Shown here: positions 1 through 64,000 of the stretch, piece by piece | Position numbering within the stretch: the stretch's first letter is position 1 | Layout of the letters: each line of letters begins with the position of its first letter | Origin: Myxococcales bacterium 68-20 | GTDB taxonomy: Bacteria; Myxococcota_A; Polyangia; Polyangiales; Polyangiaceae | Assembly: GCA_001899635.1 (NCBI GenBank) | Contig: MKVQ01000005.1 | Span: 372,001 to 436,000, forward strand | Direction of reading: 5' to 3' | DNA length: 64,000 nt | Made by a program: the position numbers and the translations under genes | The notes under the pieces: model-generated | What the model was told of the DNA's origin: nothing | Database searches by the model: none | The model's input: the letters and a program-made list of their open reading frames with translations, nothing else

Positions 1-80
1 AGCGCACGCTGGAACGCCTCGAGCGAGTTCTCTGCAGGCCATCCGTCGCCACGCCCGCCGCGATGGCCGAGGACGATCAC
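1..80 (-). CDS. Glycerophosphodiester phosphodiesterase, N-terminal fragment
   Basis: The reverse strand reads M-IVLGHRGGRGDGWPAENS followed by LEAFQRA and then leaves the window. The HRG near the N terminus followed by a PAENSLEAF stretch is the opening signature of the GDPD TIM-barrel family, where His and Arg of HRG and Glu of P-E-N contribute to metal and phosphate binding. Family members hydrolyse glycerophosphodiesters to glycerol-3-phosphate and an alcohol. The frame is open further upstream, but GTG at 80 is the first start that leaves no surplus residues before the conserved strand. Only 26 codons are visible, so substrate and full length cannot be judged. Confidence 0.7.
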   Translation of the reverse strand, partial: MIVLGHRGGRGDGWPAENSLEAFQRA

Positions 81-115
81 GGCAGCGTCCGCCCCGTCGG
101 TCGCAGAGCGCTCGA

Positions 116-140
116 GAGCTGTCCAGAAAGGCTGGACAGC
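116..140. terminator. Perfect 10-bp hairpin upstream of the GDPD start
   Basis: AGCTGTCCAG and CTGGACAGCT form a perfect 10-bp stem with a 5-nt loop between the DHH gene (ending at 216) and the GDPD start (80), both on the minus strand. No U-run follows, so it may be a processing or stabilising stem, not an intrinsic terminator. Confidence 0.4.
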
Positions 141-153
141 TCCTTCGCATCGT

Positions 154-220
154 CCTCTCGTCGAGGGGCTTCCCCCCTCGACCTCCCCGAATCGTCCAAG
201 TTCTTGGACGGCTCTTCAGG
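154..220 (-). repeat. Stop-anchored two-hairpin repeat, copy 1
   Basis: On the minus strand this element starts at the TGA stop of the DHH gene and contains two stems: CGTCCAAG/CTTGGACG with a 2-nt loop, then CGAGGGG/CCCCTCG. The 3'-proximal 40 nt are almost identical to positions 23822-23861, where the copy also starts at the stop codon of a minus-strand gene. It has no U-tract, so a classical intrinsic terminator is not obvious. Its position suggests a transcript 3'-end element. Confidence 0.7.
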
Positions 221-1196
221 TCGCGAGCTCTTCGGCGATCTCGCGCGCGAGCTTCTTCGCGCGCTCGACGTCGCCCGCGGGGAGCGAGATCGCGCCGACG
301 ACGGGGTGGCCTCCCCCGCCGTGCCGTTCGCAGATTGCTGCGATGTTGTGCTTCCGCTCGATCGGTGCCCACGGGTTGTAGCCGATCGAGAGCTTGCACT
401 TCGACGACGAGCGGCTGAGGAGCACCGAATACGCGCTCTCCGGCCACAGGGCGTACGTGACGAACTTCGCGGCGACGTCGATGACGGCCTCGCTGAGATC
501 GACGAGGACGACCGAGCCGCGGACCTCCGCGTGCTGCTTCACCAGATCGATGAAGCCTTGCTGCTGTGCGGCGAGCGGCGCATAGGCGTCCTGCACGTCC
601 TTGCTCGTCGCCACCGCCTCGAGCGGCTGTTCGAGGAGCCGCGGCACCATCGTCGCGAGGTAGGCGTCGTTGCCCTTGTGCTCTACGACGGTCATCAGTT
701 GGAGCACCGGCTCGGCCTTCGTCACAGCCATCTCCGCGCTCGGAAACGCCGCCGAGTCGATCATGTCGGCCCAGCGCACGAGCTCCGCGCACTCCCTGAT
801 GTCGAGCCCGAAGCGCAGCCGACCGACGTCGGCGATGAGCTTCGTGCACGAGCCGTAGCCGCCGTCGTGGAACATGTGACGCCCGCCGGGCGCCTCCTCG
901 CGCGCGCCCATGTCGTACGCCAGACGATCCTCGGGCGTGACGAACGCGCTCACGTGATGGTCGAAGTACCAGGTGAGCTTCGGCGCGGCGGAGAAACGGA
1001 AGTCGAGGATCGCGTTGTCCTCGCCCGTGAGGAGCGCAGGGTCGACGCCGTTCTGCCCCGGCCCGTAGCCCATCGCCTTGTAGGTGAACGCGAGCTCCTC
1101 ACCGCGGTGCAGGTGCCTCATGAGGCGCGTGAACATCACGGCTGAGCAGAGCCCGTCGAAGCAGTGCCCGTGAGTCGCGACGACGACGTTGCGCAT
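216..1196 (-). CDS. DHH-family phosphoesterase
   Basis: This 326-residue protein has the DHH-superfamily layout. An N-terminal HGHCFDGLCSA motif (about residues 9-19) is followed by the name-giving Asp-His-His in WYFDHHVSAF (D79-H80-H81). A C-terminal DHHA1-like glycine motif, GGGGHP, lies at about residues 293-298. Family members are Mn-dependent phosphoesterases acting on oligonucleotides, cyclic dinucleotides or pyrophosphate; the exact substrate cannot be read here. There is no signal peptide or membrane segment, so it should be cytoplasmic. It starts with ATG at 1196, diverges from the VOC gene, and its TGA lies at the edge of a dispersed two-hairpin repeat. The length fits the NrnA/oligoribonuclease-like branch, but no RecJ-type extra domains are present. 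Confidence 0.85.
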   Translation of the reverse strand: MRNVVVATHGHCFDGLCSAVMFTRLMRHLHRGEELAFTYKAMGYGPGQNGVDPALLTGEDNAILDFRFSAAPKLTWYFDHHVSAFVTPEDRLAYDMGAREEAPGGRHMFHDGGYGSCTKLIADVGRLRFGLDIRECAELVRWADMIDSAAFPSAEMAVTKAEPVLQLMTVVEHKGNDAYLATMVPRLLEQPLEAVATSKDVQDAYAPLAAQQQGFIDLVKQHAEVRGSVVLVDLSEAVIDVAAKFVTYALWPESAYSVLLSRSSSKCKLSIGYNPWAPIERKHNIAAICERHGGGGHPVVGAISLPAGDVERAKKLAREIAEELAT

Positions 1197-1287
1197 TGTC
1201 GTCGGGCTTTAGCACGCCCCCCGCTCTCGAGTCGACGCCACGACGAGGTTCGAGCTCGGGCCGCGCTCGTCGGGATACGCTCGCGTC

Positions 1288-1641
1288 GTGCGCGTCCATC
1301 ACCTCGCCTTTCGTACGGCCGACGTCCCCAGGCTGGAACATTTCTACACGAACGTGCTCGGGCTCGCCGTGCTCCGTCGAGACGAGCCCCGCAGCGTGTG
1401 GCTCGACGCTGCCGGGACGCTCGTGATGCTCGAGCAACGGGACGCAGCGGAGCCGGCCCCCGACCTCGCGTCGAAGGAGCTCGTCTGCTTCGCGATCGCG
1501 CCCGAGCAGCACGCAGCCGTGCGCGCGCGGCTCGTGTCCGAGGGAATCGCGGTCGAGGCGAATACGGCCTACACGCTCTATTTCCGCGACCCGGACGGTC
1601 GGCGCGTGGGCGTGTCGTCGTACCCGGACGCGCTTGCCTGA
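1288..1641 (+). CDS. VOC-family protein (glyoxalase/bleomycin-resistance fold)
   Basis: The 117-residue product begins MRVHHLAFRTADVPRLEHFY, the first beta-alpha-beta module of the vicinal-oxygen-chelate fold, with a His (H5) at the usual metal position. It ends with YTLYFRDPDGRRVGVSSYP, the F-x-DPDG signature of the second module. VOC proteins are metal-dependent lyases, dioxygenases or binding proteins, and the reaction cannot be inferred from this sequence alone. GTG at 1288 is used because no conserved sequence precedes it. It lies 91 bp from the divergent DHH gene and immediately before the secreted hydrolase, but no functional link is evident. Confidence 0.8.
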   Translation: MRVHHLAFRTADVPRLEHFYTNVLGLAVLRRDEPRSVWLDAAGTLVMLEQRDAAEPAPDLASKELVCFAIAPEQHAAVRARLVSEGIAVEANTAYTLYFRDPDGRRVGVSSYPDALA

Positions 1642-1707
1642 CGCGTGAGCGCTGACCAGGGTGCGGAGCCTGGCGAGGTCGAGGCTCCGCGAGTAGTGTC
1701 TGCGCTC

Positions 1708-2688
1708 GTGCCTCCCCCCTCCCGCTGGGCCCAGAGACCGCTCTTCTTCGTTTCGCTCGCGCTCGCGTTCGGCCTCACCGCGGCGTGCACCGACGACGCG
1801 AGCATCGGTCAGGGGGAACCGCTCCCTCCCGTCGAAGACGCCGGCCCGACGACCGACGACGATGCGGGGAACGCAGACGCTTCCGCCGATCCGTCCTCCG
1901 CGCCGTTCGGTCGCCCGTACGCGGTGACGACCCCGTCGAAGTACGACGCGAAGGTCCCGACGCCCCTCGTCGTCCTCCTCCACGGGTACTCGGGGAACGC
2001 GAGCTGGCAGGACGACTACTTCAAGCTGAGCGCGCTCGCGGAGAAGAAGACGTTCCTCGTCGCCCTACCCGAGGGGACCAAGGACGGTCTCGGGAACCAG
2101 TTCTGGAACGCGAACGACGCCTGCTGCGACTTCTACAAGACGGGCATCGACGATGTCGCGTACCTGAAGGCCGTGATCGCGGAGATGAAGGCGCGGTTCA
2201 ACGTCGACGCGAAGCGCGTCTACGTCGTCGGCCACTCGAATGGCGGATTCATGGCCCACCGGCTCGCATGCGAGCTCGCCGCCGACATCGCCGGGATCGT
2301 GAGCCTCGCGGGCGCGGTCTACGCCGATCCCGCGAAGTGCACGCCGAGCGAGCCCGTCGCCGTCCTCCAGGTCCACGGCGACGCCGACGAGACGGTCGCG
2401 TACGGCGGCGGCTCGGTCCTGAACGGCGTCCCGCCACACCCCTCGGCGAAGAGCACGGTCGCGACCTGGGCGTCGAAGAACGGCTGCGAGAACACGCTCA
2501 CCGCCACCGGCGAGACGCTCGATCTCGACACCGGGCTCGCCGGTGCGGAGACCGTCATCGAGCGCCACGCCTGCACGAAGGGCGCAGCCGAGCTCTGGAC
2601 GATCGCCGGCGGCAAGCACATCCCGTCGTTCCGAGCGAGCTGGGCCGAGCACTTCTACACGTTCCTCGAGGCCCACCCGAAGCCCTGA
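1708..2688 (+). CDS. Secreted lipoprotein esterase, PHB-depolymerase/LpqC type
   Basis: The frame is open from GTG 1645, but the signal peptide (PLFFVSLALAFGLTAAC, lipobox Cys) is best explained by GTG at 1708. A D/A-rich linker (EDAGPTTDDDAG...) follows the lipobox, as in myxobacterial surface lipoproteins. The mature part has an alpha/beta-hydrolase fold: an LLHGYSGNASW oxyanion loop, the nucleophile elbow VGHSNGGFMAH (G-H-S-N-G), an acid in HGDADETVAYGG, and the catalytic His in GGKHIPS near the C terminus. This arrangement is typical of extracellular poly(3-hydroxybutyrate) depolymerases and feruloyl/acetyl-xylan esterases of the LpqC group. A paired Cys-Cys (NDACCDFY) resembles the disulfide-bearing region of these enzymes. 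Substrate is unassigned between PHB and plant ester. Confidence 0.82.
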   Translation: MPPPSRWAQRPLFFVSLALAFGLTAACTDDASIGQGEPLPPVEDAGPTTDDDAGNADASADPSSAPFGRPYAVTTPSKYDAKVPTPLVVLLHGYSGNASWQDDYFKLSALAEKKTFLVALPEGTKDGLGNQFWNANDACCDFYKTGIDDVAYLKAVIAEMKARFNVDAKRVYVVGHSNGGFMAHRLACELAADIAGIVSLAGAVYADPAKCTPSEPVAVLQVHGDADETVAYGGGSVLNGVPPHPSAKSTVATWASKNGCENTLTATGETLDLDTGLAGAETVIERHACTKGAAELWTIAGGKHIPSFRASWAEHFYTFLEAHPKP

Positions 2689-2750
2689 TCGATCAGGCGC
2701 CTCGCGAGGGCGCCTCGAACGCATCTCGGGCTCGAGCGATCGCGCCGAGA

Positions 2751-2778
2751 GATGCCCGGCGTCGCTGCGCCGGGCATC
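2751..2778. terminator. Bidirectional hairpin between convergent genes
   Basis: GATGCCCGGCG and CGCCGGGCATC pair perfectly over 11 bp with a 6-nt loop between the ends of the esterase (2688) and hutU (2798). A second smaller palindrome lies at 2697-2715. No clear U-run follows, but the position between converging genes supports a termination role. Confidence 0.55.
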
Positions 2779-2797
2779 CTCGAGCTCGCGTCGCGGA

Positions 2798-4453
2798 TCA
2801 GCCGAGATGCGGGATGTGGACGCCCTTGTCCTTCGCGCAGTCGATCGCCTCTTCGTAGCCGGCGTCGGCGTGGCGGACGACGCCCATGCCGGGATCGCTC
2901 GTGAGCACGCGCTCGAGGCGCTTCGCCGCCTCGGGCGTTCCGTCGGCGACGACGACCATGCCGGCGTGGAGGCTCATCCCCATGCCGACGCCGCCGCCGT
3001 GGTGGAAGCTGACCCAGCTCGCGCCGGCGGCCGTGTTCACGAGGGCGTTGAGGAGGGCGAAGTCGGCGATCGCGTCGGAGCCGTCCTTCATCGCCTCGGT
3101 CTCGCGGTTCGGCGACGCGACCGAGCCGCAGTCGAGGTGATCGCGTCCGATGACGATCGGCGCCTTCACCTTGCCGGTACGGACCAGCTCGTTGAACACG
3201 AGGCCGACTTTCGCGCGATCGCCGTAGCCGAGCCAGCAGATGCGCGACGGCAGGCCCTGGAACTGGACGCGCTCCTTCGCGAGCTCGATCCAGCGGCGAA
3301 GGTCGGGATCGTTCGGGACCGCGTCGAGCACGGCCTGATCGGTGACGGCGATGTCCTCGGGATCGCCGGAGAGCGCGACCCAGCGGAACGGGCCCTTGCC
3401 GACGCAGAAGAGCGGCCGGATGTACGCCGGAACGAAGCCCGGGATGTCGAACGCGCGCGCAGCGCCCGCCTCCTTCGCGCACGCGCGGATGTTGTTGCCG
3501 TAGTCGAAGACCTCGGCGCCCTTCTTCTGCATCGCGAGCATCGCCTCGATTTCCTCGGCCATGCTGGCCTTGGCCTTCTCGACGTAGCCCTCCGGATCTT
3601 CCCTTCGGAGCTCCGCAGCCTCGTCCAGGTTGAAGCCGAGCGGGATGTAGCCGACGAGCGGGTCGTGCGCCGCGGTCTGCTCGGTCACGAGGTCCGGGAT
3701 GATGCCGCGCTCCACGAGCTCGGGGTAGATGTCGGCCGCGTTCGCGCAGAGACCGATGCTGACCGGGCGGTCCTCCTGCTTCGCCTTCTCGAGGCGCGCG
3801 AGCGCCTCATCGAGGCTATCGGCGCGCTCGTCGACGTAGCGCGTGTCGAGGCGCTTCTGGATGCGAGACGGGTCGATCTCGACGGCGATGCACGAGAGCC
3901 CGGCCATCGTCGCCGCGAGCGGCTGCGCACCGCCCATCCCGCCGAGGCCCGCGGTGAGCACCCAGAGGTGGCCGGACTTCTTCGTCCGCTCGACGTACGC
4001 CTTCCGTGCAGCGACGAACGTCTCGTACGTGCCCTGGAGGATGCCCTGGGTGCCGATGTAGATCCACGAGCCAGCGGTCATCTGGCCGTACATGATCAGG
4101 CCCTTCTTCTCGAGCTCGCGGAAGTGCTCCCAGTTGGCCCACTTGCCGACGAGGTTCGAGTTGGCGATGAGCACCCGCGGCGCGTCCGCGTGGGTCTTGA
4201 AGCGGCCGACAGCCTTGCCCGACTGAACGAGCAGGGTCTCGTCGCTCGCGAGGTCCTGGAGCTCGCGCGAGATCACGTCGAACGCCTCCCACGAGCGGGC
4301 GGCCTTGCCCGTCCCGCCGTAGACGACGAGGTCCTCGGGGCGCTCCGCCACCTCGGGGTCGAGGTTGTTGTAGAGCATCCGGAGCGCAGCCTCCTGCACC
4401 CATCCCTTGCACGAGAGTGTCGTTCCGCGCGGAGCCGTTACCGTTCGAGCCAT
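2798..4453 (-). CDS. hutU: Urocanate hydratase
   Basis: This 551-residue protein is full length for urocanase, the second enzyme of histidine degradation, which adds water to urocanate to give imidazolonepropionate using tightly bound NAD+. Visible family hallmarks include [15 protein letters not shown] near the N terminus, the Rossmann-like [12 protein letters not shown] (about 170-181), [10 protein letters not shown] containing the functionally important Cys (C406), and the C-terminal [20 protein letters not shown] and HHGGGVGMG segments. It is cytoplasmic. No hutH, hutI or hutG is adjacent, so it sits here as an orphan catabolic gene. The upstream gap of 136 bp to the next gene on the same strand leaves room for its own promoter. 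Confidence 0.97.
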
Positions 4454-4589
4454 GCCTGCTGCTTAGCGCGAGGCTCGGGCGGATGGAACATCCCGCGCAC
4501 CTCGGCCGATGCACCGTCTCGCCGCGCAGCCGGGCGCGTGTTTGAGCGGTCGAGCTCGAGCTCGGCGTCCACAAAGGCGCCGCGTCATG

Positions 4590-4952
4590 TCACCGAACCG
4601 CGGAGCCGAGCGCGTCGAGCGCGAGGTCGAGGCGCGCCCGATCGTCCTCCGAGAGCGTGCGCGGATGCGCGTCCTCGATCGCCTTCGCCTCGCGAAGCCA
4701 GCGCGACGCCGTCTCGCGATCGCCGAGCGAGTGGTGCACGAGCCCGCGATAGAGCAGGTACTCGGCGCGCTTGGCGCCCGTCCACGATTGGCTCTCCGGC
4801 TCGAGCGCGACCAGCGAGTCCTTCGCCTCGGCGAGGCGACCGCTCTTGAAGTCGCTCTTCGCGCTCGCGAGGCCACCTCCACAGGCCACCGCGAGCAGCA
4901 GGAGCAGCGGAAGAAAGAAGACGACGACGCTCGACCCGACCTGTTGTGTCAT
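4590..4952 (-). CDS. Small TPR-like lipoprotein, unknown function
   Basis: The 120-residue product starts MTQQVGSSVVVFFLPLLLLL and has an AVACGGG lipobox, so it should be an outer- or inner-membrane lipoprotein. The mature part is helical with the rhythm of a tetratricopeptide repeat pair: FKSGRLAEAKDSLVALEPES, then AEYLLYRGLVHHSLGDRETA and ASRWLREAKAIE. I do not recognise the family. It may be a scaffold protein of the envelope. The open frame continues upstream to 5501 without a plausible coding sequence, and ATG at 4952 with its signal peptide marks the start. Confidence 0.7.
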   Translation of the reverse strand: MTQQVGSSVVVFFLPLLLLLAVACGGGLASAKSDFKSGRLAEAKDSLVALEPESQSWTGAKRAEYLLYRGLVHHSLGDRETASRWLREAKAIEDAHPRTLSEDDRARLDLALDALGSAVR

Positions 4953-5187
4953 TCCCGAGGCCCCCCGGATCCTTGTCGGTGAAAGGCGACGCAAAACCAA
5001 CGCCAACTCCGAGCAGCGTACCCCAGATCCGCGGCGATGCTGTCCGTGGGGGGAGGTGCGCCGACGATCCATCACGTTGGAGACGAGCCTTGCGCGCGTG
5101 GTGAGGTATGAATGACGTAGGCCCAGCTCACGGTCGTCGATGGAAGCGCCATCACCGAGAGCGACGAGGTCGGGAGTTCTCTCGAGC

Positions 5188-7824
5188 ATGAAGCTTTCGC
5201 GCGCGCTTGCCTCCTTCGCCACGTTCGGGTTCGTGGCGGTACTGATCAACTGCACCGACAACGAGAACGACTCGTTCCCGCGGCTGCCCGATGGCGACGA
5301 GGTGGACGGGGGCGCCGACGGCGCGATCCCCGACCCGCAGGGGCTCCAGCCGCACCCGAACCGGAACGCGCAGCCGAAGATCACGGATTGCGGCGGGTCG
5401 GTCGCGTCCGCGGGCTCGGCAGTCTGCGCGGTGACGAAGACGGGCTCCGACTTGAAGGTGATTCGCGGGACCGTGCTCGCGCCGGAGGAGGTGCTCCGCA
5501 ACGGCGAGATCGTCGTCGACTCACGCGGCTACATCCTCTGCGCCGCGTGCAACTGCAAGGCGATCACGGGCTACGACGCGGCGTCGGTGATCTCGTGCCC
5601 GGACGGCGTCATCTCGCCCGGCCTGATCAACCCCCACGAGCACCTCACCTACCAGAACAACAAGCCGATCGGGCACGGCGAGGAGCGCTACGAGAACCGC
5701 AGCGATTGGCAGGGCGCGCGAGGGCACAAGCGTCTCGAATACAAGAGCGGCGCGAACCAGACCGTCCAAGCCTACGGCGAGCTGCGCTTCCTCATGAGCG
5801 GCACCACGTCGATCGCCGGCGGCGGCGGTGTCCCCGGCCTCATTCGCAACCTCGACACGAGCGCGGACGAGCTCGAAGGGCTGCCGATCCAGATCGCCGA
5901 CACGGACGTCTTCCCCCTCAGCACGCCGGGGAAGAACCTCGCGCGAGGCTGCGAGTACTCGAGCGGACGAACGACGCGAGGCGGGATCTCTCAGCTCGAG
6001 AGCTACCTCCCGCACATCTCCGAGGGCATCGACGACGAGGCGCACAACGAGTTCGTCTGCACGAGCGCCGAGGGCGATCAGTACGACCTGGTCCAGAAGC
6101 AGACCGCCATCATCCACGCCGTTGCGCTGAACCCGGCCGACGCGAAGGCGATCCAGAAGGACCAGGCGAAGATCGTCTGGTCACCGCGATCGAACGTCGA
6201 TCTGTACGGCAACACCGCACAGGCCGTCATGCTCGACCTCGCAGGGGTCGCCATCGCGCTCGGCACGGACTGGGTCCCCTCCGGATCGATGAACATGCTC
6301 CGCGAGCTGAAGTGCGCCGACTCGTGGAACCAGACTTACTTCGACAAACACTTCACCGACGCCGACCTCTGGCGCATGGCGACGATCAACGGTGCGTTCG
6401 CCGTCGGCGCGAGCCACGCGGTCGGCATGCTCAAGCGGGGCTACCTCGCAGACATCGCGGTCTACGACGGCAAGACGAGCAAGGACTTCCGCGCCGTCAT
6501 CGACGCAGGAGTCGAGGACGTCGCGATGGTCCTCCGCGGCGGCCGCATGATGTACGGCGACGACGCGCTCGTGAAGAACGCGATCTGGGGCGACCCCGCC
6601 GCGTGCGAGTCGTTCCCCGCCCCCGTCTGCGGCAAGGCCAAGGCGGTATGCGTCGACGTCCGCACCACCGCCGCGCCGAAGCTCCAGGCGCTCCTCACCG
6701 CCGGCGAGGTCTACTACCCGGCGTACTTCTGCCGCGACAAGACGCCGGACGACGAGCCGTCGTGTGTGCCCTCACGCGCGGAGTCGCAGTCGGTGAGAGG
6801 CTCGAGCTCGTACACCGGCGTTCCGTCGGAGACCGACAAGGACGGCGACGGAATCCCGGACGAGCAGGACAACTGCCCCACGATCTTCAACCCCGTGCGG
6901 CCGATGGATGTGGGCCGCCAGGCCGACGCCGACAACGACGGCATCGGCGACGCGTGCGACGAGTGCCCCGAGGACGCGACCCAGAGCTGCGAGCACGCCG
7001 CCTCGACCGACCTCGACGGTGACGGGATCCCGAACGGCAACGACAACTGTCCCTCGGTCGCGAACCCGGACCAGGCCGACTCGGACAAGGACGGGCACGG
7101 CGACGCGTGCGACCGGTGCGGGACGGCAAATCCCGGCGCCGAGCCGTGCGTGCTGCCGATCTCGACGGTGCGTAACCCCTCGGCGTCCGGTCACCCGAAG
7201 GGACCCACGGTCGTGTCGGTCGAGGGCTTCGTCTCCGCGCGCAAGACGAACGACCTCTTCTACATCCAGGAGGGGACGACCGGCGCTCCGTGGCAAGGCA
7301 TCTTCGTGAAGGCCGGCGCCCTCACCGGCACCACCACGACGGGCCCGAAGATCGGCCAGAAGGTCCAGGTCATGGGCAGGGCTGCGGACATCTTCAGCGT
7401 CAATCAGATCACCGCCGCGCAGGTCAGCGTCACCCAGCCGACGGCGCAGGCGATGACTCCGCTCGCTCTGACCGCCGCCCAGGTGGGCACCTCCAACTCC
7501 GCGTCCGAGCAGTACGAGAGCTTGCTCGTCAAGGTCGACGGTCCGATGGAGATCACGAACGACAACCCTGACAGCGGCCCGTTCTTCGAGTTCGTCGTCA
7601 CGGGCAACCTCCGCGTCGACGACTACGTCTGGACGCGCTTCGGGACGCCGGCGACCTGCACCCCGTCGCCGTGCCCCTATCCACCGGCGGGCTTCACGAA
7701 CGGCACGAAGTTCTCGAGCATCACAGGGGTCATGGGCTTCTCGTTCAGCAACCGGAAGCTCTACCCCCGCGGCTCGTCGGCGAGCGCCACCGGCGGCGGC
7801 ACCGACCTCGTCCTCGCGCCGTGA
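5188..7824 (+). CDS. Amidohydrolase-TSP3-OB-like fusion lipoprotein
   Basis: ATG at 5188 begins [22 protein letters not shown], a lipoprotein signal peptide. Residues about 60-480 are an amidohydrolase-superfamily domain with the metal-binding H-x-H in [13 protein letters not shown], a later His in HAVALNP, the Asp in [13 protein letters not shown], and the usual C-terminal LADIAVYDG strand. Residues about 540-650 carry calcium-binding thrombospondin type-3 repeats ([44 protein letters not shown]). The C-terminal 200 residues contain [19 protein letters not shown], which resembles an OB-fold module found beside extracellular nucleases. Amidohydrolases hydrolyse C-N or C-O bonds with one or two metals; the substrate is unknown. 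The combination of an amidohydrolase with a TSP3 spacer and a binding-type module on a secreted lipoprotein is uncommon. Confidence 0.8.
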
Positions 7825-7847
7825 GCCACGGGCGCGGGTAGCAAGAG

Positions 7848-7877
7848 GTGGCGCGAGGCACTTTCGCCTCGCGCCAC
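7848..7877. terminator. Perfect 12-bp hairpin between convergent genes
   Basis: GTGGCGCGAGGC and GCCTCGCGCCAC pair perfectly around a 6-nt loop (ACTTTC), midway between the amidohydrolase stop (7824) and the hflX stop (7907). The plus-strand side is followed by GCTTTCG. It probably terminates transcription from both sides. Confidence 0.7.
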
Positions 7878-7906
7878 GCTTTCGCACTTCACCCGCGCAG
7901 CGAGCG

Positions 7907-9829
7907 TCAGCGCTGACGCGGGTCGTCGAGGCCTCGCGCGGCCCGACCACGTCGTCCCGCAGCGCGGAGGAGCTCCTCGAGCGTGCTCGCGTGCATCGCT
8001 TCCTCGTCGGGCTCGCCAGCGTCCTCGTCCTTGCCTTCTTCGAGGAGCGACTCGTCCTCGAGCGGCGTGATGACAGGGCGGGCGCTCTGATCCCAGCGCT
8101 CCGCGAGCTCGGTCGCGAGGCGTGCAAGGAGCGGCCGCGTCGATTCGCGGTCGAGCGCCGAGAGGAGGATCGCGTCGGGGTACTTCTTCTGGAGGATCTT
8201 GCGGTCGAGCGGCGAGAGCAGCTCCGTCTTGTTGAAGACGAGCACGCGCGGGATGTCGGAGAGCCCGAGCTCCTCGAGGACGTCGAGCGTCGTCTCGATG
8301 AACGCGTCGACCGAGCCACGACGCCCGGCGCCGGGTGTCCCGTCATCCGCGAACGCCGTCTGCGCGTCGCCGCATGCGTCGACGACGTGCAGGATCAGAT
8401 CGGCGTCGGCGGCCTCCTCGAACGTCGCGCGGAAGGCAGCGAAGAGGTCCTGCGGCAGGTCACGGATGAACCCGACGGTGTCGGTGATGACGACCTCGCG
8501 ATCGCCATACCCGGCCCAGCCCACCTTGAGATGGCGCGAGCGCGTGTCGAGCGTGGCGAACAGCTTGTCCTCGGCGAGCACCGAGGCCCCCGTGAGCGTG
8601 TTGAGGAGCGTGCTCTTGCCGGCGTTCGTGTAGCCGACGATCGCGATGGTCGGCACGCCCTCGCGCGTGCGCTTCTGCCGGCGCTGCTCGCGGCGGCGTG
8701 ACAGCTTGCGGAGCTGCGCCTCGAGGTGGGCCACGCGCTCCTTCGCGCGGCGGCGGCCGATCTCGAGCTTCGTCTCGCCCGGTCCGCGCCCGCCGATGCC
8801 GCCGGTGAGGCGGGAGAGCGAGTCGTCCTTCTGACCGAGACGCGGCATGTTGTACTTCAGCTGCGCGAGCTCCACCTGGAGCTTGCCGTCGTGGCTCTCG
8901 GCGCGCTGCGCGAAGATGTCGAGAATGAGCTGCGTGCGATCGACGACCTTGAGGTCGCTCTCCTTCGCGATCGCGGAGGTCTGCGCGGGCGTGAGCTCGC
9001 GATCGAAGACGAGCACGTCGGCGTCGAGCTGCATCGCGCGAATGATCACGTCGTCGAGCTTGCCCTTACCGAGCACGAACTTCGGATCGACGCGATCGCG
9101 GAGCTGGATGACGGTATCCGCGATCTCGACGCCGGCAGTCCGCGCGAGCTCGCGGAGCTCGGCGATGCTCTCCTCGGCGTGATCGGCGGCGCCGCGCTCT
9201 CCGCGCTCGCCAACATGCACGAGCACGGCGCTGCCGTCCTTGCCCCGCACGGCGCGCGCGCTCGACGATTGCCGAGCGAACTCGGCCTCGAGGTCAGCCA
9301 TGAGCTCGCCGACGTGGACGCTGAGCTGGCCCATCGCAACGGGGCCGACCTCGCGATACGGGGCCTCGCCCGTCTTCTCCGTCGGGACGTTGTAGGCGTA
9401 TTGGATCGACTTCGCGTCGCCGCGCGGCCCGAGCTGGATCGCGCACACGAGATCGAGGCGCAGACGGACGAGGTCCACGAGGTCGTCGCGCGTCAGCGGC
9501 TCGCCCCGGAGATGCGTATGCACCAGGCGCAGCCCGCGGAAGCGACCTTCGGCGGCGCGTAGGCGGCCGATGTCCGGCAGCATCAGCTTGCCGGCATCGC
9601 CCACGATGACGTAGTCGACCTGCCCCGACCGATGGACCAGGGCGCCGACCTGGCGTCCCGTCTCGACGCTGGCGGCGACGAGCGAGCGCGTCAGCTCCAG
9701 AGTCGAGATGTCCGATACGGGGACGCGGCGCCGATAGATGCGCTCCAGCGTCCGTGTTGCGGAGGGAGAGAGCCCGCGAGTGTTGCCGTAGAGTTGGATG
9801 CCGCCCTGTCCGTGTAGGTCCGCGTGCAA
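7907..9829 (-). CDS. hflX: GTPase HflX, long form
   Basis: The 640-residue protein has the HflX N-terminal domain from about residue 200 ([11 protein letters not shown], then [11 protein letters not shown]), the linker signature [14 protein letters not shown] (343-356), and a GTPase domain with G1 GYTNAGKS (399-406), G3 DTVGF and G4 NKTE. HflX binds the 50S subunit and splits stalled or hibernating 70S ribosomes. It is longer than the about 430-residue E. coli protein because of an extra N-terminal domain of about 200 residues ([37 protein letters not shown]), which also occurs in long HflX proteins of other phyla. The C terminus ends in an acidic/basic tail. The start is TTG at 9829; no ATG fits before the conserved extension. 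Confidence 0.93.
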
Positions 9830-10061
9830 GGTGCACGTGGATCAAGGCATATCTACAGCGACACCGGGGCCGATCAAGCCCTTTCGGGCGCCCCTGCCCC
9901 GGGAATCGACCGTCTCGGAGGGGGCGCTCGTCTCGTCAGCCTCGTTCAGGCCCCGATCGCGCTGCCTGGAAGGGCGATGGAGGGCGATCGATTGGGGCTG
10001 CTCCGGTGGCCTCGCACGCCCGCGCTTCTCGACGGCGCGAGGTCGATCCCGGTCGGTGGAG

Positions 10062-11411
10062 CTACTTGCAGGTCGCGCCGATCGGCGGTCCGGACGCCGG
10101 CGCCGCCCAGCTCCAGATCGAGGACTTGATGCGCGGATAGTACATCGTGAACGAGTAACACATCTCGTCCGCGGTCTTTTCGCCGAAGCGGACCGGCTCG
10201 CCGGTGTTGTTCGTCCAGCTGCACTTGGTGCGGATGACGTCGCCGGACTTCGTCGTCGCGTTGATCGGCAGCCACGCCTGGGCGTCGAAGGAGTACAGGG
10301 GCATCGTCCCGAGATCGACTTCGGGCCCGCCGTCCTTCGGCGTGAGCGTCGTCGACATCGCGACGCCGATCTTGTGCATGTGGGGCATCGCCGCGAACAG
10401 GTGCAGGTTGGCGAAGGCCGACGGCACCGTGAGGGCGCAGTCGATCGAGTACTGGCCGCCCTGCCCGGGCGCCGCGGGGATCGTGAAGTCTTGGGAGCCG
10501 AACGCCATCACATCCGCCTCGTATTGGCGTGGCGCGGACGTGCAGAGGTCGATCCTGCTCTTGTCCTTCTTGCCCTTCAGCTTCTGCGGGTTCGAGTAGT
10601 GCATTTGCGCGACGTAGTGCGTCGGCTTCGCCGGGTCGGTCGAGATCGGGAAGCCGGCCTCCGGCGGCAGCTCGAGGGGCTTCACGCCCGGCGCCCAGCC
10701 GAGGACCATCCGCCACGTCACCGCGCTGCCGGCGCTGCACGGGGTCGGCACGCCCGAGACCTTGCTCGGGGCCTCGTAGAGCACGATGTGATGCGTGATC
10801 TCGGTGTTGTCGATCACCGGCACGAACGCCGTGATGTGCGCCGCCTGCTCCTGCGAGAGATCGACGCCCCAGCAGACGTACTCGTCGCCCGCGTCCTCCG
10901 GCATCTCCCACTCCGACTCGGGCGCGAGCGAGAGGCTCGGCGTGCACGAGACACCGTCTGGCCGCGTCGTCGTCGTGTTCCCGCAGGTCTCCGGACCGCG
11001 AGGCGCTCCGCTGGCCACCCAGTCGGCGATCGCCTGGCGATTGGCCTCGGACAGGCGCGCGTTCGGCACCGGCGGCATCGGCTTGGCTTCGTCGGCGATA
11101 CGCGCAGCAACGAGCTCGTAGACCTTCTTCGAAGGATCGGTCGCCGCCGGCGCCTGGAGCTGATCCCAGGTCAAGAGCGGCATCGGCGAGCCGAACTGCG
11201 GAGGCGCCGCATGGCACGAGCGGCAGTTGTCCGCGAGGATCTTGTCGACGTCGCACGGCAGCCCCGACGACAAGCCGGACTGTGTTCCCCCCGCGTCGCC
11301 ATCGCGCGGGCCGCTCTTCGACGGCCCCGCGGACGAAGATCCGCCACAAGCGCCCGCAAGGAGGAGCACGCACGGGATCGCGAGGCCGAGAGCGATGGAC
11401 GGGCGGAGCAT
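10062..11411 (-). CDS. Lipoprotein with cytochrome c motif and PHM-like copper monooxygenase fold
   Basis: A signal peptide ends in LLLAGAC (lipobox). Residues 50-145 form a small cytochrome c-like domain with one heme motif, CRSCH (63-67), and a downstream Met in PMPPVP. The rest resembles copper type II ascorbate-dependent monooxygenases (peptidylglycine hydroxylase/dopamine hydroxylase). All expected copper ligands can be picked out: His-His 207-208 (ITHHIVLY), His 271 (VAQMHYSNP), His 344 and 346 (AMPHMHKIG) and Met 417 (ADEMCYSF). Several Cys pairs suggest disulfides. It would act in the periplasm or at the outer surface, possibly hydroxylating a small molecule with electrons delivered through heme instead of ascorbate; that coupling is inference. 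It stands alone, downstream of efp on the same strand with a terminator between. Confidence 0.82.
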   Translation of the reverse strand: MLRPSIALGLAIPCVLLLAGACGGSSSAGPSKSGPRDGDAGGTQSGLSSGLPCDVDKILADNCRSCHAAPPQFGSPMPLLTWDQLQAPAATDPSKKVYELVAARIADEAKPMPPVPNARLSEANRQAIADWVASGAPRGPETCGNTTTTRPDGVSCTPSLSLAPESEWEMPEDAGDEYVCWGVDLSQEQAAHITAFVPVIDNTEITHHIVLYEAPSKVSGVPTPCSAGSAVTWRMVLGWAPGVKPLELPPEAGFPISTDPAKPTHYVAQMHYSNPQKLKGKKDKSRIDLCTSAPRQYEADVMAFGSQDFTIPAAPGQGGQYSIDCALTVPSAFANLHLFAAMPHMHKIGVAMSTTLTPKDGGPEVDLGTMPLYSFDAQAWLPINATTKSGDVIRTKCSWTNNTGEPVRFGEKTADEMCYSFTMYYPRIKSSIWSWAAPASGPPIGATCK

Positions 11412-11516
11412 CAGCCAGAAGGATGCTCTAGCTCGGCCGTTCGAGCAAACCCCGCGGCGAGGCGCGCGCCGATCGCTCGCACCCTGTCGGGGAGGATCGC
11501 GCGGCTCGAAAACGAC

Positions 11517-11546
11517 GCGAGGCGACGAGCAAGCTCGTCGCCTCGC
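11517..11546 (-). terminator. Rho-independent terminator of efp
   Basis: GCGAGGCGACGAG and CTCGTCGCCTCGC form a perfect 13-bp stem with a 4-nt loop (CAAG). Reading on the minus strand, the stem is followed by GTCGTTTTC, a short U-tract. It lies 47 nt after the efp stop, so it should end the efp transcript. Confidence 0.75.
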
Positions 11547-11593
11547 ACAACGTCACGTGCGACGCCCTCGTCGCGACGTGAGCTCCGGCGCTG

Positions 11594-12157
11594 CTACTTG
11601 TTGACGCGCTCGAGGTAGTCGCCCGACGACGTGTCGATCTTGATCCACTCGCCCTCCTTGATGAAGAGCGGGACGTTGACCGTGGCGCCGGTGATGAGCG
11701 TGGCCGGCTTGGAGGCTCCGCTCGCGGTGTCACCCTTGATACCGGGCTCGCTCGAGACGACCTGCATGACGACGTTCGGCGGCATGTCGATGCCGATCGC
11801 GTTTCCGTTGAAGAGCGTGACCTCGACGTCGAGCCCTTCCGAAAGGAACCGCGACTCGTCGCCGACCTTGTCCTTGGCCACGTAGATCTGATCGCCCGTG
11901 TTCGTGTCCATGAAGACGTAGTTGTCGCCCTCTTCCCACGAGTACGTCATCTTGCGGTCTTCGACGTCCGCCAGCTCGACGCTATCGCCCGACTTCCAGG
12001 TCTTCTCGAGCAGGTTGCCGTTCGTGAGGTTGCGGACGCGGCAGCGCGTGAACGACTGTCCCTTGCCCGGCTTGACGAACTGATGCTCGAGAATGTGGAA
12101 CGGCACTCCGTCAATCTGGATCTTGAGCCCTTTGCGGATGTCGGTCGTGCTGGCCAT
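11594..12157 (-). CDS. efp: Translation elongation factor P
   Basis: The 187-residue length matches EF-P. The first domain carries FVKPGKGQSFTRCRVRNL, where the Lys of PGKGQ (about residue 34) is the site that EpmA-type enzymes beta-lysylate. The OB domains follow (YVFMDTNTGDQIYV, ATLITGATVNVPLFIKEGEW). EF-P binds between the P and E sites and relieves stalling at consecutive prolines, which fits the proline-rich proteins in this window. ATG at 12157 (MASTTDIRKGLK) is chosen over the longer open frame because it matches the normal N terminus. No epmA/epmB is adjacent. It is divergent from the TPR membrane protein, with 221 bp between. Confidence 0.97.
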   Translation of the reverse strand: MASTTDIRKGLKIQIDGVPFHILEHQFVKPGKGQSFTRCRVRNLTNGNLLEKTWKSGDSVELADVEDRKMTYSWEEGDNYVFMDTNTGDQIYVAKDKVGDESRFLSEGLDVEVTLFNGNAIGIDMPPNVVMQVVSSEPGIKGDTASGASKPATLITGATVNVPLFIKEGEWIKIDTSSGDYLERVNK

Positions 12158-12378
12158 GGTTTTCGTGTGGGGAGTTACCACGTCGCCCGACACGCCAGCA
12201 AGACGGATGGCTGTGCGAGGCGTCTTCTTCCCTTGTTTCTCCCCTCGCCTGACCTCCTACCCGCCGTCTGCCTGCCGTCCCGCCCTGCCCGTCGGGATCG
12301 GCAGCCCAACCGCAGCGGAGCGGTGGATCGGCTGCGGATTTCGACCTCGACCAGCGCCGTGCTAAGAGCGCCGCCGCG

Positions 12379-13242
12379 ATGGTTCACGAGGTCGACGAGG
12401 AGCTCCGCGAAATCAAGCGCGAGATCATCGAGTCGCGAGGGCTCGTCATCAAGACGAACAACCTCACGAACGCGCTCAGCGCTGACATCAAGTCGATCGC
12501 GAAGCGCCAGCAGACGTACGAGCGCCGCATCTCCTGGAACAGCGCGACGGCGTACCTCGTCTTCGTCGTCGTGGTGTTCGCCGCGCTGAAGCTCGCGTGG
12601 GACGCTCGCGTCGACCAGATCAAGGCCGAGACCGAGCAGCGCGCCCAGGACAACGACCGCCTCCGCAAGGAGCAACGCGAGACGCAGAAGCGCGACGAGG
12701 ACCGCTCGCGCGCCGAGGCTCGCGCGGCGCAGTTCTACGACCTGGTCCGGCAGGGCAAGCGCGTCGAGCTCGTCGAGCAGTGGGAGCAAGTCAAGAAGGA
12801 GCCGCTCAGCAAGGCGGAGCTCGCGATGTTCACGGACGCGGTCGAGCGCGCCCGCAACGAGCTCGCCGGCCAGCTCTACCAGCAGGGCATGGACAAGGTC
12901 CGCGTCCAGCGCTGGCAGGAGGCGGCGACCGCCTTCGAGGAGTCGCTCAAGTACAAGGACGACTCCGCGATCGCTCCCTCGGTTCACCTCGGGCTCTCGG
13001 ACGCGTACCGCCACCTCAATCGCCAGCGAGAGGCGATCCCGATCCTCACGCTCCTCGCCGAGAACCCGGTCGACAAGGAAGTGCACGACGACGCGCTCTC
13101 CCTCCTCGCGTGGTGCCAGATGGACACGCAGGCGTGGAACGACGCCAAGAACACGTGGCGCACCCTGATCCGCCGCTTCCCCGAGTCACGGTTCGCCGGC
13201 GAAGCAAAGATGCAGCTCGCGCAGCTGCAGCTGATGCACTGA
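12379..13242 (+). CDS. Membrane-anchored coiled-coil/TPR protein, unknown function
   Basis: The 287-residue product has a cytoplasmic N-terminal helix, one membrane segment at about residues 56-73 (ATAYLVFVVVVFAALKLAW), a highly charged coiled coil (about 78-120, rich in K/E/R/Q), and C-terminal tetratricopeptide-type helices (RWQEAATAFEESLKYKDD, SDAYRHLNRQREAIPIL, PESRFAGEAKMQLAQLQL). The C-terminal part resembles the tol-pal/YbgF-like TPR module, but the full layout is not one I can name. It probably tethers or organises a complex at the inner membrane. It is convergent with the DUF4388/J-domain gene. Confidence 0.75.
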   Translation: MVHEVDEELREIKREIIESRGLVIKTNNLTNALSADIKSIAKRQQTYERRISWNSATAYLVFVVVVFAALKLAWDARVDQIKAETEQRAQDNDRLRKEQRETQKRDEDRSRAEARAAQFYDLVRQGKRVELVEQWEQVKKEPLSKAELAMFTDAVERARNELAGQLYQQGMDKVRVQRWQEAATAFEESLKYKDDSAIAPSVHLGLSDAYRHLNRQREAIPILTLLAENPVDKEVHDDALSLLAWCQMDTQAWNDAKNTWRTLIRRFPESRFAGEAKMQLAQLQLMH

Positions 13243-13271
13243 TCGCGAGCCCCGCGCCCGCCGGCTCGCGA
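13243..13271. terminator. Hairpin between convergent genes
   Basis: TCGCGAGCC and GGCTCGCGA form a 9-bp perfect stem starting just after the stop of the TPR protein and before the converging end of the DUF4388 gene. It has no U-tract. Confidence 0.45.
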
Positions 13272-13326
13272 CAGCACCAGCCGGTGCCGGTGACTCGCAC
13301 ACGCGAGCCGCGAGCGCTCGCCGCAT

Positions 13327-14067
13327 TCAGGCGACGAGCGATCGATACGCGGCCGTGACCTCGGAGAAGCGGACGGACAGCGCGCGCCGCTCCTCGTGGG
13401 TGGCCTCGGGATGCAGATCGGGGTGGTACTCGCGGACGAGGCGACGGTAGGCCCGCTTGATGTCGTCGGCGGGAGCGCCGGCGGACAGGCCGAGCGCCCG
13501 ATAGGCGACGAGCCGGGTGGTGTCGAAGCTCCCGGGGAGACCGCTCGACGGGCGCGCAGAGCGGGAGCTCGCGCTCGAAGACGAAGGCGCGCGATCGCGC
13601 GCGCGCTTCTTGCCCGTGAGGAACTCCGGAGCGTCGAGCGGCTCGTCGACGAGCGCGCCGCGCGGCGGACGCACGGTGACCCGATAGTGGACCTGCGCGT
13701 CGACGAGATCCTCGAGCATCTGGAGACGGAGCATCAACTGCCGGCGAAGGGCCCGGCCGACGATCTCGGGCGAGAGATGGAAATCGCGGACGAGGACCTC
13801 GCCGTGCAGGCGGCGCGACGCCATCGCGCGGAGGAGCGAGCGACGGAGCGTGTCGTCGTCGACATGCTCGTCCCGACGCAGGATCTCGCCGAGCGACGCA
13901 GCGGCGCGGTCGACCTCGACCGCGGTGACGAGACCGCTTGCAAGATGCACGCGATGAACGCGTCCACCCGCCTCGACGAGCTCGAGCGTCCCACTCACGC
14001 GCCCGCGATGGAGCGAGCCGAGAAGGTCGCCGAGGGTCGTCGCCTTGAGGCGCCCCGGGAGCTGCAT
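13327..14067 (-). CDS. DUF4388 protein with C-terminal J domain
   Basis: The 246 residues split into an N-terminal PatA-like/DUF4388 region (residues 1-130, MQLPGRLKATTLGDLLGSLH and GRVSGTLELVEAGGRVHRV), a Ser/Arg-rich linker (about 150-185), and a DnaJ-type J domain (about 186-246) whose loop has the essential His-Pro-Asp (EYHPDLHP, 215-217). The J domain stimulates Hsp70 ATPase, while DUF4388 occurs in gliding and signalling proteins of Myxococcota. The protein therefore looks like a specialised Hsp70 recruiter. No dnaK is present nearby. It lies on the same strand as, and 66 bp downstream of, the small secreted protein. Confidence 0.85.
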   Translation of the reverse strand: MQLPGRLKATTLGDLLGSLHRGRVSGTLELVEAGGRVHRVHLASGLVTAVEVDRAAASLGEILRRDEHVDDDTLRRSLLRAMASRRLHGEVLVRDFHLSPEIVGRALRRQLMLRLQMLEDLVDAQVHYRVTVRPPRGALVDEPLDAPEFLTGKKRARDRAPSSSSASSRSARPSSGLPGSFDTTRLVAYRALGLSAGAPADDIKRAYRRLVREYHPDLHPEATHEERRALSVRFSEVTAAYRSLVA

Positions 14068-14133
14068 GGCTCCGGTGGTAGCAAGCGCGGCCTGGCCCAG
14101 CCAAGAAAGCGGCCGCTGCCGGCTCTAGCCCGG

Positions 14134-14592
14134 CTAGCCGACGTGGACGACGGCGCGGACGTCGACCGTCGCGGGGACGCACCGCGAGCTGGCCGCGTCG
14201 CCGGCCGTCGACGGGTCGCAGACGACCGCACGGATGCGCGCCTTCGCTTCGCCGTTGCCGGGCGTTCGCGCGACGAGACCGAAGGCCCACCGCTGGCTCG
14301 CGGCGTCGCGGTACGTGGCGTCTCCGGGCCCGATCCGGCCCTTGAGCGCGGAGGTGAACGCCGGGAGCTCGAGGATCGCGACGTCGGCCCACGAGATCGA
14401 CCGCCCGCCCGCCGCACGGACCTCGACGGCGCATTTCACGCGGCCAGGCTCCGCCGCGCGCTCGCACGACATCGTGCCTGCCAGCGCCTGCTCCTCTGCG
14501 CGAGGCGGCTCGCTCGCCCGCCCGTCCGTGCTCTGGAGCGCGGCGAAGGCGGCGACCACGGCGCCTACGGAAGCACTTCGATAGCGGAGCAT
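14134..14592 (-). CDS. Secreted hypothetical protein
   Basis: The 152-residue protein begins MLRYRSASVGAVVAAFAALQ, a Sec signal peptide probably cleaved near GRASEPP. Two Cys pairs (MSCERAAEPGRVKCAVEV; VVCDPSTAGDAASSRCVPA) suggest disulfides in a small periplasmic beta protein. No family is recognised. ATG at 14592 is 21 bp from the divergent ATG of the lipoprotein gene at 14614, so the two share one short promoter region. Confidence 0.6.
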   Translation of the reverse strand: MLRYRSASVGAVVAAFAALQSTDGRASEPPRAEEQALAGTMSCERAAEPGRVKCAVEVRAAGGRSISWADVAILELPAFTSALKGRIGPGDATYRDAASQRWAFGLVARTPGNGEAKARIRAVVCDPSTAGDAASSRCVPATVDVRAVVHVG

Positions 14593-14613
14593 CGGTATGG
14601 TAAACCGCGTGGC

Positions 14614-15249
14614 ATGCGAACGCGCGCCTTGGCCCTCGTCCCCATCTTGCTCGCCTCTCTTGCCTGCGACAAGGACGAGAAGGCGAAAGCGCTCGTCGAC
14701 TCCGTCGCGGGCGACGCGGCGACGGCACCGGCAGCGGTCGAATCTGCGCCGCAGGCGCAGCCGCAACCTCAGGAAGCGGGAGCACCTCCGCCGGCAGCGA
14801 CGGTCAAGATGCCCGAGCGCCCCATCCCGAAGCCCCAGACGATGGTCAGCGCGAGCGCGTCCGAAGAGATGCAGATGAAGGCGAGCGGCTACATGGTGGC
14901 GATGCGGGCGCCGCGCCCGGACGATGCGCCCGCCGACGATGCCTTCGCCACCGACCTCGTCGCGAAGCTGAAGCCCGTCGTCCTCGCGATGGACAAGGGC
15001 GCGGACAAGGCGAAGTGGAACCGCGTCGATCTGGTCGCGCAAGGCCGTCAGATCGACATGCTCATGTCGAGCGGCTGCGATGCAAAGACCCCGTTCAACG
15101 CCGTCGTCCAGCGGCTGAACGTCCCGCTGACGACGCTCCTCTCGCATGGCGTGCTCGTCCTCCGCTGCAACGACACGAAGATCCAGTGCCTCCAGAGCGT
15201 CCGCGACCAGGACGACGTCCTCTGCACGACCGCGCCGCGCCGTCGTTGA
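14614..15249 (+). CDS. Lipoprotein, unknown function
   Basis: MRTRALALVPILLASLACDKD is a lipoprotein signal with Cys at residue 18. A low-complexity Ala/Pro/Gln linker follows (about 35-75), then a compact C-terminal region with three Cys (SSGCDAKTPF, LRCNDTKIQCLQS, LCTTAPRRR). No known domain is recognised. It is divergent from, and closely spaced with, the small secreted protein at 14134-14592, and convergent with the large FG-GAP-like lipoprotein. Confidence 0.65.
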   Translation: MRTRALALVPILLASLACDKDEKAKALVDSVAGDAATAPAAVESAPQAQPQPQEAGAPPPAATVKMPERPIPKPQTMVSASASEEMQMKASGYMVAMRAPRPDDAPADDAFATDLVAKLKPVVLAMDKGADKAKWNRVDLVAQGRQIDMLMSSGCDAKTPFNAVVQRLNVPLTTLLSHGVLVLRCNDTKIQCLQSVRDQDDVLCTTAPRRR

Positions 15250-15325
15250 GCCGAGCGGCGGCCGAATGCGCCGCGCCATCGTCGAGTCGGGCGCCGCGCT
15301 CACGCGCTGCGCCCACGCGCGCAGC

Positions 15326-17167
15326 TCAGGGCAGCGTGACGAGCACGGCCGAGCGGCGGCGAATGCACGCGATGCGCGAGCCGCTGTCGTCGATCGTGCA
15401 GCGCCGCACGTCGGCGTAGGGCTCGAGGTCGGACGAACGGACCATCGACCAGCGATCGGGCGCCGGCCGTCCGCGGACGAGGACGCCGCCCGGCATCGCG
15501 AGCGCGAGCGTCTTCGTACCGTGCGAGCGCGGAGAGCCCGGCGGCGGGATCGCGTCGGTGAACGCCGCGAGGGCGGACGCCTCCGGTGGATCGGTCTTGA
15601 TGAGCACCGGCTGCCCCGCGACGATCGCCTCGAGCCCGCGCGGCCCCCATGCGATCGGCACCGCGGGCGCGGGCTCGCCTCGCCCGCTGCTGCACGTCTT
15701 GCCCAGACGCGGAGCGATCGGAAGCACGACGTCGACCATCTCGCCTTCGGCCGTCGGCGCGAACGTGGCGCGGAGCGCGACGCCTTCGCAAGCGTGGTAG
15801 GCCTCGAGCCAGCGGCTCTTGCCATCCGGAGAAAGGACCTCGTCCTTCCACGGAACCATGTCGGCGGGCTCGCCTTCGCCCGTCTCGGGATCGACACGCA
15901 TCACGCTCCTGCCGTACCGGACGAGGAGCTTGCCGGAATGCTCGAACGCGAGCGGCCCCCACTCCGGAGCGCCGCCGTGTGGAGCGTCGACCGGAGCCGA
16001 GAGGATGCGCACGCTCGTCGCCTCCGTCACGGGCGCGACCTCCGCGAGCAGCTTCTGGATCTCCGTGGTCTTCGCTGCCGTCTTCGAGGCGGGCGCGAGC
16101 TGAACCGTCTCCGCGGCGGCGAACGCTCGCAGCGCATCACGCTGCGTGACCCATGCGCGGACCTCGGCCAGACCTGCATCCTCCAGCGGCTTGCTCGTTC
16201 CACACGAGACCGAGCTCCCGCCATGGATCTTCGTGATCCGCGGCGCGCCGCCCTCGACGCACATCGCGCGATACAGCGCGCGCATCTGCTGGACGAGCGG
16301 AGGGACCGACGCCGCCTCCTTCGCCTTGCCCGCGCGCGCGCTCGCCTGAGCGGCGATCGCACGGAGCGACGCCTCCGGCTCGTCGGGATCGCGGCTCGGG
16401 CCCGCCGGGCGATCGAAGAACGCGAGCTTCGCTCCGAGCTTCGGCCCCGCAGCCTCGGGACCGGCTCCACCTTCGATCGCGATCCGGAGCACGACGTCGT
16501 CGATGCCGTCCTTGTCTCGATCCGCAGCGTCCACGTCGATGCTCAGCTTGGGCGCCTCGCGCGGATCCGCCACGATGGCGTCGAAGGCCACGGCCGGCAC
16601 CGGGGCCCCGAGGCGAACGACGACGATCGCCCGCGAACCGACGCCGCGAGGACACGAGCTGCCGATCTCCGCGAATGCCGAGCGCGGCCCGATCTTCTCG
16701 AGGCGCGCGGTCGGGACGCACGACGGCTGAACGCCGAGCGCAGGGCCCGCCGCGATCGCGGCGGCCGGAGCACCGTCGCCGCCGCCTTGGAAGAAGACGA
16801 GCTCGCCGGTCGACGAGCCGGGCTTCCGATCGGCAACGGCCGGCCGCACGATCGCGAGGGCGTCCTTCGTTCCGTCGCCGTCGAAGTCACCGACCAGCGC
16901 GAGCACGATCTCGCGCCCGCCCGCAGTGAGCGTGAGGCCGTTCGTCTGCCAGGACGTCGCGGCCGGCGGCGCGACGAGCGCGGGCTCGACGAGGCCGGCG
17001 GCGCCCGCCTCTTGCATCGAGGCGGCAGGCGCACCGGCACCGGAGTCGACTTCGGCGGCCACCGCTGGCGCATCGGTCGCGGGCGGAACGTACGGATGGT
17101 CGTTCGTGCACGCACGACAGCCGCCCATCAGAGCGGAGACGACCAGGAGGAGACCAAGCCTTCCCAT
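15326..17167 (-). CDS. Large lipoprotein with EF-hand-like/FG-GAP-like segments
   Basis: ATG at 17167 gives MGRLGLLLVVSALMGGCRAC, a lipoprotein signal; upstream in-frame sequence is not convincing. The 613-residue product has an Ala-rich linker, then VGDFDGDGTKDALAIV and DAADRDKDGIDDVVLRI, calcium-binding DxDGD loops typical of FG-GAP/VCBS or dockerin-like repeats. The C-terminal half has beta-propeller-like strands (VMRVDPETGEG, LSPDGKSRWLEAY). It is probably a surface lipoprotein; function unknown. The genome side ends at the repeat-rich intergenic field at 17168. Confidence 0.75.
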   Translation of the reverse strand: MGRLGLLLVVSALMGGCRACTNDHPYVPPATDAPAVAAEVDSGAGAPAASMQEAGAAGLVEPALVAPPAATSWQTNGLTLTAGGREIVLALVGDFDGDGTKDALAIVRPAVADRKPGSSTGELVFFQGGGDGAPAAAIAAGPALGVQPSCVPTARLEKIGPRSAFAEIGSSCPRGVGSRAIVVVRLGAPVPAVAFDAIVADPREAPKLSIDVDAADRDKDGIDDVVLRIAIEGGAGPEAAGPKLGAKLAFFDRPAGPSRDPDEPEASLRAIAAQASARAGKAKEAASVPPLVQQMRALYRAMCVEGGAPRITKIHGGSSVSCGTSKPLEDAGLAEVRAWVTQRDALRAFAAAETVQLAPASKTAAKTTEIQKLLAEVAPVTEATSVRILSAPVDAPHGGAPEWGPLAFEHSGKLLVRYGRSVMRVDPETGEGEPADMVPWKDEVLSPDGKSRWLEAYHACEGVALRATFAPTAEGEMVDVVLPIAPRLGKTCSSGRGEPAPAVPIAWGPRGLEAIVAGQPVLIKTDPPEASALAAFTDAIPPPGSPRSHGTKTLALAMPGGVLVRGRPAPDRWSMVRSSDLEPYADVRRCTIDDSGSRIACIRRRSAVLVTLP

Positions 17168-17989
17168 GGACGAAGCTGAAGCAGGAGCAGAGGAAAAGAC
17201 CACGACGCGAACGGGCTTACCATGGACAACGCTCATGTGGCCCAGTTGCTTTCCGACGAGCCTCGTCGGCGCCCGTCCGTGCGAAAGGGCAGGCCCCGGG
17301 CCGGCGGGAGGTCACCCCGCCCCCGGCGCCGCCTGTGCGTGGCATCCCCCCTCCACGCCACACCGCCCGGTCGTTCAGCAACTAAACGACACCCGAACAG
17401 GACCGCGATGCGGAGCTCGGGAAGCTCCCGGAAGCCGGACGCCGCTTCTCGATCGCCTCGATGGTCGAGCTCACCCCCTGCATCTGGGTTGTCGCGATGG
17501 CCCCGATGGCTTCAACGCATCGATCGCGCCTCGACGGGCGCACCACAGAAACCGGATCCCCGAGCTCGAACCAGTCGAACGACGCCTCGACCGGCACACC
17601 TCGGAGCTCCACGGAAACCGGATACCGAGTTCCACAACAGTTCGACGCCAAGCTCGAATGAGTCGAACGACGCCCGTCGACCGGCGCGCCACGGAGCTCC
17701 ACAGAAGCCGGAGACCTCAGAGCGGCTCATCACTCGCCTGCCGATGGAGCGAGATTGGCGCCAGCGGCTCGTTTCATGTCCGATGACGATTTCGTAGTCC
17801 GCGCTTGACGTCCCTCAGGACGATGGCCGGCCCGAAAGCACGGCTGGGCCTCTCGACAGGGGCGTGCTGGCAACGAGTCGCGTTCTCCGTGGCGATCGCG
17901 CGCGGAAGACCTCGCGACGCGATCCGAGCGGCGATCGCCCGCGGCCTGGGCCTTTCCGTGAGCTGCAAAAGTGCGTGTTAGAAGCGGTC
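17168..17989. other. Intergenic region without a convincing gene
   Basis: Several short open frames exist on both strands, but none shows a start with a ribosome site, a recognisable domain or a signal peptide. The part 17411-17735 is a degenerate repeat field, described separately. The last 120 bp would contain the promoter of the HNH remnant. Confidence 0.6.
17411..17735. repeat. Degenerate tandem repeat, period about 88 bp
   Basis: Landmarks recur with drift. AGCTCGAAccAGTCGAACG at 17563 returns as AGCTCGAAtgAGTCGAACG at 17651. GAAACCGG or GAAGCCGG follows GGAGCTCCAC at about 17613 and 17703, with more diverged versions near 17430 and 17547. Two copies are clear and one or two more are eroded. 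No frame is kept across copies. Confidence 0.65.
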
Positions 17990-18803
17990 ATGGACAAGGC
18001 GGGGGATCTGTCCGACGAGGAGCTGCTTGCGCGCGTGCGCGGGCATGTCGGCAAGGGAAACGTCTGGTGCGCGGAGCTCATCGCGTATCTCGTCGAGGTC
18101 GACGAGCGGAGGCTCGATCGGGTTCACGCGTGCTCGTCGATGTGGGATTTCTGCACGCGCAAGCTCGGAATGAGCGAGGGCGAGGCGCACCGTCGAATCG
18201 CGGCGGCGCGCACCGTCCGGCGCTTTCCCCAGCTGCTCGGGTACATCGAGCGGGGGCGACATCCACCTCTGTGCTCTCTACGCACTGCGGAAGCACCTGA
18301 CGAGCGACAACGTCGACGAGCGAACGATGTGGCCCGTAGTGCCCACGCGTGCAACGAAGGCGTCGCGAGCGGGATCTCGGTATGTCCGGACAGAGCTGCG
18401 GCGAGAGGTCTTCGCGCGAGATGGCGACCAGTGCACCTACGTGGGCCCTGACGGCGATCGCTGCCCCGCGCGCGGGTACCTCGAGCTGGATCACATCCGC
18501 CCAAAGGCGCGCGGAGGGACGGAGACGGCAGCCAACCTCCGAGTGAGACGCAGAGCACACAACGCGCTCTACGCCGAGCAGGTCTTCGGCCGGGCGCACA
18601 TCGCTAGCCGCATGGACTTGCGACGGCGGAAGTGCGCGCTGCCGCCCCCAGCCTCCTTCGAGACTGTGGCCCGAGGTCTGCGGACCATGGGCTTTCGCGA
18701 GCCCGAAGCCCGTCGAGCACTCGAGACGCTCGCGAAGAAGCGCGACATGGGAGCCGCTCCCGTCGAGGCTATCCTCCGTGAAGCGCTGCTCGTTCTCACG
18801 TAG
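17990..18803 (+). pseudogene. Decayed DUF222/HNH endonuclease gene
   Basis: ATG 17990 opens MDKAGDLSDEELLARVRGHV with the helical N-terminal domain typical of DUF222-HNH proteins (CSSMWDFCTRKLGMSEGEAH). Near residue 88 the frame breaks in a run of five Gs (18252-18256). Dropping one G restores IERGDIHLCALYALRKHLTS, and the new frame runs into the HNH domain at 18327-18803: REVFARDGDQCTYVGPDG, CPARGYLELDHIRPKARGG and the closing RRAHN. Besides the frameshift, the stretch between the two domains is much shorter than in intact relatives, where well over 100 residues usually separate them, so an internal deletion is likely. The HNH catalytic core (DH, N, H) itself looks intact. Confidence 0.75.
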
Positions 18804-19847
18804 CGGTGGGCGCATGGCACCGCCGCCTAGCCGAACGGGATTCGGTGCACTTCTTGTAAGCATTGCACGCCGGGGCGCTTCGACCCCGGAAAGACCGGAG
18901 GTGCCGGCGGCTCTCAGGGCTCGACAGCAGCGCCCCGCTCCCTCGGCGTCGATGCACGACCACCGAGGAAGGTCGACCGTATCATGCGAGGCCGCCGCTG
19001 CCACCTCACCTCGCAGCGCCCTGACCCCATGCTCGCGTCAATGCACGACGACCGATAGAGGTCGACTGCACAACGCGAGTCCCGCCGGGGCTCCTCAGTG
19101 CGCTGGCCCCACAGTCGGAACCAGCACTGAATGTCGACCGCAAAACGCGAGCCCGCCGGGTCCTCACTCCCACTGCGCCGGCACCACGACTCGGTCGGCG
19201 TCGATTCACGACCAAATCGATCGCGTCACGCGCCCCCGCCGCTGGTCCTCACCTGGATGCGTGCTGCCCACGCTCGCTCGCGTAGATGCCGCGAAGGGCG
19301 GCGAAGGTCGACCGCATCAAGCGATGCCTTCCGTGGCTCTCACCTCGCAGCGCCATTGGCCCCCATGCTCCCTCGGCGTGGATGCGCGACCGGGTCGATC
19401 GCGTAGCGCGAGCCCGCCGGTGCCCCCACCTCGCAGCGACCTGGCCCCATGCTCGCGCGACGTCGATGCACGATCTCCTATGAGGGCTGAGCGCGTCACG
19501 ACGGCCGCTGCTTGAAGACGACGCTCCCTTGATCAACGACGACCGGAGCTCGATCCACAGATCGGAAAGCGGTGTCGGGGGCGGGGAGCCCTCATGCCCG
19601 CTCAAGGAGCCAAGGATCATCCTCCCAGGTCGGAACCACCTGACCCCGCGCGGGCTCGCGCCGATCACCCCTGTCCCCAGTCTTGGAAAGACCTCCCTGG
19701 CGCGTGCCGCGCGCGGAGATGAGCTCGCAGCCGGCACGGGCGACGCGGGCGTGAGGGCTCTCCGCCCCCGGCGCCGCCCCCGCAGAATGGATCAGAAAGC
19801 GAGCGAGGCGGAAAGTGAGCGAGGCGGAAAGTGAGCGACCCAAGAGC
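18804..19847. other. Long intergenic region dominated by a tandem array
   Basis: Between the HNH remnant and murB there is no convincing gene. Most of it is the array at 18941-19512. The remainder (19513-19847) includes a short direct duplication of GAGGCGGAAAGTGAGC at about 19804-19836, just beyond the murB stop. A 245-codon open frame crosses the array but shows only repeated low-complexity peptide. Confidence 0.6.
18941..19512. repeat. Seven-copy degenerate tandem array, period about 86 bp
   Basis: Using the GTCGACCG-like landmark, copies sit at about 18972, 19061, 19133, 19216, 19307, 19394 and 19485, giving spacings of 89, 72, 83, 91, 87 and 91 bp. Shared elements per unit are CGTCGATGCACGACC, then GGTCGACCGCATCACGCGAG, CCCGCCG, and CTCACCTCGCAGCGCC with TGGCCCCATGCTCGCG. 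Copies differ by many substitutions and small indels, so the array is old. There are no constant short repeats with unique spacers, so it is not CRISPR. Confidence 0.75.
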
Positions 19848-20912
19848 TCATAGGCGTTCACCGACGAACACCGGCTCGTTCTCGAGCGTGACGCCGAACC
19901 GCGCGTGGACCCCGGCGCGGATGTGCCGCGCCAGCTCGACGAGCTCGCGTGTCGTCGCGCTGCCACGGTTCGTGAGCGCGAGCGCGTGCTTGCTCGACAC
20001 CGCCACGCGACCGCTTTCGCCCGCATACCCCTTCTTGAAGCCCGCGTGCTCGATGAGCCACCCCGCGCTCACCTTGAACCTGCCGTCGGGCTCGGGGAAG
20101 ACGGGGAGCGGCCCGTCTTCGCCGAGCGCGCGCTCGCGGAGCGACGCGAGCTCGACGGCCGAGAGGATCGGGTTCGTGAAGAAGGAACCCGCGCTCGCGG
20201 TGTCGGGGTCGGCGGGATCGAGCACCATCCCCTTCTTCCGCCGGAGCTCGACCACAGTCTTGCGAACGGCGGCGAGCGGAGCGCGCCCCCCTTCGGCGAC
20301 GCCGAGCGCGCGAGTGAGCTCGGCATAGCGCAGCGGGCGGCTCTCCGTGCTTTGCTCGAGCGCGAACGTCACCTCGAGGATGACGTGGCTATCTCTCCCG
20401 CGAAACGCGCTCGAGCGGTAGGCGAAGGCGCAGTCCTCGCGCCGGATCTCGACGACCTCGCCGCGCTCCCGGTCGTACGCCCGCAGGCTCGTGATCGTCT
20501 CGCTCACGTCCTGACCGTAGGCGCCGACGTTCTGCATCGGCACCGCCCCGACGAGCCCGGGGATCCCGGCGAGGCACTCGACGCCGGAGAGTCCGTCGTC
20601 GACCATCGCGGCGACGAAGTCGTCCCACGGCTCGCCGGCCTGGGCGCTGACGAGGACGCGGCGCCCGTCGGCCTCGCTCGTGCTCGTTCGCCCACGCGTG
20701 GCCATGCGCACGACGGTCCCGTCGAAGCCAGCGTCCCCGATCACGAGGTTGCTCCCTCCCCCGAGGATCAGCAGAGCGTGTCCGCGGTCGTCGACCTCGC
20801 GCACGGCCTCGATGACGTCACTCTCGCGCTCGGCGGTAACGAGGCGCGATGCGGTGCCACCGAGGCGAAGCGAGGTGAGCGGAGCGAGGGGGACGTTTTC
20901 TGCGGCGCGCAC
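19848..20912 (-). CDS. murB: UDP-N-acetylenolpyruvoylglucosamine reductase
   Basis: MurB reduces UDP-GlcNAc-enolpyruvate to UDP-MurNAc with FAD and NADPH in peptidoglycan synthesis. From GTG 20912 (MRAAENVPLAPLTSLRLGG) the protein is 354 residues. The FAD-binding motif ILGGGSNLVIGD is at about 49-60. GIPGLVGAVPMQNVGAYGQ contains the flavin-contacting segment, the proton-donor Ser is in SAGSFFTNPIL (S243), and the C-terminal catalytic Glu is in LENEPVFVG. The frame stays open to TTG or GTG codons as far as 21065, but the extra residues are low complexity. It diverges from hrpB. No other mur genes are here, so it is outside the usual dcw cluster. Confidence 0.94.
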   Translation of the reverse strand: MRAAENVPLAPLTSLRLGGTASRLVTAERESDVIEAVREVDDRGHALLILGGGSNLVIGDAGFDGTVVRMATRGRTSTSEADGRRVLVSAQAGEPWDDFVAAMVDDGLSGVECLAGIPGLVGAVPMQNVGAYGQDVSETITSLRAYDRERGEVVEIRREDCAFAYRSSAFRGRDSHVILEVTFALEQSTESRPLRYAELTRALGVAEGGRAPLAAVRKTVVELRRKKGMVLDPADPDTASAGSFFTNPILSAVELASLRERALGEDGPLPVFPEPDGRFKVSAGWLIEHAGFKKGYAGESGRVAVSSKHALALTNRGSATTRELVELARHIRAGVHARFGVTLENEPVFVGERL

Positions 20913-21138
20913 GGATGTGCATCCATCTCTAGCGGCGAAGACCCGCCGGGCGCCAGCTTCGAGCGACGCGGCCCTCGGCTCGTCACGAGATCGCGTGGTC
21001 GCGCTGCCGCGCGGTCGCGATTTCTTGCTATATCCTCCCACCCTTCGATGAAACGTTTGGCTCATCCACGGCGTTCACCGGCGACCTCTGGCGCTCGCGC
21101 GTCGGGCCTCGACGTCGTCGCTCGCGCTCCGTGAAGCG

Positions 21139-23694
21139 GTGAAGCTCTCCCCTCTCCCGATCGACGACGTTCTTCCGGACGTCGTGAGGACCCTCGCTCC
21201 CGCCGGCGCGAGCGTCGTGCTCGAGGCACCTCCCGGTGCGGGCAAGACGACGCGGGCGCCGCGCGCGCTGCTCGACGCCGGGCTCGACGGCGAGATCATC
21301 GTGCTCGAGCCGCGCCGCCTCGCGGCTCGCCTTGCCGCGCGGCGCGTCGCCGACGAGCTCGGCGAGCGCGTCGGCGAGACCGTCGGGTACACCGTGCGGT
21401 TCGAGGACATGTCGAGCAGCCGGACGCGGGTGCGCTTCGTCACCGAGGGCGTGCTCACACGCCGCCTCGTCGCCGACCCGACCCTTCGCGGCGTGGCTGC
21501 GGTGCTGCTCGACGAGATCCACGAGCGCCACCTCCAAGGCGACGTCGCGCTCGCACTCCTGCGGCGTCTCCAGCAAACACGCCGCCCCGACCTCCGCCTC
21601 GCCGCCATGTCGGCGACGCTCGACGCCGCGCCGATCGCGACGTTCCTCGGCTGCGGAGTGATCCGCTCCGAAGGGAAACGCTTCGACGTCGCGATCGAGC
21701 ACCTCACGAGCCCCGACGATCGCCGGCTCGAGCTGCAGGTCGCGTCCGCGGTGCGTTCGCTCGTCACGTCCGGTCTCAACGCTCTCGACGGACACGTCCT
21801 CGTCTTCCTCCCCGGCGCCGCCGACATCCGGCGCGCACTCGAGAGCTGCGCGAAGCTCGCGAGCGAGCACGACCTCGCGCTCCTGCCGCTCCACGGCGAC
21901 CTCACGCCGGCAGAGCAGGACCGCGCCGTCGGCACATCCAGCAAGCGCAAGGTCATCCTCTCGACGAACGTCGCGGAGTCGAGCGTCACCATCGATGGCG
22001 TCGTCGCCGTGGTCGACAGCGGCCTCGTGCGCGTCGCGAGGCACGCGCCCTGGTCCGGCCTGCCGACGACGGCGATCGAGAAGACGAGCCGCGCGTCGGC
22101 GACCCAGCGCGCCGGCCGTGCCGGACGAACGCGTCCCGGGCGCGCGCTCCGCCTCTACACGAAGGCCGATCACGACGCGCGGCCCGAGCACGACACGCCG
22201 GAGATCATGCGCGTCGATCTCGCGCAGACCATCCTCGAGCTCCACGCGTCGGGCGCGCGCGATCTCGCCTGGCTCGATCCGCCCAAGCCCGAGTCCGTCG
22301 CCGCGGCCGAAAGCCTGCTCACCCGCCTCGGCGCGATCGACGCGAGCGGCGCGATCACCGACACCGGGAAGCGGATGCTCGAGCTGCCGCTGCATCCGCG
22401 CCAAGCACGCCTGCTCGTCGAGGCCTCGCGGCGCGGCGTCGCCGAGGAGGGCTGCATTCTCGCGGCCCTCGTCGGCGAGCGTGACCTACGGAGCTCGTCG
22501 AAGGCGCGCTTCGACGGCGCGGGCCACGGCGGCCGCCCAGGGACGGACGTCGCGACCGATCGGAGCGATCTCCTCGCGCTCCTCGACCTCTTCCACGAGG
22601 CGGAGGGCAGCAACTTCGCCGCGCATACCTTGCGCGCGATGGGCCTCGACCCCGGCGGCGTGCACGCCACGCAGCGCGCAACGAAGCAGCTTCAGCGGGC
22701 GATCGCGCGCGCGGGCGCGGGCCCGAGGCCGGACACACCGAAAGCGATCGACGACGCGCTCCTCGTCTCCGTCCTCGCAGGCTTTCCGGATCGCGTCGCG
22801 CGGCGGCGAAAGCAGGGCTCGCGCGATCTCGCGCTCGCGCAGGGCGGCACCGCGGAGCTGTCGGAGACGAGCGCCGTTCGCGACGCGCCGTGGATGGTCG
22901 CCGTCGATGCCGAGCTCCAGCGAGGACGCACGGTCGTGCGCGTCGCAAGCGAGATCGAGCCGGAGTGGCTCATCGATCTGTTCGAGGACCGCATCCGCGA
23001 GGGCGCCGAGCTGTCGTTCGACGACGCGCGCGGTGTCGTCACCGGCGGGTCGAAGATGCTCTATGACGCGCTCGCGATCGCGGAGAGCCCGGGCTTCGAC
23101 GCGAACGATCCCGCCGTCGCCGAGCTCCTCTTCGAGCGCGCGAAGGCGAAGGGCGCCCGGGCGTTCGCTCCCGAGGGCACGCTCGATCGCTGGCTCGCCC
23201 GGGTCCGCTTCGCGGCGTCGCAAGACGCGAAGCTCCGAGCTCCGGCGGACGAGGACGTCCTCACGACGCTGCGCGAGCTCTGCACCGGGAAGAAGAGCTT
23301 CCGCGAGCTCGATGACGCGAACCTGCTCGAAGCGCTACGCGCGAAGGTCGGCAGCTACGGTCGCATCGACGAGCTCGCGCCGGAGCGCGTGACGCTCGCG
23401 AGCTCGCGCTCGGCGCGGATCGAATACGAGGAGGGCAAGCCGCCGTGGGTGGAGTCGTACCTCCAGGACTTCATCGGGACGAAGGCGAGCCCGCGCGCGG
23501 GCAACGTGCCGATCGTCCTTCACCTGCTCGCGCCGAACAAACGCGCCGTGCAGGTGACGACCGACCTCACCGGCTTCTGGGAGCGCCACTACCCGTCGAT
23601 CCGCAAGGAGCTGATGCGGAAGTACCCGCGGCACGCCTGGCCCGAGGACACGAGCGTCCCCGTCCCGCCGCGGCTGCCGCGCCGGCAGCACTGA
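21139..23694 (+). CDS. hrpB: ATP-dependent helicase HrpB
   Basis: The 851-residue protein has a DEAH/RHA helicase core: Walker A APPGAGKTT (30-38), DEIH (125-128) in place of DEAH, motif III SAT (158-160), TNVAESSVTI, and motif VI QRAGRAGRTRPG. It continues into the HA2 domain and the HrpB-specific C-terminal region (FIGTKASPRAGNVPIVLHLL; the closing FWERHYPSIRKELMRKYPRH-AWPED is typical). HrpB is a putative RNA helicase of uncertain cellular target. The start is GTG at 21139 (MKLSPLPIDDVLP). It stands alone, with the two-hairpin repeat and the roadblock-like gene converging on its 3' end. Confidence 0.95.
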   Translation: MKLSPLPIDDVLPDVVRTLAPAGASVVLEAPPGAGKTTRAPRALLDAGLDGEIIVLEPRRLAARLAARRVADELGERVGETVGYTVRFEDMSSSRTRVRFVTEGVLTRRLVADPTLRGVAAVLLDEIHERHLQGDVALALLRRLQQTRRPDLRLAAMSATLDAAPIATFLGCGVIRSEGKRFDVAIEHLTSPDDRRLELQVASAVRSLVTSGLNALDGHVLVFLPGAADIRRALESCAKLASEHDLALLPLHGDLTPAEQDRAVGTSSKRKVILSTNVAESSVTIDGVVAVVDSGLVRVARHAPWSGLPTTAIEKTSRASATQRAGRAGRTRPGRALRLYTKADHDARPEHDTPEIMRVDLAQTILELHASGARDLAWLDPPKPESVAAAESLLTRLGAIDASGAITDTGKRMLELPLHPRQARLLVEASRRGVAEEGCILAALVGERDLRSSSKARFDGAGHGGRPGTDVATDRSDLLALLDLFHEAEGSNFAAHTLRAMGLDPGGVHATQRATKQLQRAIARAGAGPRPDTPKAIDDALLVSVLAGFPDRVARRRKQGSRDLALAQGGTAELSETSAVRDAPWMVAVDAELQRGRTVVRVASEIEPEWLIDLFEDRIREGAELSFDDARGVVTGGSKMLYDALAIAESPGFDANDPAVAELLFERAKAKGARAFAPEGTLDRWLARVRFAASQDAKLRAPADEDVLTTLRELCTGKKSFRELDDANLLEALRAKVGSYGRIDELAPERVTLASSRSARIEYEEGKPPWVESYLQDFIGTKASPRAGNVPIVLHLLAPNKRAVQVTTDLTGFWERHYPSIRKELMRKYPRHAWPEDTSVPVPPRLPRRQH

Positions 23695-23797
23695 CCGCTC
23701 CGAAGCCGGGCGGCGACACGGCGAGGGCCACGCGCCCTCCTTCGACGAACGACAGCGCCTGAGGCTCTCTCGAACGGCGCTCTCGGACGGACCGCAT

Positions 23798-23861
23798 CCT
23801 CTCGTCGAGGGTTCACCCTTCGAGCTCCCCGAATCGTCCAACTCTTGGACGGCTCTTCAGG
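23798..23861 (-). repeat. Stop-anchored two-hairpin repeat, copy 2
   Basis: Minus-strand copy starting at the TGA of the roadblock-like gene. The proximal stem is CGTCCAA/TTGGACG (loop shortened by one base relative to copy 1). The distal stem is CGAAGGG/CCCTCG, with base changes on both arms compared with copy 1, i.e. partly compensatory. It also lies between hrpB (plus strand, ends 23694) and that gene, so it could act on convergent transcripts. Confidence 0.7.
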
Positions 23862-24213
23862 ACGCGCGGAGGATGCGCGCAACGCCGAGCGCGGCCTCGG
23901 GCATCCGCGAGACCCGTTTGCCGAGCGCCGCGAGGTACATCGTCTGCTCAGCGAGATCGACTGGGCACGAAACGACGTCGGTGCCGGCCGTGAGGCGCTC
24001 GCAAGCAGCATCGAATTCGCCCGCGGCAGCCGGCGCGGCGACCGCGCCGAGGACGAGCAGCTCGCGCTCGGGCCCCTCTCCCGCGACGAGGAGCCCGCGC
24101 TCATCGACGACGGCGATGGATGTGATGTCGCTTCGATCGCGAACCGCTTCGAGCAAGAGGCGAAGGGCCTCGTCCTTGCGTTCACTCCGCCGTCGGCGAC
24201 GTTCCATCATCAT
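23857..24213 (-). CDS. Small roadblock/LC7-like protein
   Basis: ATG at 24213 is preceded by GGAGGATGTC, a good ribosome site, giving MMMERRRRRSERKDEALRLL. The 118 residues have the alternating helix/strand order of roadblock/LC7 proteins: a first helix (DEALRLLLEAVRDRSDITSI), then VVDERGLLVAGEG, and a C-terminal strand/helix (QTMYLAALGKRVSRMPEAA). Such proteins regulate small Ras-like GTPases (MglA-type) in Myxococcota, but no GTPase gene is adjacent, and sequence identity cannot be checked here. The stop is fused to the two-hairpin repeat. Confidence 0.6.
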   Translation of the reverse strand: MMMERRRRRSERKDEALRLLLEAVRDRSDITSIAVVDERGLLVAGEGPERELLVLGAVAAPAAAGEFDAACERLTAGTDVVSCPVDLAEQTMYLAALGKRVSRMPEAALGVARILRAS

Positions 24214-24364
24214 GACATCCTCCGGTTCACTCCCCTCGAGACGGAGTAGCCGTCCCCCCGGGTCCGGGCCAACAATGGCGAGGATGTGATTCGACGCGGT
24301 GCGAGGCGATTGAACGCGATTGGGACGCGGGCGGAACCTCACGCTCGAGCTATCCTCGTCAGTC

Positions 24365-24904
24365 ATGCTTCACACGTCCAAGCCCCGCCTCGCATTCTTC
24401 ATGACCGCTGCGTCGATCGCCGCGGCCTCGCTGATCTCCGCGTGCGCCGACGACGCGACCAGCACTCCCACCGGTGGAACCGACAAGCCGGATGCCTCCA
24501 CGTCGAAAGACAAGGACAGCGGCTCGACCGACGACACCGACGCAGACACGGACACGGACAAGGACGCCGGGACGAAGCCCGGCAAGGACGCCAACGGTCC
24601 CGGCGCCGACGGCGACGAATGCACCCTCAATCGCGACTGCCAGTCGGCGCTCCGCTGCGAGTGCGACGAAGCGACGGGCTGCTTCTGCAAGCCGGGCACG
24701 CGCGGAACCGGGAAGAACGGCGTCGACCCGTGTGATAGCGGCAACCAGTGCGAGAGCTCGCTCTGCGTGGAGGGCCCGACGAACGGCGAGTCGTTCTGCT
24801 CCGACGAATGCAAGGACGACACCGAGTGCGGAGGCCAGCTTCCCCAATGCCTCCCGATCCCCGGCCTCGGCGCCAAGATCTGCACGCGCGAGCCTCCGAA
24901 GTAG
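24365..24904 (+). CDS. Cys-rich surface lipoprotein
   Basis: ATG 24365 gives MLHTSKPRLAFFMTAASIAA with lipobox LISAC. A Lys/Asp/Ser/Thr-rich linker (about 30-75) leads to a domain with 16 or so Cys (DECTLNRDCQSALRCECDE, TGCFCKPGTRGTG, CDSGNQCESSLCVEGP, FCSDECKDDTECGGQLPQC), a knotted disulfide-rich layout common in myxobacterial secreted proteins. No named family is assigned. It is divergent from the roadblock-like gene, with 151 bp between, and convergent with the Pro-rich membrane protein. Confidence 0.7.
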   Translation: MLHTSKPRLAFFMTAASIAAASLISACADDATSTPTGGTDKPDASTSKDKDSGSTDDTDADTDTDKDAGTKPGKDANGPGADGDECTLNRDCQSALRCECDEATGCFCKPGTRGTGKNGVDPCDSGNQCESSLCVEGPTNGESFCSDECKDDTECGGQLPQCLPIPGLGAKICTREPPK

Positions 24905-24988
24905 GCTCTCATTCCTCGAGCGCCAGCAGGGCGCCACGGGCGGCAGGCCGCGCTTCCGGCGGGCGCGGTCTGCAGCCGACTCGACGCG

Positions 24989-25945
24989 CTACCTCGCGCG
25001 CGTGCTCTTCTTGCCGGAGGGCTGCGGGACGGAGGGCTGCGGAGCGGCAGCGCTCGGCGCCACGCTCGTGATCACCGTCGCAGCAACGACCGGCGTTGGC
25101 GCGGCCGCCGGGATCGTCGGCGAAGGCGCGGGCGGCGGGACCGCCGTGGCGATCGTCATGCCCGTCGTCCGTGCCGGCGCGGTCGGCGCGTGCACGCCGA
25201 GGTCCAGCCCGATGTGCTTGCCGTAGACGAGGAAGGCGATCCCTCCGCCGACGAAGACGAGCAGCATCGCGACGAAGACGACGAGCTTCTGCTGCTTCGT
25301 CGGCCCGCGCGTCCGGACCACGATCGTGGGCGTGCGAGGCCTACGCGGACGCGCCGGCATCTGGACCGTGAGCTTCGCGTTCACGTTCTCGGGCATCGGC
25401 GGCCGCACGGCGTCGGCGACGAACGGCTGCGGGCTCATGGGGTGCGCCGGGCTCGGCGAACGCATCTGCGCCGCCGGATGCGGGCCCGACGAGGACGGCC
25501 CATGAAAGGCAGCCCCCTTCCCCATCGGAATGGTCATCTTCTGTGGCGGACCGGTCGGGACCGTGTCGTCGGTCTGAACGATGACGGCGGGCTGGTTCAA
25601 GCCCTCCAGGGCCGGCGCACGGGTGGGAGGGATCGTGTGAGGACGCGCGGAGGAATAGGTCGCGCTCGAGCGCCCCTGCGATTCCCCGACCGTCGGAGAG
25701 GACGAGGTCGGAGCCGGAGGGAGCTCCCCGAGCGCCGCGTGAAGCGCATCGAAGTCGACGACATCCGGCGCCGGTGCGTCTTCGTCCTGGCTCACGGGTT
25801 CATGCGCGGGCGCCGCCGCTCCCTGTCCCGACGGCGGACGGAGATTGCCGGGGTTCGTGTTTCGCCTCTTTCGCGTCGAGCCGGCATCTCTCTCCTCGTC
25901 GTTCTCGCTCGGCCACGGAGCCGTCCGGTCAAGCCGCTGGGGCAC
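24989..25945 (-). CDS. Pro-rich single-pass membrane protein
   Basis: The 318-residue protein has a long Pro/Ala/Ser-rich N-terminal part, one membrane segment at about 220-240 (KLVVFVAMLLVFVGGGIAFLV), and another Pro/Ala-rich tail. A basic patch precedes the helix (ARPRRPRTPTIVVRTRGPT), so the N terminus is probably cytoplasmic. It follows the Ser/Thr kinase on the same strand, 117 bp downstream, and may be its partner or substrate (inference). GTG at 25945 is the start used, but shorter starts are possible. The many prolines fit a need for EF-P. Confidence 0.6.
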   Translation of the reverse strand: MPQRLDRTAPWPSENDEERDAGSTRKRRNTNPGNLRPPSGQGAAAPAHEPVSQDEDAPAPDVVDFDALHAALGELPPAPTSSSPTVGESQGRSSATYSSARPHTIPPTRAPALEGLNQPAVIVQTDDTVPTGPPQKMTIPMGKGAAFHGPSSSGPHPAAQMRSPSPAHPMSPQPFVADAVRPPMPENVNAKLTVQMPARPRRPRTPTIVVRTRGPTKQQKLVVFVAMLLVFVGGGIAFLVYGKHIGLDLGVHAPTAPARTTGMTIATAVPPPAPSPTIPAAAPTPVVAATVITSVAPSAAAPQPSVPQPSGKKSTRAR

Positions 25946-26062
25946 TCGGCTACCGTTGCCGTCCAGTAACGTATCCGATTTTCACCGGCCTCGTGAACTC
26001 GACACGCGCCGGGGACTCGCTCGAATTTGGGCTCCCGCCCCGACCACCCCGCAGTCGTGAGC

Positions 26063-28009
26063 TCAGGGGTCGAAGGGGATCTCCTTCGCCGGTGCGGGCG
26101 CGGGTGCAGGCGCTCGTGGCTTCGTCTCGGCCGGCCCTGCCGCCGTGCGCGGTGGAGCAGGTGGTGGCGATGTGGGGATCTTGGTCCTCGGCGAGGACGT
26201 GGCAATGCCGGTTGCGGGAGCCGCCGCGGCGCCCCGCGATGACTGCGCCGGCGGCGTTGGCTGAGACGATGGAGATGGCCGGGACGGGGCCGCCTCGGAG
26301 GACGCATGAGCCGCCACCGCGACGCCCGACGCGATCGGAGCGACCGGAGCGACCGGAGCGACCGGAGCGACTGGAGCCTCGGGGCTCGACGGAGCGCCCG
26401 TCCCGCTGACCACCGATACCTCCGGAGCGTCGCTCTTCGGTGCGCTCTGCCAGGGCTTCCGCACCGCGACGAACGCACCGCCGACCATCGCGACCGCGAG
26501 CACCGCCGCAGCGCCGACGAGGATGTACGGGCCGCGCTCCGGCGGTCGAGTCGACGCTTCGCCCGACAGTGGGCCCGTTGCATTCGCCCCCTGCATCGGC
26601 GGGAACACGAGATCGCCCGGATTCGATCCGGTCCCGGCGAGGGGCGGAACGACCAGCGCGACCGACTCGCCGAACGCATCGCGCATCGCGTCGTCGCTGG
26701 CGACCTGGCCGCTCGGCTCCATCTGCGTGTCGTTCTGCGCGACCCGTCGCGTCGCGCCGGAGGGCGCGCTCGCCCGTGTCGGCGCGCTTCGATCGATCCC
26801 ACCTCCGGCGGCCGGCGGACCACCCGCAACCGGCGGCGCACCGGCGGCCGGCAGCGGCGCCGCGTTCACCTGGACGTTCGGCGAATACGACACGAGCCCA
26901 GCGGCCGCGAGCGTCGGGGCGATCGGGCTGATCGGGCCTTGGCCTCCGTCAGCGCGGCCTTCCGCGCGCGTGGTCGGAGGGCCGGCGATGACCGATGGCT
27001 GACCGGACATCACGGCCGACGGTGGGATCATCCCCTGCACCGTCGGCCCGCCGGGCGCGGGCCCCGAGTCCACCGGGTGGACATGCGTGGACGGCGACGC
27101 CGACGTGAGGAGGTTCACCGCCGTCGCCGAGCGCGGGCTCGCCTCCTCCTCGCGCAGGATGCTCCGGAGCTCGCTTGCGAATGCGAAGCAATCACGCGGA
27201 CGCTCCTCGGGGTTCTTCGCCAGCGCGCTCGCGACGAGCTGCTCCACGTCGGGCGCCACCCCGCGGATGAACCGGGAGAGCGGCGGCGGCGGCGCGTTCG
27301 CGTGCGCCGCTCCGATCGCATACGCATCCCCTGCGTCGTCGAACGGACCGCGCCCCGCGAGCATCTCGAAGAGCACGACCGCGAGCGAATAGATGTCGGT
27401 CGCCGGACCGACCTTCCGGCCAGTGACCTGCTCCGGCGACGCATAGCGCAGTGTCCCGATGAACTTACCGTGCGTGCGGCTCGCCTTGCGGTCGAGCAGG
27501 CGCACGATTCCGAAGTCGAGCAGCTTCGTCGTCGTCGTCCCGTTCGCGTTGCGATGGAGGAAGATGTTCTCCGGCTTCACGTCGCGATGGACGATGTTGT
27601 TCTCGTGCGCGTGCTCGAGGGCATCGGCGACGTCGATCGCGATGCGATACGCATGCGGGACGTGCAGCACGCCGGTCTTCTCGAGGACGACGCGGAGGTT
27701 CTGCCCGATGAGCCGCTCCATCACGTAGAACGGCATCTTCTGCGCATCGGAGGTGACCCCCGCCGTCACGACGTCGACGATGTTCGGGTGCTGCAGCTTC
27801 GCGAGCGACTTGGCCTCGTCGCGCATCCGGAGCGCGAGGTCCTCGCGCGCGACCAGGTTCGGATGGAGCGTCTTCAGGACGTACCGCTTCTCGACGGTGA
27901 TGTCCTCGACGTCGTAGACGCTACCCATCCCGCCGGTCGCCAGATGGCGGACGACCCGGTACACCGTGCCGGGCAGAACCTGTCCGGGCTGGTACTGGGA
28001 ATGGCTCAC
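26063..28009 (-). CDS. Ser/Thr protein kinase, PknB type
   Basis: The 648-residue protein has an N-terminal kinase domain (about 15-290). It shows the glycine loop LATGGMGSVY, the ATP Lys (K46), the helix-C Glu (E65), HRDVKPEN (141-148) and DFG (165-167), with an APE-like SPEQVTG and DIYSLAVVLFEMLAG. A long Pro/Ala/Gly-rich region follows, then one membrane segment (about 495-516) and an extracytoplasmic Pro/Ala tail. The tail contains four V-A-P units encoded by five 9-bp repeats at 26333-26377. Myxococcota carry many such eukaryotic-like kinases; no sensor domain is seen. It probably shares a transcript with the downstream Pro-rich membrane protein. Confidence 0.93.
   Translation of the reverse strand: MSHSQYQPGQVLPGTVYRVVRHLATGGMGSVYDVEDITVEKRYVLKTLHPNLVAREDLALRMRDEAKSLAKLQHPNIVDVVTAGVTSDAQKMPFYVMERLIGQNLRVVLEKTGVLHVPHAYRIAIDVADALEHAHENNIVHRDVKPENIFLHRNANGTTTTKLLDFGIVRLLDRKASRTHGKFIGTLRYASPEQVTGRKVGPATDIYSLAVVLFEMLAGRGPFDDAGDAYAIGAAHANAPPPPLSRFIRGVAPDVEQLVASALAKNPEERPRDCFAFASELRSILREEEASPRSATAVNLLTSASPSTHVHPVDSGPAPGGPTVQGMIPPSAVMSGQPSVIAGPPTTRAEGRADGGQGPISPIAPTLAAAGLVSYSPNVQVNAAPLPAAGAPPVAGGPPAAGGGIDRSAPTRASAPSGATRRVAQNDTQMEPSGQVASDDAMRDAFGESVALVVPPLAGTGSNPGDLVFPPMQGANATGPLSGEASTRPPERGPYILVGAAAVLAVAMVGGAFVAVRKPWQSAPKSDAPEVSVVSGTGAPSSPEAPVAPVAPVAPVAPIASGVAVAAHASSEAAPSRPSPSSQPTPPAQSSRGAAAAPATGIATSSPRTKIPTSPPPAPPRTAAGPAETKPRAPAPAPAPAKEIPFDP
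26333..26377 (-). repeat. Five 9-bp direct repeats inside the kinase gene
   Basis: Units read GATCGGAGC, then three GACCGGAGC, then GACTGGAGC, encoding Ala-Pro-Val periodically in the kinase tail. Because the unit is 9 bp, copy-number change would keep the frame and alter only tail length. Confidence 0.8.
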
Positions 28010-28162
28010 GCGTGCATTTTCCTACAGGGCTGGGCAGGCGTCCACAGGCAGAGCTCTCACGGAGTCGCCCTCGCCGCGGACCTACGTGACATCCGCAAGT
28101 CGACGCTCGGCGGAGGCTTCACGCGTCACGCGCTCGCCCGACCCGTGCAGACGGGGAAGGCG

Positions 28163-30112
28163 TCAGTTTGCGAGGATGATCTCGGCGGAGGGGCGGCTCG
28201 CCCTCTCGTCCGACTCGACGGGCTCGCGGGGCGCCGGCGAACAAGTGACCACGTCGTCGATCTTCGCCGCGTATTCGGGAACGAGCCTCTTGAACGCCCT
28301 CTTGATCGAGGCCGTATCGAGACCGCTGGAGAGGCGGTGAAGCTCGACGAGCCCGCGCTCCACCTCACCGAGCGTCTGCGGCCGGAACCGGCCGACATAG
28401 ATCTTCGGGTGCTTCGTCTTCTCGACGTGCTCCTCGTCGACCGCGATCTCCTCGAAGAGCTTCTCACCGGGGCGCATGCCGGTGAACTTGATCTCGATGT
28501 CCTGATCCGGCTCGAGCCCGGAGAGGCGAATGAGATCGCGCGCGAGGTCGACGACCTTCACGGGCTCACCCATGTCGAGGACGAAGATCTCTCCCCCGCC
28601 GCCCATGGCCCCGGCCTGCATGACGAGCTGACACGCCTCGGGGATGGTCATGAAGTAGCGCTGCATCTCGGGATGCGTGACGGTCACCGGGCCGCCGCGT
28701 GCGATCTGCTCGCGGAACAGCGGAACGACGCTTCCTGCGCTGCCGAGCACGTTGCCGAATCGGACGGTCACGAACTGCGTTCGCGAACGCTGCGAGAGCG
28801 ACTGGACGTAGATCTCGGCGACGCGCTTCGAGACGCCCATGACGCTCGTCGGGTTCACGGCCTTGTCGGTCGAGACCATGACGAACTTCTCGACCGCGTG
28901 ACGGTCAGCGATGTCCGCGAGCTTCCGTGTCCCGAAGACGTTGTTCTTGATCGCCTCGCCGGGGTTCGCCTCCATGAGCGGCACGTGCTTGTGCGCAGCG
29001 GCATGGAACACGACCTGGGGCTTCTCCGCCTGAAACACGGCATCGATCCGCTTCGTGTCGCAGATGTCCGCGATGCAGGGAACGAGCTCGACGTCGGGGT
29101 ATTCAGCCCGGAGCGCGCGCTCGATGTGGAACAGGCTGTTCTCCGCCTGCTCGACGAGAACGAGCCGCCTCGGCCCGAACCGGCAAACCTGCCGGCAGAG
29201 CTCCGAGCCAATGCTCCCTCCGGCCCCCGTGACGAGCGAGACGCGCCCTTTCAAGAACTTCGCGAGCTCGTCGGTGTCGAGCACCACCGGCTCGCGGCCG
29301 AGGAGGTCCTCGATGTTGACCTCGGCGAGCTGCGTGACCGTGACCCTCCCGTCGATGAGGTTGTCGACGCCGGGCAGTGTGCGGATCTGAGCCCCGACGG
29401 GGCGGCACATCTCGACGATGCGGCGCATCTCGCGTCCGCGGAGCGACGGTATCGCGAGGATGATCTCGTCGATCTTCTCAGTCTCCGCGAGCGCGTTGAC
29501 CCGTTCGATCGGCCCGAGCACCGCAACACCGTGGATCTGCTCGCCGTGCTTCGACGGGTTGTCGTCGAGGAAGCCGAGCGGCTGGTAGCGGCGCCCGTAG
29601 ATACGGACGATCTCGCGCATCAGCATCTCCCCCGCATCCCCTGCCCCGATGACGAGCAGACGGCGTCGAGGCGCGCCGTCGCTCGGCAGCGCGTTCTGGA
29701 TCGTCACCTCGCGGATGGTGCGGATGAGGAACCGCATGCCGCCGACGATGAGGATGCTGAACGCCCAGTCGAGGACGAAGATCGACCGCGGGAACGTCGC
29801 CGACTGCATGAACGCCCACACCGCCGCGTACGAGAGCGACGAGACGGTGGCGCCGAGAATGAGGAGGCGGAGATCACGCGAGCCCGAGTAGCGCCACAGC
29901 CCGTGGAACAGCCCGAGCCTCCAGTGGACGATCGTGCGGACGACGAGCGAGATCGCGAGAAGCTTCGGAAGGATGATGCGATACGCGCCCGGAATCTCGA
30001 ACTCGAAGCGCAGAAGCACCGCGAGGACGAGCGCGGTCGTCCACAGGAGCGCATGGAAGCCGACCACGAGCGCGCGTCGATAGACGACGATCAGCTCACG
30101 GACGCGGTCCAT
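28163..30112 (-). CDS. Membrane nucleotide-sugar 4,6-dehydratase, PglF/CapD/WbpM type
   Basis: ATG 30112 gives a 649-residue protein overlapping the aminotransferase stop by 22 bp. The N-terminal part (about 1-135) has four membrane segments. A CoA-binding-like Rossmann domain follows (LLVIGAGDAGEMLM), then the SDR catalytic domain with TGAGGSIGSEL (295-305), the Ser-Thr-Asp-Lys and Met-Gly-x-x-Lys signature (STDKAVNPTSVMGVSK, 414-429). Such enzymes remove water from UDP-GlcNAc to give UDP-4-keto-6-deoxy-GlcNAc, the first step to bacillosamine, QuiNAc or FucNAc. The downstream aminotransferase supports bacillosamine. It is the 3' end of the two-gene minus-strand unit. Confidence 0.93.
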   Translation of the reverse strand: MDRVRELIVVYRRALVVGFHALLWTTALVLAVLLRFEFEIPGAYRIILPKLLAISLVVRTIVHWRLGLFHGLWRYSGSRDLRLLILGATVSSLSYAAVWAFMQSATFPRSIFVLDWAFSILIVGGMRFLIRTIREVTIQNALPSDGAPRRRLLVIGAGDAGEMLMREIVRIYGRRYQPLGFLDDNPSKHGEQIHGVAVLGPIERVNALAETEKIDEIILAIPSLRGREMRRIVEMCRPVGAQIRTLPGVDNLIDGRVTVTQLAEVNIEDLLGREPVVLDTDELAKFLKGRVSLVTGAGGSIGSELCRQVCRFGPRRLVLVEQAENSLFHIERALRAEYPDVELVPCIADICDTKRIDAVFQAEKPQVVFHAAAHKHVPLMEANPGEAIKNNVFGTRKLADIADRHAVEKFVMVSTDKAVNPTSVMGVSKRVAEIYVQSLSQRSRTQFVTVRFGNVLGSAGSVVPLFREQIARGGPVTVTHPEMQRYFMTIPEACQLVMQAGAMGGGGEIFVLDMGEPVKVVDLARDLIRLSGLEPDQDIEIKFTGMRPGEKLFEEIAVDEEHVEKTKHPKIYVGRFRPQTLGEVERGLVELHRLSSGLDTASIKRAFKRLVPEYAAKIDDVVTCSPAPREPVESDERASRPSAEIILAN

Positions 30113-31275
30113 GCCCCCTCCGTGCCGCCGACGGACGACGCGCTCCTCGCGTTGCGCGCGACTCTGCGAACGACCTCGATGACGCGGGACTGCTCCTCTG
30201 CCGTCATGTTGCTCGAGCTCGGAAGGCAGATCCCCCGCGCGAACAGGTCCTCGGCAACGCCGCCGCCCACCCGCTCGCACGACGCGAAGACCGGCTGCGC
30301 ATGCAGTGGCTTCCAGACCGGACGCGCCTCGATGTCCTCGGCAGCGAGCGCCGAGAGGAGATCATCGCGGGTGGCGCCGAACGCCACCTCGTCGAGGAGG
30401 AACACACTGAGCCAGTTCGTGTGGCGCCCGTACGGTGCCTGCGGCATGAGCTCGATGCCGGCGAGATCGGCGAACGCTTCGCGGTACCGGAAGGCATTCG
30501 CGCGCCTGGCCGCAACACGCTCCTCGAGCACTTCGAGCTGTCCTCGCCCGATGCCGGCGAGCACGTTACTCATCCGGTAGTTGAAGCCGATGTCCCGGTG
30601 CTCGTACCAGGCGACCGGCTCGCGCGACTGCGTGGACCAGAAGCGCGCCTTGTCCGCCCACGCGCGCTCGCGAGTGACGAGCATCCCGCCGCCAGACGTC
30701 GTGATGATCTTGTTCCCGTTGAACGAGAACATGCTCAGTGGCGCCCGCTTCCCGACCTGCTCGCCGTGGTAGTGCGTCCCGAGCGCCTCGGCCGCGTCCT
30801 CGAGGATCGGGACGTCGTATCGCTGGCAAGCAGCCTCGATCCGATCGAGGTCGGCGCTTTGCCCGTAGAGATGGACGACCACGACAGCCTTCGGAAGCTT
30901 GCCGCGCCGCGCGCGCTGCTCGAGCGTCTCCGCGAGCAGATCCGGATCGAGATTCCACGACGCACGGTCGCTGTCGACGAACACCGGACGCGCGTTCTGA
31001 TAGACGATCGGGTTTGCCGAAGCCGCGAACGTGAGCGTCGAGCAGATGACGTCGTCGTCGGCTCCGACCCCGAGTAGCTTCAGCCCGAGATGAATCGCCG
31101 CCGTCCCGCTCGAGAGCGCGACGCAGGGCAGTCCGCCCATCAGTTCCGAGAACGAGCGCTCGAAGGCCTCGATGTTCGGGCCCACGGTCGACACCCAGTT
31201 GGTGCTGAACGCCTCCTGGACGAAGCGCTCCTCATTGGTACCGAGATGGGGGGCCGACAGATAGATGCGACTCAA
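30091..31275 (-). CDS. DegT/DnrJ-family sugar aminotransferase, PglE type
   Basis: The PLP Lys is in FSFNGNKIITTSGGGML (K189 from TTG 31275). Other family marks are SSGTAAIHLGLKLLGV, TFAASANPIVYQNARPVFVD, EDAAEALGTHYHG and FNYRMSNVLAGIGRGQ. Members transfer an amino group from glutamate to the 4-keto sugar. Residue pattern around the active site is closest to PglE, giving UDP-4-amino-4,6-dideoxy-GlcNAc. The start is uncertain: TTG 31275 (MSRIYLSAPHLG) follows AGAGGA, while another TTG at 31314 would add 13 residues. It is translated just before the dehydratase with which it is coupled. Confidence 0.92.
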   Translation of the reverse strand: MSRIYLSAPHLGTNEERFVQEAFSTNWVSTVGPNIEAFERSFSELMGGLPCVALSSGTAAIHLGLKLLGVGADDDVICSTLTFAASANPIVYQNARPVFVDSDRASWNLDPDLLAETLEQRARRGKLPKAVVVVHLYGQSADLDRIEAACQRYDVPILEDAAEALGTHYHGEQVGKRAPLSMFSFNGNKIITTSGGGMLVTRERAWADKARFWSTQSREPVAWYEHRDIGFNYRMSNVLAGIGRGQLEVLEERVAARRANAFRYREAFADLAGIELMPQAPYGRHTNWLSVFLLDEVAFGATRDDLLSALAAEDIEARPVWKPLHAQPVFASCERVGGGVAEDLFARGICLPSSSNMTAEEQSRVIEVVRRVARNARSASSVGGTEGAWTASVS

Positions 31276-31515
31276 TGATTCCTCTGAGATGCGCGACGCG
31301 CGCTGCCGGGGCAACCGGCCGCGATACTTGCCTGCCTTGGTTCGTGGCGCAAGCAGGCCGCGGGATTCATGGACTGCTGTTCCCTGCCGCTGTCTGGATG
31401 TTCAGCCGGCCAATCGCCGTCCTCCGTGGTAAGGAGCAGGCGGAGTTCGACCGCAGCGAAGGGCCTTGAAACCGCGGGCGCTTCGCCGCACCGAAGCTCA
31501 GGGAGGACCCCAAGC

Positions 31516-32178
31516 GTGCAGCAGCATCGAGCGAGACGCATTCAGGCCGCAGTCAAGCGCACCATGGATGTGGTCGGTGCCGCGACCGGTCTGGTCGCGC
31601 TCGCCCCGTTGATGACCGTCGCCGCAGGCGCCATCGCGCTGACCATGGGACGGCCCATCTTTTGGCGCCACGTTCGCCCGGGACACCGAGGCGAGCCGTT
31701 CGCGATGTACAAGTTCCGCACGATGCGGCCTGCTGCGAAAGGTGAAGTGTGGTTCCGCACCGACGCCGATCGCCTGACGAGGGTGGGACGCTTGCTGCGG
31801 AAGACGAGCATCGACGAGCTGCCCGGTCTCTGGAACGTGCTCAAGGGCGACATGAGCCTCGTCGGACCGCGGCCGCTGCTCATGGAGTACCTGCCGAAGT
31901 ACACGCCGGAGCAGAGCCGCCGCCACCTCGTGAAGCCCGGGATCACCGGCTGGGCCCAGGTGAACGGCCGCCAGTCGATCCCGTTCAGCAAGCGGCTCGC
32001 GCTCGACGTCTGGTACGTCGACAACTGGAACGTGGCGCTCGACGCGAAGATCATCGCAATGACGATCAAACAAGCGCTGTTCGGGTCCGGGGTCCTCTCC
32101 GGCCAGAACGTCGACGACGTGGACGACCTCGGCCTTGCACCGAAGACCCTCGACTCCACCTCGAACGGAGGAGCGTGA
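31516..32178 (+). CDS. Initiating phosphoglycosyl transferase, PglC type
   Basis: GTG 31516, preceded by AGGGAGG, gives 220 residues. There is one N-terminal membrane/re-entrant segment (GAATGLVALAPLMTVAAGAI), then the polyprenol-phosphate phosphoglycosyl transferase core: YKFRTM, DRLTRVGRLLRKTSIDELP with the Asp-Glu pair, SLVGPRPLL, KPGITGWAQVNGR. It moves a phosphosugar from a UDP-sugar to undecaprenyl phosphate, starting the repeat unit. The monotopic short form and the neighbouring PglF/PglE-type genes point to N,N-diacetylbacillosamine-1-P or a close relative as the first sugar. It begins a plus-strand unit of at least five genes. Confidence 0.92.
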   Translation: MQQHRARRIQAAVKRTMDVVGAATGLVALAPLMTVAAGAIALTMGRPIFWRHVRPGHRGEPFAMYKFRTMRPAAKGEVWFRTDADRLTRVGRLLRKTSIDELPGLWNVLKGDMSLVGPRPLLMEYLPKYTPEQSRRHLVKPGITGWAQVNGRQSIPFSKRLALDVWYVDNWNVALDAKIIAMTIKQALFGSGVLSGQNVDDVDDLGLAPKTLDSTSNGGA

Positions 32179-32181
32179 CGT

Positions 32182-32718
32182 TTGCATTTCGATCTCGGCA
32201 AAGCCCGCCTGCGCAAGCCTGAGCCGTCCGACGTCGACGCGCTCTTCGCTCAGAAGAACGACCCCGAAGTCGCCGCGATGCTCGGCGGCTTCACGAAGGG
32301 GTACACGCGCGCCGACCTCGCGCGCTGGGTCGAGGCCCACTCCCAAGCAAAGGACGAGGCGCTCTACGTCATCGCGGACGCGACCGATCGCTGCCTTGGC
32401 CACGTCGGACTCTACAAGATCGACCACCGGATCCGTTCGGCCGAGTTCGCGATCCTCGTGGGGGACAAGAAGGCCTGGGGCACGGGCGTGGGGCGGGCGT
32501 GCACGAGCTTCATGTTGAGGTTCGGCTTCGAGGACCTTCAGCTCCACCGCATCTACCTCGAGGTCCTCGAGACCAACGAGCGCGCGCGAAGCCTCTACGA
32601 ATCGCTCGGGTTCAAGCACGAGGGCAGGCTCAGGCACGCCCAGTGGAAGGGCGGCCGCTACCTCGACGTGCACGTGATGGGCATCCTCGAAGACGAGTGG
32701 CGCTCGCATGCACGTTGA
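32182..32718 (+). CDS. GNAT acetyltransferase, RimJ/PseH-like
   Basis: The 178-residue protein has the GNAT A-motif AWGTGVGRACTSFML for acetyl-CoA and the RIYLEVLETNERARSLYESL helix, with GRLRHAQWKGGRYLDV at the end, as in RimJ/RimL and PseH-like enzymes. Directly after the PglC-type transferase it probably N-acetylates a 4-amino-4-deoxy sugar nucleotide, completing bacillosamine synthesis; LegH or PseH-type roles are alternatives. The start is TTG 32182, with GGAGGA about 9 nt upstream. It overlaps the next gene by 11 bp. Confidence 0.82.
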   Translation: MHFDLGKARLRKPEPSDVDALFAQKNDPEVAAMLGGFTKGYTRADLARWVEAHSQAKDEALYVIADATDRCLGHVGLYKIDHRIRSAEFAILVGDKKAWGTGVGRACTSFMLRFGFEDLQLHRIYLEVLETNERARSLYESLGFKHEGRLRHAQWKGGRYLDVHVMGILEDEWRSHAR

Positions 32719-33799
32719 CCGGTGGGAGCAAGGCTCCGACTTCGCCTATCCGGAGATGTCTCCTGCAGCGTCCGGCGCACCGCGCGCCACCTGGGTGCCG
32801 GCCGGCGCTTCGTTCTGGCACTCGGGACGCCATGCCTTGCGCGCCCTCATCCGCGCGCTGGTGCCGAAGCGCGTCCTCTTCCCTTCGTTCTACTGCCAGG
32901 ACGTGCTCGACGCTGCGGACGAGCCGGGCATCCAGGTCCTCGCCTACGCCGACGGTCCCGAGGACGAGCGCCTCGACATGGACGCGCTCGAGCTCCGCGC
33001 GGGAGACCTGCTCGTCGTCACCAACAACTACGGGACGCGTCGTGCGTCGCCCGTGAACGCTCCGGACGCGCTGCGCGACGGGGTCACACTCGTCGAGGAC
33101 CACACGCACGATCCGCTCTCCGACTGGGCACGCAGCAGCGCCGCCGACTACGCGTTCGCCTCGCTTCGCAAGTGGCTCCCGCTCCCCGACGGCGGGATGC
33201 TCTGGTCGCCGGCGAGAAGGCCGGGCGTCGAGGCGCCGGCCTTCGATCCACGAGCCCATGCAGTATCCGCGGCGAGCACGCTCGACCGACTGACAGGGAT
33301 GCTCCTCAAACAGCACTATCTCGCAGGAGAGCCCGTTCGGAAGGACGACTACCGCGCGCGCGCCATCGCGGGCGAGAGCGCCATCGGCCGCGGCGATCCC
33401 GCGCCGATGTCACCGATGAGCCGGGCCCTCCTCGACCTCCTCCCAGCCGAAGCATGGCGCGAAGCGCGAGCGAAGAATCATCAGACGTTCGCCGCGAGCC
33501 TGGGTGAGCCTCCTCACGTGCGCCTGATCACGGCCACCCGGAATGGTGTGGCACCGTACTCGGCGGTGCTCTGCTTCGACAATCGCGAAAGCCGCGAGGC
33601 GGTGCGCTCGGCGCTGGTGAAGCAGAACATCTACCCGGCTGTCCTCTGGCCGATCGACGGCGCGCGCGCGCCGGGGATCCCGGAGGCGCACGTCGATCTC
33701 GCGCGTCGTGTCCTCTGCCTTCACTGCGATCACCGCTACGGGGCCAGCGACATGGAGCGCGTCGCCCGGGCCGTACGAACAGCGGTCGAGAGCATCTGA
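32708..33799 (+). CDS. PLP-fold aminotransferase-like protein in the glycan locus
   Basis: The 363-residue protein resembles a shortened DegT-type aminotransferase. A WHSGRHALRALIRALVPKRV helix takes the place of the usual SGTAA segment. The acidic cofactor site is VEDHTHDPLSD, and the putative PLP Lys is in FASLRKWLPLPDGG (K155). The C-terminal small domain (PYSAVLCFDNRESREAVRSAL) is present. Active-site phosphate residues are less canonical than in the PglE-type gene, so it may transaminate another sugar or bind without catalysis. It starts ATG 32708, overlapping the GNAT gene, and its stop overlaps the next start (TGATG). Confidence 0.7.
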   Translation: MHVDRWEQGSDFAYPEMSPAASGAPRATWVPAGASFWHSGRHALRALIRALVPKRVLFPSFYCQDVLDAADEPGIQVLAYADGPEDERLDMDALELRAGDLLVVTNNYGTRRASPVNAPDALRDGVTLVEDHTHDPLSDWARSSAADYAFASLRKWLPLPDGGMLWSPARRPGVEAPAFDPRAHAVSAASTLDRLTGMLLKQHYLAGEPVRKDDYRARAIAGESAIGRGDPAPMSPMSRALLDLLPAEAWREARAKNHQTFAASLGEPPHVRLITATRNGVAPYSAVLCFDNRESREAVRSALVKQNIYPAVLWPIDGARAPGIPEAHVDLARRVLCLHCDHRYGASDMERVARAVRTAVESI

Positions 33800-34845
33800 T
33801 GCGCGTCGAGATCCTAGGCCCGACTTCGCCGCAATGGACGGGCGTGCTCGAAGCTACGGCACACGATTTCTATCACCTGCCCGCCTACGCCGAGCTCTCA
33901 GCGAGGCTCGACGGCGGCTCGGCGAAGGCGCTCGTCGTCCGGGAAGGCGACAGGACGCTCCTCCTACCCTTCACCGCGCGTCCGATCCCGGACGGCGATG
34001 GCGCCTGGGATGCCTTGACGCCGTACGGCTACCCGGGCCCCCTCGCGCAAGGCTGCGACGACGACAGCGTCGACGAGCGCAACGCCTTCGCGACGCGCGC
34101 GATGGAGGCCGCAGCCGAGGTGCTCCGCGCCGATGGATGTGTCTCCCTCTTCGCCCGGCTCCATCCCCTGCTCGGCGCGAGGCCAGAGCCGGCGAACGCG
34201 CGTCTCGTCCAGCACGGCACGACGGTCCACGTCGACCTCCGCAAGTCGGACGCGGAGCACTGGGCCGAGACGATGTCCGGCCATCGCAACGAGATCAACC
34301 GCGCGATCAAGGCCGGGCACCGCGCGTACTTCGACGAGGTGTTCGGCCACGCCGATCGCTTCGTCCAGATCTACCAGGCAACGATGGCGCGCGTCGGCGC
34401 CGCCGCCCACTACTTCTTCGACCACGAATACCTGATGAGCCTCCGCGAGGCCCTCGGAGAGCGCCTCAAGCTCGCCGTGGTCGAGATCGACGGCACGATC
34501 GCCGCGACAGGGCTCTTCGTCGAGACCGGCAAGATCGTCCAGTATCACCTCTCCGGAACCGACGAGGCCTTCCTCCGAGACCGCCCGACGAAGCTGATGC
34601 TCCACTTCGTGCGCGGGTGGGCGAAGGAGCGCGGGGCGAGCTGGCTCCATCTCGGCGGGGGCGTCGGCGGAGGCGAGGACTCGCTCTTCAAGTTCAAGGC
34701 GGGCTTCTCGAAGGAACGAAGTCCCTTCTACACGCTGCGTCTCGTGGTCGATCCCGCCGCGTATCGAGCGCTCTCCCGTGCGCGCCACCCGGACGTGGAC
34801 GAGACCCATCTCGAGGGCTTCTTCCCTCTGTACCGGAGGCCGTGA
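33799..34845 (+). CDS. FemAB/GNAT-type peptidyl or acyl transferase
   Basis: The 348-residue product has the double-GNAT FemAB layout: LPAYAELSARLDGGSAKALV early, GHRNEINRAIKAGHRAYFDE in the middle, and a C-terminal acyltransferase module LAVVEIDGTIAATGLFVETG with SWLHLGGGVGGGEDSLFKFK. FemAB proteins add amino acids from aminoacyl-tRNA to cell-wall precursors; related genes in polysaccharide loci decorate sugars with amino acids or acyl groups. Overlapping starts and stops link it to the preceding gene and, 2 bp on, to the membrane polymerase. Confidence 0.8.
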   Translation: MRVEILGPTSPQWTGVLEATAHDFYHLPAYAELSARLDGGSAKALVVREGDRTLLLPFTARPIPDGDGAWDALTPYGYPGPLAQGCDDDSVDERNAFATRAMEAAAEVLRADGCVSLFARLHPLLGARPEPANARLVQHGTTVHVDLRKSDAEHWAETMSGHRNEINRAIKAGHRAYFDEVFGHADRFVQIYQATMARVGAAAHYFFDHEYLMSLREALGERLKLAVVEIDGTIAATGLFVETGKIVQYHLSGTDEAFLRDRPTKLMLHFVRGWAKERGASWLHLGGGVGGGEDSLFKFKAGFSKERSPFYTLRLVVDPAAYRALSRARHPDVDETHLEGFFPLYRRP

Positions 34846-34847
34846 CG

Positions 34848-36215
34848 ATGATCGACATCGTTGCGAGCCTCGTCGTGGTCCTGTTCGGAGGCATCCTCCT
34901 TGCGGCGGCCGTACGGAACGTTTCCCGGCTCGAACAGCGACTCATGGCCCTCAGCTTGGCCGCACACGTCGCGTCGGCGCTCGCACAGATCGGAATCACG
35001 CAAGGGATTTACGGCGGCGGCGACATGCTCAACTACATGAGCGAAGGCTCGCTGGTCGCGCACGCGTTCGAGCTCGACCCACGAGAGTTCGGTCCGTTCT
35101 GGCTCGACTTGCTGCTTCAGGGAGAGCCCAGCACGACGTTCCCGGTACTGGGCGCAGGCTCATCGACCGGTTCGATGGTTGCCATCACGGCCGCGCTCGC
35201 GCTCGTGTTTCGCTATTCCCTTTTCGGCATCTGCTTGGCCATCGCCGTTGCAGCGTGCTTCGGAAAGTTCGCGCTCTACCGCGTCTTCCGTGAGGTTCTT
35301 CCAACTCCGATGCGAGCGCGGATCCTCATCGCGATACTGCTGATGCCCTCCGCGGTGTTCTGGTCGGCCGGAGTTCTGAAAGAGTCCCTCGTCATCGCAG
35401 GCGTTGGGCCGCTCTGGCTGGGAATCCATCGGATCCTCAGAGGGCGGCCGGTCTGGGGATCCATCCTCGTCCTGGTAGGCGCAATTCCAATCGCCCTCCT
35501 CAAGTCCTACACGCTGTTCGCACTTGGGGTCGGAGCTGCCGCGTGGTTCACGATGGACCGCCTGCTTTCGAGGAGCGGTCGCACCGGCCCGGTCCGTATT
35601 CGACCGATCTACCTGATCGTCGGCGCTGCCCTCACCTACGCGAGCGTCATCGGGCTCAGCCAGCTGTTCCCGAAGTACTCCGTCGACCAGATGGGCGAGG
35701 ACCTCGCGCGTTACCAACGCCTCGGCGTACAGGTTGGCGGCGGCTCCTTCTACCAGATGGGTGATGAGGGGGCGATGTCCCTCCAGAAGCAGATCGCGTT
35801 CGGCCCCCTGGCCATCGCGACAGCTCTGTTCCGGCCTTTCGTATTCGAGGCCAACAACGGCCTCGCGCTGATGGCCTCGCTGGAGATCCTGGTCATGACG
35901 ATACTCGTCGTGCAGGTGCTCCTGCGGACGGGCCCCCGCTCGGCACTGCGGGCCCTGATGTCGACCCCAGTGCTCTTCGGCTCGCTCGTCTTCGTCCTCG
36001 CCTTCGGGTTGGGGGTCGGTCTGGCAACGACGAACTTCGGCACACTGTCCCGCTACCGGATGCCGCTCGTGCCGTTCTACGCGGTCGTCGTGTTCGTCCT
36101 TCAGTCCTCCGTCGCACGCAAGGCCGCCGTATCACCGCCGCGCGCGAGAGCAGCCGCGTCCCGTACGCCGCCCCGCCTCGGCCGGATACGTCGCCAGAGC
36201 CGAGGCGCTTCCTGA
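34848..36215 (+). CDS. Polytopic membrane protein, probable Wzy-type polymerase
   Basis: ATG 34848 gives 455 residues with about ten hydrophobic segments spread over the length. A longer periplasmic-looking stretch (about 265-305, FPKYSVDQMGEDLARYQRLG) lies between late helices, followed by a basic C-terminal tail. Wzy polymerases have low sequence conservation, and topology plus position in a Wzx-containing locus are the main evidence. It follows the FemAB-like gene directly and ends the plus-strand unit that began with the PglC-type gene. Confidence 0.65.
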   Translation: MIDIVASLVVVLFGGILLAAAVRNVSRLEQRLMALSLAAHVASALAQIGITQGIYGGGDMLNYMSEGSLVAHAFELDPREFGPFWLDLLLQGEPSTTFPVLGAGSSTGSMVAITAALALVFRYSLFGICLAIAVAACFGKFALYRVFREVLPTPMRARILIAILLMPSAVFWSAGVLKESLVIAGVGPLWLGIHRILRGRPVWGSILVLVGAIPIALLKSYTLFALGVGAAAWFTMDRLLSRSGRTGPVRIRPIYLIVGAALTYASVIGLSQLFPKYSVDQMGEDLARYQRLGVQVGGGSFYQMGDEGAMSLQKQIAFGPLAIATALFRPFVFEANNGLALMASLEILVMTILVVQVLLRTGPRSALRALMSTPVLFGSLVFVLAFGLGVGLATTNFGTLSRYRMPLVPFYAVVVFVLQSSVARKAAVSPPRARAAASRTPPRLGRIRRQSRGAS

Positions 36216-36258
36216 AGCGTTCGTCGCTCCACGGCGACGCGATGCCGTTGCGGGGCCG

Positions 36259-37488
36259 CTAGCCGACGAGCGCCCCGTAGAGCTCCTCGTACCGGGCGAC
36301 GCCGACCTCCTCCAGGCCGAAGTGGCGACGCGCAACGTCGACCGTTGCGTTCACCCTTTCATCACGACGGCGCAATCCGAGCTCTACGGCCTGGCGTGCC
36401 GCATCATGGATCTGCGTGTCGGAGAAGCCGTCGAGCACGACGCAGCCCCTCATCTCCCGCGCCAGGTCCGATTGGTCGCCGATATCGCCATTGACGACCG
36501 CCACGTTTCCACACGCCAGGTACTCGGCGACCTTCGTCGGACTCGAGCCCATCTTGGAGAAGCAGCTTTGAATGAACGAGAGCCCGAGATCCCCGACCGA
36601 GAGGTACTCCGGCATGAGCTTCGGCGCCACCTTGCGAACCCGCACGTCCGCGGCCGGAAACGCCGCCGCGTCGAGGGCCGCCTGCAACCGTGTCGGGTCG
36701 GATGGTGTCAAGCACACGAACGCGGCGCGGCGTCCGATGGCTTCGACCCGAGCACGCACGGCCGCTGCGAAGCGCGCCATCTCCGCTTCGAGGTACCAGG
36801 AGCCGAGCGAGCCCGAGTAGACGATCGTGAAGCGATCTCCCAATCCGAGCTCCTCGCGCAGGCGTCGGCGAGCGTCCTCCGACGGTCGGAACCTCTCCAT
36901 GTCGACACAGCAGGGCACGACCTGCAGGCGCGGATGTGCCCCGAGCCCACCTTCTTCCTGGAGCCAGCGTGCGAGAGACCGCGTGAGCACCACGATCCCG
37001 TCCGACTTGCGGAGCAGGCGGTGCTCGTACTTCTTCACGAGCCGATACTCGATCCGGTCCCGCGTCCAGTACCCGCAGTCGACGTATTCGTCGCCAATCA
37101 TGCCCCGACAGTCGAAGAGGACCTTCGGACGGCGCGCGATCCCCGCGACCGCATCGCAAATCGCGGTCGCGAAGTAGCTACGTCCATGCACGATATCGGG
37201 GCGCCGAGCGAGCGCGGTGCGCAGCGCGAGCGCCAACCCTTTTGCGGCTTCCCCGGCCTTCCCTCCAAGCGAGCTGCCCATCTTGCGGACGAGCGAATGC
37301 CAACGGATCCCGCACCGCACGAGATCCGCGGCGATGTCTTCTTTTGTTTCTGGTGAGACGGTCGGCAGCTCGAAGCTCACCAGATCGAGCTCGACACCGC
37401 GACGCGCGAGCCCGCGCAGATACGGCAGCACTTGAGATTGGCCGAGGTTCTCGGCCATACCGTTCTGAGAAACATAGAGCACGCGCAT
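36259..37488 (-). CDS. GT4-family glycosyltransferase
   Basis: The 409-residue protein starts MRVLYVSQNGMAENLGQSQV, an N-terminal GT-B domain. The sugar-nucleotide domain includes FTIVYSGSLGSWY and the C-terminal acidic motif region LGLSFIQSCFSKMGSSPTKVAEYLACGNV, with the E of the usual E-x7-E. Retaining enzymes of this family transfer hexoses or amino sugars to a lipid-linked acceptor. Donor and linkage are not predictable. Its ATG overlaps the stop of the next upstream glycosyltransferase (TGATG), so the two are translationally coupled. Confidence 0.88.
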   Translation of the reverse strand: MRVLYVSQNGMAENLGQSQVLPYLRGLARRGVELDLVSFELPTVSPETKEDIAADLVRCGIRWHSLVRKMGSSLGGKAGEAAKGLALALRTALARRPDIVHGRSYFATAICDAVAGIARRPKVLFDCRGMIGDEYVDCGYWTRDRIEYRLVKKYEHRLLRKSDGIVVLTRSLARWLQEEGGLGAHPRLQVVPCCVDMERFRPSEDARRRLREELGLGDRFTIVYSGSLGSWYLEAEMARFAAAVRARVEAIGRRAAFVCLTPSDPTRLQAALDAAAFPAADVRVRKVAPKLMPEYLSVGDLGLSFIQSCFSKMGSSPTKVAEYLACGNVAVVNGDIGDQSDLAREMRGCVVLDGFSDTQIHDAARQAVELGLRRRDERVNATVDVARRHFGLEEVGVARYEELYGALVG

Positions 37489-38732
37489 CAGACCCGAGAG
37501 CCCCCGTGGTGAGAAGACTGCGAGGAATCCGTGACCGGCGCTCCGTCCGTTGGACGCCCCGAGCGCGTAGGAAGCGTCTCATAGAACGCCGCGAGTGCCT
37601 CCCATACGCGCTGGCTCCGAAAGTCGCGCTGCATCCGCTCGCGCCCTGCCCGCCCGTGCGCCGCCGCGAGGTCGCGATCGGTCAGGTAGCGCTCGATCGC
37701 GACTGCCAGCGCAGGAGCATCGCCTACGGGGACGAGCGTGCCGGTGACCCCGTCGACGATCGCGTCCACGGAGCCAACCGCCCTCGCTCCAACGACCGGA
37801 ACTCGCATCGAGGCCGCCTCCGCCGGGGCATTCGGAAATCCCTCGCGGTGCGAAGGGAATGCGAGCACATCCATCGCCGCATACAGCGTCGCAGGATCGT
37901 CGACGAAGCCGATCATGTGCACGCGTTCGTCGCTGGCAAGGCGCGCACGCACCTCGGACGGCACGGCATCGCGATCCTCAAACCTGCCCGCGATGACCAG
38001 ATGCGCGTCCGGAACACGTTCGCGAACGCGCGCCCATGCATCGGCCAGCTCGATGACTCCCTTGTCTCGGACGAGTCGGCCGACGAACCCGACGAGCGGC
38101 GCTCCACCGACGCCAATGCTCTCGCGCAGCTTGCGCACCGCCTCCGCGTCCACGGAGTCCGGATCGAAACGACCGTCGCAGTCGACCCCGTTGCCGGATC
38201 CCCGTCCCAACACGCGGGCGGTCACTGGCCTTACCAGTCGTCGCGCAACGGCCTCCTCGCGGAGGGACGCGCTCACGCAAAGCACGTGGGTAGCGAGGCC
38301 GCACGAAGTCCGCTCGGCGGCGGCAAGGAGGGGACGTTGCGCGCCCCGGGCTGTGCTGAGAGGCAGCCCTCGCATGTGATAGATGCGCGCCGGGATCCGG
38401 GCGAGGGCCGCTGCGGTCGTGCCGAGGAGCCCGCCCTTCGGGGTGTGCGCATGCACGACGTCAGGACGTACTTCGTGAAGAAACGCGACCAGCTTCGCGA
38501 GGCTCCGTAGATCATCGATCGGGCTGATTCGCCGCGACATCTCGATGCCCTGCACCCGAACGCCCTCGCGCTCGCCGAACGCATCGAGCTCCGGACCGGG
38601 CGCGGTCACCACGATGATCTCGTGTCCGCGGTCACGCATGAAGCGAACCTGACCGCGGAGCAGTATCAGCGACAGCGGGACCGTGAACACATGCACGATC
38701 CGCAGGTTCCTGCCCAAGGCAACGTCCTCCAA
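37488..38732 (-). CDS. GT4-family glycosyltransferase
   Basis: The 414-residue protein has the GT-B fold with an N-terminal VHVFTVPLSLILLRGQVRFM, then VHAHTPKGGLLGTTAAALAR, and the donor-side LVGFVGRLVRDKGVIELADA and AFPSHREGFPNAPAEAASM (E-x7-E). The AHTPKGGLLG motif is shared by WbpH/WcaC-like and PglA-like enzymes that add N-acetylated deoxy sugars. It is first in a two-gene minus-strand unit. The upstream gap of 334 bp to asnB should hold divergent promoters. Confidence 0.88.
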   Translation of the reverse strand: MEDVALGRNLRIVHVFTVPLSLILLRGQVRFMRDRGHEIIVVTAPGPELDAFGEREGVRVQGIEMSRRISPIDDLRSLAKLVAFLHEVRPDVVHAHTPKGGLLGTTAAALARIPARIYHMRGLPLSTARGAQRPLLAAAERTSCGLATHVLCVSASLREEAVARRLVRPVTARVLGRGSGNGVDCDGRFDPDSVDAEAVRKLRESIGVGGAPLVGFVGRLVRDKGVIELADAWARVRERVPDAHLVIAGRFEDRDAVPSEVRARLASDERVHMIGFVDDPATLYAAMDVLAFPSHREGFPNAPAEAASMRVPVVGARAVGSVDAIVDGVTGTLVPVGDAPALAVAIERYLTDRDLAAAHGRAGRERMQRDFRSQRVWEALAAFYETLPTRSGRPTDGAPVTDSSQSSHHGGSRV

Positions 38733-39066
38733 TTCCCGGGAAGAGCCGGTGTCACCTAGCGGACTTCCTGGGGGCAGTCCACCACTCGTCGAGTGTCGTA
38801 CGCGAGCGCAGCCGAACGCAGCCCCTACCCGGCCATCGACCTGTCGAGCTTGCGCTTCGCGCTAGCGCGTTCACGGCCAGCGTTTGGTTGCCGTACGCGG
38901 TCGGGCCGACCTCGGGCGCGGGCATCCGAGCCTCGGAGCAAACGAGGCCCGGCAAGGCCGCGCACGTCACTCCTTCACTCCTCCGTGCCGACGCACTCGA
39001 GGACCAACGGCGCATGGCTCGGTGCTTTGACGCATCCACGCGGAAGGCGCTAGAACGGCCCAGAAC
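38733..39066. other. Intergenic region between divergent glycosyltransferase and asnB
   Basis: No convincing gene on either strand. It must contain the promoters for both directions, but I see no clear -35/-10 pair. Confidence 0.5.
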
Positions 39067-41010
39067 ATGTGCGGCATCGTCGGTCTGGTGGGTTTCGACG
39101 CTCCCCTCGAGCGAGTGCAGGGGCTCGTCACGAGGATGAACGCGCACATCGCTCATCGTGGACCGGACGGTGAAGGACTCATCGCTCACCCCGATGCGAC
39201 GCTCGCGATGAAGCGGCTCGCCATCGTCGATGTCGAGCACGGACGCCAGCCGATGGCGAACGAGGACGAGTCCGTCGTCCTCGTGTACAACGGCGAAATC
39301 TACAACGCGCCTCAGCTACGGCGCGAGCTCGAGAACAAGGGTGTCCGATTCCGGACCCGGAGCGACACCGAGGTCATCCTGCGCCTCTATGAGCAGGATC
39401 CGAACGACGTCGAACGTCACCTGGTCGGAATGTGGGCCTTCGCGGTCCACGACCGGAGACGTCGCCGCGTCGTGCTGAGCCGTGATCGCTTCGGCATCAA
39501 GCCGCTCTTCATTGCAGACACCGGACGGAGTCTCGCATTCGCGTCAGAGCTCCGGTGCTTCGATCGCTCACTCGACGGGTTTGCGCGGCTCTTCGAGGTC
39601 GACCACGACGCGGCTCACGCCATGGTCTCGTGGAGCTACATCCCCGAAGCTGCAACCATCTACAAGGGCGTCCACCGGCTCGCCCCCGCGACTCGTCTGA
39701 CGATCGACCTCGCCACCGGCACGCGCACGTCGGAGCGCTACTGGGAGCTTCATCCGTCCGCCGACGCTGCGGCGGTTCGTTCACTCGACGAGGCGTGTGA
39801 GGGAACTGAAGCTCTCCTCCGCCGCGCGGTGAAGGAGCACCTGGAGAGCGACGTTCCGGTAGCGACGTTCCTCTCGGGCGGCATCGACTCGTCGCTCGTC
39901 ACGGCCTACGCGCACGACATCGCGCCGGGCACGATCAAGGCCTACTCGATCGGGTTTGCCGAGTCCTACTTCGACGAGTCGCCCTTTGCCCGCCAGACCG
40001 CCGAGAAGCTCGGTGTCCCGATCGCCGTCGAGATGTTCGACGAGGCGACTGCGCGCGCAAGGTTGCCTGATGCTCTTCTTGCGTACGACGAGCCTTTTGG
40101 TGACTCCTCGAGCCTCGCCACGTACCTGCTGTCGTCGCACGTCGCGCGCGATTACAAGGTCGCTCTCGGCGGCGATGGCGGCGACGAGGTCTTCGCGGGC
40201 TACAAGAAGTACATGGTGGCGCATCTCCGCCGCCCATTCGCCGCCGTCCCGCGCATCCGAGACCTGGTCGGTCACGCGCTCGGCAAGGTGCCGGTCGTTC
40301 ACGACCGCACGCGCGCGTGGACGGAGGTGCTTCGTACGGTCCGTCGCGTCTCTCGAGGGCTCGTCGGCTCGGACGCTCACGTCTACACGCAGCTGACTCA
40401 AGTGGTCTCCCTCGCCCACACCGCGCCCCTCATGCGCGAGGCGACGAACCCAGCACGGTTCGAGCTCGAGGCCCACGTGCGCTTCGAGCGCGCGCATGGG
40501 AACGAGCTGCAGCGGAGCCTGGCGACGGACCTCGGAAGCATGCTCTGCAACGACATGCTCGTGAAGGTGGACCGCGCGAGCATGGCGTGTCACCTCGAGG
40601 CGCGTGTCCCCTTCCTCGACCATCGTGTCGCGGAGTACGGGGTTGGACTGCCCGAGGTCTATACGCTGGGCGAACGAACGCGGCGCTGGTCCGGCAAGCG
40701 GGTCCTCCGCACCCTCCACGAGCGACGCTTTGGATCGGCCCTCGCCAACCGGAAGAAGCACGGCTTCGGCGTGCCCGTCGAGAGGTGGCTCCGCGGTCCC
40801 TTCGACGCAGCATGCGAGCGCCTGTTCGCGCGAGAGCGGCTCGATCGCTACGGGATCCTGTCGAGTGACGAGCTCGGCGACGGCGGCTTCCGCAAATGGG
40901 TCGGCGTCGATCCCGTCATCGTGTGGCACGCGTTCGCCCTCGCGGCGTGGTGTGAAGCAAACCTCGGCGACGGCCCTGGTGAGCTGCGCAGCCTGCTGGA
41001 CGCGTCCTGA
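39067..41010 (+). CDS. asnB: Glutamine-dependent asparagine synthase family amidotransferase
   Basis: The 647-residue protein starts with the nucleophile Cys2 (MCGIVGLVGF). It has the Ntn glutaminase domain (HRGPDGEG, VYNGEIYN, SDTEVILRLYE) and the synthetase domain with the P-loop SGGIDSS (270-276) and DKVLLGGDGGDEVFAGY-like GGDGGDEVFAGYKKY. AsnB makes Asn from Asp, but paralogues inside O-antigen loci (WbpS type) amidate uronic acids. The location among glycosyltransferases and uronic-acid genes makes the latter plausible. It stands alone on the plus strand and is convergent with the GT2 gene. Confidence 0.92.
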   Translation: MCGIVGLVGFDAPLERVQGLVTRMNAHIAHRGPDGEGLIAHPDATLAMKRLAIVDVEHGRQPMANEDESVVLVYNGEIYNAPQLRRELENKGVRFRTRSDTEVILRLYEQDPNDVERHLVGMWAFAVHDRRRRRVVLSRDRFGIKPLFIADTGRSLAFASELRCFDRSLDGFARLFEVDHDAAHAMVSWSYIPEAATIYKGVHRLAPATRLTIDLATGTRTSERYWELHPSADAAAVRSLDEACEGTEALLRRAVKEHLESDVPVATFLSGGIDSSLVTAYAHDIAPGTIKAYSIGFAESYFDESPFARQTAEKLGVPIAVEMFDEATARARLPDALLAYDEPFGDSSSLATYLLSSHVARDYKVALGGDGGDEVFAGYKKYMVAHLRRPFAAVPRIRDLVGHALGKVPVVHDRTRAWTEVLRTVRRVSRGLVGSDAHVYTQLTQVVSLAHTAPLMREATNPARFELEAHVRFERAHGNELQRSLATDLGSMLCNDMLVKVDRASMACHLEARVPFLDHRVAEYGVGLPEVYTLGERTRRWSGKRVLRTLHERRFGSALANRKKHGFGVPVERWLRGPFDAACERLFARERLDRYGILSSDELGDGGFRKWVGVDPVIVWHAFALAAWCEANLGDGPGELRSLLDAS

Positions 41011-41027
41011 CCGCCCTCAGCGGTCCG

Positions 41028-42035
41028 TCACCCGTTCGCTACCCGTAGCGCTGCTGCAACGAGCGCTCGTCGCCGAGCGCTGGTTGGCGGAGCGACGCGG
41101 TCGACCGTGCGGGCAGCGAGCGCGAGCATGACGTCGATGGGCGTCTGGCCCAGCCCCTCGACGCACGCAGCCGCCTCCTTCGCGTCGCCCGCGCTCACCC
41201 ACCCCCAGAGCGAGCCCGTGCGATGCGCCAGCGTCAGACTCGCGCGCAGCTCGCGCAGTAGCCCTTTCTCATCCGGCCAGCGCGCAGCGAGCTCGTCCAG
41301 GTACCGCCCGAGCACCTCGCGTCGTAGTGCCATGCCGCGGCTGAGCGGAAGAGCCGAGGACGCCTGCGCTGCGTGCCGACGCACTTGAACGAGGGGCTCA
41401 GCGACCAGCCCGACATCGCAGCGTTCGGCCATACGCATGAGCAGGACGAAGTCGCCGTAGTGGATCGGCAACGACAGATCGAATCCGTCAGGGTCGATGG
41501 CCGAGCGCCGATAGACGATGCTCTGCATGGTGAGCGGGTTCCTGCCCGACCGCATGAGCGCGCGGATGTACCTCTTGCCCCGCCACGTCTCGGTCTGGCG
41601 CACCGGCGTCCGCAGCTCCGTGACCGCGCCAGTCTCGTCGACGTACTCGTAGTTCGACCCCACGAAGCCAACGCTCGGATTCCGGTCGAGAAAGCTCACC
41701 TGGTGCTCCAGGAATCGCGGAGCCACGAGGTCGTCGTCGTGACAGAACGTCAGGTACTCGCCCCGCGCCGCACGGATCCCTCGGTTGAAGTTCTCGAACA
41801 TCGGGATGCGCTCCTCGACGCGGAGCACACGGACCCGGGCATCGGTCGCCGCCCAATCCTCGACGATGGCACGAGCGTCCGCGTTCGAAGCGTTGTCCAG
41901 GACCAGCACCTCGAAGTCTTCGAAGGTTTGGGCGCTGATCGAGCTCCGCGTGCTCGCAAGGAACTCCGTCCGCCCGATGGTCGGAACGCAGACAGAAATA
42001 CGAGGTCGCCGCTCTTCCAGACTCACGACACGCAT
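41028..42035 (-). CDS. GT2-family glycosyltransferase
   Basis: ATG 42035 (MRVVSLEERRPRISVCVPTI) gives 335 residues of an inverting GT-A enzyme: ISVCVPTIGRTEFLASTRSS, FEDFEVLVLDNASNADARAI, GEYLTFCHDDDLVAPRFLEH with the DxD-like acid cluster. A C-terminal helical extension follows. Donor is unknown. An earlier ATG at 42086 would add 17 residues without homology. It is downstream of the methyltransferase on the same strand. Confidence 0.88.
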   Translation of the reverse strand: MRVVSLEERRPRISVCVPTIGRTEFLASTRSSISAQTFEDFEVLVLDNASNADARAIVEDWAATDARVRVLRVEERIPMFENFNRGIRAARGEYLTFCHDDDLVAPRFLEHQVSFLDRNPSVGFVGSNYEYVDETGAVTELRTPVRQTETWRGKRYIRALMRSGRNPLTMQSIVYRRSAIDPDGFDLSLPIHYGDFVLLMRMAERCDVGLVAEPLVQVRRHAAQASSALPLSRGMALRREVLGRYLDELAARWPDEKGLLRELRASLTLAHRTGSLWGWVSAGDAKEAAACVEGLGQTPIDVMLALAARTVDRVAPPTSARRRALVAAALRVANG

Positions 42036-42265
42036 CTTTCTGGGTGACCTCGAGGCTCCTCCAGCTCCGCCGACGAGCTCGAGCAACGACGACGTGGGGC
42101 CCTCTCAGGCAATCGAGTGTCTACCACGTCTGGCACGCGGAGCCGAGACGCCAGCGGTAGCGTGCTGAGCCGTCGTCGCACGGCCACCTGTCAACGAGCC
42201 CGCGCCGCGTCGGCGCTGCGAGGCGACGACGACGGTACGGGAGCCGAGAGCTCGTGCGGTCCGCG

Positions 42266-43246
42266 TCAGTGCACGCCGTTGATGATGAGCGGAACGCGCG
42301 AGCGAAACGTCCAGCTCGTCCCCTCGATCGTGCGGAGGACGCGCTCGGCTTCCTGCCATGTCATCGGAGAGTCGTAGCGCGGCGAGAGCATGTCGAATGT
42401 GTCGAGGATCGCTTCCTGGTAGCGTTGTTCGTCGGTGAAGCCCTTCTCATCGACGTAGACGGCAACCGGCACCATGAACTGCGCGAGGCGTCCGAGCTTC
42501 GGTAGCCGGAACACCTTGTCCATGAGCGGGAAGACGACGGGCATTACACTTTCGATCCCCTTCAGCAGCACGTCGGACGGCAGCCTTCGCGTGAGCGGAC
42601 GCACCAAGTACTTTGCGTTCAACTTCGACCAAGGCTTACGCGCATAGATCGTGAACGTGAATCCACCACCTCGCTTCACGCAGTCGATGACCGTCCGGAT
42701 ACCACCCGGCGGATCAGGTGTGTGTTGGAGCACGCCGATCGAGTACGCGAGGTCAAAGACGCCCTTCTTGAAAGGCGGCTCGAGAAGGCTTCCCTGAACG
42801 AGCTCGGCGTTTGGGAACCGAGCGAGCGTATCTCTCGCAGCATCAACGGCCGACGACATGTCCAGCCCGACGAGCCGCGCGCCCCGACTCGCCGCGACCT
42901 CGGCGAAGCGTCCCGCACCGCAGCCTGCATCGAGCACGCGTCTGCCCTCGAGCTGGTCACGCGACCATCCAGTCTCCGAATCGAACCGGTGCTCGGAGTA
43001 GCCGGTGCCCGTCGCGCTATCCAGCTGCGTCGTTCGGAACAGATTCCACTGCTTGCCGAAAGTGTCCGTGTAGGCGTTCGGGGGCACGAAGCGCGGGATG
43101 CCGCGATGGATCGGATACTTCGCTCCGGACTCTTCGGACACGAGCTCCCCCTCTTCGATCACGTCGCCGTCGTGCCGTGTGACCCGAAGTTTCAGCTCCG
43201 CCCGCGTACGAGGCTCAGCGAGGATCTCGAGCAGCGATTCGCGCAT
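42266..43246 (-). CDS. SAM-dependent methyltransferase with Trm112-like N terminus
   Basis: ATG 43246 gives 326 residues. The first 60 resemble a small beta Trm112-like domain (YPIHRGIPRFVP). Class I SAM motif I is VLDAGCGAGRFAEVAASRGA, motif II GLDMSSA and post-motif YSIGVLQHTPDPPG. Such enzymes often methylate sugars in glycan loci. An earlier ATG (43300) lacks support. Confidence 0.85.
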   Translation of the reverse strand: MRESLLEILAEPRTRAELKLRVTRHDGDVIEEGELVSEESGAKYPIHRGIPRFVPPNAYTDTFGKQWNLFRTTQLDSATGTGYSEHRFDSETGWSRDQLEGRRVLDAGCGAGRFAEVAASRGARLVGLDMSSAVDAARDTLARFPNAELVQGSLLEPPFKKGVFDLAYSIGVLQHTPDPPGGIRTVIDCVKRGGGFTFTIYARKPWSKLNAKYLVRPLTRRLPSDVLLKGIESVMPVVFPLMDKVFRLPKLGRLAQFMVPVAVYVDEKGFTDEQRYQEAILDTFDMLSPRYDSPMTWQEAERVLRTIEGTSWTFRSRVPLIINGVH

Positions 43247-43736
43247 GGGGGCTGTTTCTAGCAGGGCGACATGGGTGAAGCCAGAGGTCGCCGCGCGCAC
43301 GCGTCGCCCTCAAGCGGAGCCAGTCGTTCATGCTCGCTCCGTGATCGGCCGCCAGGCCCCGCCCGCCGCCCGCCTCCCCGCCGGACGACCGAGCCGGGAG
43401 CGCCCAGCGCAGACCGGACACCCGCGAACCGCGACAGGTGCAGAGCTCCACCTTGCACGCCGCGCGGAAGCACCGCGGCCGCAAGGGCCCCAGCTGGTCG
43501 GACCGCTTGAAACAGCGGGAGGTCCATGACGCGTGGGCGCGGCCACACGAGGAGTCAGCAGGCCTCACGCTGAAGATGTGCTCGCAACCATCAGGGAGCC
43601 GCGTGCCGGTCCTGAGCACCGATCATTTGCGCAGCGGGCTCGGAAGCGTGCAGGGACAATTCGTTGAAGGGAGGCGTTTGGCGCGGTAAGAAGACGTCGC
43701 GCCGCAGCCACGTGAGCCACGGCCGAAGGGAATCGG
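43247..43736. other. Intergenic region between divergent methyltransferases
   Basis: Several short open frames overlap here, none with a domain or a ribosome site. I see no tRNA or repeat. Probably promoter DNA for both sides plus degenerate sequence. Confidence 0.5.
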
Positions 43737-44798
43737 ATGTCCATCTCGTCGTCGCCGTCGACACCCGCATCGACCACACAACTGACCGAGGACGCAATCC
43801 GATCGGACGCTCTGATGCAGGAGAGCGATCGCCTCCACGCGATCGATCTTCAGCGCCTTCTCGAGAGGTCGAGCGCGTTCGTCGAGGTGCCGTGCCCCGC
43901 GTGCAACGACGAGCGCCGCACGCCGCTCTGGGACAAAGACGGTTTCAAGTACGTGCTCTGCTCCGCGTGCGGAACCGCATATCTATCGCCGCGTCCGCCG
44001 CCGACGCTGCTTGATGAGTACTACAAGACGGCCGAAAACTACGTGTTCTGGAGCCGTCACATCTTCCCGGCCTCCGACGCCGCACGCCGCGAGCACATCG
44101 CTCGCCCGCGCGTCGTGCGTCTTGTGGACATCGCGCGACGGCACGGTCTCTCTCCCGGCGGGACGCTCGTCGAGGTCGGTGCCGGGCACGGCACCTTCTG
44201 CGAGGAAGCCGCGAGCAATGCCTTCTTCGGACGCGTCGTCGCGATCGAGCCAACCCCGAGCAACGCCGAGAGCTGCCGCAAAGCGCGGGGCGTCGAAGTT
44301 ATCGAGGAGCCGATCGAGGCCGTCCAGCTCGGCACAATCGCCGCCGACGTCGTCGCAAGCTTCGAGGTAATCGAGCACCTCTTTGCGCCGGCGGCGTTCG
44401 TCTCCGCCTGCGCGAAGGCGCTCCGCCCGGGCGGGCTTCTCGTCCTATCGTGTCCGAACCTGCACGGTTTCGAGGTTGCAACGCTCCAGACCGCATCGCG
44501 CACCGTCGATCCCGAGCACCTCAACTACTTCCACCCAACGTCATTGCGTGCACTACTCACGCGCTGCGGACTCGAAGTGGTCGAGCTGCTCACTCCGGGG
44601 AGGCTGGATGCCGAAATCGTCCGCAAGCGCGCGCTTGCGGGCGACTTCGAGCTCCGCGATCCCTTCGTGGAGGAGATCCTCCTCAGGCGTTGGACAGAGC
44701 TCGGCGGACCGTTCCAGGACTTCCTCGCGAACAACATGCTCTCGGCTCACATGTGGGCGGTCGCTCGCCGGCCGAGCAGCAGCGAGGCCGAGTCGTGA
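43737..44798 (+). CDS. SAM-dependent methyltransferase with zinc-ribbon N terminus
   Basis: The 353-residue protein carries C-x2-C (VPCPACNDE) and C-x2-C (LCSACGTAYLSPRP) near residues 45-82, a putative zinc ribbon. It then has SAM motif I VEVGAGHGTFCEEA, with further motifs VIAIEPTPS and VASFEVIEHLFAP. The family (methyltransferase 23 type) is common in sugar-modifying operons, including C-methyltransferases of the TylC3/NovU type that use such zinc ribbons. The GTGA overlap with the dioxygenase start shows translational coupling. Confidence 0.85.
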   Translation: MSISSSPSTPASTTQLTEDAIRSDALMQESDRLHAIDLQRLLERSSAFVEVPCPACNDERRTPLWDKDGFKYVLCSACGTAYLSPRPPPTLLDEYYKTAENYVFWSRHIFPASDAARREHIARPRVVRLVDIARRHGLSPGGTLVEVGAGHGTFCEEAASNAFFGRVVAIEPTPSNAESCRKARGVEVIEEPIEAVQLGTIAADVVASFEVIEHLFAPAAFVSACAKALRPGGLLVLSCPNLHGFEVATLQTASRTVDPEHLNYFHPTSLRALLTRCGLEVVELLTPGRLDAEIVRKRALAGDFELRDPFVEEILLRRWTELGGPFQDFLANNMLSAHMWAVARRPSSSEAES

Positions 44799-45766
44799 CG
44801 TCGGCGATCGCCGACCTCATCGACAAGGGCTACGTCAAGCTTGGTCCCGTCCTCACCCCCGAGGACGTCGCGGTACTTCGAGAGGAATCCGGCCGACTGC
44901 TCGCGGAGCCGAAGATTCCGTACGCCGAGTACCAGGCGCACCACAAGCACGACCCGACGTACCGCATGCGCGTATACGCGAATCGGGACTGGACCGTGGC
45001 GGTGGACGTCATTGGCTGGTCGCGCCGCTTCGATGATCTCATGGGCAAAGTCCTCACGCATCCGACCGTGCGCGAGACGATGGCGGCCGTCCTCGGCCCC
45101 GACTACAAACTCTGGCAGCTCAACATCCGGCGGCACGAGCCCGGGAGCCTGGGGCAGCCCCTTCATCAGGACGCGCCAGGAGGCCTCGGCCTCTCGCTGC
45201 TCGTATCCGACACACCGAAGGTCGATGGCGCGACGGCGTTCCTACCACGCTCGCACCGCTGGCCCGTCGAGTACCACGACGTCGGCCTGACGCTACGTCC
45301 GGCGAAGTTGCGCCGACTCCTGGACGGCGCGACCGGCCAGGCGGGAGATGTCAGCCTCTTCTTCAACCGCACCTGGCACGGGCGCTTCCCCGGAGACCTG
45401 CCTGCCACCGCAATCCTCGCGTCCTTCTTCTGCGTCGGCTCGAAGTATCCGATCCACGAACCGCCGAACGCCGTGCTTGAAAACGTCCATCCGGAGCTCG
45501 CACGGATGCTCGATGCGCGGCGCGGCGTCCGGCACCTCCACGGAAATGAGGTCGTCGTCGTCTCCGACGACGGAAGTTCTTCCAAGCCGCCGGCGATCGA
45601 GGACCTTCGCTTCGCGATCGGGGGTTCGGGTCCAGCACCGACGCTGAGCCCTTGGCGAATCCTCCGGGGCCTCTCACGAGCTCGTCATATGGCGGTGCGG
45701 ACGCTCGGCAAGGAGCGCCTCAAGCTCCTGCGCGACGCGGTTCGCGCACGTCGTCCTGACTCTTGA
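44795..45766 (+). CDS. Phytanoyl-CoA dioxygenase-family Fe(II)/2-oxoglutarate enzyme
   Basis: GTG 44795 overlaps the methyltransferase stop (GTGA). The 323-residue protein has a jelly-roll fold with the metal triad H-x-D (PLHQDAPGG, H124/D126) and distal His in FNRTWHGRFPG (H195), and a downstream basic residue that would bind 2-oxoglutarate (R197). Family members hydroxylate small molecules, including sugars and lipid chains. With a paired methyltransferase, a hydroxylate-then-methylate modification of the glycan is plausible (inference). Its 3' end overlaps the next minus-strand gene by 47 bp. Confidence 0.85.
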   Translation: MTSAIADLIDKGYVKLGPVLTPEDVAVLREESGRLLAEPKIPYAEYQAHHKHDPTYRMRVYANRDWTVAVDVIGWSRRFDDLMGKVLTHPTVRETMAAVLGPDYKLWQLNIRRHEPGSLGQPLHQDAPGGLGLSLLVSDTPKVDGATAFLPRSHRWPVEYHDVGLTLRPAKLRRLLDGATGQAGDVSLFFNRTWHGRFPGDLPATAILASFFCVGSKYPIHEPPNAVLENVHPELARMLDARRGVRHLHGNEVVVVSDDGSSSKPPAIEDLRFAIGGSGPAPTLSPWRILRGLSRARHMAVRTLGKERLKLLRDAVRARRPDS

Positions 45767-47753
45767 GCGCACGAGCTCGGTCGACAATCGTCCCCTGGCC
45801 GGCGGCACTTGGCGCAGCGCTGCCGAACAGTTTGGTCAGCGCCGCGCGCTCTGGCGCGGTCACATCCAAACCGGCGTCGATCGCAGTAAGGCACTCGCAC
45901 ACCGGCCCGACGACGTCCCGTGCCCAAAAGAAGCGCCGCGTCGGCTCTATGAACGAGGTGGGCGTGACGTCGAGGTGATCGGGCGGGAGATGGACAAACA
46001 CCACGCCCCCACCGAGCAGCGCCTCGACAACCGAGGTGGAGATGCTTGCCAGAACGACGTCGGCCCATGCGACGTCCTCTTGGCATGTCTCTGACGTAGA
46101 CCGCGTGAGATACGGGCGACCGCGAAGCCCACGGTTCACGGCTTCTGGATCGTCCGCTGGGTGGGGACGCCAGCGGAACTCCACGCTGCTACCGCGCACT
46201 GCCTGGATGCGGTCGGCGGCACGGAGCATCTCGTCCTGAAAGCACTCGAGCGGCGACCATCCGTCAACGCGACTTCCCCAGTGCGTGAAGTTGGTCAGGA
46301 CGAGAATCCTACGCGGCCCCTGCGGGGATCGTGTCGTGGGCGTCCCCGAGAATGGTGAGCCTGCGATGAAGGCGCGCTCGCCAAGCTCGGCGATCGAGGC
46401 GGCATCGGCACCAGTCCAAACACCGGTGTAGCTCGCCCTGGTTCTCGCGGAGCCGGCCCAGTCGTCAGTAATGGAGCCGTGCCGGAAAGCAAAGGTAGTG
46501 GCGCCCGCACGCTGGAGGAGGCGGTCCACGACGACGAGGTCGGCGAACTCCGCGGCCGCGAAAAAGACGACCTTCCCGCGCCAATCCCGACGCGCGACAG
46601 AATCCTTCGTGGCGAGCTCAGCGACGGTCGCTCGGAGCACGTCGATGGTCGCTAGCTTCGCGAGCTCTTCGCAATGACGCGAAGCGCGCACCGTGTACTC
46701 GGGCGGACCAAGAACGTGCTCCCCAGAGACCACGCGGATCGCCACACGCGCGGACCGGAGCGTCGAACGGACTGCGACCCGGCCGACGTCGCCCCAGGAC
46801 ATCGGCTGGCAGACCTGCTCGACGACGCATCGATCGAGATGCTTGCGGATCTCGCCGAGGCCAGGCCAGAGCTCGCCGCCGGTCCGTTTTCCCGCCGCGC
46901 TCTCGGCGCGCGCACCCTTGGCGATGCTTCCGAAGAGAAGCACGCCCAGCCGCTTGCGCCCAAGAAGCTCTGGAAGCGCAACCCCTGTGACGACGTGCTT
47001 GTTCACGCGCAGCCAGTCCGCCGCGAGGACGGTCCACACCTCCGGCGAATCGTCGCCGGCTGGCACCTGAGCTCCGAGGTTCGGCGCCTCCGCAAGAGTG
47101 CGTCTCCCCTCCGCGGACCGCACGAAGCTCGCGACGAGGCGGGCGAGCGAGGCCGCTTGGCCGGCGAGCCAGAGAGCGCCGAAGCGTATGCGCCACGCCC
47201 GCTCCGACCGCTCCGACCGTTCGCGCACGACACGTCCACCGTTCGGCTCGATCAGCGCGTGGAGCACGTCGAGAAGCTGCCACTCCGGATCGGTGCAATG
47301 GATCTCCGCAGTCGCGTGATGCTCGGCCAATGATACGACAAGGCCGTATGAATCGTGATGCCGCTCCAGAAACCGGGCCATTGCAGATGCATAGAAGACC
47401 TCCGCCCCGCGGAGCCCGGGCACGGCGCCCGCGAAGGCTTCGTCGAGCCATTGCTCGATGGCGAGGCGGAAGGGCTTTCCGCCCGTGACGCGCGATTCGG
47501 CGCGGTAGGCGCCGAGCTCCGTTGTCGAGAGCCTGGGCTCGCTGCGAGCCCAGCTCGGCCAGACGTGCTCGAGCGTCGCCCCGACTCCGACCACGCGTAC
47601 ACTTACGCTCGGGTCCACGCCATCGAGGATGCGCCGTGCTCGCATGAAGCCATGGTCGAGCCGGCCGGTCGGCGGAACAACGACGACCGCTGTCGGCGGC
47701 GACGCCTCGGACGCCCCGGATGGACTCACAGTAAACCTGCGCAGCTTGCTCAT
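45720..47753 (-). CDS. Large GT-B-like protein of the polysaccharide locus
   Basis: ATG 47753 (MSKLRRFTVSPSG) gives 677 residues. The C-terminal half has GT-B-like features: WRGKVVFFAAAEFADLVVVD, FAFRHGSITDDW, then EFRWRPHPADDPEAVNRGLR and WADVVLASISTSVVEALLGG, resembling capsule/CDP-glycerol-type transferases in which a His-Pro-Asp-like site binds the donor. The N-terminal 300 residues are unfamiliar. No clear membrane helix is seen. It overlaps the dioxygenase 3' end by 47 bp and starts 48 bp after the flippase stop on the same strand. Confidence 0.6.
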   Translation of the reverse strand: MSKLRRFTVSPSGASEASPPTAVVVVPPTGRLDHGFMRARRILDGVDPSVSVRVVGVGATLEHVWPSWARSEPRLSTTELGAYRAESRVTGGKPFRLAIEQWLDEAFAGAVPGLRGAEVFYASAMARFLERHHDSYGLVVSLAEHHATAEIHCTDPEWQLLDVLHALIEPNGGRVVRERSERSERAWRIRFGALWLAGQAASLARLVASFVRSAEGRRTLAEAPNLGAQVPAGDDSPEVWTVLAADWLRVNKHVVTGVALPELLGRKRLGVLLFGSIAKGARAESAAGKRTGGELWPGLGEIRKHLDRCVVEQVCQPMSWGDVGRVAVRSTLRSARVAIRVVSGEHVLGPPEYTVRASRHCEELAKLATIDVLRATVAELATKDSVARRDWRGKVVFFAAAEFADLVVVDRLLQRAGATTFAFRHGSITDDWAGSARTRASYTGVWTGADAASIAELGERAFIAGSPFSGTPTTRSPQGPRRILVLTNFTHWGSRVDGWSPLECFQDEMLRAADRIQAVRGSSVEFRWRPHPADDPEAVNRGLRGRPYLTRSTSETCQEDVAWADVVLASISTSVVEALLGGGVVFVHLPPDHLDVTPTSFIEPTRRFFWARDVVGPVCECLTAIDAGLDVTAPERAALTKLFGSAAPSAAGQGTIVDRARALKSQDDVREPRRAGA

Positions 47754-47800
47754 TTCTGACTGCCGTTCCGGAATACCCACTTGCGGAAACGCCTCACCGT

Positions 47801-49087
47801 TCAAGACGCTTCGTCCGCGGTCGTCGACGCCGGAGCAACCTCGCGAACGCACTGTTGCGCGATGACCCACAGGGCACCGGAGCGAACGCCATATCCCATC
47901 CCGCGCGCCAACAGGCCGCCAAATACTCCGAGAGACGGTACCAACAGGAGGTTGGCGAGGAGGTTCGTGATCGCGCCAGCCACCGTGATCACGGGGATCA
48001 CTTTCGTGCGGCCCGCGAAGTAGACGACGTTCGAACTCGGAAAGTACGCCGTATCGACAATGCTGAGCAGCAGCATGATCGGAACGAGCGTGGTGGTCGA
48101 CCGAAAGTGCGGCCCTAGGAAAATCGGGGTGAGCGGTAGCGCGAGGAGCACGGCCACACTCGGCAGCGCTGTCGCGACGAGGTAGCGCCTCTGGATCGAC
48201 CGAAGCTCCGCCCGCAGCTTCGGCATCCCATCTCGTCGGAACATCTCGCCGATGCGCGCGGACTCGGCATCGTGGAACGCCGCTACGGCAAGCGAGACGA
48301 CAGAGGCGAGCTGCATAGCCAGCACGTAGCGGCCAAGGTCAGCTTCGTAGCCAAAGAACTTCAGAAGCCACCGATCGCTGGCGAGCTGAGCCCAGTTCGC
48401 GATCAGGTGAGGCACGAACGGGATCCCAAAACGGAGCGCCCGCCGGAGGACATCACCGTGGAGCCGACCGCGAAGGCCGATGAAGACGAAGCCTACGGCG
48501 ACGATGCCACAGACAAGATAGGCGGTCGCTAGCGCCTCGATGGCGCCACGAACGCCTCGACCGAGGAGGCCCACGAAGACGAGCCCTGCGCCGGTGACGG
48601 TTCCGAATTCCGCGAGCTGCCACGCCGCCGCCGCGATCGAGCGCTGGCTCGACCTCAAACATACCGCTGGGATGGTCGTGAGGGCACTGCCGGCGGCAGC
48701 AACGACCACGCACGAGAGTTCCCACTGGGATGTGATTCCGCCGCTGCCGGGCCGAGCGAAGTGGGAGATCCCAGCGAGTGCGACAAGGGCGTGGAGAGCA
48801 ACCAGGGTGACCGTCCACGCCGCGACGTTGCCCGCAGCCCTCGTTCCCTCCTCGCGCGTCGCGCCGCTGAAGTAGGCCCGCGGGATCGCGGATAGCAAGC
48901 CTAGCGAGAGCACGGTCGGCAGAAGCGACACGATCGTCTGTGCGAGCGCGTAGTCGCCGTACGCGGCAGGGCTCAGCCGGTGCGTATAGAGGGGAATCAG
49001 CACTATTGCGCCGAGCCGCGCGAGGCCCGACGCGAGCAGGTACACGAGCGTGGGGCCGCGGAGGCTCGCGTAGATCCGCTTCAGCAT
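47801..49087 (-). CDS. Wzx-type polysaccharide flippase
   Basis: ATG 49087 (MLKRIYASLRGPTLVYLLASG) gives 428 residues with about 12 membrane segments distributed throughout, starting SGLARLGAIVLIPLYTHRLS-PAAYGDY. This opening with the helix-loop L-S-P-A-A-Y-G-D-Y is a common MATE/Wzx (MOP) family signature. It would move undecaprenyl-linked repeat units across the inner membrane. The paired GT-B-like protein downstream on the same strand may be part of the same transcript. Upstream frame to 49141 is not needed. Confidence 0.88.
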   Translation of the reverse strand: MLKRIYASLRGPTLVYLLASGLARLGAIVLIPLYTHRLSPAAYGDYALAQTIVSLLPTVLSLGLLSAIPRAYFSGATREEGTRAAGNVAAWTVTLVALHALVALAGISHFARPGSGGITSQWELSCVVVAAAGSALTTIPAVCLRSSQRSIAAAAWQLAEFGTVTGAGLVFVGLLGRGVRGAIEALATAYLVCGIVAVGFVFIGLRGRLHGDVLRRALRFGIPFVPHLIANWAQLASDRWLLKFFGYEADLGRYVLAMQLASVVSLAVAAFHDAESARIGEMFRRDGMPKLRAELRSIQRRYLVATALPSVAVLLALPLTPIFLGPHFRSTTTLVPIMLLLSIVDTAYFPSSNVVYFAGRTKVIPVITVAGAITNLLANLLLVPSLGVFGGLLARGMGYGVRSGALWVIAQQCVREVAPASTTADEAS

Positions 49088-49519
49088 GAGCCCAGTTCTT
49101 GGTGCGTCAGCAGCGGGAACCGCGCGACGCCGCGATGGCACATCTCACCGGAGGGCGCGAGCCCGAGGACGTCCGACACGATGATGCTCACACCGAAGGA
49201 AGCTGTGTCGACCGGAGGTGGGCACGCGAACATTGCGAAGGCGAGTCCCCGGCAGCGATCGGGTAGAAGCGCGGGTTGCGACGGCTTGATCCAGGCACCT
49301 GATGGCCAGCGCTACGGACGACACGAAGACGGCAGCATGTCCTCTCCCAGATCGAGCATACAGCCACCTTCCAGTTGAGTGCTTACCACACCGCTCACAA
49401 CGGGCACAGGCATGGGCATGTTGCTCGCGGAGGTACCGCATCCGCAAGAAGACCTCAGCTGTGGCCGCCCTGAGGTTCTCTCGATAGCAGAGCCCCTCGC
49501 TGGTGGTAAGGTCCCCAGG
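49088..49519. other. Intergenic region between Wzx and the oxidoreductase gene
   Basis: Only low-quality open frames are present; no RNA gene or repeat is seen. A minus-strand stretch at about 49090-49420 has a coding-like composition with one in-frame stop (49312), so a decayed gene remnant is possible but cannot be shown. Confidence 0.4.
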
Positions 49520-50512
49520 ATGTCGCGCGTCGTCCTTGTGCTCGGCACGGGGTCCATTGGGATGCGTCATCTGACGGTGCTCTCCGGTCTCGAGGGGATC
49601 GTCCCCGTAGCCGTCCCAGTGCGACCGGCGAAGGTCGCAACGCTGCGAGCCGAGGGCCGCCAGGCCGCACCACTCGACGACGCGCTCGCGATGAGCCCCG
49701 TGGCGGCGATCGTAGCCACCGACACCGGGCGGCACGTCGCCGACACGACGACACTGCTCAGACACGGGTGTCACGTTCTCACCGAGAAGCCTCTGTCTCC
49801 GACGACTGACGGCCTGGCGGAGCTCGCTCGCTTGAGGCACGAGCGGCAACGCAGCGTGTTCGTCGCCTGCTGTCTTCGCTTCCACCCCGGATTGCGCCGC
49901 TTCAAAGACGAGCTCGGCTCGATTGGTCCGGTACACCACGTGCGTATCGAATGTCAGTCGCATCTGCCAGACTGGCGGCCAGGTGTCGACCATCGAACCA
50001 CGTACGCCGCCCGCGCGGACGAAGGCGGTGTTCTCCGCGACCTGATCCACGAGATCGACTACGCGAGCTGGATCTTCGGACGCCCAGCAAGCGTGCTCGC
50101 TACGCTCACTCCGGGCGACTCGCTTGGCATCGCAAGCGAAGCCGCTGCGGACCTGATGTGGCAGGCGGGCGGCGCCACGATCGTCATACGTCTCGACTAT
50201 CTCACACGCGAGTCGCGAAGGCGGATGACGGCCTTCGGACGTAACGGCGAGATCACCTGGGATGCCATCGCAAACACCGTGAGCGTCAAGATGCATAGCG
50301 AAGGAGCACGCGTGTACGATGTGGTGTTCGATCGAAATTCGATGATGCGTGCTCAAGCGCAGACCTTCCTGGCTGCAGCGGCTGACGCGGCCGCCGACGA
50401 TGCGCTTGCGACCTTCGACGACGGCGCATTCGCTGTCGCCGTGTGTGACGCCGCGCGGACGTCCGCTTCGTCGAGGCGCAGCGAACCGGTCGCCGACTGG
50501 AGAACCAAATGA
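49520..50512 (+). CDS. Gfo/Idh/MocA-family oxidoreductase, PtmF-like
   Basis: ATG 49520 (MSRVVLVLGTGSIGMRHLTV) gives 330 residues with a Rossmann NAD(P) motif GTGSIGMRHL and the family C-E-K-P-like THVLTEKPLSP segment (HGCHVLTEKPLS) where Lys acts in catalysis. The next two genes encode a CMP-nonulosonate synthetase and a PtmA-like SDR, the order seen in Campylobacter (ptmF-ptmB-ptmA), so it probably works with PtmA in making the GlcN precursor of legionaminic acid. It ends with ATGA overlapping the next start. Confidence 0.82.
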   Translation: MSRVVLVLGTGSIGMRHLTVLSGLEGIVPVAVPVRPAKVATLRAEGRQAAPLDDALAMSPVAAIVATDTGRHVADTTTLLRHGCHVLTEKPLSPTTDGLAELARLRHERQRSVFVACCLRFHPGLRRFKDELGSIGPVHHVRIECQSHLPDWRPGVDHRTTYAARADEGGVLRDLIHEIDYASWIFGRPASVLATLTPGDSLGIASEAAADLMWQAGGATIVIRLDYLTRESRRRMTAFGRNGEITWDAIANTVSVKMHSEGARVYDVVFDRNSMMRAQAQTFLAAAADAAADDALATFDDGAFAVAVCDAARTSASSRRSEPVADWRTK

Positions 50513-51255
50513 ACGTCCATCCGATGCTCGCTGTCATCCCGGCACGGGGTGGCTCCAAAGGGCTTCCGCGAAAGAACGTACGGCCGCTCTGCGGGCTCCC
50601 GCTGCTCGTGCACTCGCTGCGTTGCGCGACCATGACCAAGATCATTGATCGCGTCATCGTCTCCACGGACGACGCCGAGATCGCCGACGTCGCGCGCGCT
50701 CATGGAGCAGACGTGCCGTTCATGCGGCCCTCCGCGCTCGCACGCGATGACACGCCGATGGTTCCCGTGCTCAAGCATGCGCTCGAGTGGATCGAGGATG
50801 AGGAGGCCAGACGGTATGAGAGCGTCCTGCTCCTTGACCCAACAAGCCCCGCGCGGCTCCCCGACGACATCACGCGCGCCGCGGAGATGCTTGCCGCCTC
50901 CGAGACGGCCGACGGGGTCGTGGCATGCTCGCGTCCGTCCTTCAATCCATTCTGGGTCGGCGTGACCAACGCCGATGGAATGGTGAGGCGCACATTCGAG
51001 CCTGAGAAGACATATGCACGTCGTCAGGACGTCCCCAAGTTCTTCAGGGTGAACGGCGCGCTCTACCTCTGGCGGCGTGACTACCTGCTTGGCGCCGACG
51101 CCTCGTGGCTCTCGTCGGGGAAGCACCTCATGCTCGAGATCCCTGAGGAGCGCGCGTTCTCGATCGACGACGAACGCGAGCTCCGCCTGCTCGAGCTCCA
51201 AGTGGAGCATGGGTTCCTTCGTCTTCCATGGTTGGGTGAAGCATGCGGACGGTGA
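50509..51255 (+). CDS. legF: CMP-legionaminate (nonulosonate) cytidylyltransferase
   Basis: The 248-residue protein begins with the CTP-binding LAVIPARGGSKGLPRKNVRP and has RVIVSTDDAEIADVARAHGA and LLLDPTSPARLPDDI, as in NeuA/LegF/PseF enzymes. It activates a nonulosonic acid as a CMP-sugar. Sialic, legionaminic or pseudaminic acid cannot be separated by motif alone; the ptmA/ptmE/legB neighbours favour legionaminic acid. It starts at ATG overlapping the previous stop and overlaps the next gene by 13 bp. Confidence 0.9.
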   Translation: MNVHPMLAVIPARGGSKGLPRKNVRPLCGLPLLVHSLRCATMTKIIDRVIVSTDDAEIADVARAHGADVPFMRPSALARDDTPMVPVLKHALEWIEDEEARRYESVLLLDPTSPARLPDDITRAAEMLAASETADGVVACSRPSFNPFWVGVTNADGMVRRTFEPEKTYARRQDVPKFFRVNGALYLWRRDYLLGADASWLSSGKHLMLEIPEERAFSIDDERELRLLELQVEHGFLRLPWLGEACGR

Positions 51256-52043
51256 ATGAGCTATTCCGACTCGACGAGCGCGTGGCCATCGTCACCGGGG
51301 GTGCGGGCCATATCGGGCTCGCATTCGGCGAAGCGCTGAGCGAGCAAGGCGCACGCGTCGTCGTCGTCGATCGCCAGAGGCTGGCGTGTGAGGAACGCGC
51401 GCACGTGCTCGAAACGAAGTCCGGCGTGAAAGCGCTCGCGCTCCCCGAGGACCTCTCAGATTCGGCAGCACCTGGACGAGTCGTCGCCGCGACGTTGGCG
51501 GCATTCGGGCGAATCGACGTGATCGTCAACAATGCCGCGTTCACCGGGGCGAGCGGCCTGCCCGGCTACGCAGTGCCGTTCCCGGAACAGTCGCTCGAGG
51601 CGTGGGAGGCCGCGATACGCGTCAATCTCACGTGTGCGTTCCAGCTCGTCCAGGCCGCGCACGAGGAACTCGCCGCCCGACGGGGGAGCGTCGTCAACGT
51701 CGGATCGATCTACGGCGTCGTCGGCCCGAACATGAACCTCTACGCGGGCACGCCGATGGGCAACCCTGCCGCCTATGCCGCCACGAAGGGCGGCCTCTTG
51801 CAGCTCACGCAGTATCTCGCCACGGTGCTCGCGCCGAAGGTTCGCGTAAACGCGATCAGCCCGGGCGGAATCAGCCGAGGGCAGCCCGAGGCGTTTGCCG
51901 AGCGCTACGCGGCATTGACGCCACTGAAGCGGATGGGCACGGAGGAGGACCTGAAAGGTGCCCTCGCCCTCCTCGTTAGTGACGCCGGCGCGTACATTAC
52001 CGGCCAGAACATCATGGTCGACGGCGGCTGGACGGCATGGTGA
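51243..52043 (+). CDS. ptmA: SDR oxidoreductase, PtmA-like
   Basis: The 266-residue protein is a classical SDR: TGGAGHIGLAFGEALSEQGA cofactor motif, NNAAFTG, catalytic Ser in SVVNVGSIYGVVGPN, YAATKGG (Tyr-x3-Lys). In Campylobacter PtmA with PtmF helps convert fructose-6-P to the GlcN precursor of GDP-GlcNAc used for legionaminic acid. The ptmF-like/legF/ptmA order is kept here. It ends 4 bp before the convergent NeuB-type gene. Confidence 0.85.
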   Translation: MRTVNELFRLDERVAIVTGGAGHIGLAFGEALSEQGARVVVVDRQRLACEERAHVLETKSGVKALALPEDLSDSAAPGRVVAATLAAFGRIDVIVNNAAFTGASGLPGYAVPFPEQSLEAWEAAIRVNLTCAFQLVQAAHEELAARRGSVVNVGSIYGVVGPNMNLYAGTPMGNPAAYAATKGGLLQLTQYLATVLAPKVRVNAISPGGISRGQPEAFAERYAALTPLKRMGTEEDLKGALALLVSDAGAYITGQNIMVDGGWTAW

Positions 52044-52047
52044 GCGC

Positions 52048-53130
52048 TCAGCGCTCGATTGGGTCGTCCGGCTCGTAGTCGCGGCTGGCTGGCCGACCGA
52101 CGAGCTCGTCGATCAACATCGGCGAGATCCCCGCTCCTGGACGCTTCGTGGCGAGCATGTCGAGGGAGATCGTTTGCCCCTGGGCGATCCGCACGGCGGC
52201 GACGACACTTCTCCGTGCGATCGGACGATTCGCGATCTCGGCGGGGCCGGGCCGCTTGATCGAGCGACCAAGCGCAGTCTCGACGGCGCGAATGCCACGC
52301 ACCATCGCCGCGAGCTCCACCGGCTCGATCGACGCACGATGATCCGGTCCCTCCATGGATCGGTCGAGGGTGAAGTGCTTCTCGATGACGCTCGCCCCGA
52401 GGGCAACCGCAGCAATCGGGATCGACGCCCCTTCGGTGTGATCGGAATAGCCGACGCTGACACCAAACGCCTGCCTCAGCGTGTCCATTGCACGGAGATT
52501 CACCTGGTCGAGAGGTGCGGGGTATTCGGTCGTGCAGTGGAGCAGGGTGACATTTGCCTCGACAAGGGCCTGCCCCTCCGGGCTCGTCAGCGCGTCGAAC
52601 GGCAAGCGTCTCCCCTCGCCTCGTTGCTCGAGATACGCAGATGCGAGCACCCCTAGCGCGCCTTCCACATCGGCGAGCAAGCACATTCCGGTCGAGAGGA
52701 TCACAGGAAGGCCGGTCAAACCGACCGCGCGAAGCAGCGGAGCGTTCGTGACGTCCCCCGACCCCAGCTTCATACGACGCACGCCGAGGCCAACGAGCAT
52801 CGTCAGGCTTTCGACGTCGAAGGGCGTCGAGAGAAACTCCACGCCACGTTCTTCGGCGCGGGCGGCGAGCTTGCCGAACACGTCGTCACCGAGCTCTAGC
52901 CGGCGTAGCATCTCCATCTGCGACTCGCCTTCGCCCGTCGTCCGCTTCTGGTACTCGGCCTTCTGGGCTCGCCGACTCACGAGACGCTCTGCCTTGAACG
53001 TCTGGAACTTCACGGCGTCCGCACCAGCCTCGGCGGCGGCATCGATCAGCCGGGCAGCGAGCTCGGCGGAGCCGTTGTGGTTTACCCCTGCCTCCGCAAT
53101 GATGTAGGTCGACTTCAGGGTTCCTGCCAT
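52048..53130 (-). CDS. legI: Legionaminic/sialic acid synthase (NeuB family)
   Basis: The 360-residue protein has the NeuB TIM barrel (IIAEAGVNHNGSAELAARLI, GADAVKFQTFKAERLVS, ASVIEKHFTLDRSMEGPDH) and a C-terminal SAF/antifreeze-like domain (about 290-355, RRSVVAAVRIAQGQTIS). It condenses a 2,4-diamino sugar (ManNAc analogue) with PEP to a nine-carbon sugar acid. The whole surrounding pathway is plus strand, but this gene is inverted, with short gaps on both sides (4 and 70 bp). Confidence 0.92.
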   Translation of the reverse strand: MAGTLKSTYIIAEAGVNHNGSAELAARLIDAAAEAGADAVKFQTFKAERLVSRRAQKAEYQKRTTGEGESQMEMLRRLELGDDVFGKLAARAEERGVEFLSTPFDVESLTMLVGLGVRRMKLGSGDVTNAPLLRAVGLTGLPVILSTGMCLLADVEGALGVLASAYLEQRGEGRRLPFDALTSPEGQALVEANVTLLHCTTEYPAPLDQVNLRAMDTLRQAFGVSVGYSDHTEGASIPIAAVALGASVIEKHFTLDRSMEGPDHRASIEPVELAAMVRGIRAVETALGRSIKRPGPAEIANRPIARRSVVAAVRIAQGQTISLDMLATKRPGAGISPMLIDELVGRPASRDYEPDDPIER

Positions 53131-53200
53131 GCGCGCATCTTACTCGCTCTAGTCGACGCCGGCGCGGTAGCCGGCTAGAGAGCAGACCGAGTTCATACCG

Positions 53201-54019
53201 ATGAGCCTCGCACAAGCCGTCCCTGGCCCCGGGTCGATGCAGCTCGATGGCAGCCGCCGTAGCGGCGTCGCATGTCGGATCATTCCGCGGCTCGACATCA
53301 AGGCCCCACAGGGCCTCGTCAAAGGCATCCAGCTCGAGGGTTTCCGCAAGATCGGCGACCCTGCCGAACACGCCGTCCGCTACTACGAGCAAGGCGCGGA
53401 CGAGCTCATCTACATGGACGTCGTCGCGAGCCTTTACGAGCGCAACAGCCTCGAGGAGCTCGTCTCGGCTACCGCGAAGCACATTTTCATTCCGCTCACT
53501 GTCGGCGGTGGGGTTCGCAAGGTCGACGACATCTACCGGCTGCTCCGTGCCGGTGCCGACAAGGTCGCGATCAACACAGCTGCCGTCCGGCGACCGGGAC
53601 TGATCGAAGAGGCTGCGCGCATCTTCGGCTCGCAGTGCATCGTTCTCTCGGTCGAGGCCAAGCGGCAGGGGGCAGGCTGGGAAGCCTACACCGACAATGG
53701 CCGCGAACGCACCGGCCTCGACGCCATCGAATGGGTGAAGCGAGGCTGTGACCTAGGCGCCGGTGAGGTGCTCATCACGAGCGTCGACAAGGAGGGTACG
53801 CGCAAGGGTTTTGACGCGGACCTCATCGCGGCCGTCGCTCCCCGCGTTCGCGTTCCGCTCGTCGCGTCGGGAGGTCCCGGAAGCATCGCCGACATCGAGG
53901 CCGCCTTTCGCTGTGGAGTCGACGCTGTCGCACTCGCAAGCATCCTCCATTACAAGACCGAAACGATCTCGACGATCAAGGAGGGGCTGCGCGAGCGCGG
54001 TCTCGAGGTGCGCCCATGA
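53201..54019 (+). CDS. hisF: HisF-like synthase subunit for acetamidino-sugar synthesis
   Basis: The 272-residue (beta-alpha)8 barrel has the first HisF aspartate in RIIPRLDIKAPQGLVKG (D32) and phosphate motifs (TVGGGVRKVDDIYRL, PLVASGGPGSIADIEAAF). The usual second catalytic Asp (D130 of T. maritima HisF) is Glu in IVLSVEAKRQG (E152). With hisH beside it and a sugar amidotransferase nearby, it probably channels ammonia from HisH to that enzyme instead of making histidine, as described for HisF2/HisH2/WbpG in Pseudomonas aeruginosa. Its ATG diverges from legI, and its stop overlaps hisH (ATGA). Confidence 0.9.
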   Translation: MSLAQAVPGPGSMQLDGSRRSGVACRIIPRLDIKAPQGLVKGIQLEGFRKIGDPAEHAVRYYEQGADELIYMDVVASLYERNSLEELVSATAKHIFIPLTVGGGVRKVDDIYRLLRAGADKVAINTAAVRRPGLIEEAARIFGSQCIVLSVEAKRQGAGWEAYTDNGRERTGLDAIEWVKRGCDLGAGEVLITSVDKEGTRKGFDADLIAAVAPRVRVPLVASGGPGSIADIEAAFRCGVDAVALASILHYKTETISTIKEGLRERGLEVRP

Positions 54020-54645
54020 GTCCGCGAGTCGTTGTCGTCGACTACGGTGTTGGAAACCTCCACAGCGTGCGGAATGCCTTCCATCGCGCTGGGGCGGAGG
54101 TCGAGATCTCATCCGACCCGGAGACGGTTCGAAACGCGGCGCGCCTTGTGCTCCCGGGTGTGGGAGCGTTCGCCGACGCGATGCGCGAGCTCTCGACGCG
54201 CGCGCTCGTCGAGGCAGTGAAGGACCACATCAAGACCGGACGCCCATTCCTCGGGATCTGCGTCGGCATGCAGCTCCTGCTCACGGAGAGCACCGAGTTC
54301 GGCCGTCACGCCGGGCTCGGTGTCATCCCCGGCACGGTCGAGAAGATCCCGGACGACGGTGTGAAGGTGCCGCACGTCGGCTGGAGTGCGATCGCGCCTC
54401 CGAGAGGGACGACGTGGGAAGGAACTCCCCTGCGCGATCTAGAGAGCGACCGGCCGATGGTCTACTTCGTCCACTCCTACAACGCCGTGCCATCGAACGA
54501 CGCCGACCGTCTCGCCGATGCTTCGTACGGGAGCGTTCGTATTTGTGCGGGCGTGCGCCGCGATAACGTGTTCGGCTTCCAGTTCCACCCCGAGAAGAGC
54601 GGGCCGGTCGGGCTGCAGATCGTCCAGAAATTCCTGACGACCTGA
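54016..54645 (+). CDS. hisH: HisH-like glutaminase subunit
   Basis: The 209-residue class I glutaminase has Cys82 in FLGICVGMQLLL and the His-Glu pair in FQFHPEKSG (H191/E193). It releases ammonia from glutamine for the HisF-type partner. In this context it should feed the sugar amidotransferase at 56680-57942. Overlaps (ATGA with hisF, TGATG with legG) show tight coupling. A histidine-biosynthetic role is less likely because no other his genes are nearby. Confidence 0.9.
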   Translation: MSPRVVVVDYGVGNLHSVRNAFHRAGAEVEISSDPETVRNAARLVLPGVGAFADAMRELSTRALVEAVKDHIKTGRPFLGICVGMQLLLTESTEFGRHAGLGVIPGTVEKIPDDGVKVPHVGWSAIAPPRGTTWEGTPLRDLESDRPMVYFVHSYNAVPSNDADRLADASYGSVRICAGVRRDNVFGFQFHPEKSGPVGLQIVQKFLTT

Positions 54646-55817
54646 TGACGACGGGAACCTTGCTCCGACTCGGGGTGCTCACGACTGGCCGGCAAGACTG
54701 GGGGATCCTGCGAAGCACGTGCAAGCTCGCGAGGACAACGGCAGGGCTCGATCTCACGATCCTCGCAGGTGGAATGGCACTCTCCGCGGCGCACGGCGCG
54801 AGCGCTGCCGCGATGGCGTCCGATGGGCTGCCTCCCGATGAGCGCATCGACTGGCTCGCGCTCGGACACCATTCGGTTCACCAACAATCAGGCGCCGCGA
54901 CGTCGATGATCGGTGACGTGCTCGAGCGCCTCCACATCGACGCGCTCATGGTCGCGGGCGATCGCTTCGAGACGATGTCCGCGGCGCTCGCCGCCACGGT
55001 CGCGCGCGTCCCGCTCGTACATCTTCACGGCGGAGAGGAGACCGAAGGCGCCTTCGACAACGCGATCCGGCATGCGATCACCAAGCTCGCGCATCTCCAT
55101 CTGGTGAGCCACGCGGAGTACGGGCGCCGCGTCATCACGATGGGAGAAGATCCGGCGGCCGTACACGTCGTGGGCGCACCTGGCCTCGACAACCTATACC
55201 GAGACGACCTCCCCACGCACACCGAGCTCGAGAAGCGCATCGGGATTCCGCTTGCCGGCCCGATCGTGATCGTGACGCTGCACCCGTCAACACTCGGGGC
55301 TGATCCCGCCACCGAGGTCGCGAGCGTCTGCGCCGCGATGGATGCGTGCGACGCAACGTACGTGATCACCCTGCCGAACAATGATCCCGGAGCTCGCGTC
55401 ATCCGCACGGCGCTCGAAGAGGCCGCGCAGAAGCCGGGACGCGTTGCGGTCGAATCGCTCGGCGAGCGATTCTACTGGGCGCTCATGAAGAGCGCCGACG
55501 CGATGCTGGGCAACAGCTCGAGCGCGATCGTCGAGGCACCCGCCGTGGCACTGCCGGCAGTGAACGTCGGTTCGCGACAGAAGGGCCGCCTCCGCGCGCC
55601 AAACGTCATCGATGTCGAGCCGGAAGGTACCGAGGTGACGAAGGCGCTCCGCTGCGCGCTCGACCCGAGCTTCCGCCTCAGCATCGGAGACGCATCCCGC
55701 AGCGCGTTCGGCGATGGTCATGCCGCGGAGCGGATTCTATCCATCCTCGCGTCGTGGACTCCGCCGCGACCGCCGATCAAGCGTTGGACTCCGACCGGGA
55801 AGCCGAATGCCGCGTGA
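54645..55817 (+). CDS. legG: Hydrolysing UDP-sugar 2-epimerase, LegG/NeuC type
   Basis: The 390-residue GT-B-fold enzyme has the active-site MVAGDRFETMSAALAATV (GDRFET 105-110), LVHLHGGEETEGAFDNAIR, and the UDP-binding LGNSSSAIVEAP. It hydrolyses and epimerises a UDP-diamino sugar to the free mannosamine analogue, the substrate for LegI. It lies directly after hisH, and its stop overlaps the next start by 11 bp. Confidence 0.92.
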   Translation: MTTGTLLRLGVLTTGRQDWGILRSTCKLARTTAGLDLTILAGGMALSAAHGASAAAMASDGLPPDERIDWLALGHHSVHQQSGAATSMIGDVLERLHIDALMVAGDRFETMSAALAATVARVPLVHLHGGEETEGAFDNAIRHAITKLAHLHLVSHAEYGRRVITMGEDPAAVHVVGAPGLDNLYRDDLPTHTELEKRIGIPLAGPIVIVTLHPSTLGADPATEVASVCAAMDACDATYVITLPNNDPGARVIRTALEEAAQKPGRVAVESLGERFYWALMKSADAMLGNSSSAIVEAPAVALPAVNVGSRQKGRLRAPNVIDVEPEGTEVTKALRCALDPSFRLSIGDASRSAFGDGHAAERILSILASWTPPRPPIKRWTPTGKPNAA

Positions 55818-56442
55818 CCTGATCGTTGTCGGCGGTGGGGAGCACGCCCGGGTCGTGCTCGATGCTGCGCGCTCGCGACCGGAGGAGTGGCGCGTCATCG
55901 GATATGCTGACGTACGCCCTATCGAAGAAACGGACCGACGTTTCGGCATCTCTTGGCTCGGCGACGACGAGGCGTGCAACTCCACCTACCGGGACGCTGC
56001 CTTCGTCCTCGGCATCGGCCAGCTCGGCGCGAGCGCCCGGGCACGCATCGTCCACACCTACGCGGGCCGAACCTTCGCGTCGGTGACACACCGAGACGCC
56101 TCCGTGTCCGCGACGGCATCGGTGGCGCCCGGAGCGGTCATCCTTGCGCGCGCGGTCGTCAACACGGGAGCCCGCGTCGGGGCACACGTGATCGTCAACA
56201 GCGGAGCCATCGTCGAGCACGACGTCGAGCTCGACGACTGGGTACACGTCGGGCCGGGCGCTGTAGTCGGCGGAGGAGCGGCGATTGGAGCCGGGAGCCA
56301 CGTTGGCCTCGGAGCGCACGTCCGCGATCACATCCGCGTGGGCGCGCGGGTGATGATCGGCATGGGAGCCGTGGTTGTGCGTGATGTGCCGGACGGCGCG
56401 ACGGTGGTCGGCGTACCGGCACGGCCGCTCTCCCGCGGCTAG
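55807..56442 (+). CDS. NeuD/PglD-type hexapeptide acyltransferase
   Basis: ATG 55807 gives 211 residues: an N-terminal Rossmann-like sugar-nucleotide domain (DLIVVGGGEHARVVLDAARS), then left-handed beta-helix repeats (SAVVGAHVIVNSGAIVEHDV-like VIVNSGAIVEHDVELDDWVH, GPGAVVGGGAAIGAG). It acetylates an amino sugar, as PglD does for bacillosamine or NeuD/LegH for nonulosonic precursors. Its position inside the leg operon favours N-acetylation of the 4-amino or 7-amino precursor. Confidence 0.87.
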   Translation: MPRDLIVVGGGEHARVVLDAARSRPEEWRVIGYADVRPIEETDRRFGISWLGDDEACNSTYRDAAFVLGIGQLGASARARIVHTYAGRTFASVTHRDASVSATASVAPGAVILARAVVNTGARVGAHVIVNSGAIVEHDVELDDWVHVGPGAVVGGGAAIGAGSHVGLGAHVRDHIRVGARVMIGMGAVVVRDVPDGATVVGVPARPLSRG

Positions 56443-56679
56443 AGCACTCGTCAGTTGGAGTGGGAGGCGAGGCGGAGGCGGCAGCTTCGGTGACCACGTC
56501 ATTGTTGGCTCCCGAACAGCCCCAGCGGCCGCGCGCAGCTCGACCTGGGCGGTAGCGAGATCGCCTACGGATGAACCATGGCGAGGCTCGGGGCTACCAA
56601 GACTCCGATGGACCGGAACCGGGCCCCCGCGCTATTAACTGGGCCCCTTCTGCAGCCCCTCCGATCAGGGAGCCCCACG
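56443..56679. promoter_or_regulatory. Leader region before the sugar amidotransferase
   Basis: This 237-bp gap contains a TATTAAC-like box at about 56633-56639 inside a G/C-rich palindrome (GGGCCCC on both sides). It may hold a promoter for the unit starting at 56680. No -35 is evident. Confidence 0.3.
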
Positions 56680-57942
56680 ATGTCCGAGAGTCTCGAAGCG
56701 TTCTACGGCCTCCCGAAGCAGGTCGCCTTCTGCCGCGCGTGCGTGATGTCGAACCAGCGTCCGAACTCGGCCGTCGAGTTCCAACACACGCGCGATACGA
56801 AGAAGGAGACGTTGGCGTTCGACGCCAACGGTATCTGCGACGCTTGCCGAATCGCGGAGAAGAAGAAGCAGATCGACTGGGCGGATCGCGACAAGCAGCT
56901 TCGTGAGCTTTGCGATCGCTACCGGCGCAACGACGGCAAGTACGACTGCCTCGTTCCGGGGTCAGGCGGGAAGGACAGCTTCTTCGCGGCGCACAAGCTG
57001 AAGTACGAGTACGGGATGCATCCGCTCACCGTCACGTGGGCACCGCACATCTACACGGAGTGGGGCTGGAAAAATCATCAGGCGTGGCTTCAGGCGGGGT
57101 TCGACAACTATCTGATGACGCCCAACGGGCGGGTCCACCGCCTGCTCACTCGTCTTGCGGTCCAGAACCTGTTCCACCCGTTCCAGCCGTTCATCCTCGG
57201 GCAGAAGAATCTCGCACCGAAGATGGCCCTCCTGTTCGACATCCCTCTCGTCTTCTACGGTGAGAACGAGGCGGAGTACGGCAACAAGATCAAGGATTTC
57301 AGCCAGGCAACGCGCGACTACAAGTACTACGCGCTCGGGGATCCCGAGCAGGTGTTCCTCGGCGGCGCGTCCATGGCCGATCTGAAGGGGAAGTACGGTC
57401 TCGATGACGTCGATCTCGAGCCGTATCTACCCGCGAATCCCGAGAAGCTGACGGACCTGAAAGTCGAGGTCCACTACCTGGGGTACTACCTCAAGTGGCA
57501 CCCGCAGGCATGCTACTACTACGCTGTCGAGAACGGCGGCTTCCAGGCCTCGCCGGAGCGGACGCCCGGTACGTACAGCAAGTACAACTCGATCGACGAC
57601 CGCATCGACGACTTCCATTACTGGACGACCTGGATCAAGTTCGGCATCGGTCGCGCCACGTACGACGCAGCGCAGGAGATTCGCTCCGGCGACATCACGC
57701 GTGACGAAGGCGTCGCGCTCGTGAAGCGCTTCGACGGCGAGTTCCCCGAGCGCTTCGCGGACGAGATCTTCCGCTACCTCAGCATCACCGAGCGTGAGAT
57801 GCCCAAGGCGTACCAGGCCTTCAAGCACCCGACGATGACACGCGAGGGGTTCCTCGCGCTCGCCGACGAGTTCCGATCGCCACACCTCTGGAAGCGCGAC
57901 GGCGATTCTTGGAAGCTCCGGCACGTCGTCTGGGAAGGGTGA
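56680..57942 (+). CDS. N-acetyl sugar amidotransferase, WbpG/PseA type
   Basis: ATG 56680, after AGGGAG, gives 420 residues. An N-terminal zinc site is suggested by C-x2-C pairs at C18/C21 and C53/C56 (FCRACVMSN, ICDACRIAEKK). The PP-loop ATPase motif VPGSGGKDSFF (SGGKDS 95-100) activates the acetamido group for amination. Together with HisH/HisF ammonia it turns an acetamido into an acetamidino group. Possible substrates here are a legionaminic-acid precursor or a ManNAc3NAc-uronate; both pathways are adjacent. Confidence 0.9.
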   Translation: MSESLEAFYGLPKQVAFCRACVMSNQRPNSAVEFQHTRDTKKETLAFDANGICDACRIAEKKKQIDWADRDKQLRELCDRYRRNDGKYDCLVPGSGGKDSFFAAHKLKYEYGMHPLTVTWAPHIYTEWGWKNHQAWLQAGFDNYLMTPNGRVHRLLTRLAVQNLFHPFQPFILGQKNLAPKMALLFDIPLVFYGENEAEYGNKIKDFSQATRDYKYYALGDPEQVFLGGASMADLKGKYGLDDVDLEPYLPANPEKLTDLKVEVHYLGYYLKWHPQACYYYAVENGGFQASPERTPGTYSKYNSIDDRIDDFHYWTTWIKFGIGRATYDAAQEIRSGDITRDEGVALVKRFDGEFPERFADEIFRYLSITEREMPKAYQAFKHPTMTREGFLALADEFRSPHLWKRDGDSWKLRHVVWEG

Positions 57943-57944
57943 AC

Positions 57945-58988
57945 GTGCGGCACGCTGCGGTCGAGTTCGGCTGGCAAGTTTCCGCGACGGGCACACTGCG
58001 CGACGTACTCCATGCAATTGAGCGCGGCGGCATGCGTGCTGCCGTTGCGACGGACGAGGGCGCTCGGGTCGTCGGGATCATGACCGACGGAGACGCGCGC
58101 CGCGCCCTGCTCGCGGGGATCCCCCTCGATGCTCCTATGCTGTCCCTGCTCAACCGGAACTTCACCTGCGTAGCGCCCCTCGTGAGCCGCGCAGAAGTTC
58201 TCGATCTCATGCACGCACGGCACCTCGATGCCGTGCCCATCATCGACGAACGCGGCATCCTCCGCGGGCTCCACCAGCTTCATGACGTGCTCGGCATCGA
58301 GCGCCGCCCCAACTGGGCGGTGGTGATGGCTGGAGGGCGCGGCTCGCGGCTCGGCTCGATCACGGACCAGCTCCCAAAGCCGATGGTGCGGGTTGCTGGT
58401 CGCCCGATCCTCGAGCGACTCGTCTTGCACCTCGTCGGGTTCGGCGTGCAGCGGATCTTCCTCTCGGTGAACTACCTCGGTCACATCATCGAGGAGCACT
58501 TCGGGGACGGCTCACGCTTCGGCTGCCGCATCGACTACCTCAAAGAGGAGCGCCCGCTCGGCACTGGTGGCGCACTCGGACTGCTGCCCGAGAAGCCAAG
58601 CCATGCGCTCATGGTCGTCAACGGCGACCTCGTCACCCAAGCGAACCTCGGCGCGATGATCGACTTCCACGAGAGCACTGGCCAGGCCGCGACGCTCGCC
58701 GTGCGTCCGTACTTCCACTCGGTGCCCTTCGGCTGCGTCGATCTCGACGGCACCAAGGTCGTCAGGTTCGACGAGAAACCGCGGCTCAGCCGCATCATCA
58801 ACGCTGGCATCTATGTGCTTTCGCCGCACACGCTCGACTATGTGCCCGCGAACGAAGAGTACACGCTGCCCGCGCTCCTCGAATCCTGCCTCCGTCGCGA
58901 CGAAGAGGTTCGCGCCTTCGAAATCGAGGAAGACTGGATCGACGTAGGGCAGCGCGAACACCTGAAGCACGCGCGCGAGGGAACGTGA
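57945..58988 (+). CDS. ptmE: CBS-nucleotidyltransferase, PtmE type
   Basis: GTG 57945, with GGAAGG just upstream, gives 347 residues. GTG 57939 is possible but leaves no spacing. Two CBS domains (about 10-115) precede a sugar nucleotidyltransferase (NWAVVMAGGRGSRLGSITDQ, LPKPMVRVAGRPILERLV, VVNGDLV). In Campylobacter, PtmE makes GDP-GlcN for legionaminic acid. The stop overlaps legB (GTGA). CBS domains may sense nucleotides. Confidence 0.9.
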   Translation: MRHAAVEFGWQVSATGTLRDVLHAIERGGMRAAVATDEGARVVGIMTDGDARRALLAGIPLDAPMLSLLNRNFTCVAPLVSRAEVLDLMHARHLDAVPIIDERGILRGLHQLHDVLGIERRPNWAVVMAGGRGSRLGSITDQLPKPMVRVAGRPILERLVLHLVGFGVQRIFLSVNYLGHIIEEHFGDGSRFGCRIDYLKEERPLGTGGALGLLPEKPSHALMVVNGDLVTQANLGAMIDFHESTGQAATLAVRPYFHSVPFGCVDLDGTKVVRFDEKPRLSRIINAGIYVLSPHTLDYVPANEEYTLPALLESCLRRDEEVRAFEIEEDWIDVGQREHLKHAREGT

Positions 58989-59986
58989 CCACAGCAAGTC
59001 TTACGGGCCGCACAGTTGTAGTCACTGGAGCCGACGGCTTCATCGGAAGCCATCTCACCGAGCGACTCGTCGCCGAAGGGTGCCGGGTACGTGCACTGTG
59101 CCTCTACAACTCCCAGGGTTCTTGGGGCTGGCTCGACCAGGCGCCTCGCGACACTCAGCGCGAACTCGACGTCCGTCTTGGAGATATCCGCGACGCACGC
59201 TTCGTTGAGACCGTCTGCTCAGGCGCCGACGTGGTGTTCCACCTCGCAGCGCTGATCGCGATTCCCTATTCGTACGTTGCGCCCGAGTCGTTCGTGCAGA
59301 CGAACGTTGTCGGCACGATGAACGTGCTCGAGGCCGCGCGGCGTGGCAACGTCCGTCGTGTCGTCCACACGTCGACGAGCGAGGTCTACGGCACTCCGGA
59401 GCACGTTCCAATCCGCGAGACGCATCCTCTCAATGCGCAGTCACCGTACGCCGCCACGAAGGTCGCAGCCGATCAGCTCGCCCTCTCGTACCATCGGAGC
59501 TTCGACGTCCCCGTCACGGTGCTCCGTCCGTTCAACACCTTCGGGCCCCGCCAGTCTGCACGCGCAGTCTTGCCGACGATCTGCTCGCAGCTCCTTGCGG
59601 GCCGGCGAGAGATCGAGCTAGGTCGCATCGACACCAAGCGTGACCTCACCTACGTGAGCGACACGGTCGAGGGTTTCATCCGCGCGGCGACCACGCCGGG
59701 CGTCGACGGACAGACGATCCAACTCGGCACCGGCCAGGTCGTGTCCGTAGGTGAGATTTTCGACGCGGCTTGCAGGGCACTCGGCGTCGACGCAAAGGTG
59801 AAGGTCGATCCACGCCGGCTCCGGCCGGACGCGAGCGAGGTCCTCGTCCTCGAATCTGACCCGTCGCGTGCGAAGGAAGTGCTGGGCTGGTCGCCGCTCG
59901 TCGGCATCGACGAGGGCATCACTCGCACGCTCGAGTGGATGAAGACTCATCTAGACGAGTACCGCCCCGACTTTCTCCACGCGTGA
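58985..59986 (+). CDS. legB: Nucleotide-sugar 4,6-dehydratase, LegB type
   Basis: The 333-residue SDR has the cofactor motif GADGFIGSHL (15-24), HTSTSEVYG, and the Tyr-x3-Lys of SPYAATK (Y155/K159). The stretch CLYNSQGSWGWLDQAP is characteristic of LegB-like enzymes. It starts from the nucleotide-GlcNAc to give the 4-keto-6-deoxy sugar. It closes the operon ptmE-legB. Its transaminase partner (LegC) is not in this cluster. Confidence 0.92.
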   Translation: MTTASLTGRTVVVTGADGFIGSHLTERLVAEGCRVRALCLYNSQGSWGWLDQAPRDTQRELDVRLGDIRDARFVETVCSGADVVFHLAALIAIPYSYVAPESFVQTNVVGTMNVLEAARRGNVRRVVHTSTSEVYGTPEHVPIRETHPLNAQSPYAATKVAADQLALSYHRSFDVPVTVLRPFNTFGPRQSARAVLPTICSQLLAGRREIELGRIDTKRDLTYVSDTVEGFIRAATTPGVDGQTIQLGTGQVVSVGEIFDAACRALGVDAKVKVDPRRLRPDASEVLVLESDPSRAKEVLGWSPLVGIDEGITRTLEWMKTHLDEYRPDFLHA

Positions 59987-60199
59987 CCGCTTCGTAGCGG
60001 CTCCGGAGATCCGGTGCGATATAGTCAGAGCATCGGCCGTTCGCGCCTGCGGGCAAGACGACCGTGTTCCCAAGCCTTCGACGGCGACAACCTCATCGAG
60101 TTCGAGTCCCCCTCAGATCCGCCCCAAGCGAGCATCAGGTCGGCCTCTTTCGGACTCTCTCCCGCTAGCTTCGCTCGCCCCCGCGGCCCCAATCAACTC
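59987..60199. other. Gap before the wbpB-like gene
   Basis: Contains a TAGTCAGAGC and a TTCGAGTCCC string that resemble tRNA arms but do not form a cloverleaf. The reading frame extends backward from 60200 without coding character. Confidence 0.4.
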
Positions 60200-61150
60200 A
60201 TGGCCTCTTCGCCGATCAACTTCGCGATCACGGGAGTCGGCGGCGTCGTTGCCCCGCGACACCTGAGGGCAATTCGGGACACCGGCTCACGTTTGGTGGC
60301 GGCCACCGATCCCAACGACTCCGTTGGGGTGCTCGATGAGTTCGACCTCGACGTGCCGTTCTTCACCGAGGCGGAGCGGTTCGATCGCTACCTCGAGAAG
60401 CTGCGACACGGCCCCGAGGAGCGTCGGGTCCGCTGGCTCACGGTCTGCGCGCCGAACCACCTTCACGACGCTCACTGCCGACTGGGGCTGCGCTTGAAGG
60501 CGGACGTGATCTGCGAGAAGCCGCTCGTCATCAATCCGTGGAACCTCGACGCCCTGAAGGAGCTCGAGCACGAGACCGGCCATCGCGTCTGGACGGTACT
60601 CCAGCTCCGGATGCATGAACGGCTCGTGGCGCTTCGCGAACAGCTACGTCGTGAGGGGCCTGGCCGGCACAACGTCGTTCTGACGTACGTCACGCCACGC
60701 GGGCGCTGGTACGACGTCTCGTGGAAGGGGAACATCGAGAAGTCCGGCGGGATCGCGACCAACATCGGCGTCCACATGTTCGACCTGCTGGTCTGGCTCT
60801 TCGGCCGCCCGGTCGCTCATCCGGTCCACCTGGCCGAGCCGCGCCGAATGGCTGGCGTGCTCGAGCTCGAGCGAGCCCGAGTGGCGTGGTTCCTCTCCGT
60901 CGAGGAAAAGGACCTCCCTGCACCGATCAGAGCAAGCGGACGCCGCACGTTCCGCTCGATCGCGATCGACGGTACGGAGTTCGAGTTCTCCACGGGCTTC
61001 GAGCACCTCCACACCCGCGTCTACGAGCGTACCCTCGCCGGTGATGGCTTCAGCATCGACGACGCGCGGGCATCGATCGAGCTGGCTCATCGCATTCGGC
61101 AAGCAGCGGTCGATCGACGTGGCGATCTCGTCCATCCCCTCCTCCGGTGA
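60200..61150 (+). CDS. wbpB: UDP-GlcNAc-uronate 3-dehydrogenase, WbpB/WlbA type
   Basis: ATG 60200 gives 316 residues. The N-terminal Rossmann [20 protein letters not shown] with [17 protein letters not shown] is a hallmark of WlbA/WbpB enzymes. The CEKPLVINP segment holds the catalytic Lys. It oxidises C3 of UDP-GlcNAcA, coupled to 2-oxoglutarate recycling with the WbpE-type aminotransferase. The next gene is the matching acetyltransferase. Confidence 0.93.
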
Positions 61151-61154
61151 TCCG

Positions 61155-61744
<590 letters not shown>

Positions 61745-61748
<4 letters not shown>

Positions 61749-62224
61749 CCATCGCTATCCGCCACGCGACGCCGAACGACGTGTCCGTGATCCTCTCGCT
61801 CATCCGCGACCTCGCGACGTACGAGCGCGAGCCCGACGCGGTGGTCGCCACGGAGGCCGATCTCCTCCGCGACGGCTTCGGCCCCTCACCGGCGTTCGAG
61901 GTGCTCCTCGCCGAACGCGACGGAGAGGCGATCGGCTTCGCCTTCTACTTCTTCACCTACTCGACGTGGCGCGGGCGTCAGTGCCTCTATCTCGAGGACA
62001 TCTTCGTCCGTCCGGCGGATCGCGGATATGGCGCCGGCCTAGCGCTGATGCGCGCCCTCGCGCAGAAGGCGCTCGAGCGCGGCTGCGCGCGCTTCGTCTG
62101 GCAGGTGCTCGACTGGAACGAGCCGGCGATCGCGTTCTACGAGAAACTCGGTGCAAGCATCCAGCGCGAGTGGCTCACGGTGCGGATGGAGGGTGAGGCG
62201 CTCGCACGGCTCGCCCGCGGCTGA
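61745..62224 (+). CDS. GNAT acetyltransferase, diamine/SSAT-like
   Basis: The 159-residue protein has the SSAT-like opening [20 protein letters not shown] with TYEREPD, then the acetyl-CoA motif ([20 protein letters not shown]) and [16 protein letters not shown]. Family members acetylate spermidine, other diamines or thialysine. Its ATG overlaps the WbpD-type stop (ATGA), so it shares that transcript, but it may or may not act in the glycan pathway. Confidence 0.85.
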
Positions 62225-62258
62225 ACGCCGTCGGGATCGCCCGGTCTCGGGCGCAGCC

Positions 62259-63353
62259 TCAGTCCATCGTGCGAACGCAGCGGGCCCACAGGTCTGGGAC
62301 GTCGTCATTGCGGATGTCGGTCGTCGAACCGGTCGAGAACGGCACCACGACGCGGTGGTTGGGGGCGCGATTGGGCAACGTCGACGTCCAGTAGTTCCCC
62401 TGCTCCGTCTCGAACGCCAGCGTGTCGATCGCAGGGTTCTCGCGCTTCGTGTAGAGGAGCGACGAGAGCTCCGAGTACGTCGGGACACGCCACTCGTTCC
62501 GTCCCGCGGGCGGCAGGGACTGACAGTAGGCCTCCGCCTGGATGTACTTCCCCGACTTCCCGCGGCCGCGCTCCCACTCGAGTCGCGTGCCGTTGTCGCG
62601 GACGATGTTGCAGGCCTGGCTGATCTCGTAGCGATGCGTCGGCCGCGACGGTGCTGGGCCACGCACGCAACGATAGCGGAGGAGAGAAGCCGCTGTGTCG
62701 AAGCCCAAGTTCGTGCCGGCGCCGCCCGTGTAGAACGCCACGCCCCACCCCCACTTGACGTTCGAAGACGTCGGTGTCGTTGACCAGTAGTAGGCCTCGA
62801 CCGTGTCCGGGAAGACCGCCTGGTCCGCTCCCGCCGTCGCGTCGTCGACGGGATACCAGTTCTGGATCGTGATCAGCTCCATCCGTGTGGGGAGCCGCGC
62901 GCCGCGCGACGCGCAGGCAGCGATGGCATCCGCTCGCGTGCCCGAGGGTGACGTCCCGCCATCCGGCTCGAGCAGCCACGTCAGCTTCGTGACGTTGTCG
63001 TAGACCTCGCCCGGCACCGACGCGTCGTACGAGGCCCGGTTCGAGACGCCCGTCGCCGTCGCGGGCTGGGGAACCGGCGTGTTGAGAAGATCCTCCCAGG
63101 TGTTGTCCACGAGCACGACGTCCGCCCAACAGCCGGCATCCACGACCGCTACGTCGTTCGAGCCGTCACCGACCGGGCCGACATCCGCCTCCGCCGAGCC
63201 ATCGCCTTCCGCAGGCGCCCTCTCGTCGCCCGCGTCGGCGTCCGGGCCGGCGTCAGCGACGACCGGTTCATCCAGGCCGAGAATCGCGTGACACGCCGAG
63301 CTCCCGAGGAGAAGCGTGAACGACAGGAAGAACAGCCTGCGCCGCCACATCAT
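62259..63353 (-). CDS. DUF1566 lipoprotein
   Basis: MMWRRRLFFLSFTLLLGSSAC is a lipoprotein signal. An Asp/Ala/Glu-rich linker (about 30-75) follows, then two DUF1566-like halves: VTKLTWLLEPDGG with ARLPTRMELITIQNW and AYYWSTTPTS, and TRLEWERGRG with EWRVPTYSELSSLL and GNYWTSTLPN. DUF1566 is a lectin/formylglycine-like fold region of surface proteins. Function is unknown. Confidence 0.8.
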   Translation of the reverse strand: MMWRRRLFFLSFTLLLGSSACHAILGLDEPVVADAGPDADAGDERAPAEGDGSAEADVGPVGDGSNDVAVVDAGCWADVVLVDNTWEDLLNTPVPQPATATGVSNRASYDASVPGEVYDNVTKLTWLLEPDGGTSPSGTRADAIAACASRGARLPTRMELITIQNWYPVDDATAGADQAVFPDTVEAYYWSTTPTSSNVKWGWGVAFYTGGAGTNLGFDTAASLLRYRCVRGPAPSRPTHRYEISQACNIVRDNGTRLEWERGRGKSGKYIQAEAYCQSLPPAGRNEWRVPTYSELSSLLYTKRENPAIDTLAFETEQGNYWTSTLPNRAPNHRVVVPFSTGSTTDIRNDDVPDLWARCVRTMD

Positions 63354-63491
63354 CGGAGCCCCCCGAGCCCATCAGCCACGACAGCCAACTCGTCTCGTCT
63401 GGTCACGTCAGGTCCTAGGTCGGAACGCGTGCGGATCCGCAGAGTCGAACCGCCCGGCCGGTGTGGAGGATCCTACATTCCCCTCCTGTCG

Positions 63492-63528
63492 GGTCAACTG
63501 ATGCACGTTGCGGTCAGTTGACCGCAAC
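63492..63528 (-). terminator. Overlapping alternative hairpins downstream of folC
   Basis: GTTGCGGTCA and TGACCGCAAC (63507-63528) form a 10-bp palindrome around GT. GGTCAACTG (63492-63500) and CAGTTGACC (63515-63523) form a 9-bp competitor that shares bases with it. They lie just past the folC stop (63534), so a terminator is likely, although the mutual exclusion is reminiscent of an attenuator. Confidence 0.5.
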
Positions 63529-63533
63529 GACCA

Positions 63534-64000
63534 TCAGAGGGCGACGATCGGATCGGGCCGGAGGCGAAGGAGCTTCGCCCGCGCTTCGCCCACGAGATAG
63601 AGCGAGCCGCAGACGACCACGAGGCGCCGCCCCGCTGCGCTGCGCGCGAGCCGGAGGGCGTCGTGGAGCGTAGCTGCAGGCGTTCCACCGGCGAGCTCGC
63701 GGAGCACCTCCGGATCCGCCGGCGCCCTCCCGGCGGGCGCTGCGTAGAACCGCGTCGCGTCGATCGTCGCCACGACAGCGAGCATCTCACGCCACGCCTT
63801 GTCCTCGAGCGCGCCGAACACGACGGCTCCGACGTCTTCGTTCGCAAGCGCTCGCGTGAGCGCCCGCGCGCCGTCCGGGTTGTGCGCGCCGTCGAGGAGC
63901 CATGTCCCGGCCAGGTCCCCTTCCTCCACGTCGATCCGCTCGAGCCGACCTGGCCACCGCGCGACGGACAGGCCGCGCGCCCGCGCGCTCTCGGAGAGCC
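63534..64000 (-). CDS. folC: Folylpolyglutamate/dihydrofolate synthase, C-terminal part
   Basis: The visible 155 residues (5' end beyond the window) include ARWPGRLERIDVEEGDLAG and TWLLDGAHNPDGARALTRAL. The W-P-G-R-L and D-G-A-H-N-P signatures mark the C-terminal Mur-ligase-like domain of FolC. The enzyme joins Glu to dihydropteroate or folates. The last part, LVVVCGSLYLVGEARAKLLR, is the usual C-terminal strand-helix. The first domain with the P-loop lies outside. Confidence 0.93.
   Translation of the reverse strand, partial: LSESARARGLSVARWPGRLERIDVEEGDLAGTWLLDGAHNPDGARALTRALANEDVGAVVFGALEDKAWREMLAVVATIDATRFYAAPAGRAPADPEVLRELAGGTPAATLHDALRLARSAAGRRLVVVCGSLYLVGEARAKLLRLRPDPIVAL

Follow-up and report, generated by a model that had tools for sequence, protein, structure and literature searches.

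A gene on the minus strand of the window, by which we mean the whole 64,000-nucleotide stretch of Myxococcales bacterium 68-20 DNA that was analyzed, appears to encode a bacterial cousin of the PHM/DBH-type dicopper enzymes that carries a tethered class I cytochrome c. The explanation that we favor, to which we assign a probability of about 0.6 as a whole, is that the product is an exported and probably lipid-anchored PHM/DBH-type monooxygenase, with the tethered heme feeding electrons to CuH in ascorbate's stead. The animal relatives make noradrenaline (DBH) and amidated peptides (PHM), using vitamin C. The gene (10062..11411, minus strand) encodes 449 amino acids plus a stop codon and is read from 11411 to 10062; a plus-strand reading of the same interval was rejected. 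An earlier note on this DNA had placed the interval correctly and left the strand unstated. The GC3 of the gene was 0.92, and comparison with its counterpart in L066, one of the closest relatives, gave a dN of 0.18 versus a dS of 0.46.

The product starts with a signal peptide followed by a lipobox-like LAGAC with Cys22 (residues 1 to 22; 11346..11411, minus strand), recognized by eye and by pattern. The closest relatives, encoded in two Labilithrix MAGs (L066 and L067) and 76% identical to the window protein, have LAGAC (L066) and LTGAC (L067). Export of the window protein is supported by these sequence features, and lipid anchoring is probable, in line with the earlier description of the protein as a lipoprotein. 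Of the 134 family members found in the phylum (see below), 95 fit a crude lipobox pattern, so that among them only the window protein is called lipoprotein-like here. Cys22 is followed by a low-complexity spacer, the heme domain, a linker, and the two copper halves. The linker between the heme domain and the copper core (residues 137 to 169; 10905..11003, minus strand) had, in an AlphaFold model, a mean pLDDT of 64 at residues 141 to 150 and of 89 at residues 151 to 160.

Both halves of a dicopper monooxygenase core were detected with Pfam. The CuH half (Cu2_monooxygen; residues 170 to 278; 10578..10904, minus strand) scored 61.4 bits against a cutoff of 30 (E = 1e-16), and the CuM half (Cu2_monoox_C; residues 298 to 430; 10122..10520, minus strand) scored 51.3 bits against a cutoff of 23 (E = 1e-13). 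The same scan of the window protein detected no further domain C-terminal of the copper core and no dimerization domain. When solved structures were searched with phmmer, residues 177 to 433 matched DBH (E = 2.6e-15) and residues 174 to 431 matched PHM (best E = 5.6e-14, for 1yjk). All six copper ligands aligned with those of DBH and PHM, as had been proposed from the letters alone, and the residue numbers given at that time, including those of the heme motif CRSCH at 63 to 67, were exact. The CuH ligands are His207 and His208 (10788..10793) and His271 (10599..10601). The CuM ligands are His344 and His346, within His344-Met345-His346 (10374..10382), and the thioether of Met417 in a DEMC motif (10161..10163); all of these codons are on the minus strand. 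The copper ligands reported for DBH are His262, His263, His333, His412, His414, and Met487, and the disulfides C232-C283 and C466-C488 are described as belonging to the DBH core (PMC4846438). In the phmmer alignment, these disulfides correspond to C180-C225 and C397-C418 of the window protein. Between His344 and His346, where PHM and DBH have Thr, 121 of the 134 family members have Met, 8 have Leu, 4 have Ala, and 1 has a gap.

The AlphaFold model, which was built with 79 sequences, had a mean pLDDT of 88.2 and a pTM of 0.83. Comparison of the model with solved structures by VIA-align gave a Z of 27.6 for DBH (4zel_A; rmsd of 3.9 over 323 residues), 26.7 for the H108A variant of PHM with citrate (6ala_A; rmsd of 3.0 over 270 residues), 25.0 for the H107A variant of PHM with citrate (5wja_D), and 23.2 for open PHM (1phm). 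The best entry other than PHM or DBH was a PNGase, with a Z of 7.7. Domains, ligands, and predicted fold together place the window protein in the copper type II monooxygenase (PHM/DBH) family, and the PHM-like fold that the earlier note had anticipated is borne out at the level of Pfam scores and of a predicted structure compared with PHM. Chain A of 4zel and 6ala are described as closed conformations, and molecule D of 5wja as citrate bound, with a conformation different from that of molecule A; the role of the open and closed states of PHM and DBH is disputed (PMC4846438, PMC6123673). The closed state of the AlphaFold model is weak evidence because the model holds no metal. A mutual-information coevolution analysis (237 sequences; Neff, 183) gave no usable contact signal and looked dominated by subfamily differences. 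Inter-domain pairs accounted for 24% of the 331 top pairs versus 35% of all pairs, so that this analysis is silent on domain docking.

Ahead of the copper core, a c-type cytochrome domain was delimited at about residues 51 to 136 (11004..11261, minus strand) from Pfam, phmmer, and the predicted fold. It contains the CxxCH heme motif CRSCH (C63, C66, and H67; residues 63 to 67; 11211..11225, minus strand). Met112, in the sequence KPMPP (11076..11078, minus strand), stands 45 residues past this motif and is, judging from its conservation, the likely distal heme ligand. In an alignment of relatives (A2; 79 rows from 78 of 80 loci, with L090 and L092 omitted as near-copies), the CxxCH and Met112 were each kept in 78 rows, and the remaining row, L129, which in this alignment is without the cytochrome part, has a gap at both places. 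The Cytochrome_CBB3 profile scored 26.2 bits in one run, just below the cutoff of 27, and 28.1 bits, above the cutoff, in another; it matched 34 of the 79 A2 members at an E value of 0.01. With phmmer, residues 57 to 136 matched cytochrome c6 (E = 0.0047). Folded by itself, the heme domain had a pLDDT of 88.4. Structural matches to this isolated domain were weak, both with Foldseek (best match, cytochrome c6, at an E value of 0.067; none under 0.001) and with VIA (best Z, 3.0), and 29 of the 35 entries listed by VIA are titled cytochromes. The other six (three TsdA chains, SoxCD, photosystem II, and a respiratory supercomplex) are presumably c-type cytochromes as well. The structural Z alone leaves the cytochrome fold unproven because a best value of 3.0 is too low. 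The CxxCH near the N terminus of the domain and the distal Met are the sequence features that point to a class I c-type cytochrome. The genome of the organism has three matches to PF01578 (cytochrome c assembly proteins).

The fusion of heme and copper domains is the usual architecture of this family in the phylum sample and no local oddity. The sample consisted of 143 genomes, chosen by even sampling of a larger group and each with a completeness of at least 90; judging from the titles of the relatives, the phylum is that of the myxobacteria. The Pfam profile Cu2_monooxygen, which is blind to heme, had 134 matches in 65 of these genomes. At least two members were present in 39 of these 65 genomes, and ten were present in one (G145); because the proteins are related and several occur per genome, counts over the 134 are not independent events. 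Open frames were recovered for all 134 matches (29 from search loci, 3 from own loci, and 102 from fetched stretches). When the 160 residues before the copper profile were inspected, one in-frame CxxCH was found in 129 of the 134 proteins, 94 to 159 residues before the profile, so that the arrangement first noticed in the window protein, CxxCH ahead of the copper core on one chain, recurs throughout most of the family. MP or MPP followed within 70 residues of the CxxCH in all 129. In a control in which the same upstream stretches were shuffled 200 times, on average 0.27 and never more than 3 of the 134 contained a CxxCH.

The copper ligands are conserved wherever sequence exists. The positions of His207, His208, and His271 are His in all 134 proteins, and those of His344 and His346 are His in 133; the exception, L199, runs off its contig, and only its CuH ligands are visible. 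Met417 was aligned in 123 proteins and found as DEMC by pattern in 10 more, in which the gap is a cut of the alignment window; L199 ends before that position. This statement on conservation rests on the 134 profile matches because A2 is partly biased, its loci having been fetched with patterns containing EMC and AFG and with a query built from fused proteins. Both copper domains were matched by all 79 A2 members at an E value of 0.01. The genome of the organism itself encodes three copper type II monooxygenases, each with an N-terminal CxxCH. A search of species genomes returned 235 relatives, and the titles of the 80 that were kept include Labilithrix, Sorangium cellulosum, Polyangium, and Minicystis rosea, as well as Nannocystaceae and uncultured Myxococcales or Deltaproteobacteria. 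The homologs from Sorangium cellulosum are those of L088, L092, and L093. The window protein had no match in the plasmid and phage collections searched.

The five proteins that lack the upstream CxxCH come from three genomes (L147, L149, L038, L039, and L041). Each has a signal with a Cys, followed by a Ser/Thr/Gly-rich spacer where the cytochrome would be. In a quick FastTree phylogeny, from which L199 was excluded and which was rooted on a single outgroup row, a heme-less Nonomuraea protein (L252), the five formed one clade (support, 99) nested within an 11-row set that includes the window protein (support, 95). Because they form one clade, the cytochrome domain was probably lost once inside the fused family. 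With the paralog L003 as the query, the plasmid and phage collections gave one match, from Actinomycetota and without the cytochrome part. Outside the phylum, the Nonomuraea protein was the sole relative encountered, and its copper core is not preceded by a CxxCH. Since these five proteins and the Nonomuraea relative do without it, the cytochrome domain is not essential to the fold.

In the mechanism that we propose, the cytochrome c assembly system would attach heme c, a periplasmic donor would reduce the heme, and the heme would pass single electrons to CuH. CuH and CuM would then cooperate, and O2 bound at CuM would hydroxylate a small molecule or an exposed polymer at a C-H bond. The chain would thus run from the donor to the heme, to CuH, to CuM, and finally to O2 and the substrate. 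Of the two halves of the copper core, it is CuH that is connected to the cytochrome domain. In DBH and PHM, electrons are reported to come from ascorbate and to pass through CuH, whereas O2 binds at CuM (PMC4846438), and the tethered heme probably plays the part that ascorbate has in animals. The earlier note had spoken of a self-contained electron route. That wording is too strong because the heme would be an entry port, which still needs a reductant from outside.

A heme-to-CuH route is plausible by analogy, as it fits two experimental precedents. RpNiR is a cytochrome c-tethered copper nitrite reductase whose heme domain is described as its redox partner and as having complex roles besides electron donation (PMC13324648). 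It is like the window protein, on the reading favored here, in that a heme c domain is fused to a copper enzyme and serves it as redox partner, but its heme domain is C-terminal, and it reduces nitrite, with no hydroxylation of a substrate. Copper nitrite reductase has a copper fold other than that of PHM and DBH. The second precedent is CjX183, a c-type cytochrome domain that reduces bacterial LPMOs, with rather slow electron transfer (PMC8981238). As proposed for the window protein, a c-type cytochrome is there a one-electron donor to a copper monooxygenase and replaces ascorbate, but X183 was assayed as an isolated domain excised from Cbp2D and unfused to the LPMO (PMC8981238), and LPMO has another copper fold.

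A protein that is a candidate redox partner is encoded elsewhere in the genome, on contig C9 (L248:1593-2558, minus strand). This lipoprotein-like protein of 321 residues has a cytochrome domain related to that of the window protein, with 43% identity where the two match, and a module with two further CxxCH motifs, and it has no copper core. Of 58 related genomes, 25 had both the two-heme module and Cu2_monooxygen, 8 had the one alone, 8 had the other alone, and 17 had neither (Fisher P = 0.0013, with kinship and genome size uncontrolled and with weak hits that may be other families).

A different part for the heme domain, as a redox gate or sensor (of O2, NO, peroxide, or domain closure) and not as the main donor to a copper core that is still a monooxygenase, seems unlikely. 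Such a role would have parallels in RpNiR, in which the cytochrome domain alters the Km for nitrite and controls substrate access (PMC13324648), and in DBH, where allosteric regulation has been suggested as a possible function of the DOMON domain found at that end (PMC4846438). It would also agree with the ranking of 4zel_A, 6ala_A, and 5wja_D (Z of 27.6, 26.7, and 25.0) above open 1phm (23.2) among matches to our model. However, the closed state of a metal-free model is weak evidence, as noted above, and Met112, conserved in all A2 rows with sequence at that position, suits a six-coordinate electron transfer heme and not the open site of a gas sensor.

Position 342 bears on the substrate. It aligns with the Arg of PHM that we take to be the binder of the peptide carboxylate; the window protein has Met342 there, and the Arg of peptidylglycine hydroxylase proper is absent. 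Among the 134 family members, this position was F in 28, A in 23, G in 23, M in 14, L in 14, W in 10, and S in 9, and it was another letter in the rest. This variability argues for varied substrates, and substrates probably differ between paralogs. The variable position could also be taken to mean that the PHM fold carries some other redox enzyme, such as a copper oxidase, a peroxygenase, or an oxidase that exports substrate electrons via the heme, and H2O2 is reported to be able to bypass a PHM requirement (PMC6123673). This seems quite unlikely, however, as all six ligands, with the CuM methionine among them, are retained wherever there is sequence. A strict peptide-amidating PHM, which the sequence match to 1yjk might suggest, is very improbable because the substrate-arginine position of PHM is variable in this family; in addition, Pfam finds no domain beyond the copper core. 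A PHM-type domain of the myxothiazol assembly line (PMC9396620) was considered and has no bearing on the window protein.

Gene neighborhoods were compared for 78 of the 80 loci (the target gene was uncalled in L130 and L133), with genes clustered by blastp and a Pfam scan of the neighbors in the window. Among called genes, the nearest one upstream on the same strand encoded EF-P at 13 of the 78 loci, and the nearest one downstream encoded an HflX-like GTPase at 12; in the window, both were confirmed by Pfam. This pattern fits ortholog synteny because other loci have different neighbors. EF-P and HflX are cytoplasmic. Despite the recurrence of these neighbors, it is hardly credible that the product, which has an export signal, acts on EF-P or with HflX, and ortholog synteny accounts for the pattern. 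Those recurrent neighbors at the 78 loci that could be named, the neighbors of the relatives having been compared by clustering, gave no hint of the substrate. Two other genes in the window were noted. One, near the fusion gene and on the opposite strand (5140-7824, plus strand), encodes an amidohydrolase domain with thrombospondin type 3 repeats, and the other (13330-14067, minus strand) combines a DUF4388 domain and a DnaJ domain in one protein.

DBH (4zel) shares with the window protein both copper half-domains, the six ligands, the two core disulfides, and the presence of an extra N-terminal domain. That domain is a DOMON in DBH, whereas a c-type cytochrome domain is found at that end here, and the window protein has no dimerization domain among its Pfam matches. 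PHM (1phm and 6ala) has the same copper core and ligands but has Arg where the window protein has Met and HTH where the window protein has HMH. To our knowledge, the PHM core has no cytochrome. The DOMON of DBH is described as resembling the cytochrome domain of cellobiose dehydrogenase, without the heme ligands (PMC4846438). PHM/DBH-type enzymes and copper enzymes served by cytochromes are both known, and what appears to be new is a PHM/DBH core with a tethered cytochrome c. The fusion was not described in the titles and abstract openings listed by our literature search, the scope of which excluded most subscription journals and all preprints, so it may have been published.

How two coppers far apart share electrons is modeled by PHM and DBH (PMC4846438, PMC6123673). 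A version with a tethered heme would offer a built-in optical electron donor, so that the passage of electrons to CuH could be clocked directly. The fusion also points to a large set of uncharacterized bacterial copper oxygenases. More tentatively, and at somewhat less than even odds, these proteins may form a bacterial branch of the PHM/DBH family that is both large and old and that works free of ascorbate, with an integral cytochrome c in its place. The DOMON of animal DBH, which is without heme, would then stand where these bacteria keep a working electron transfer domain, and the pockets of the paralogs would have diversified for many exported or prey-derived compounds.
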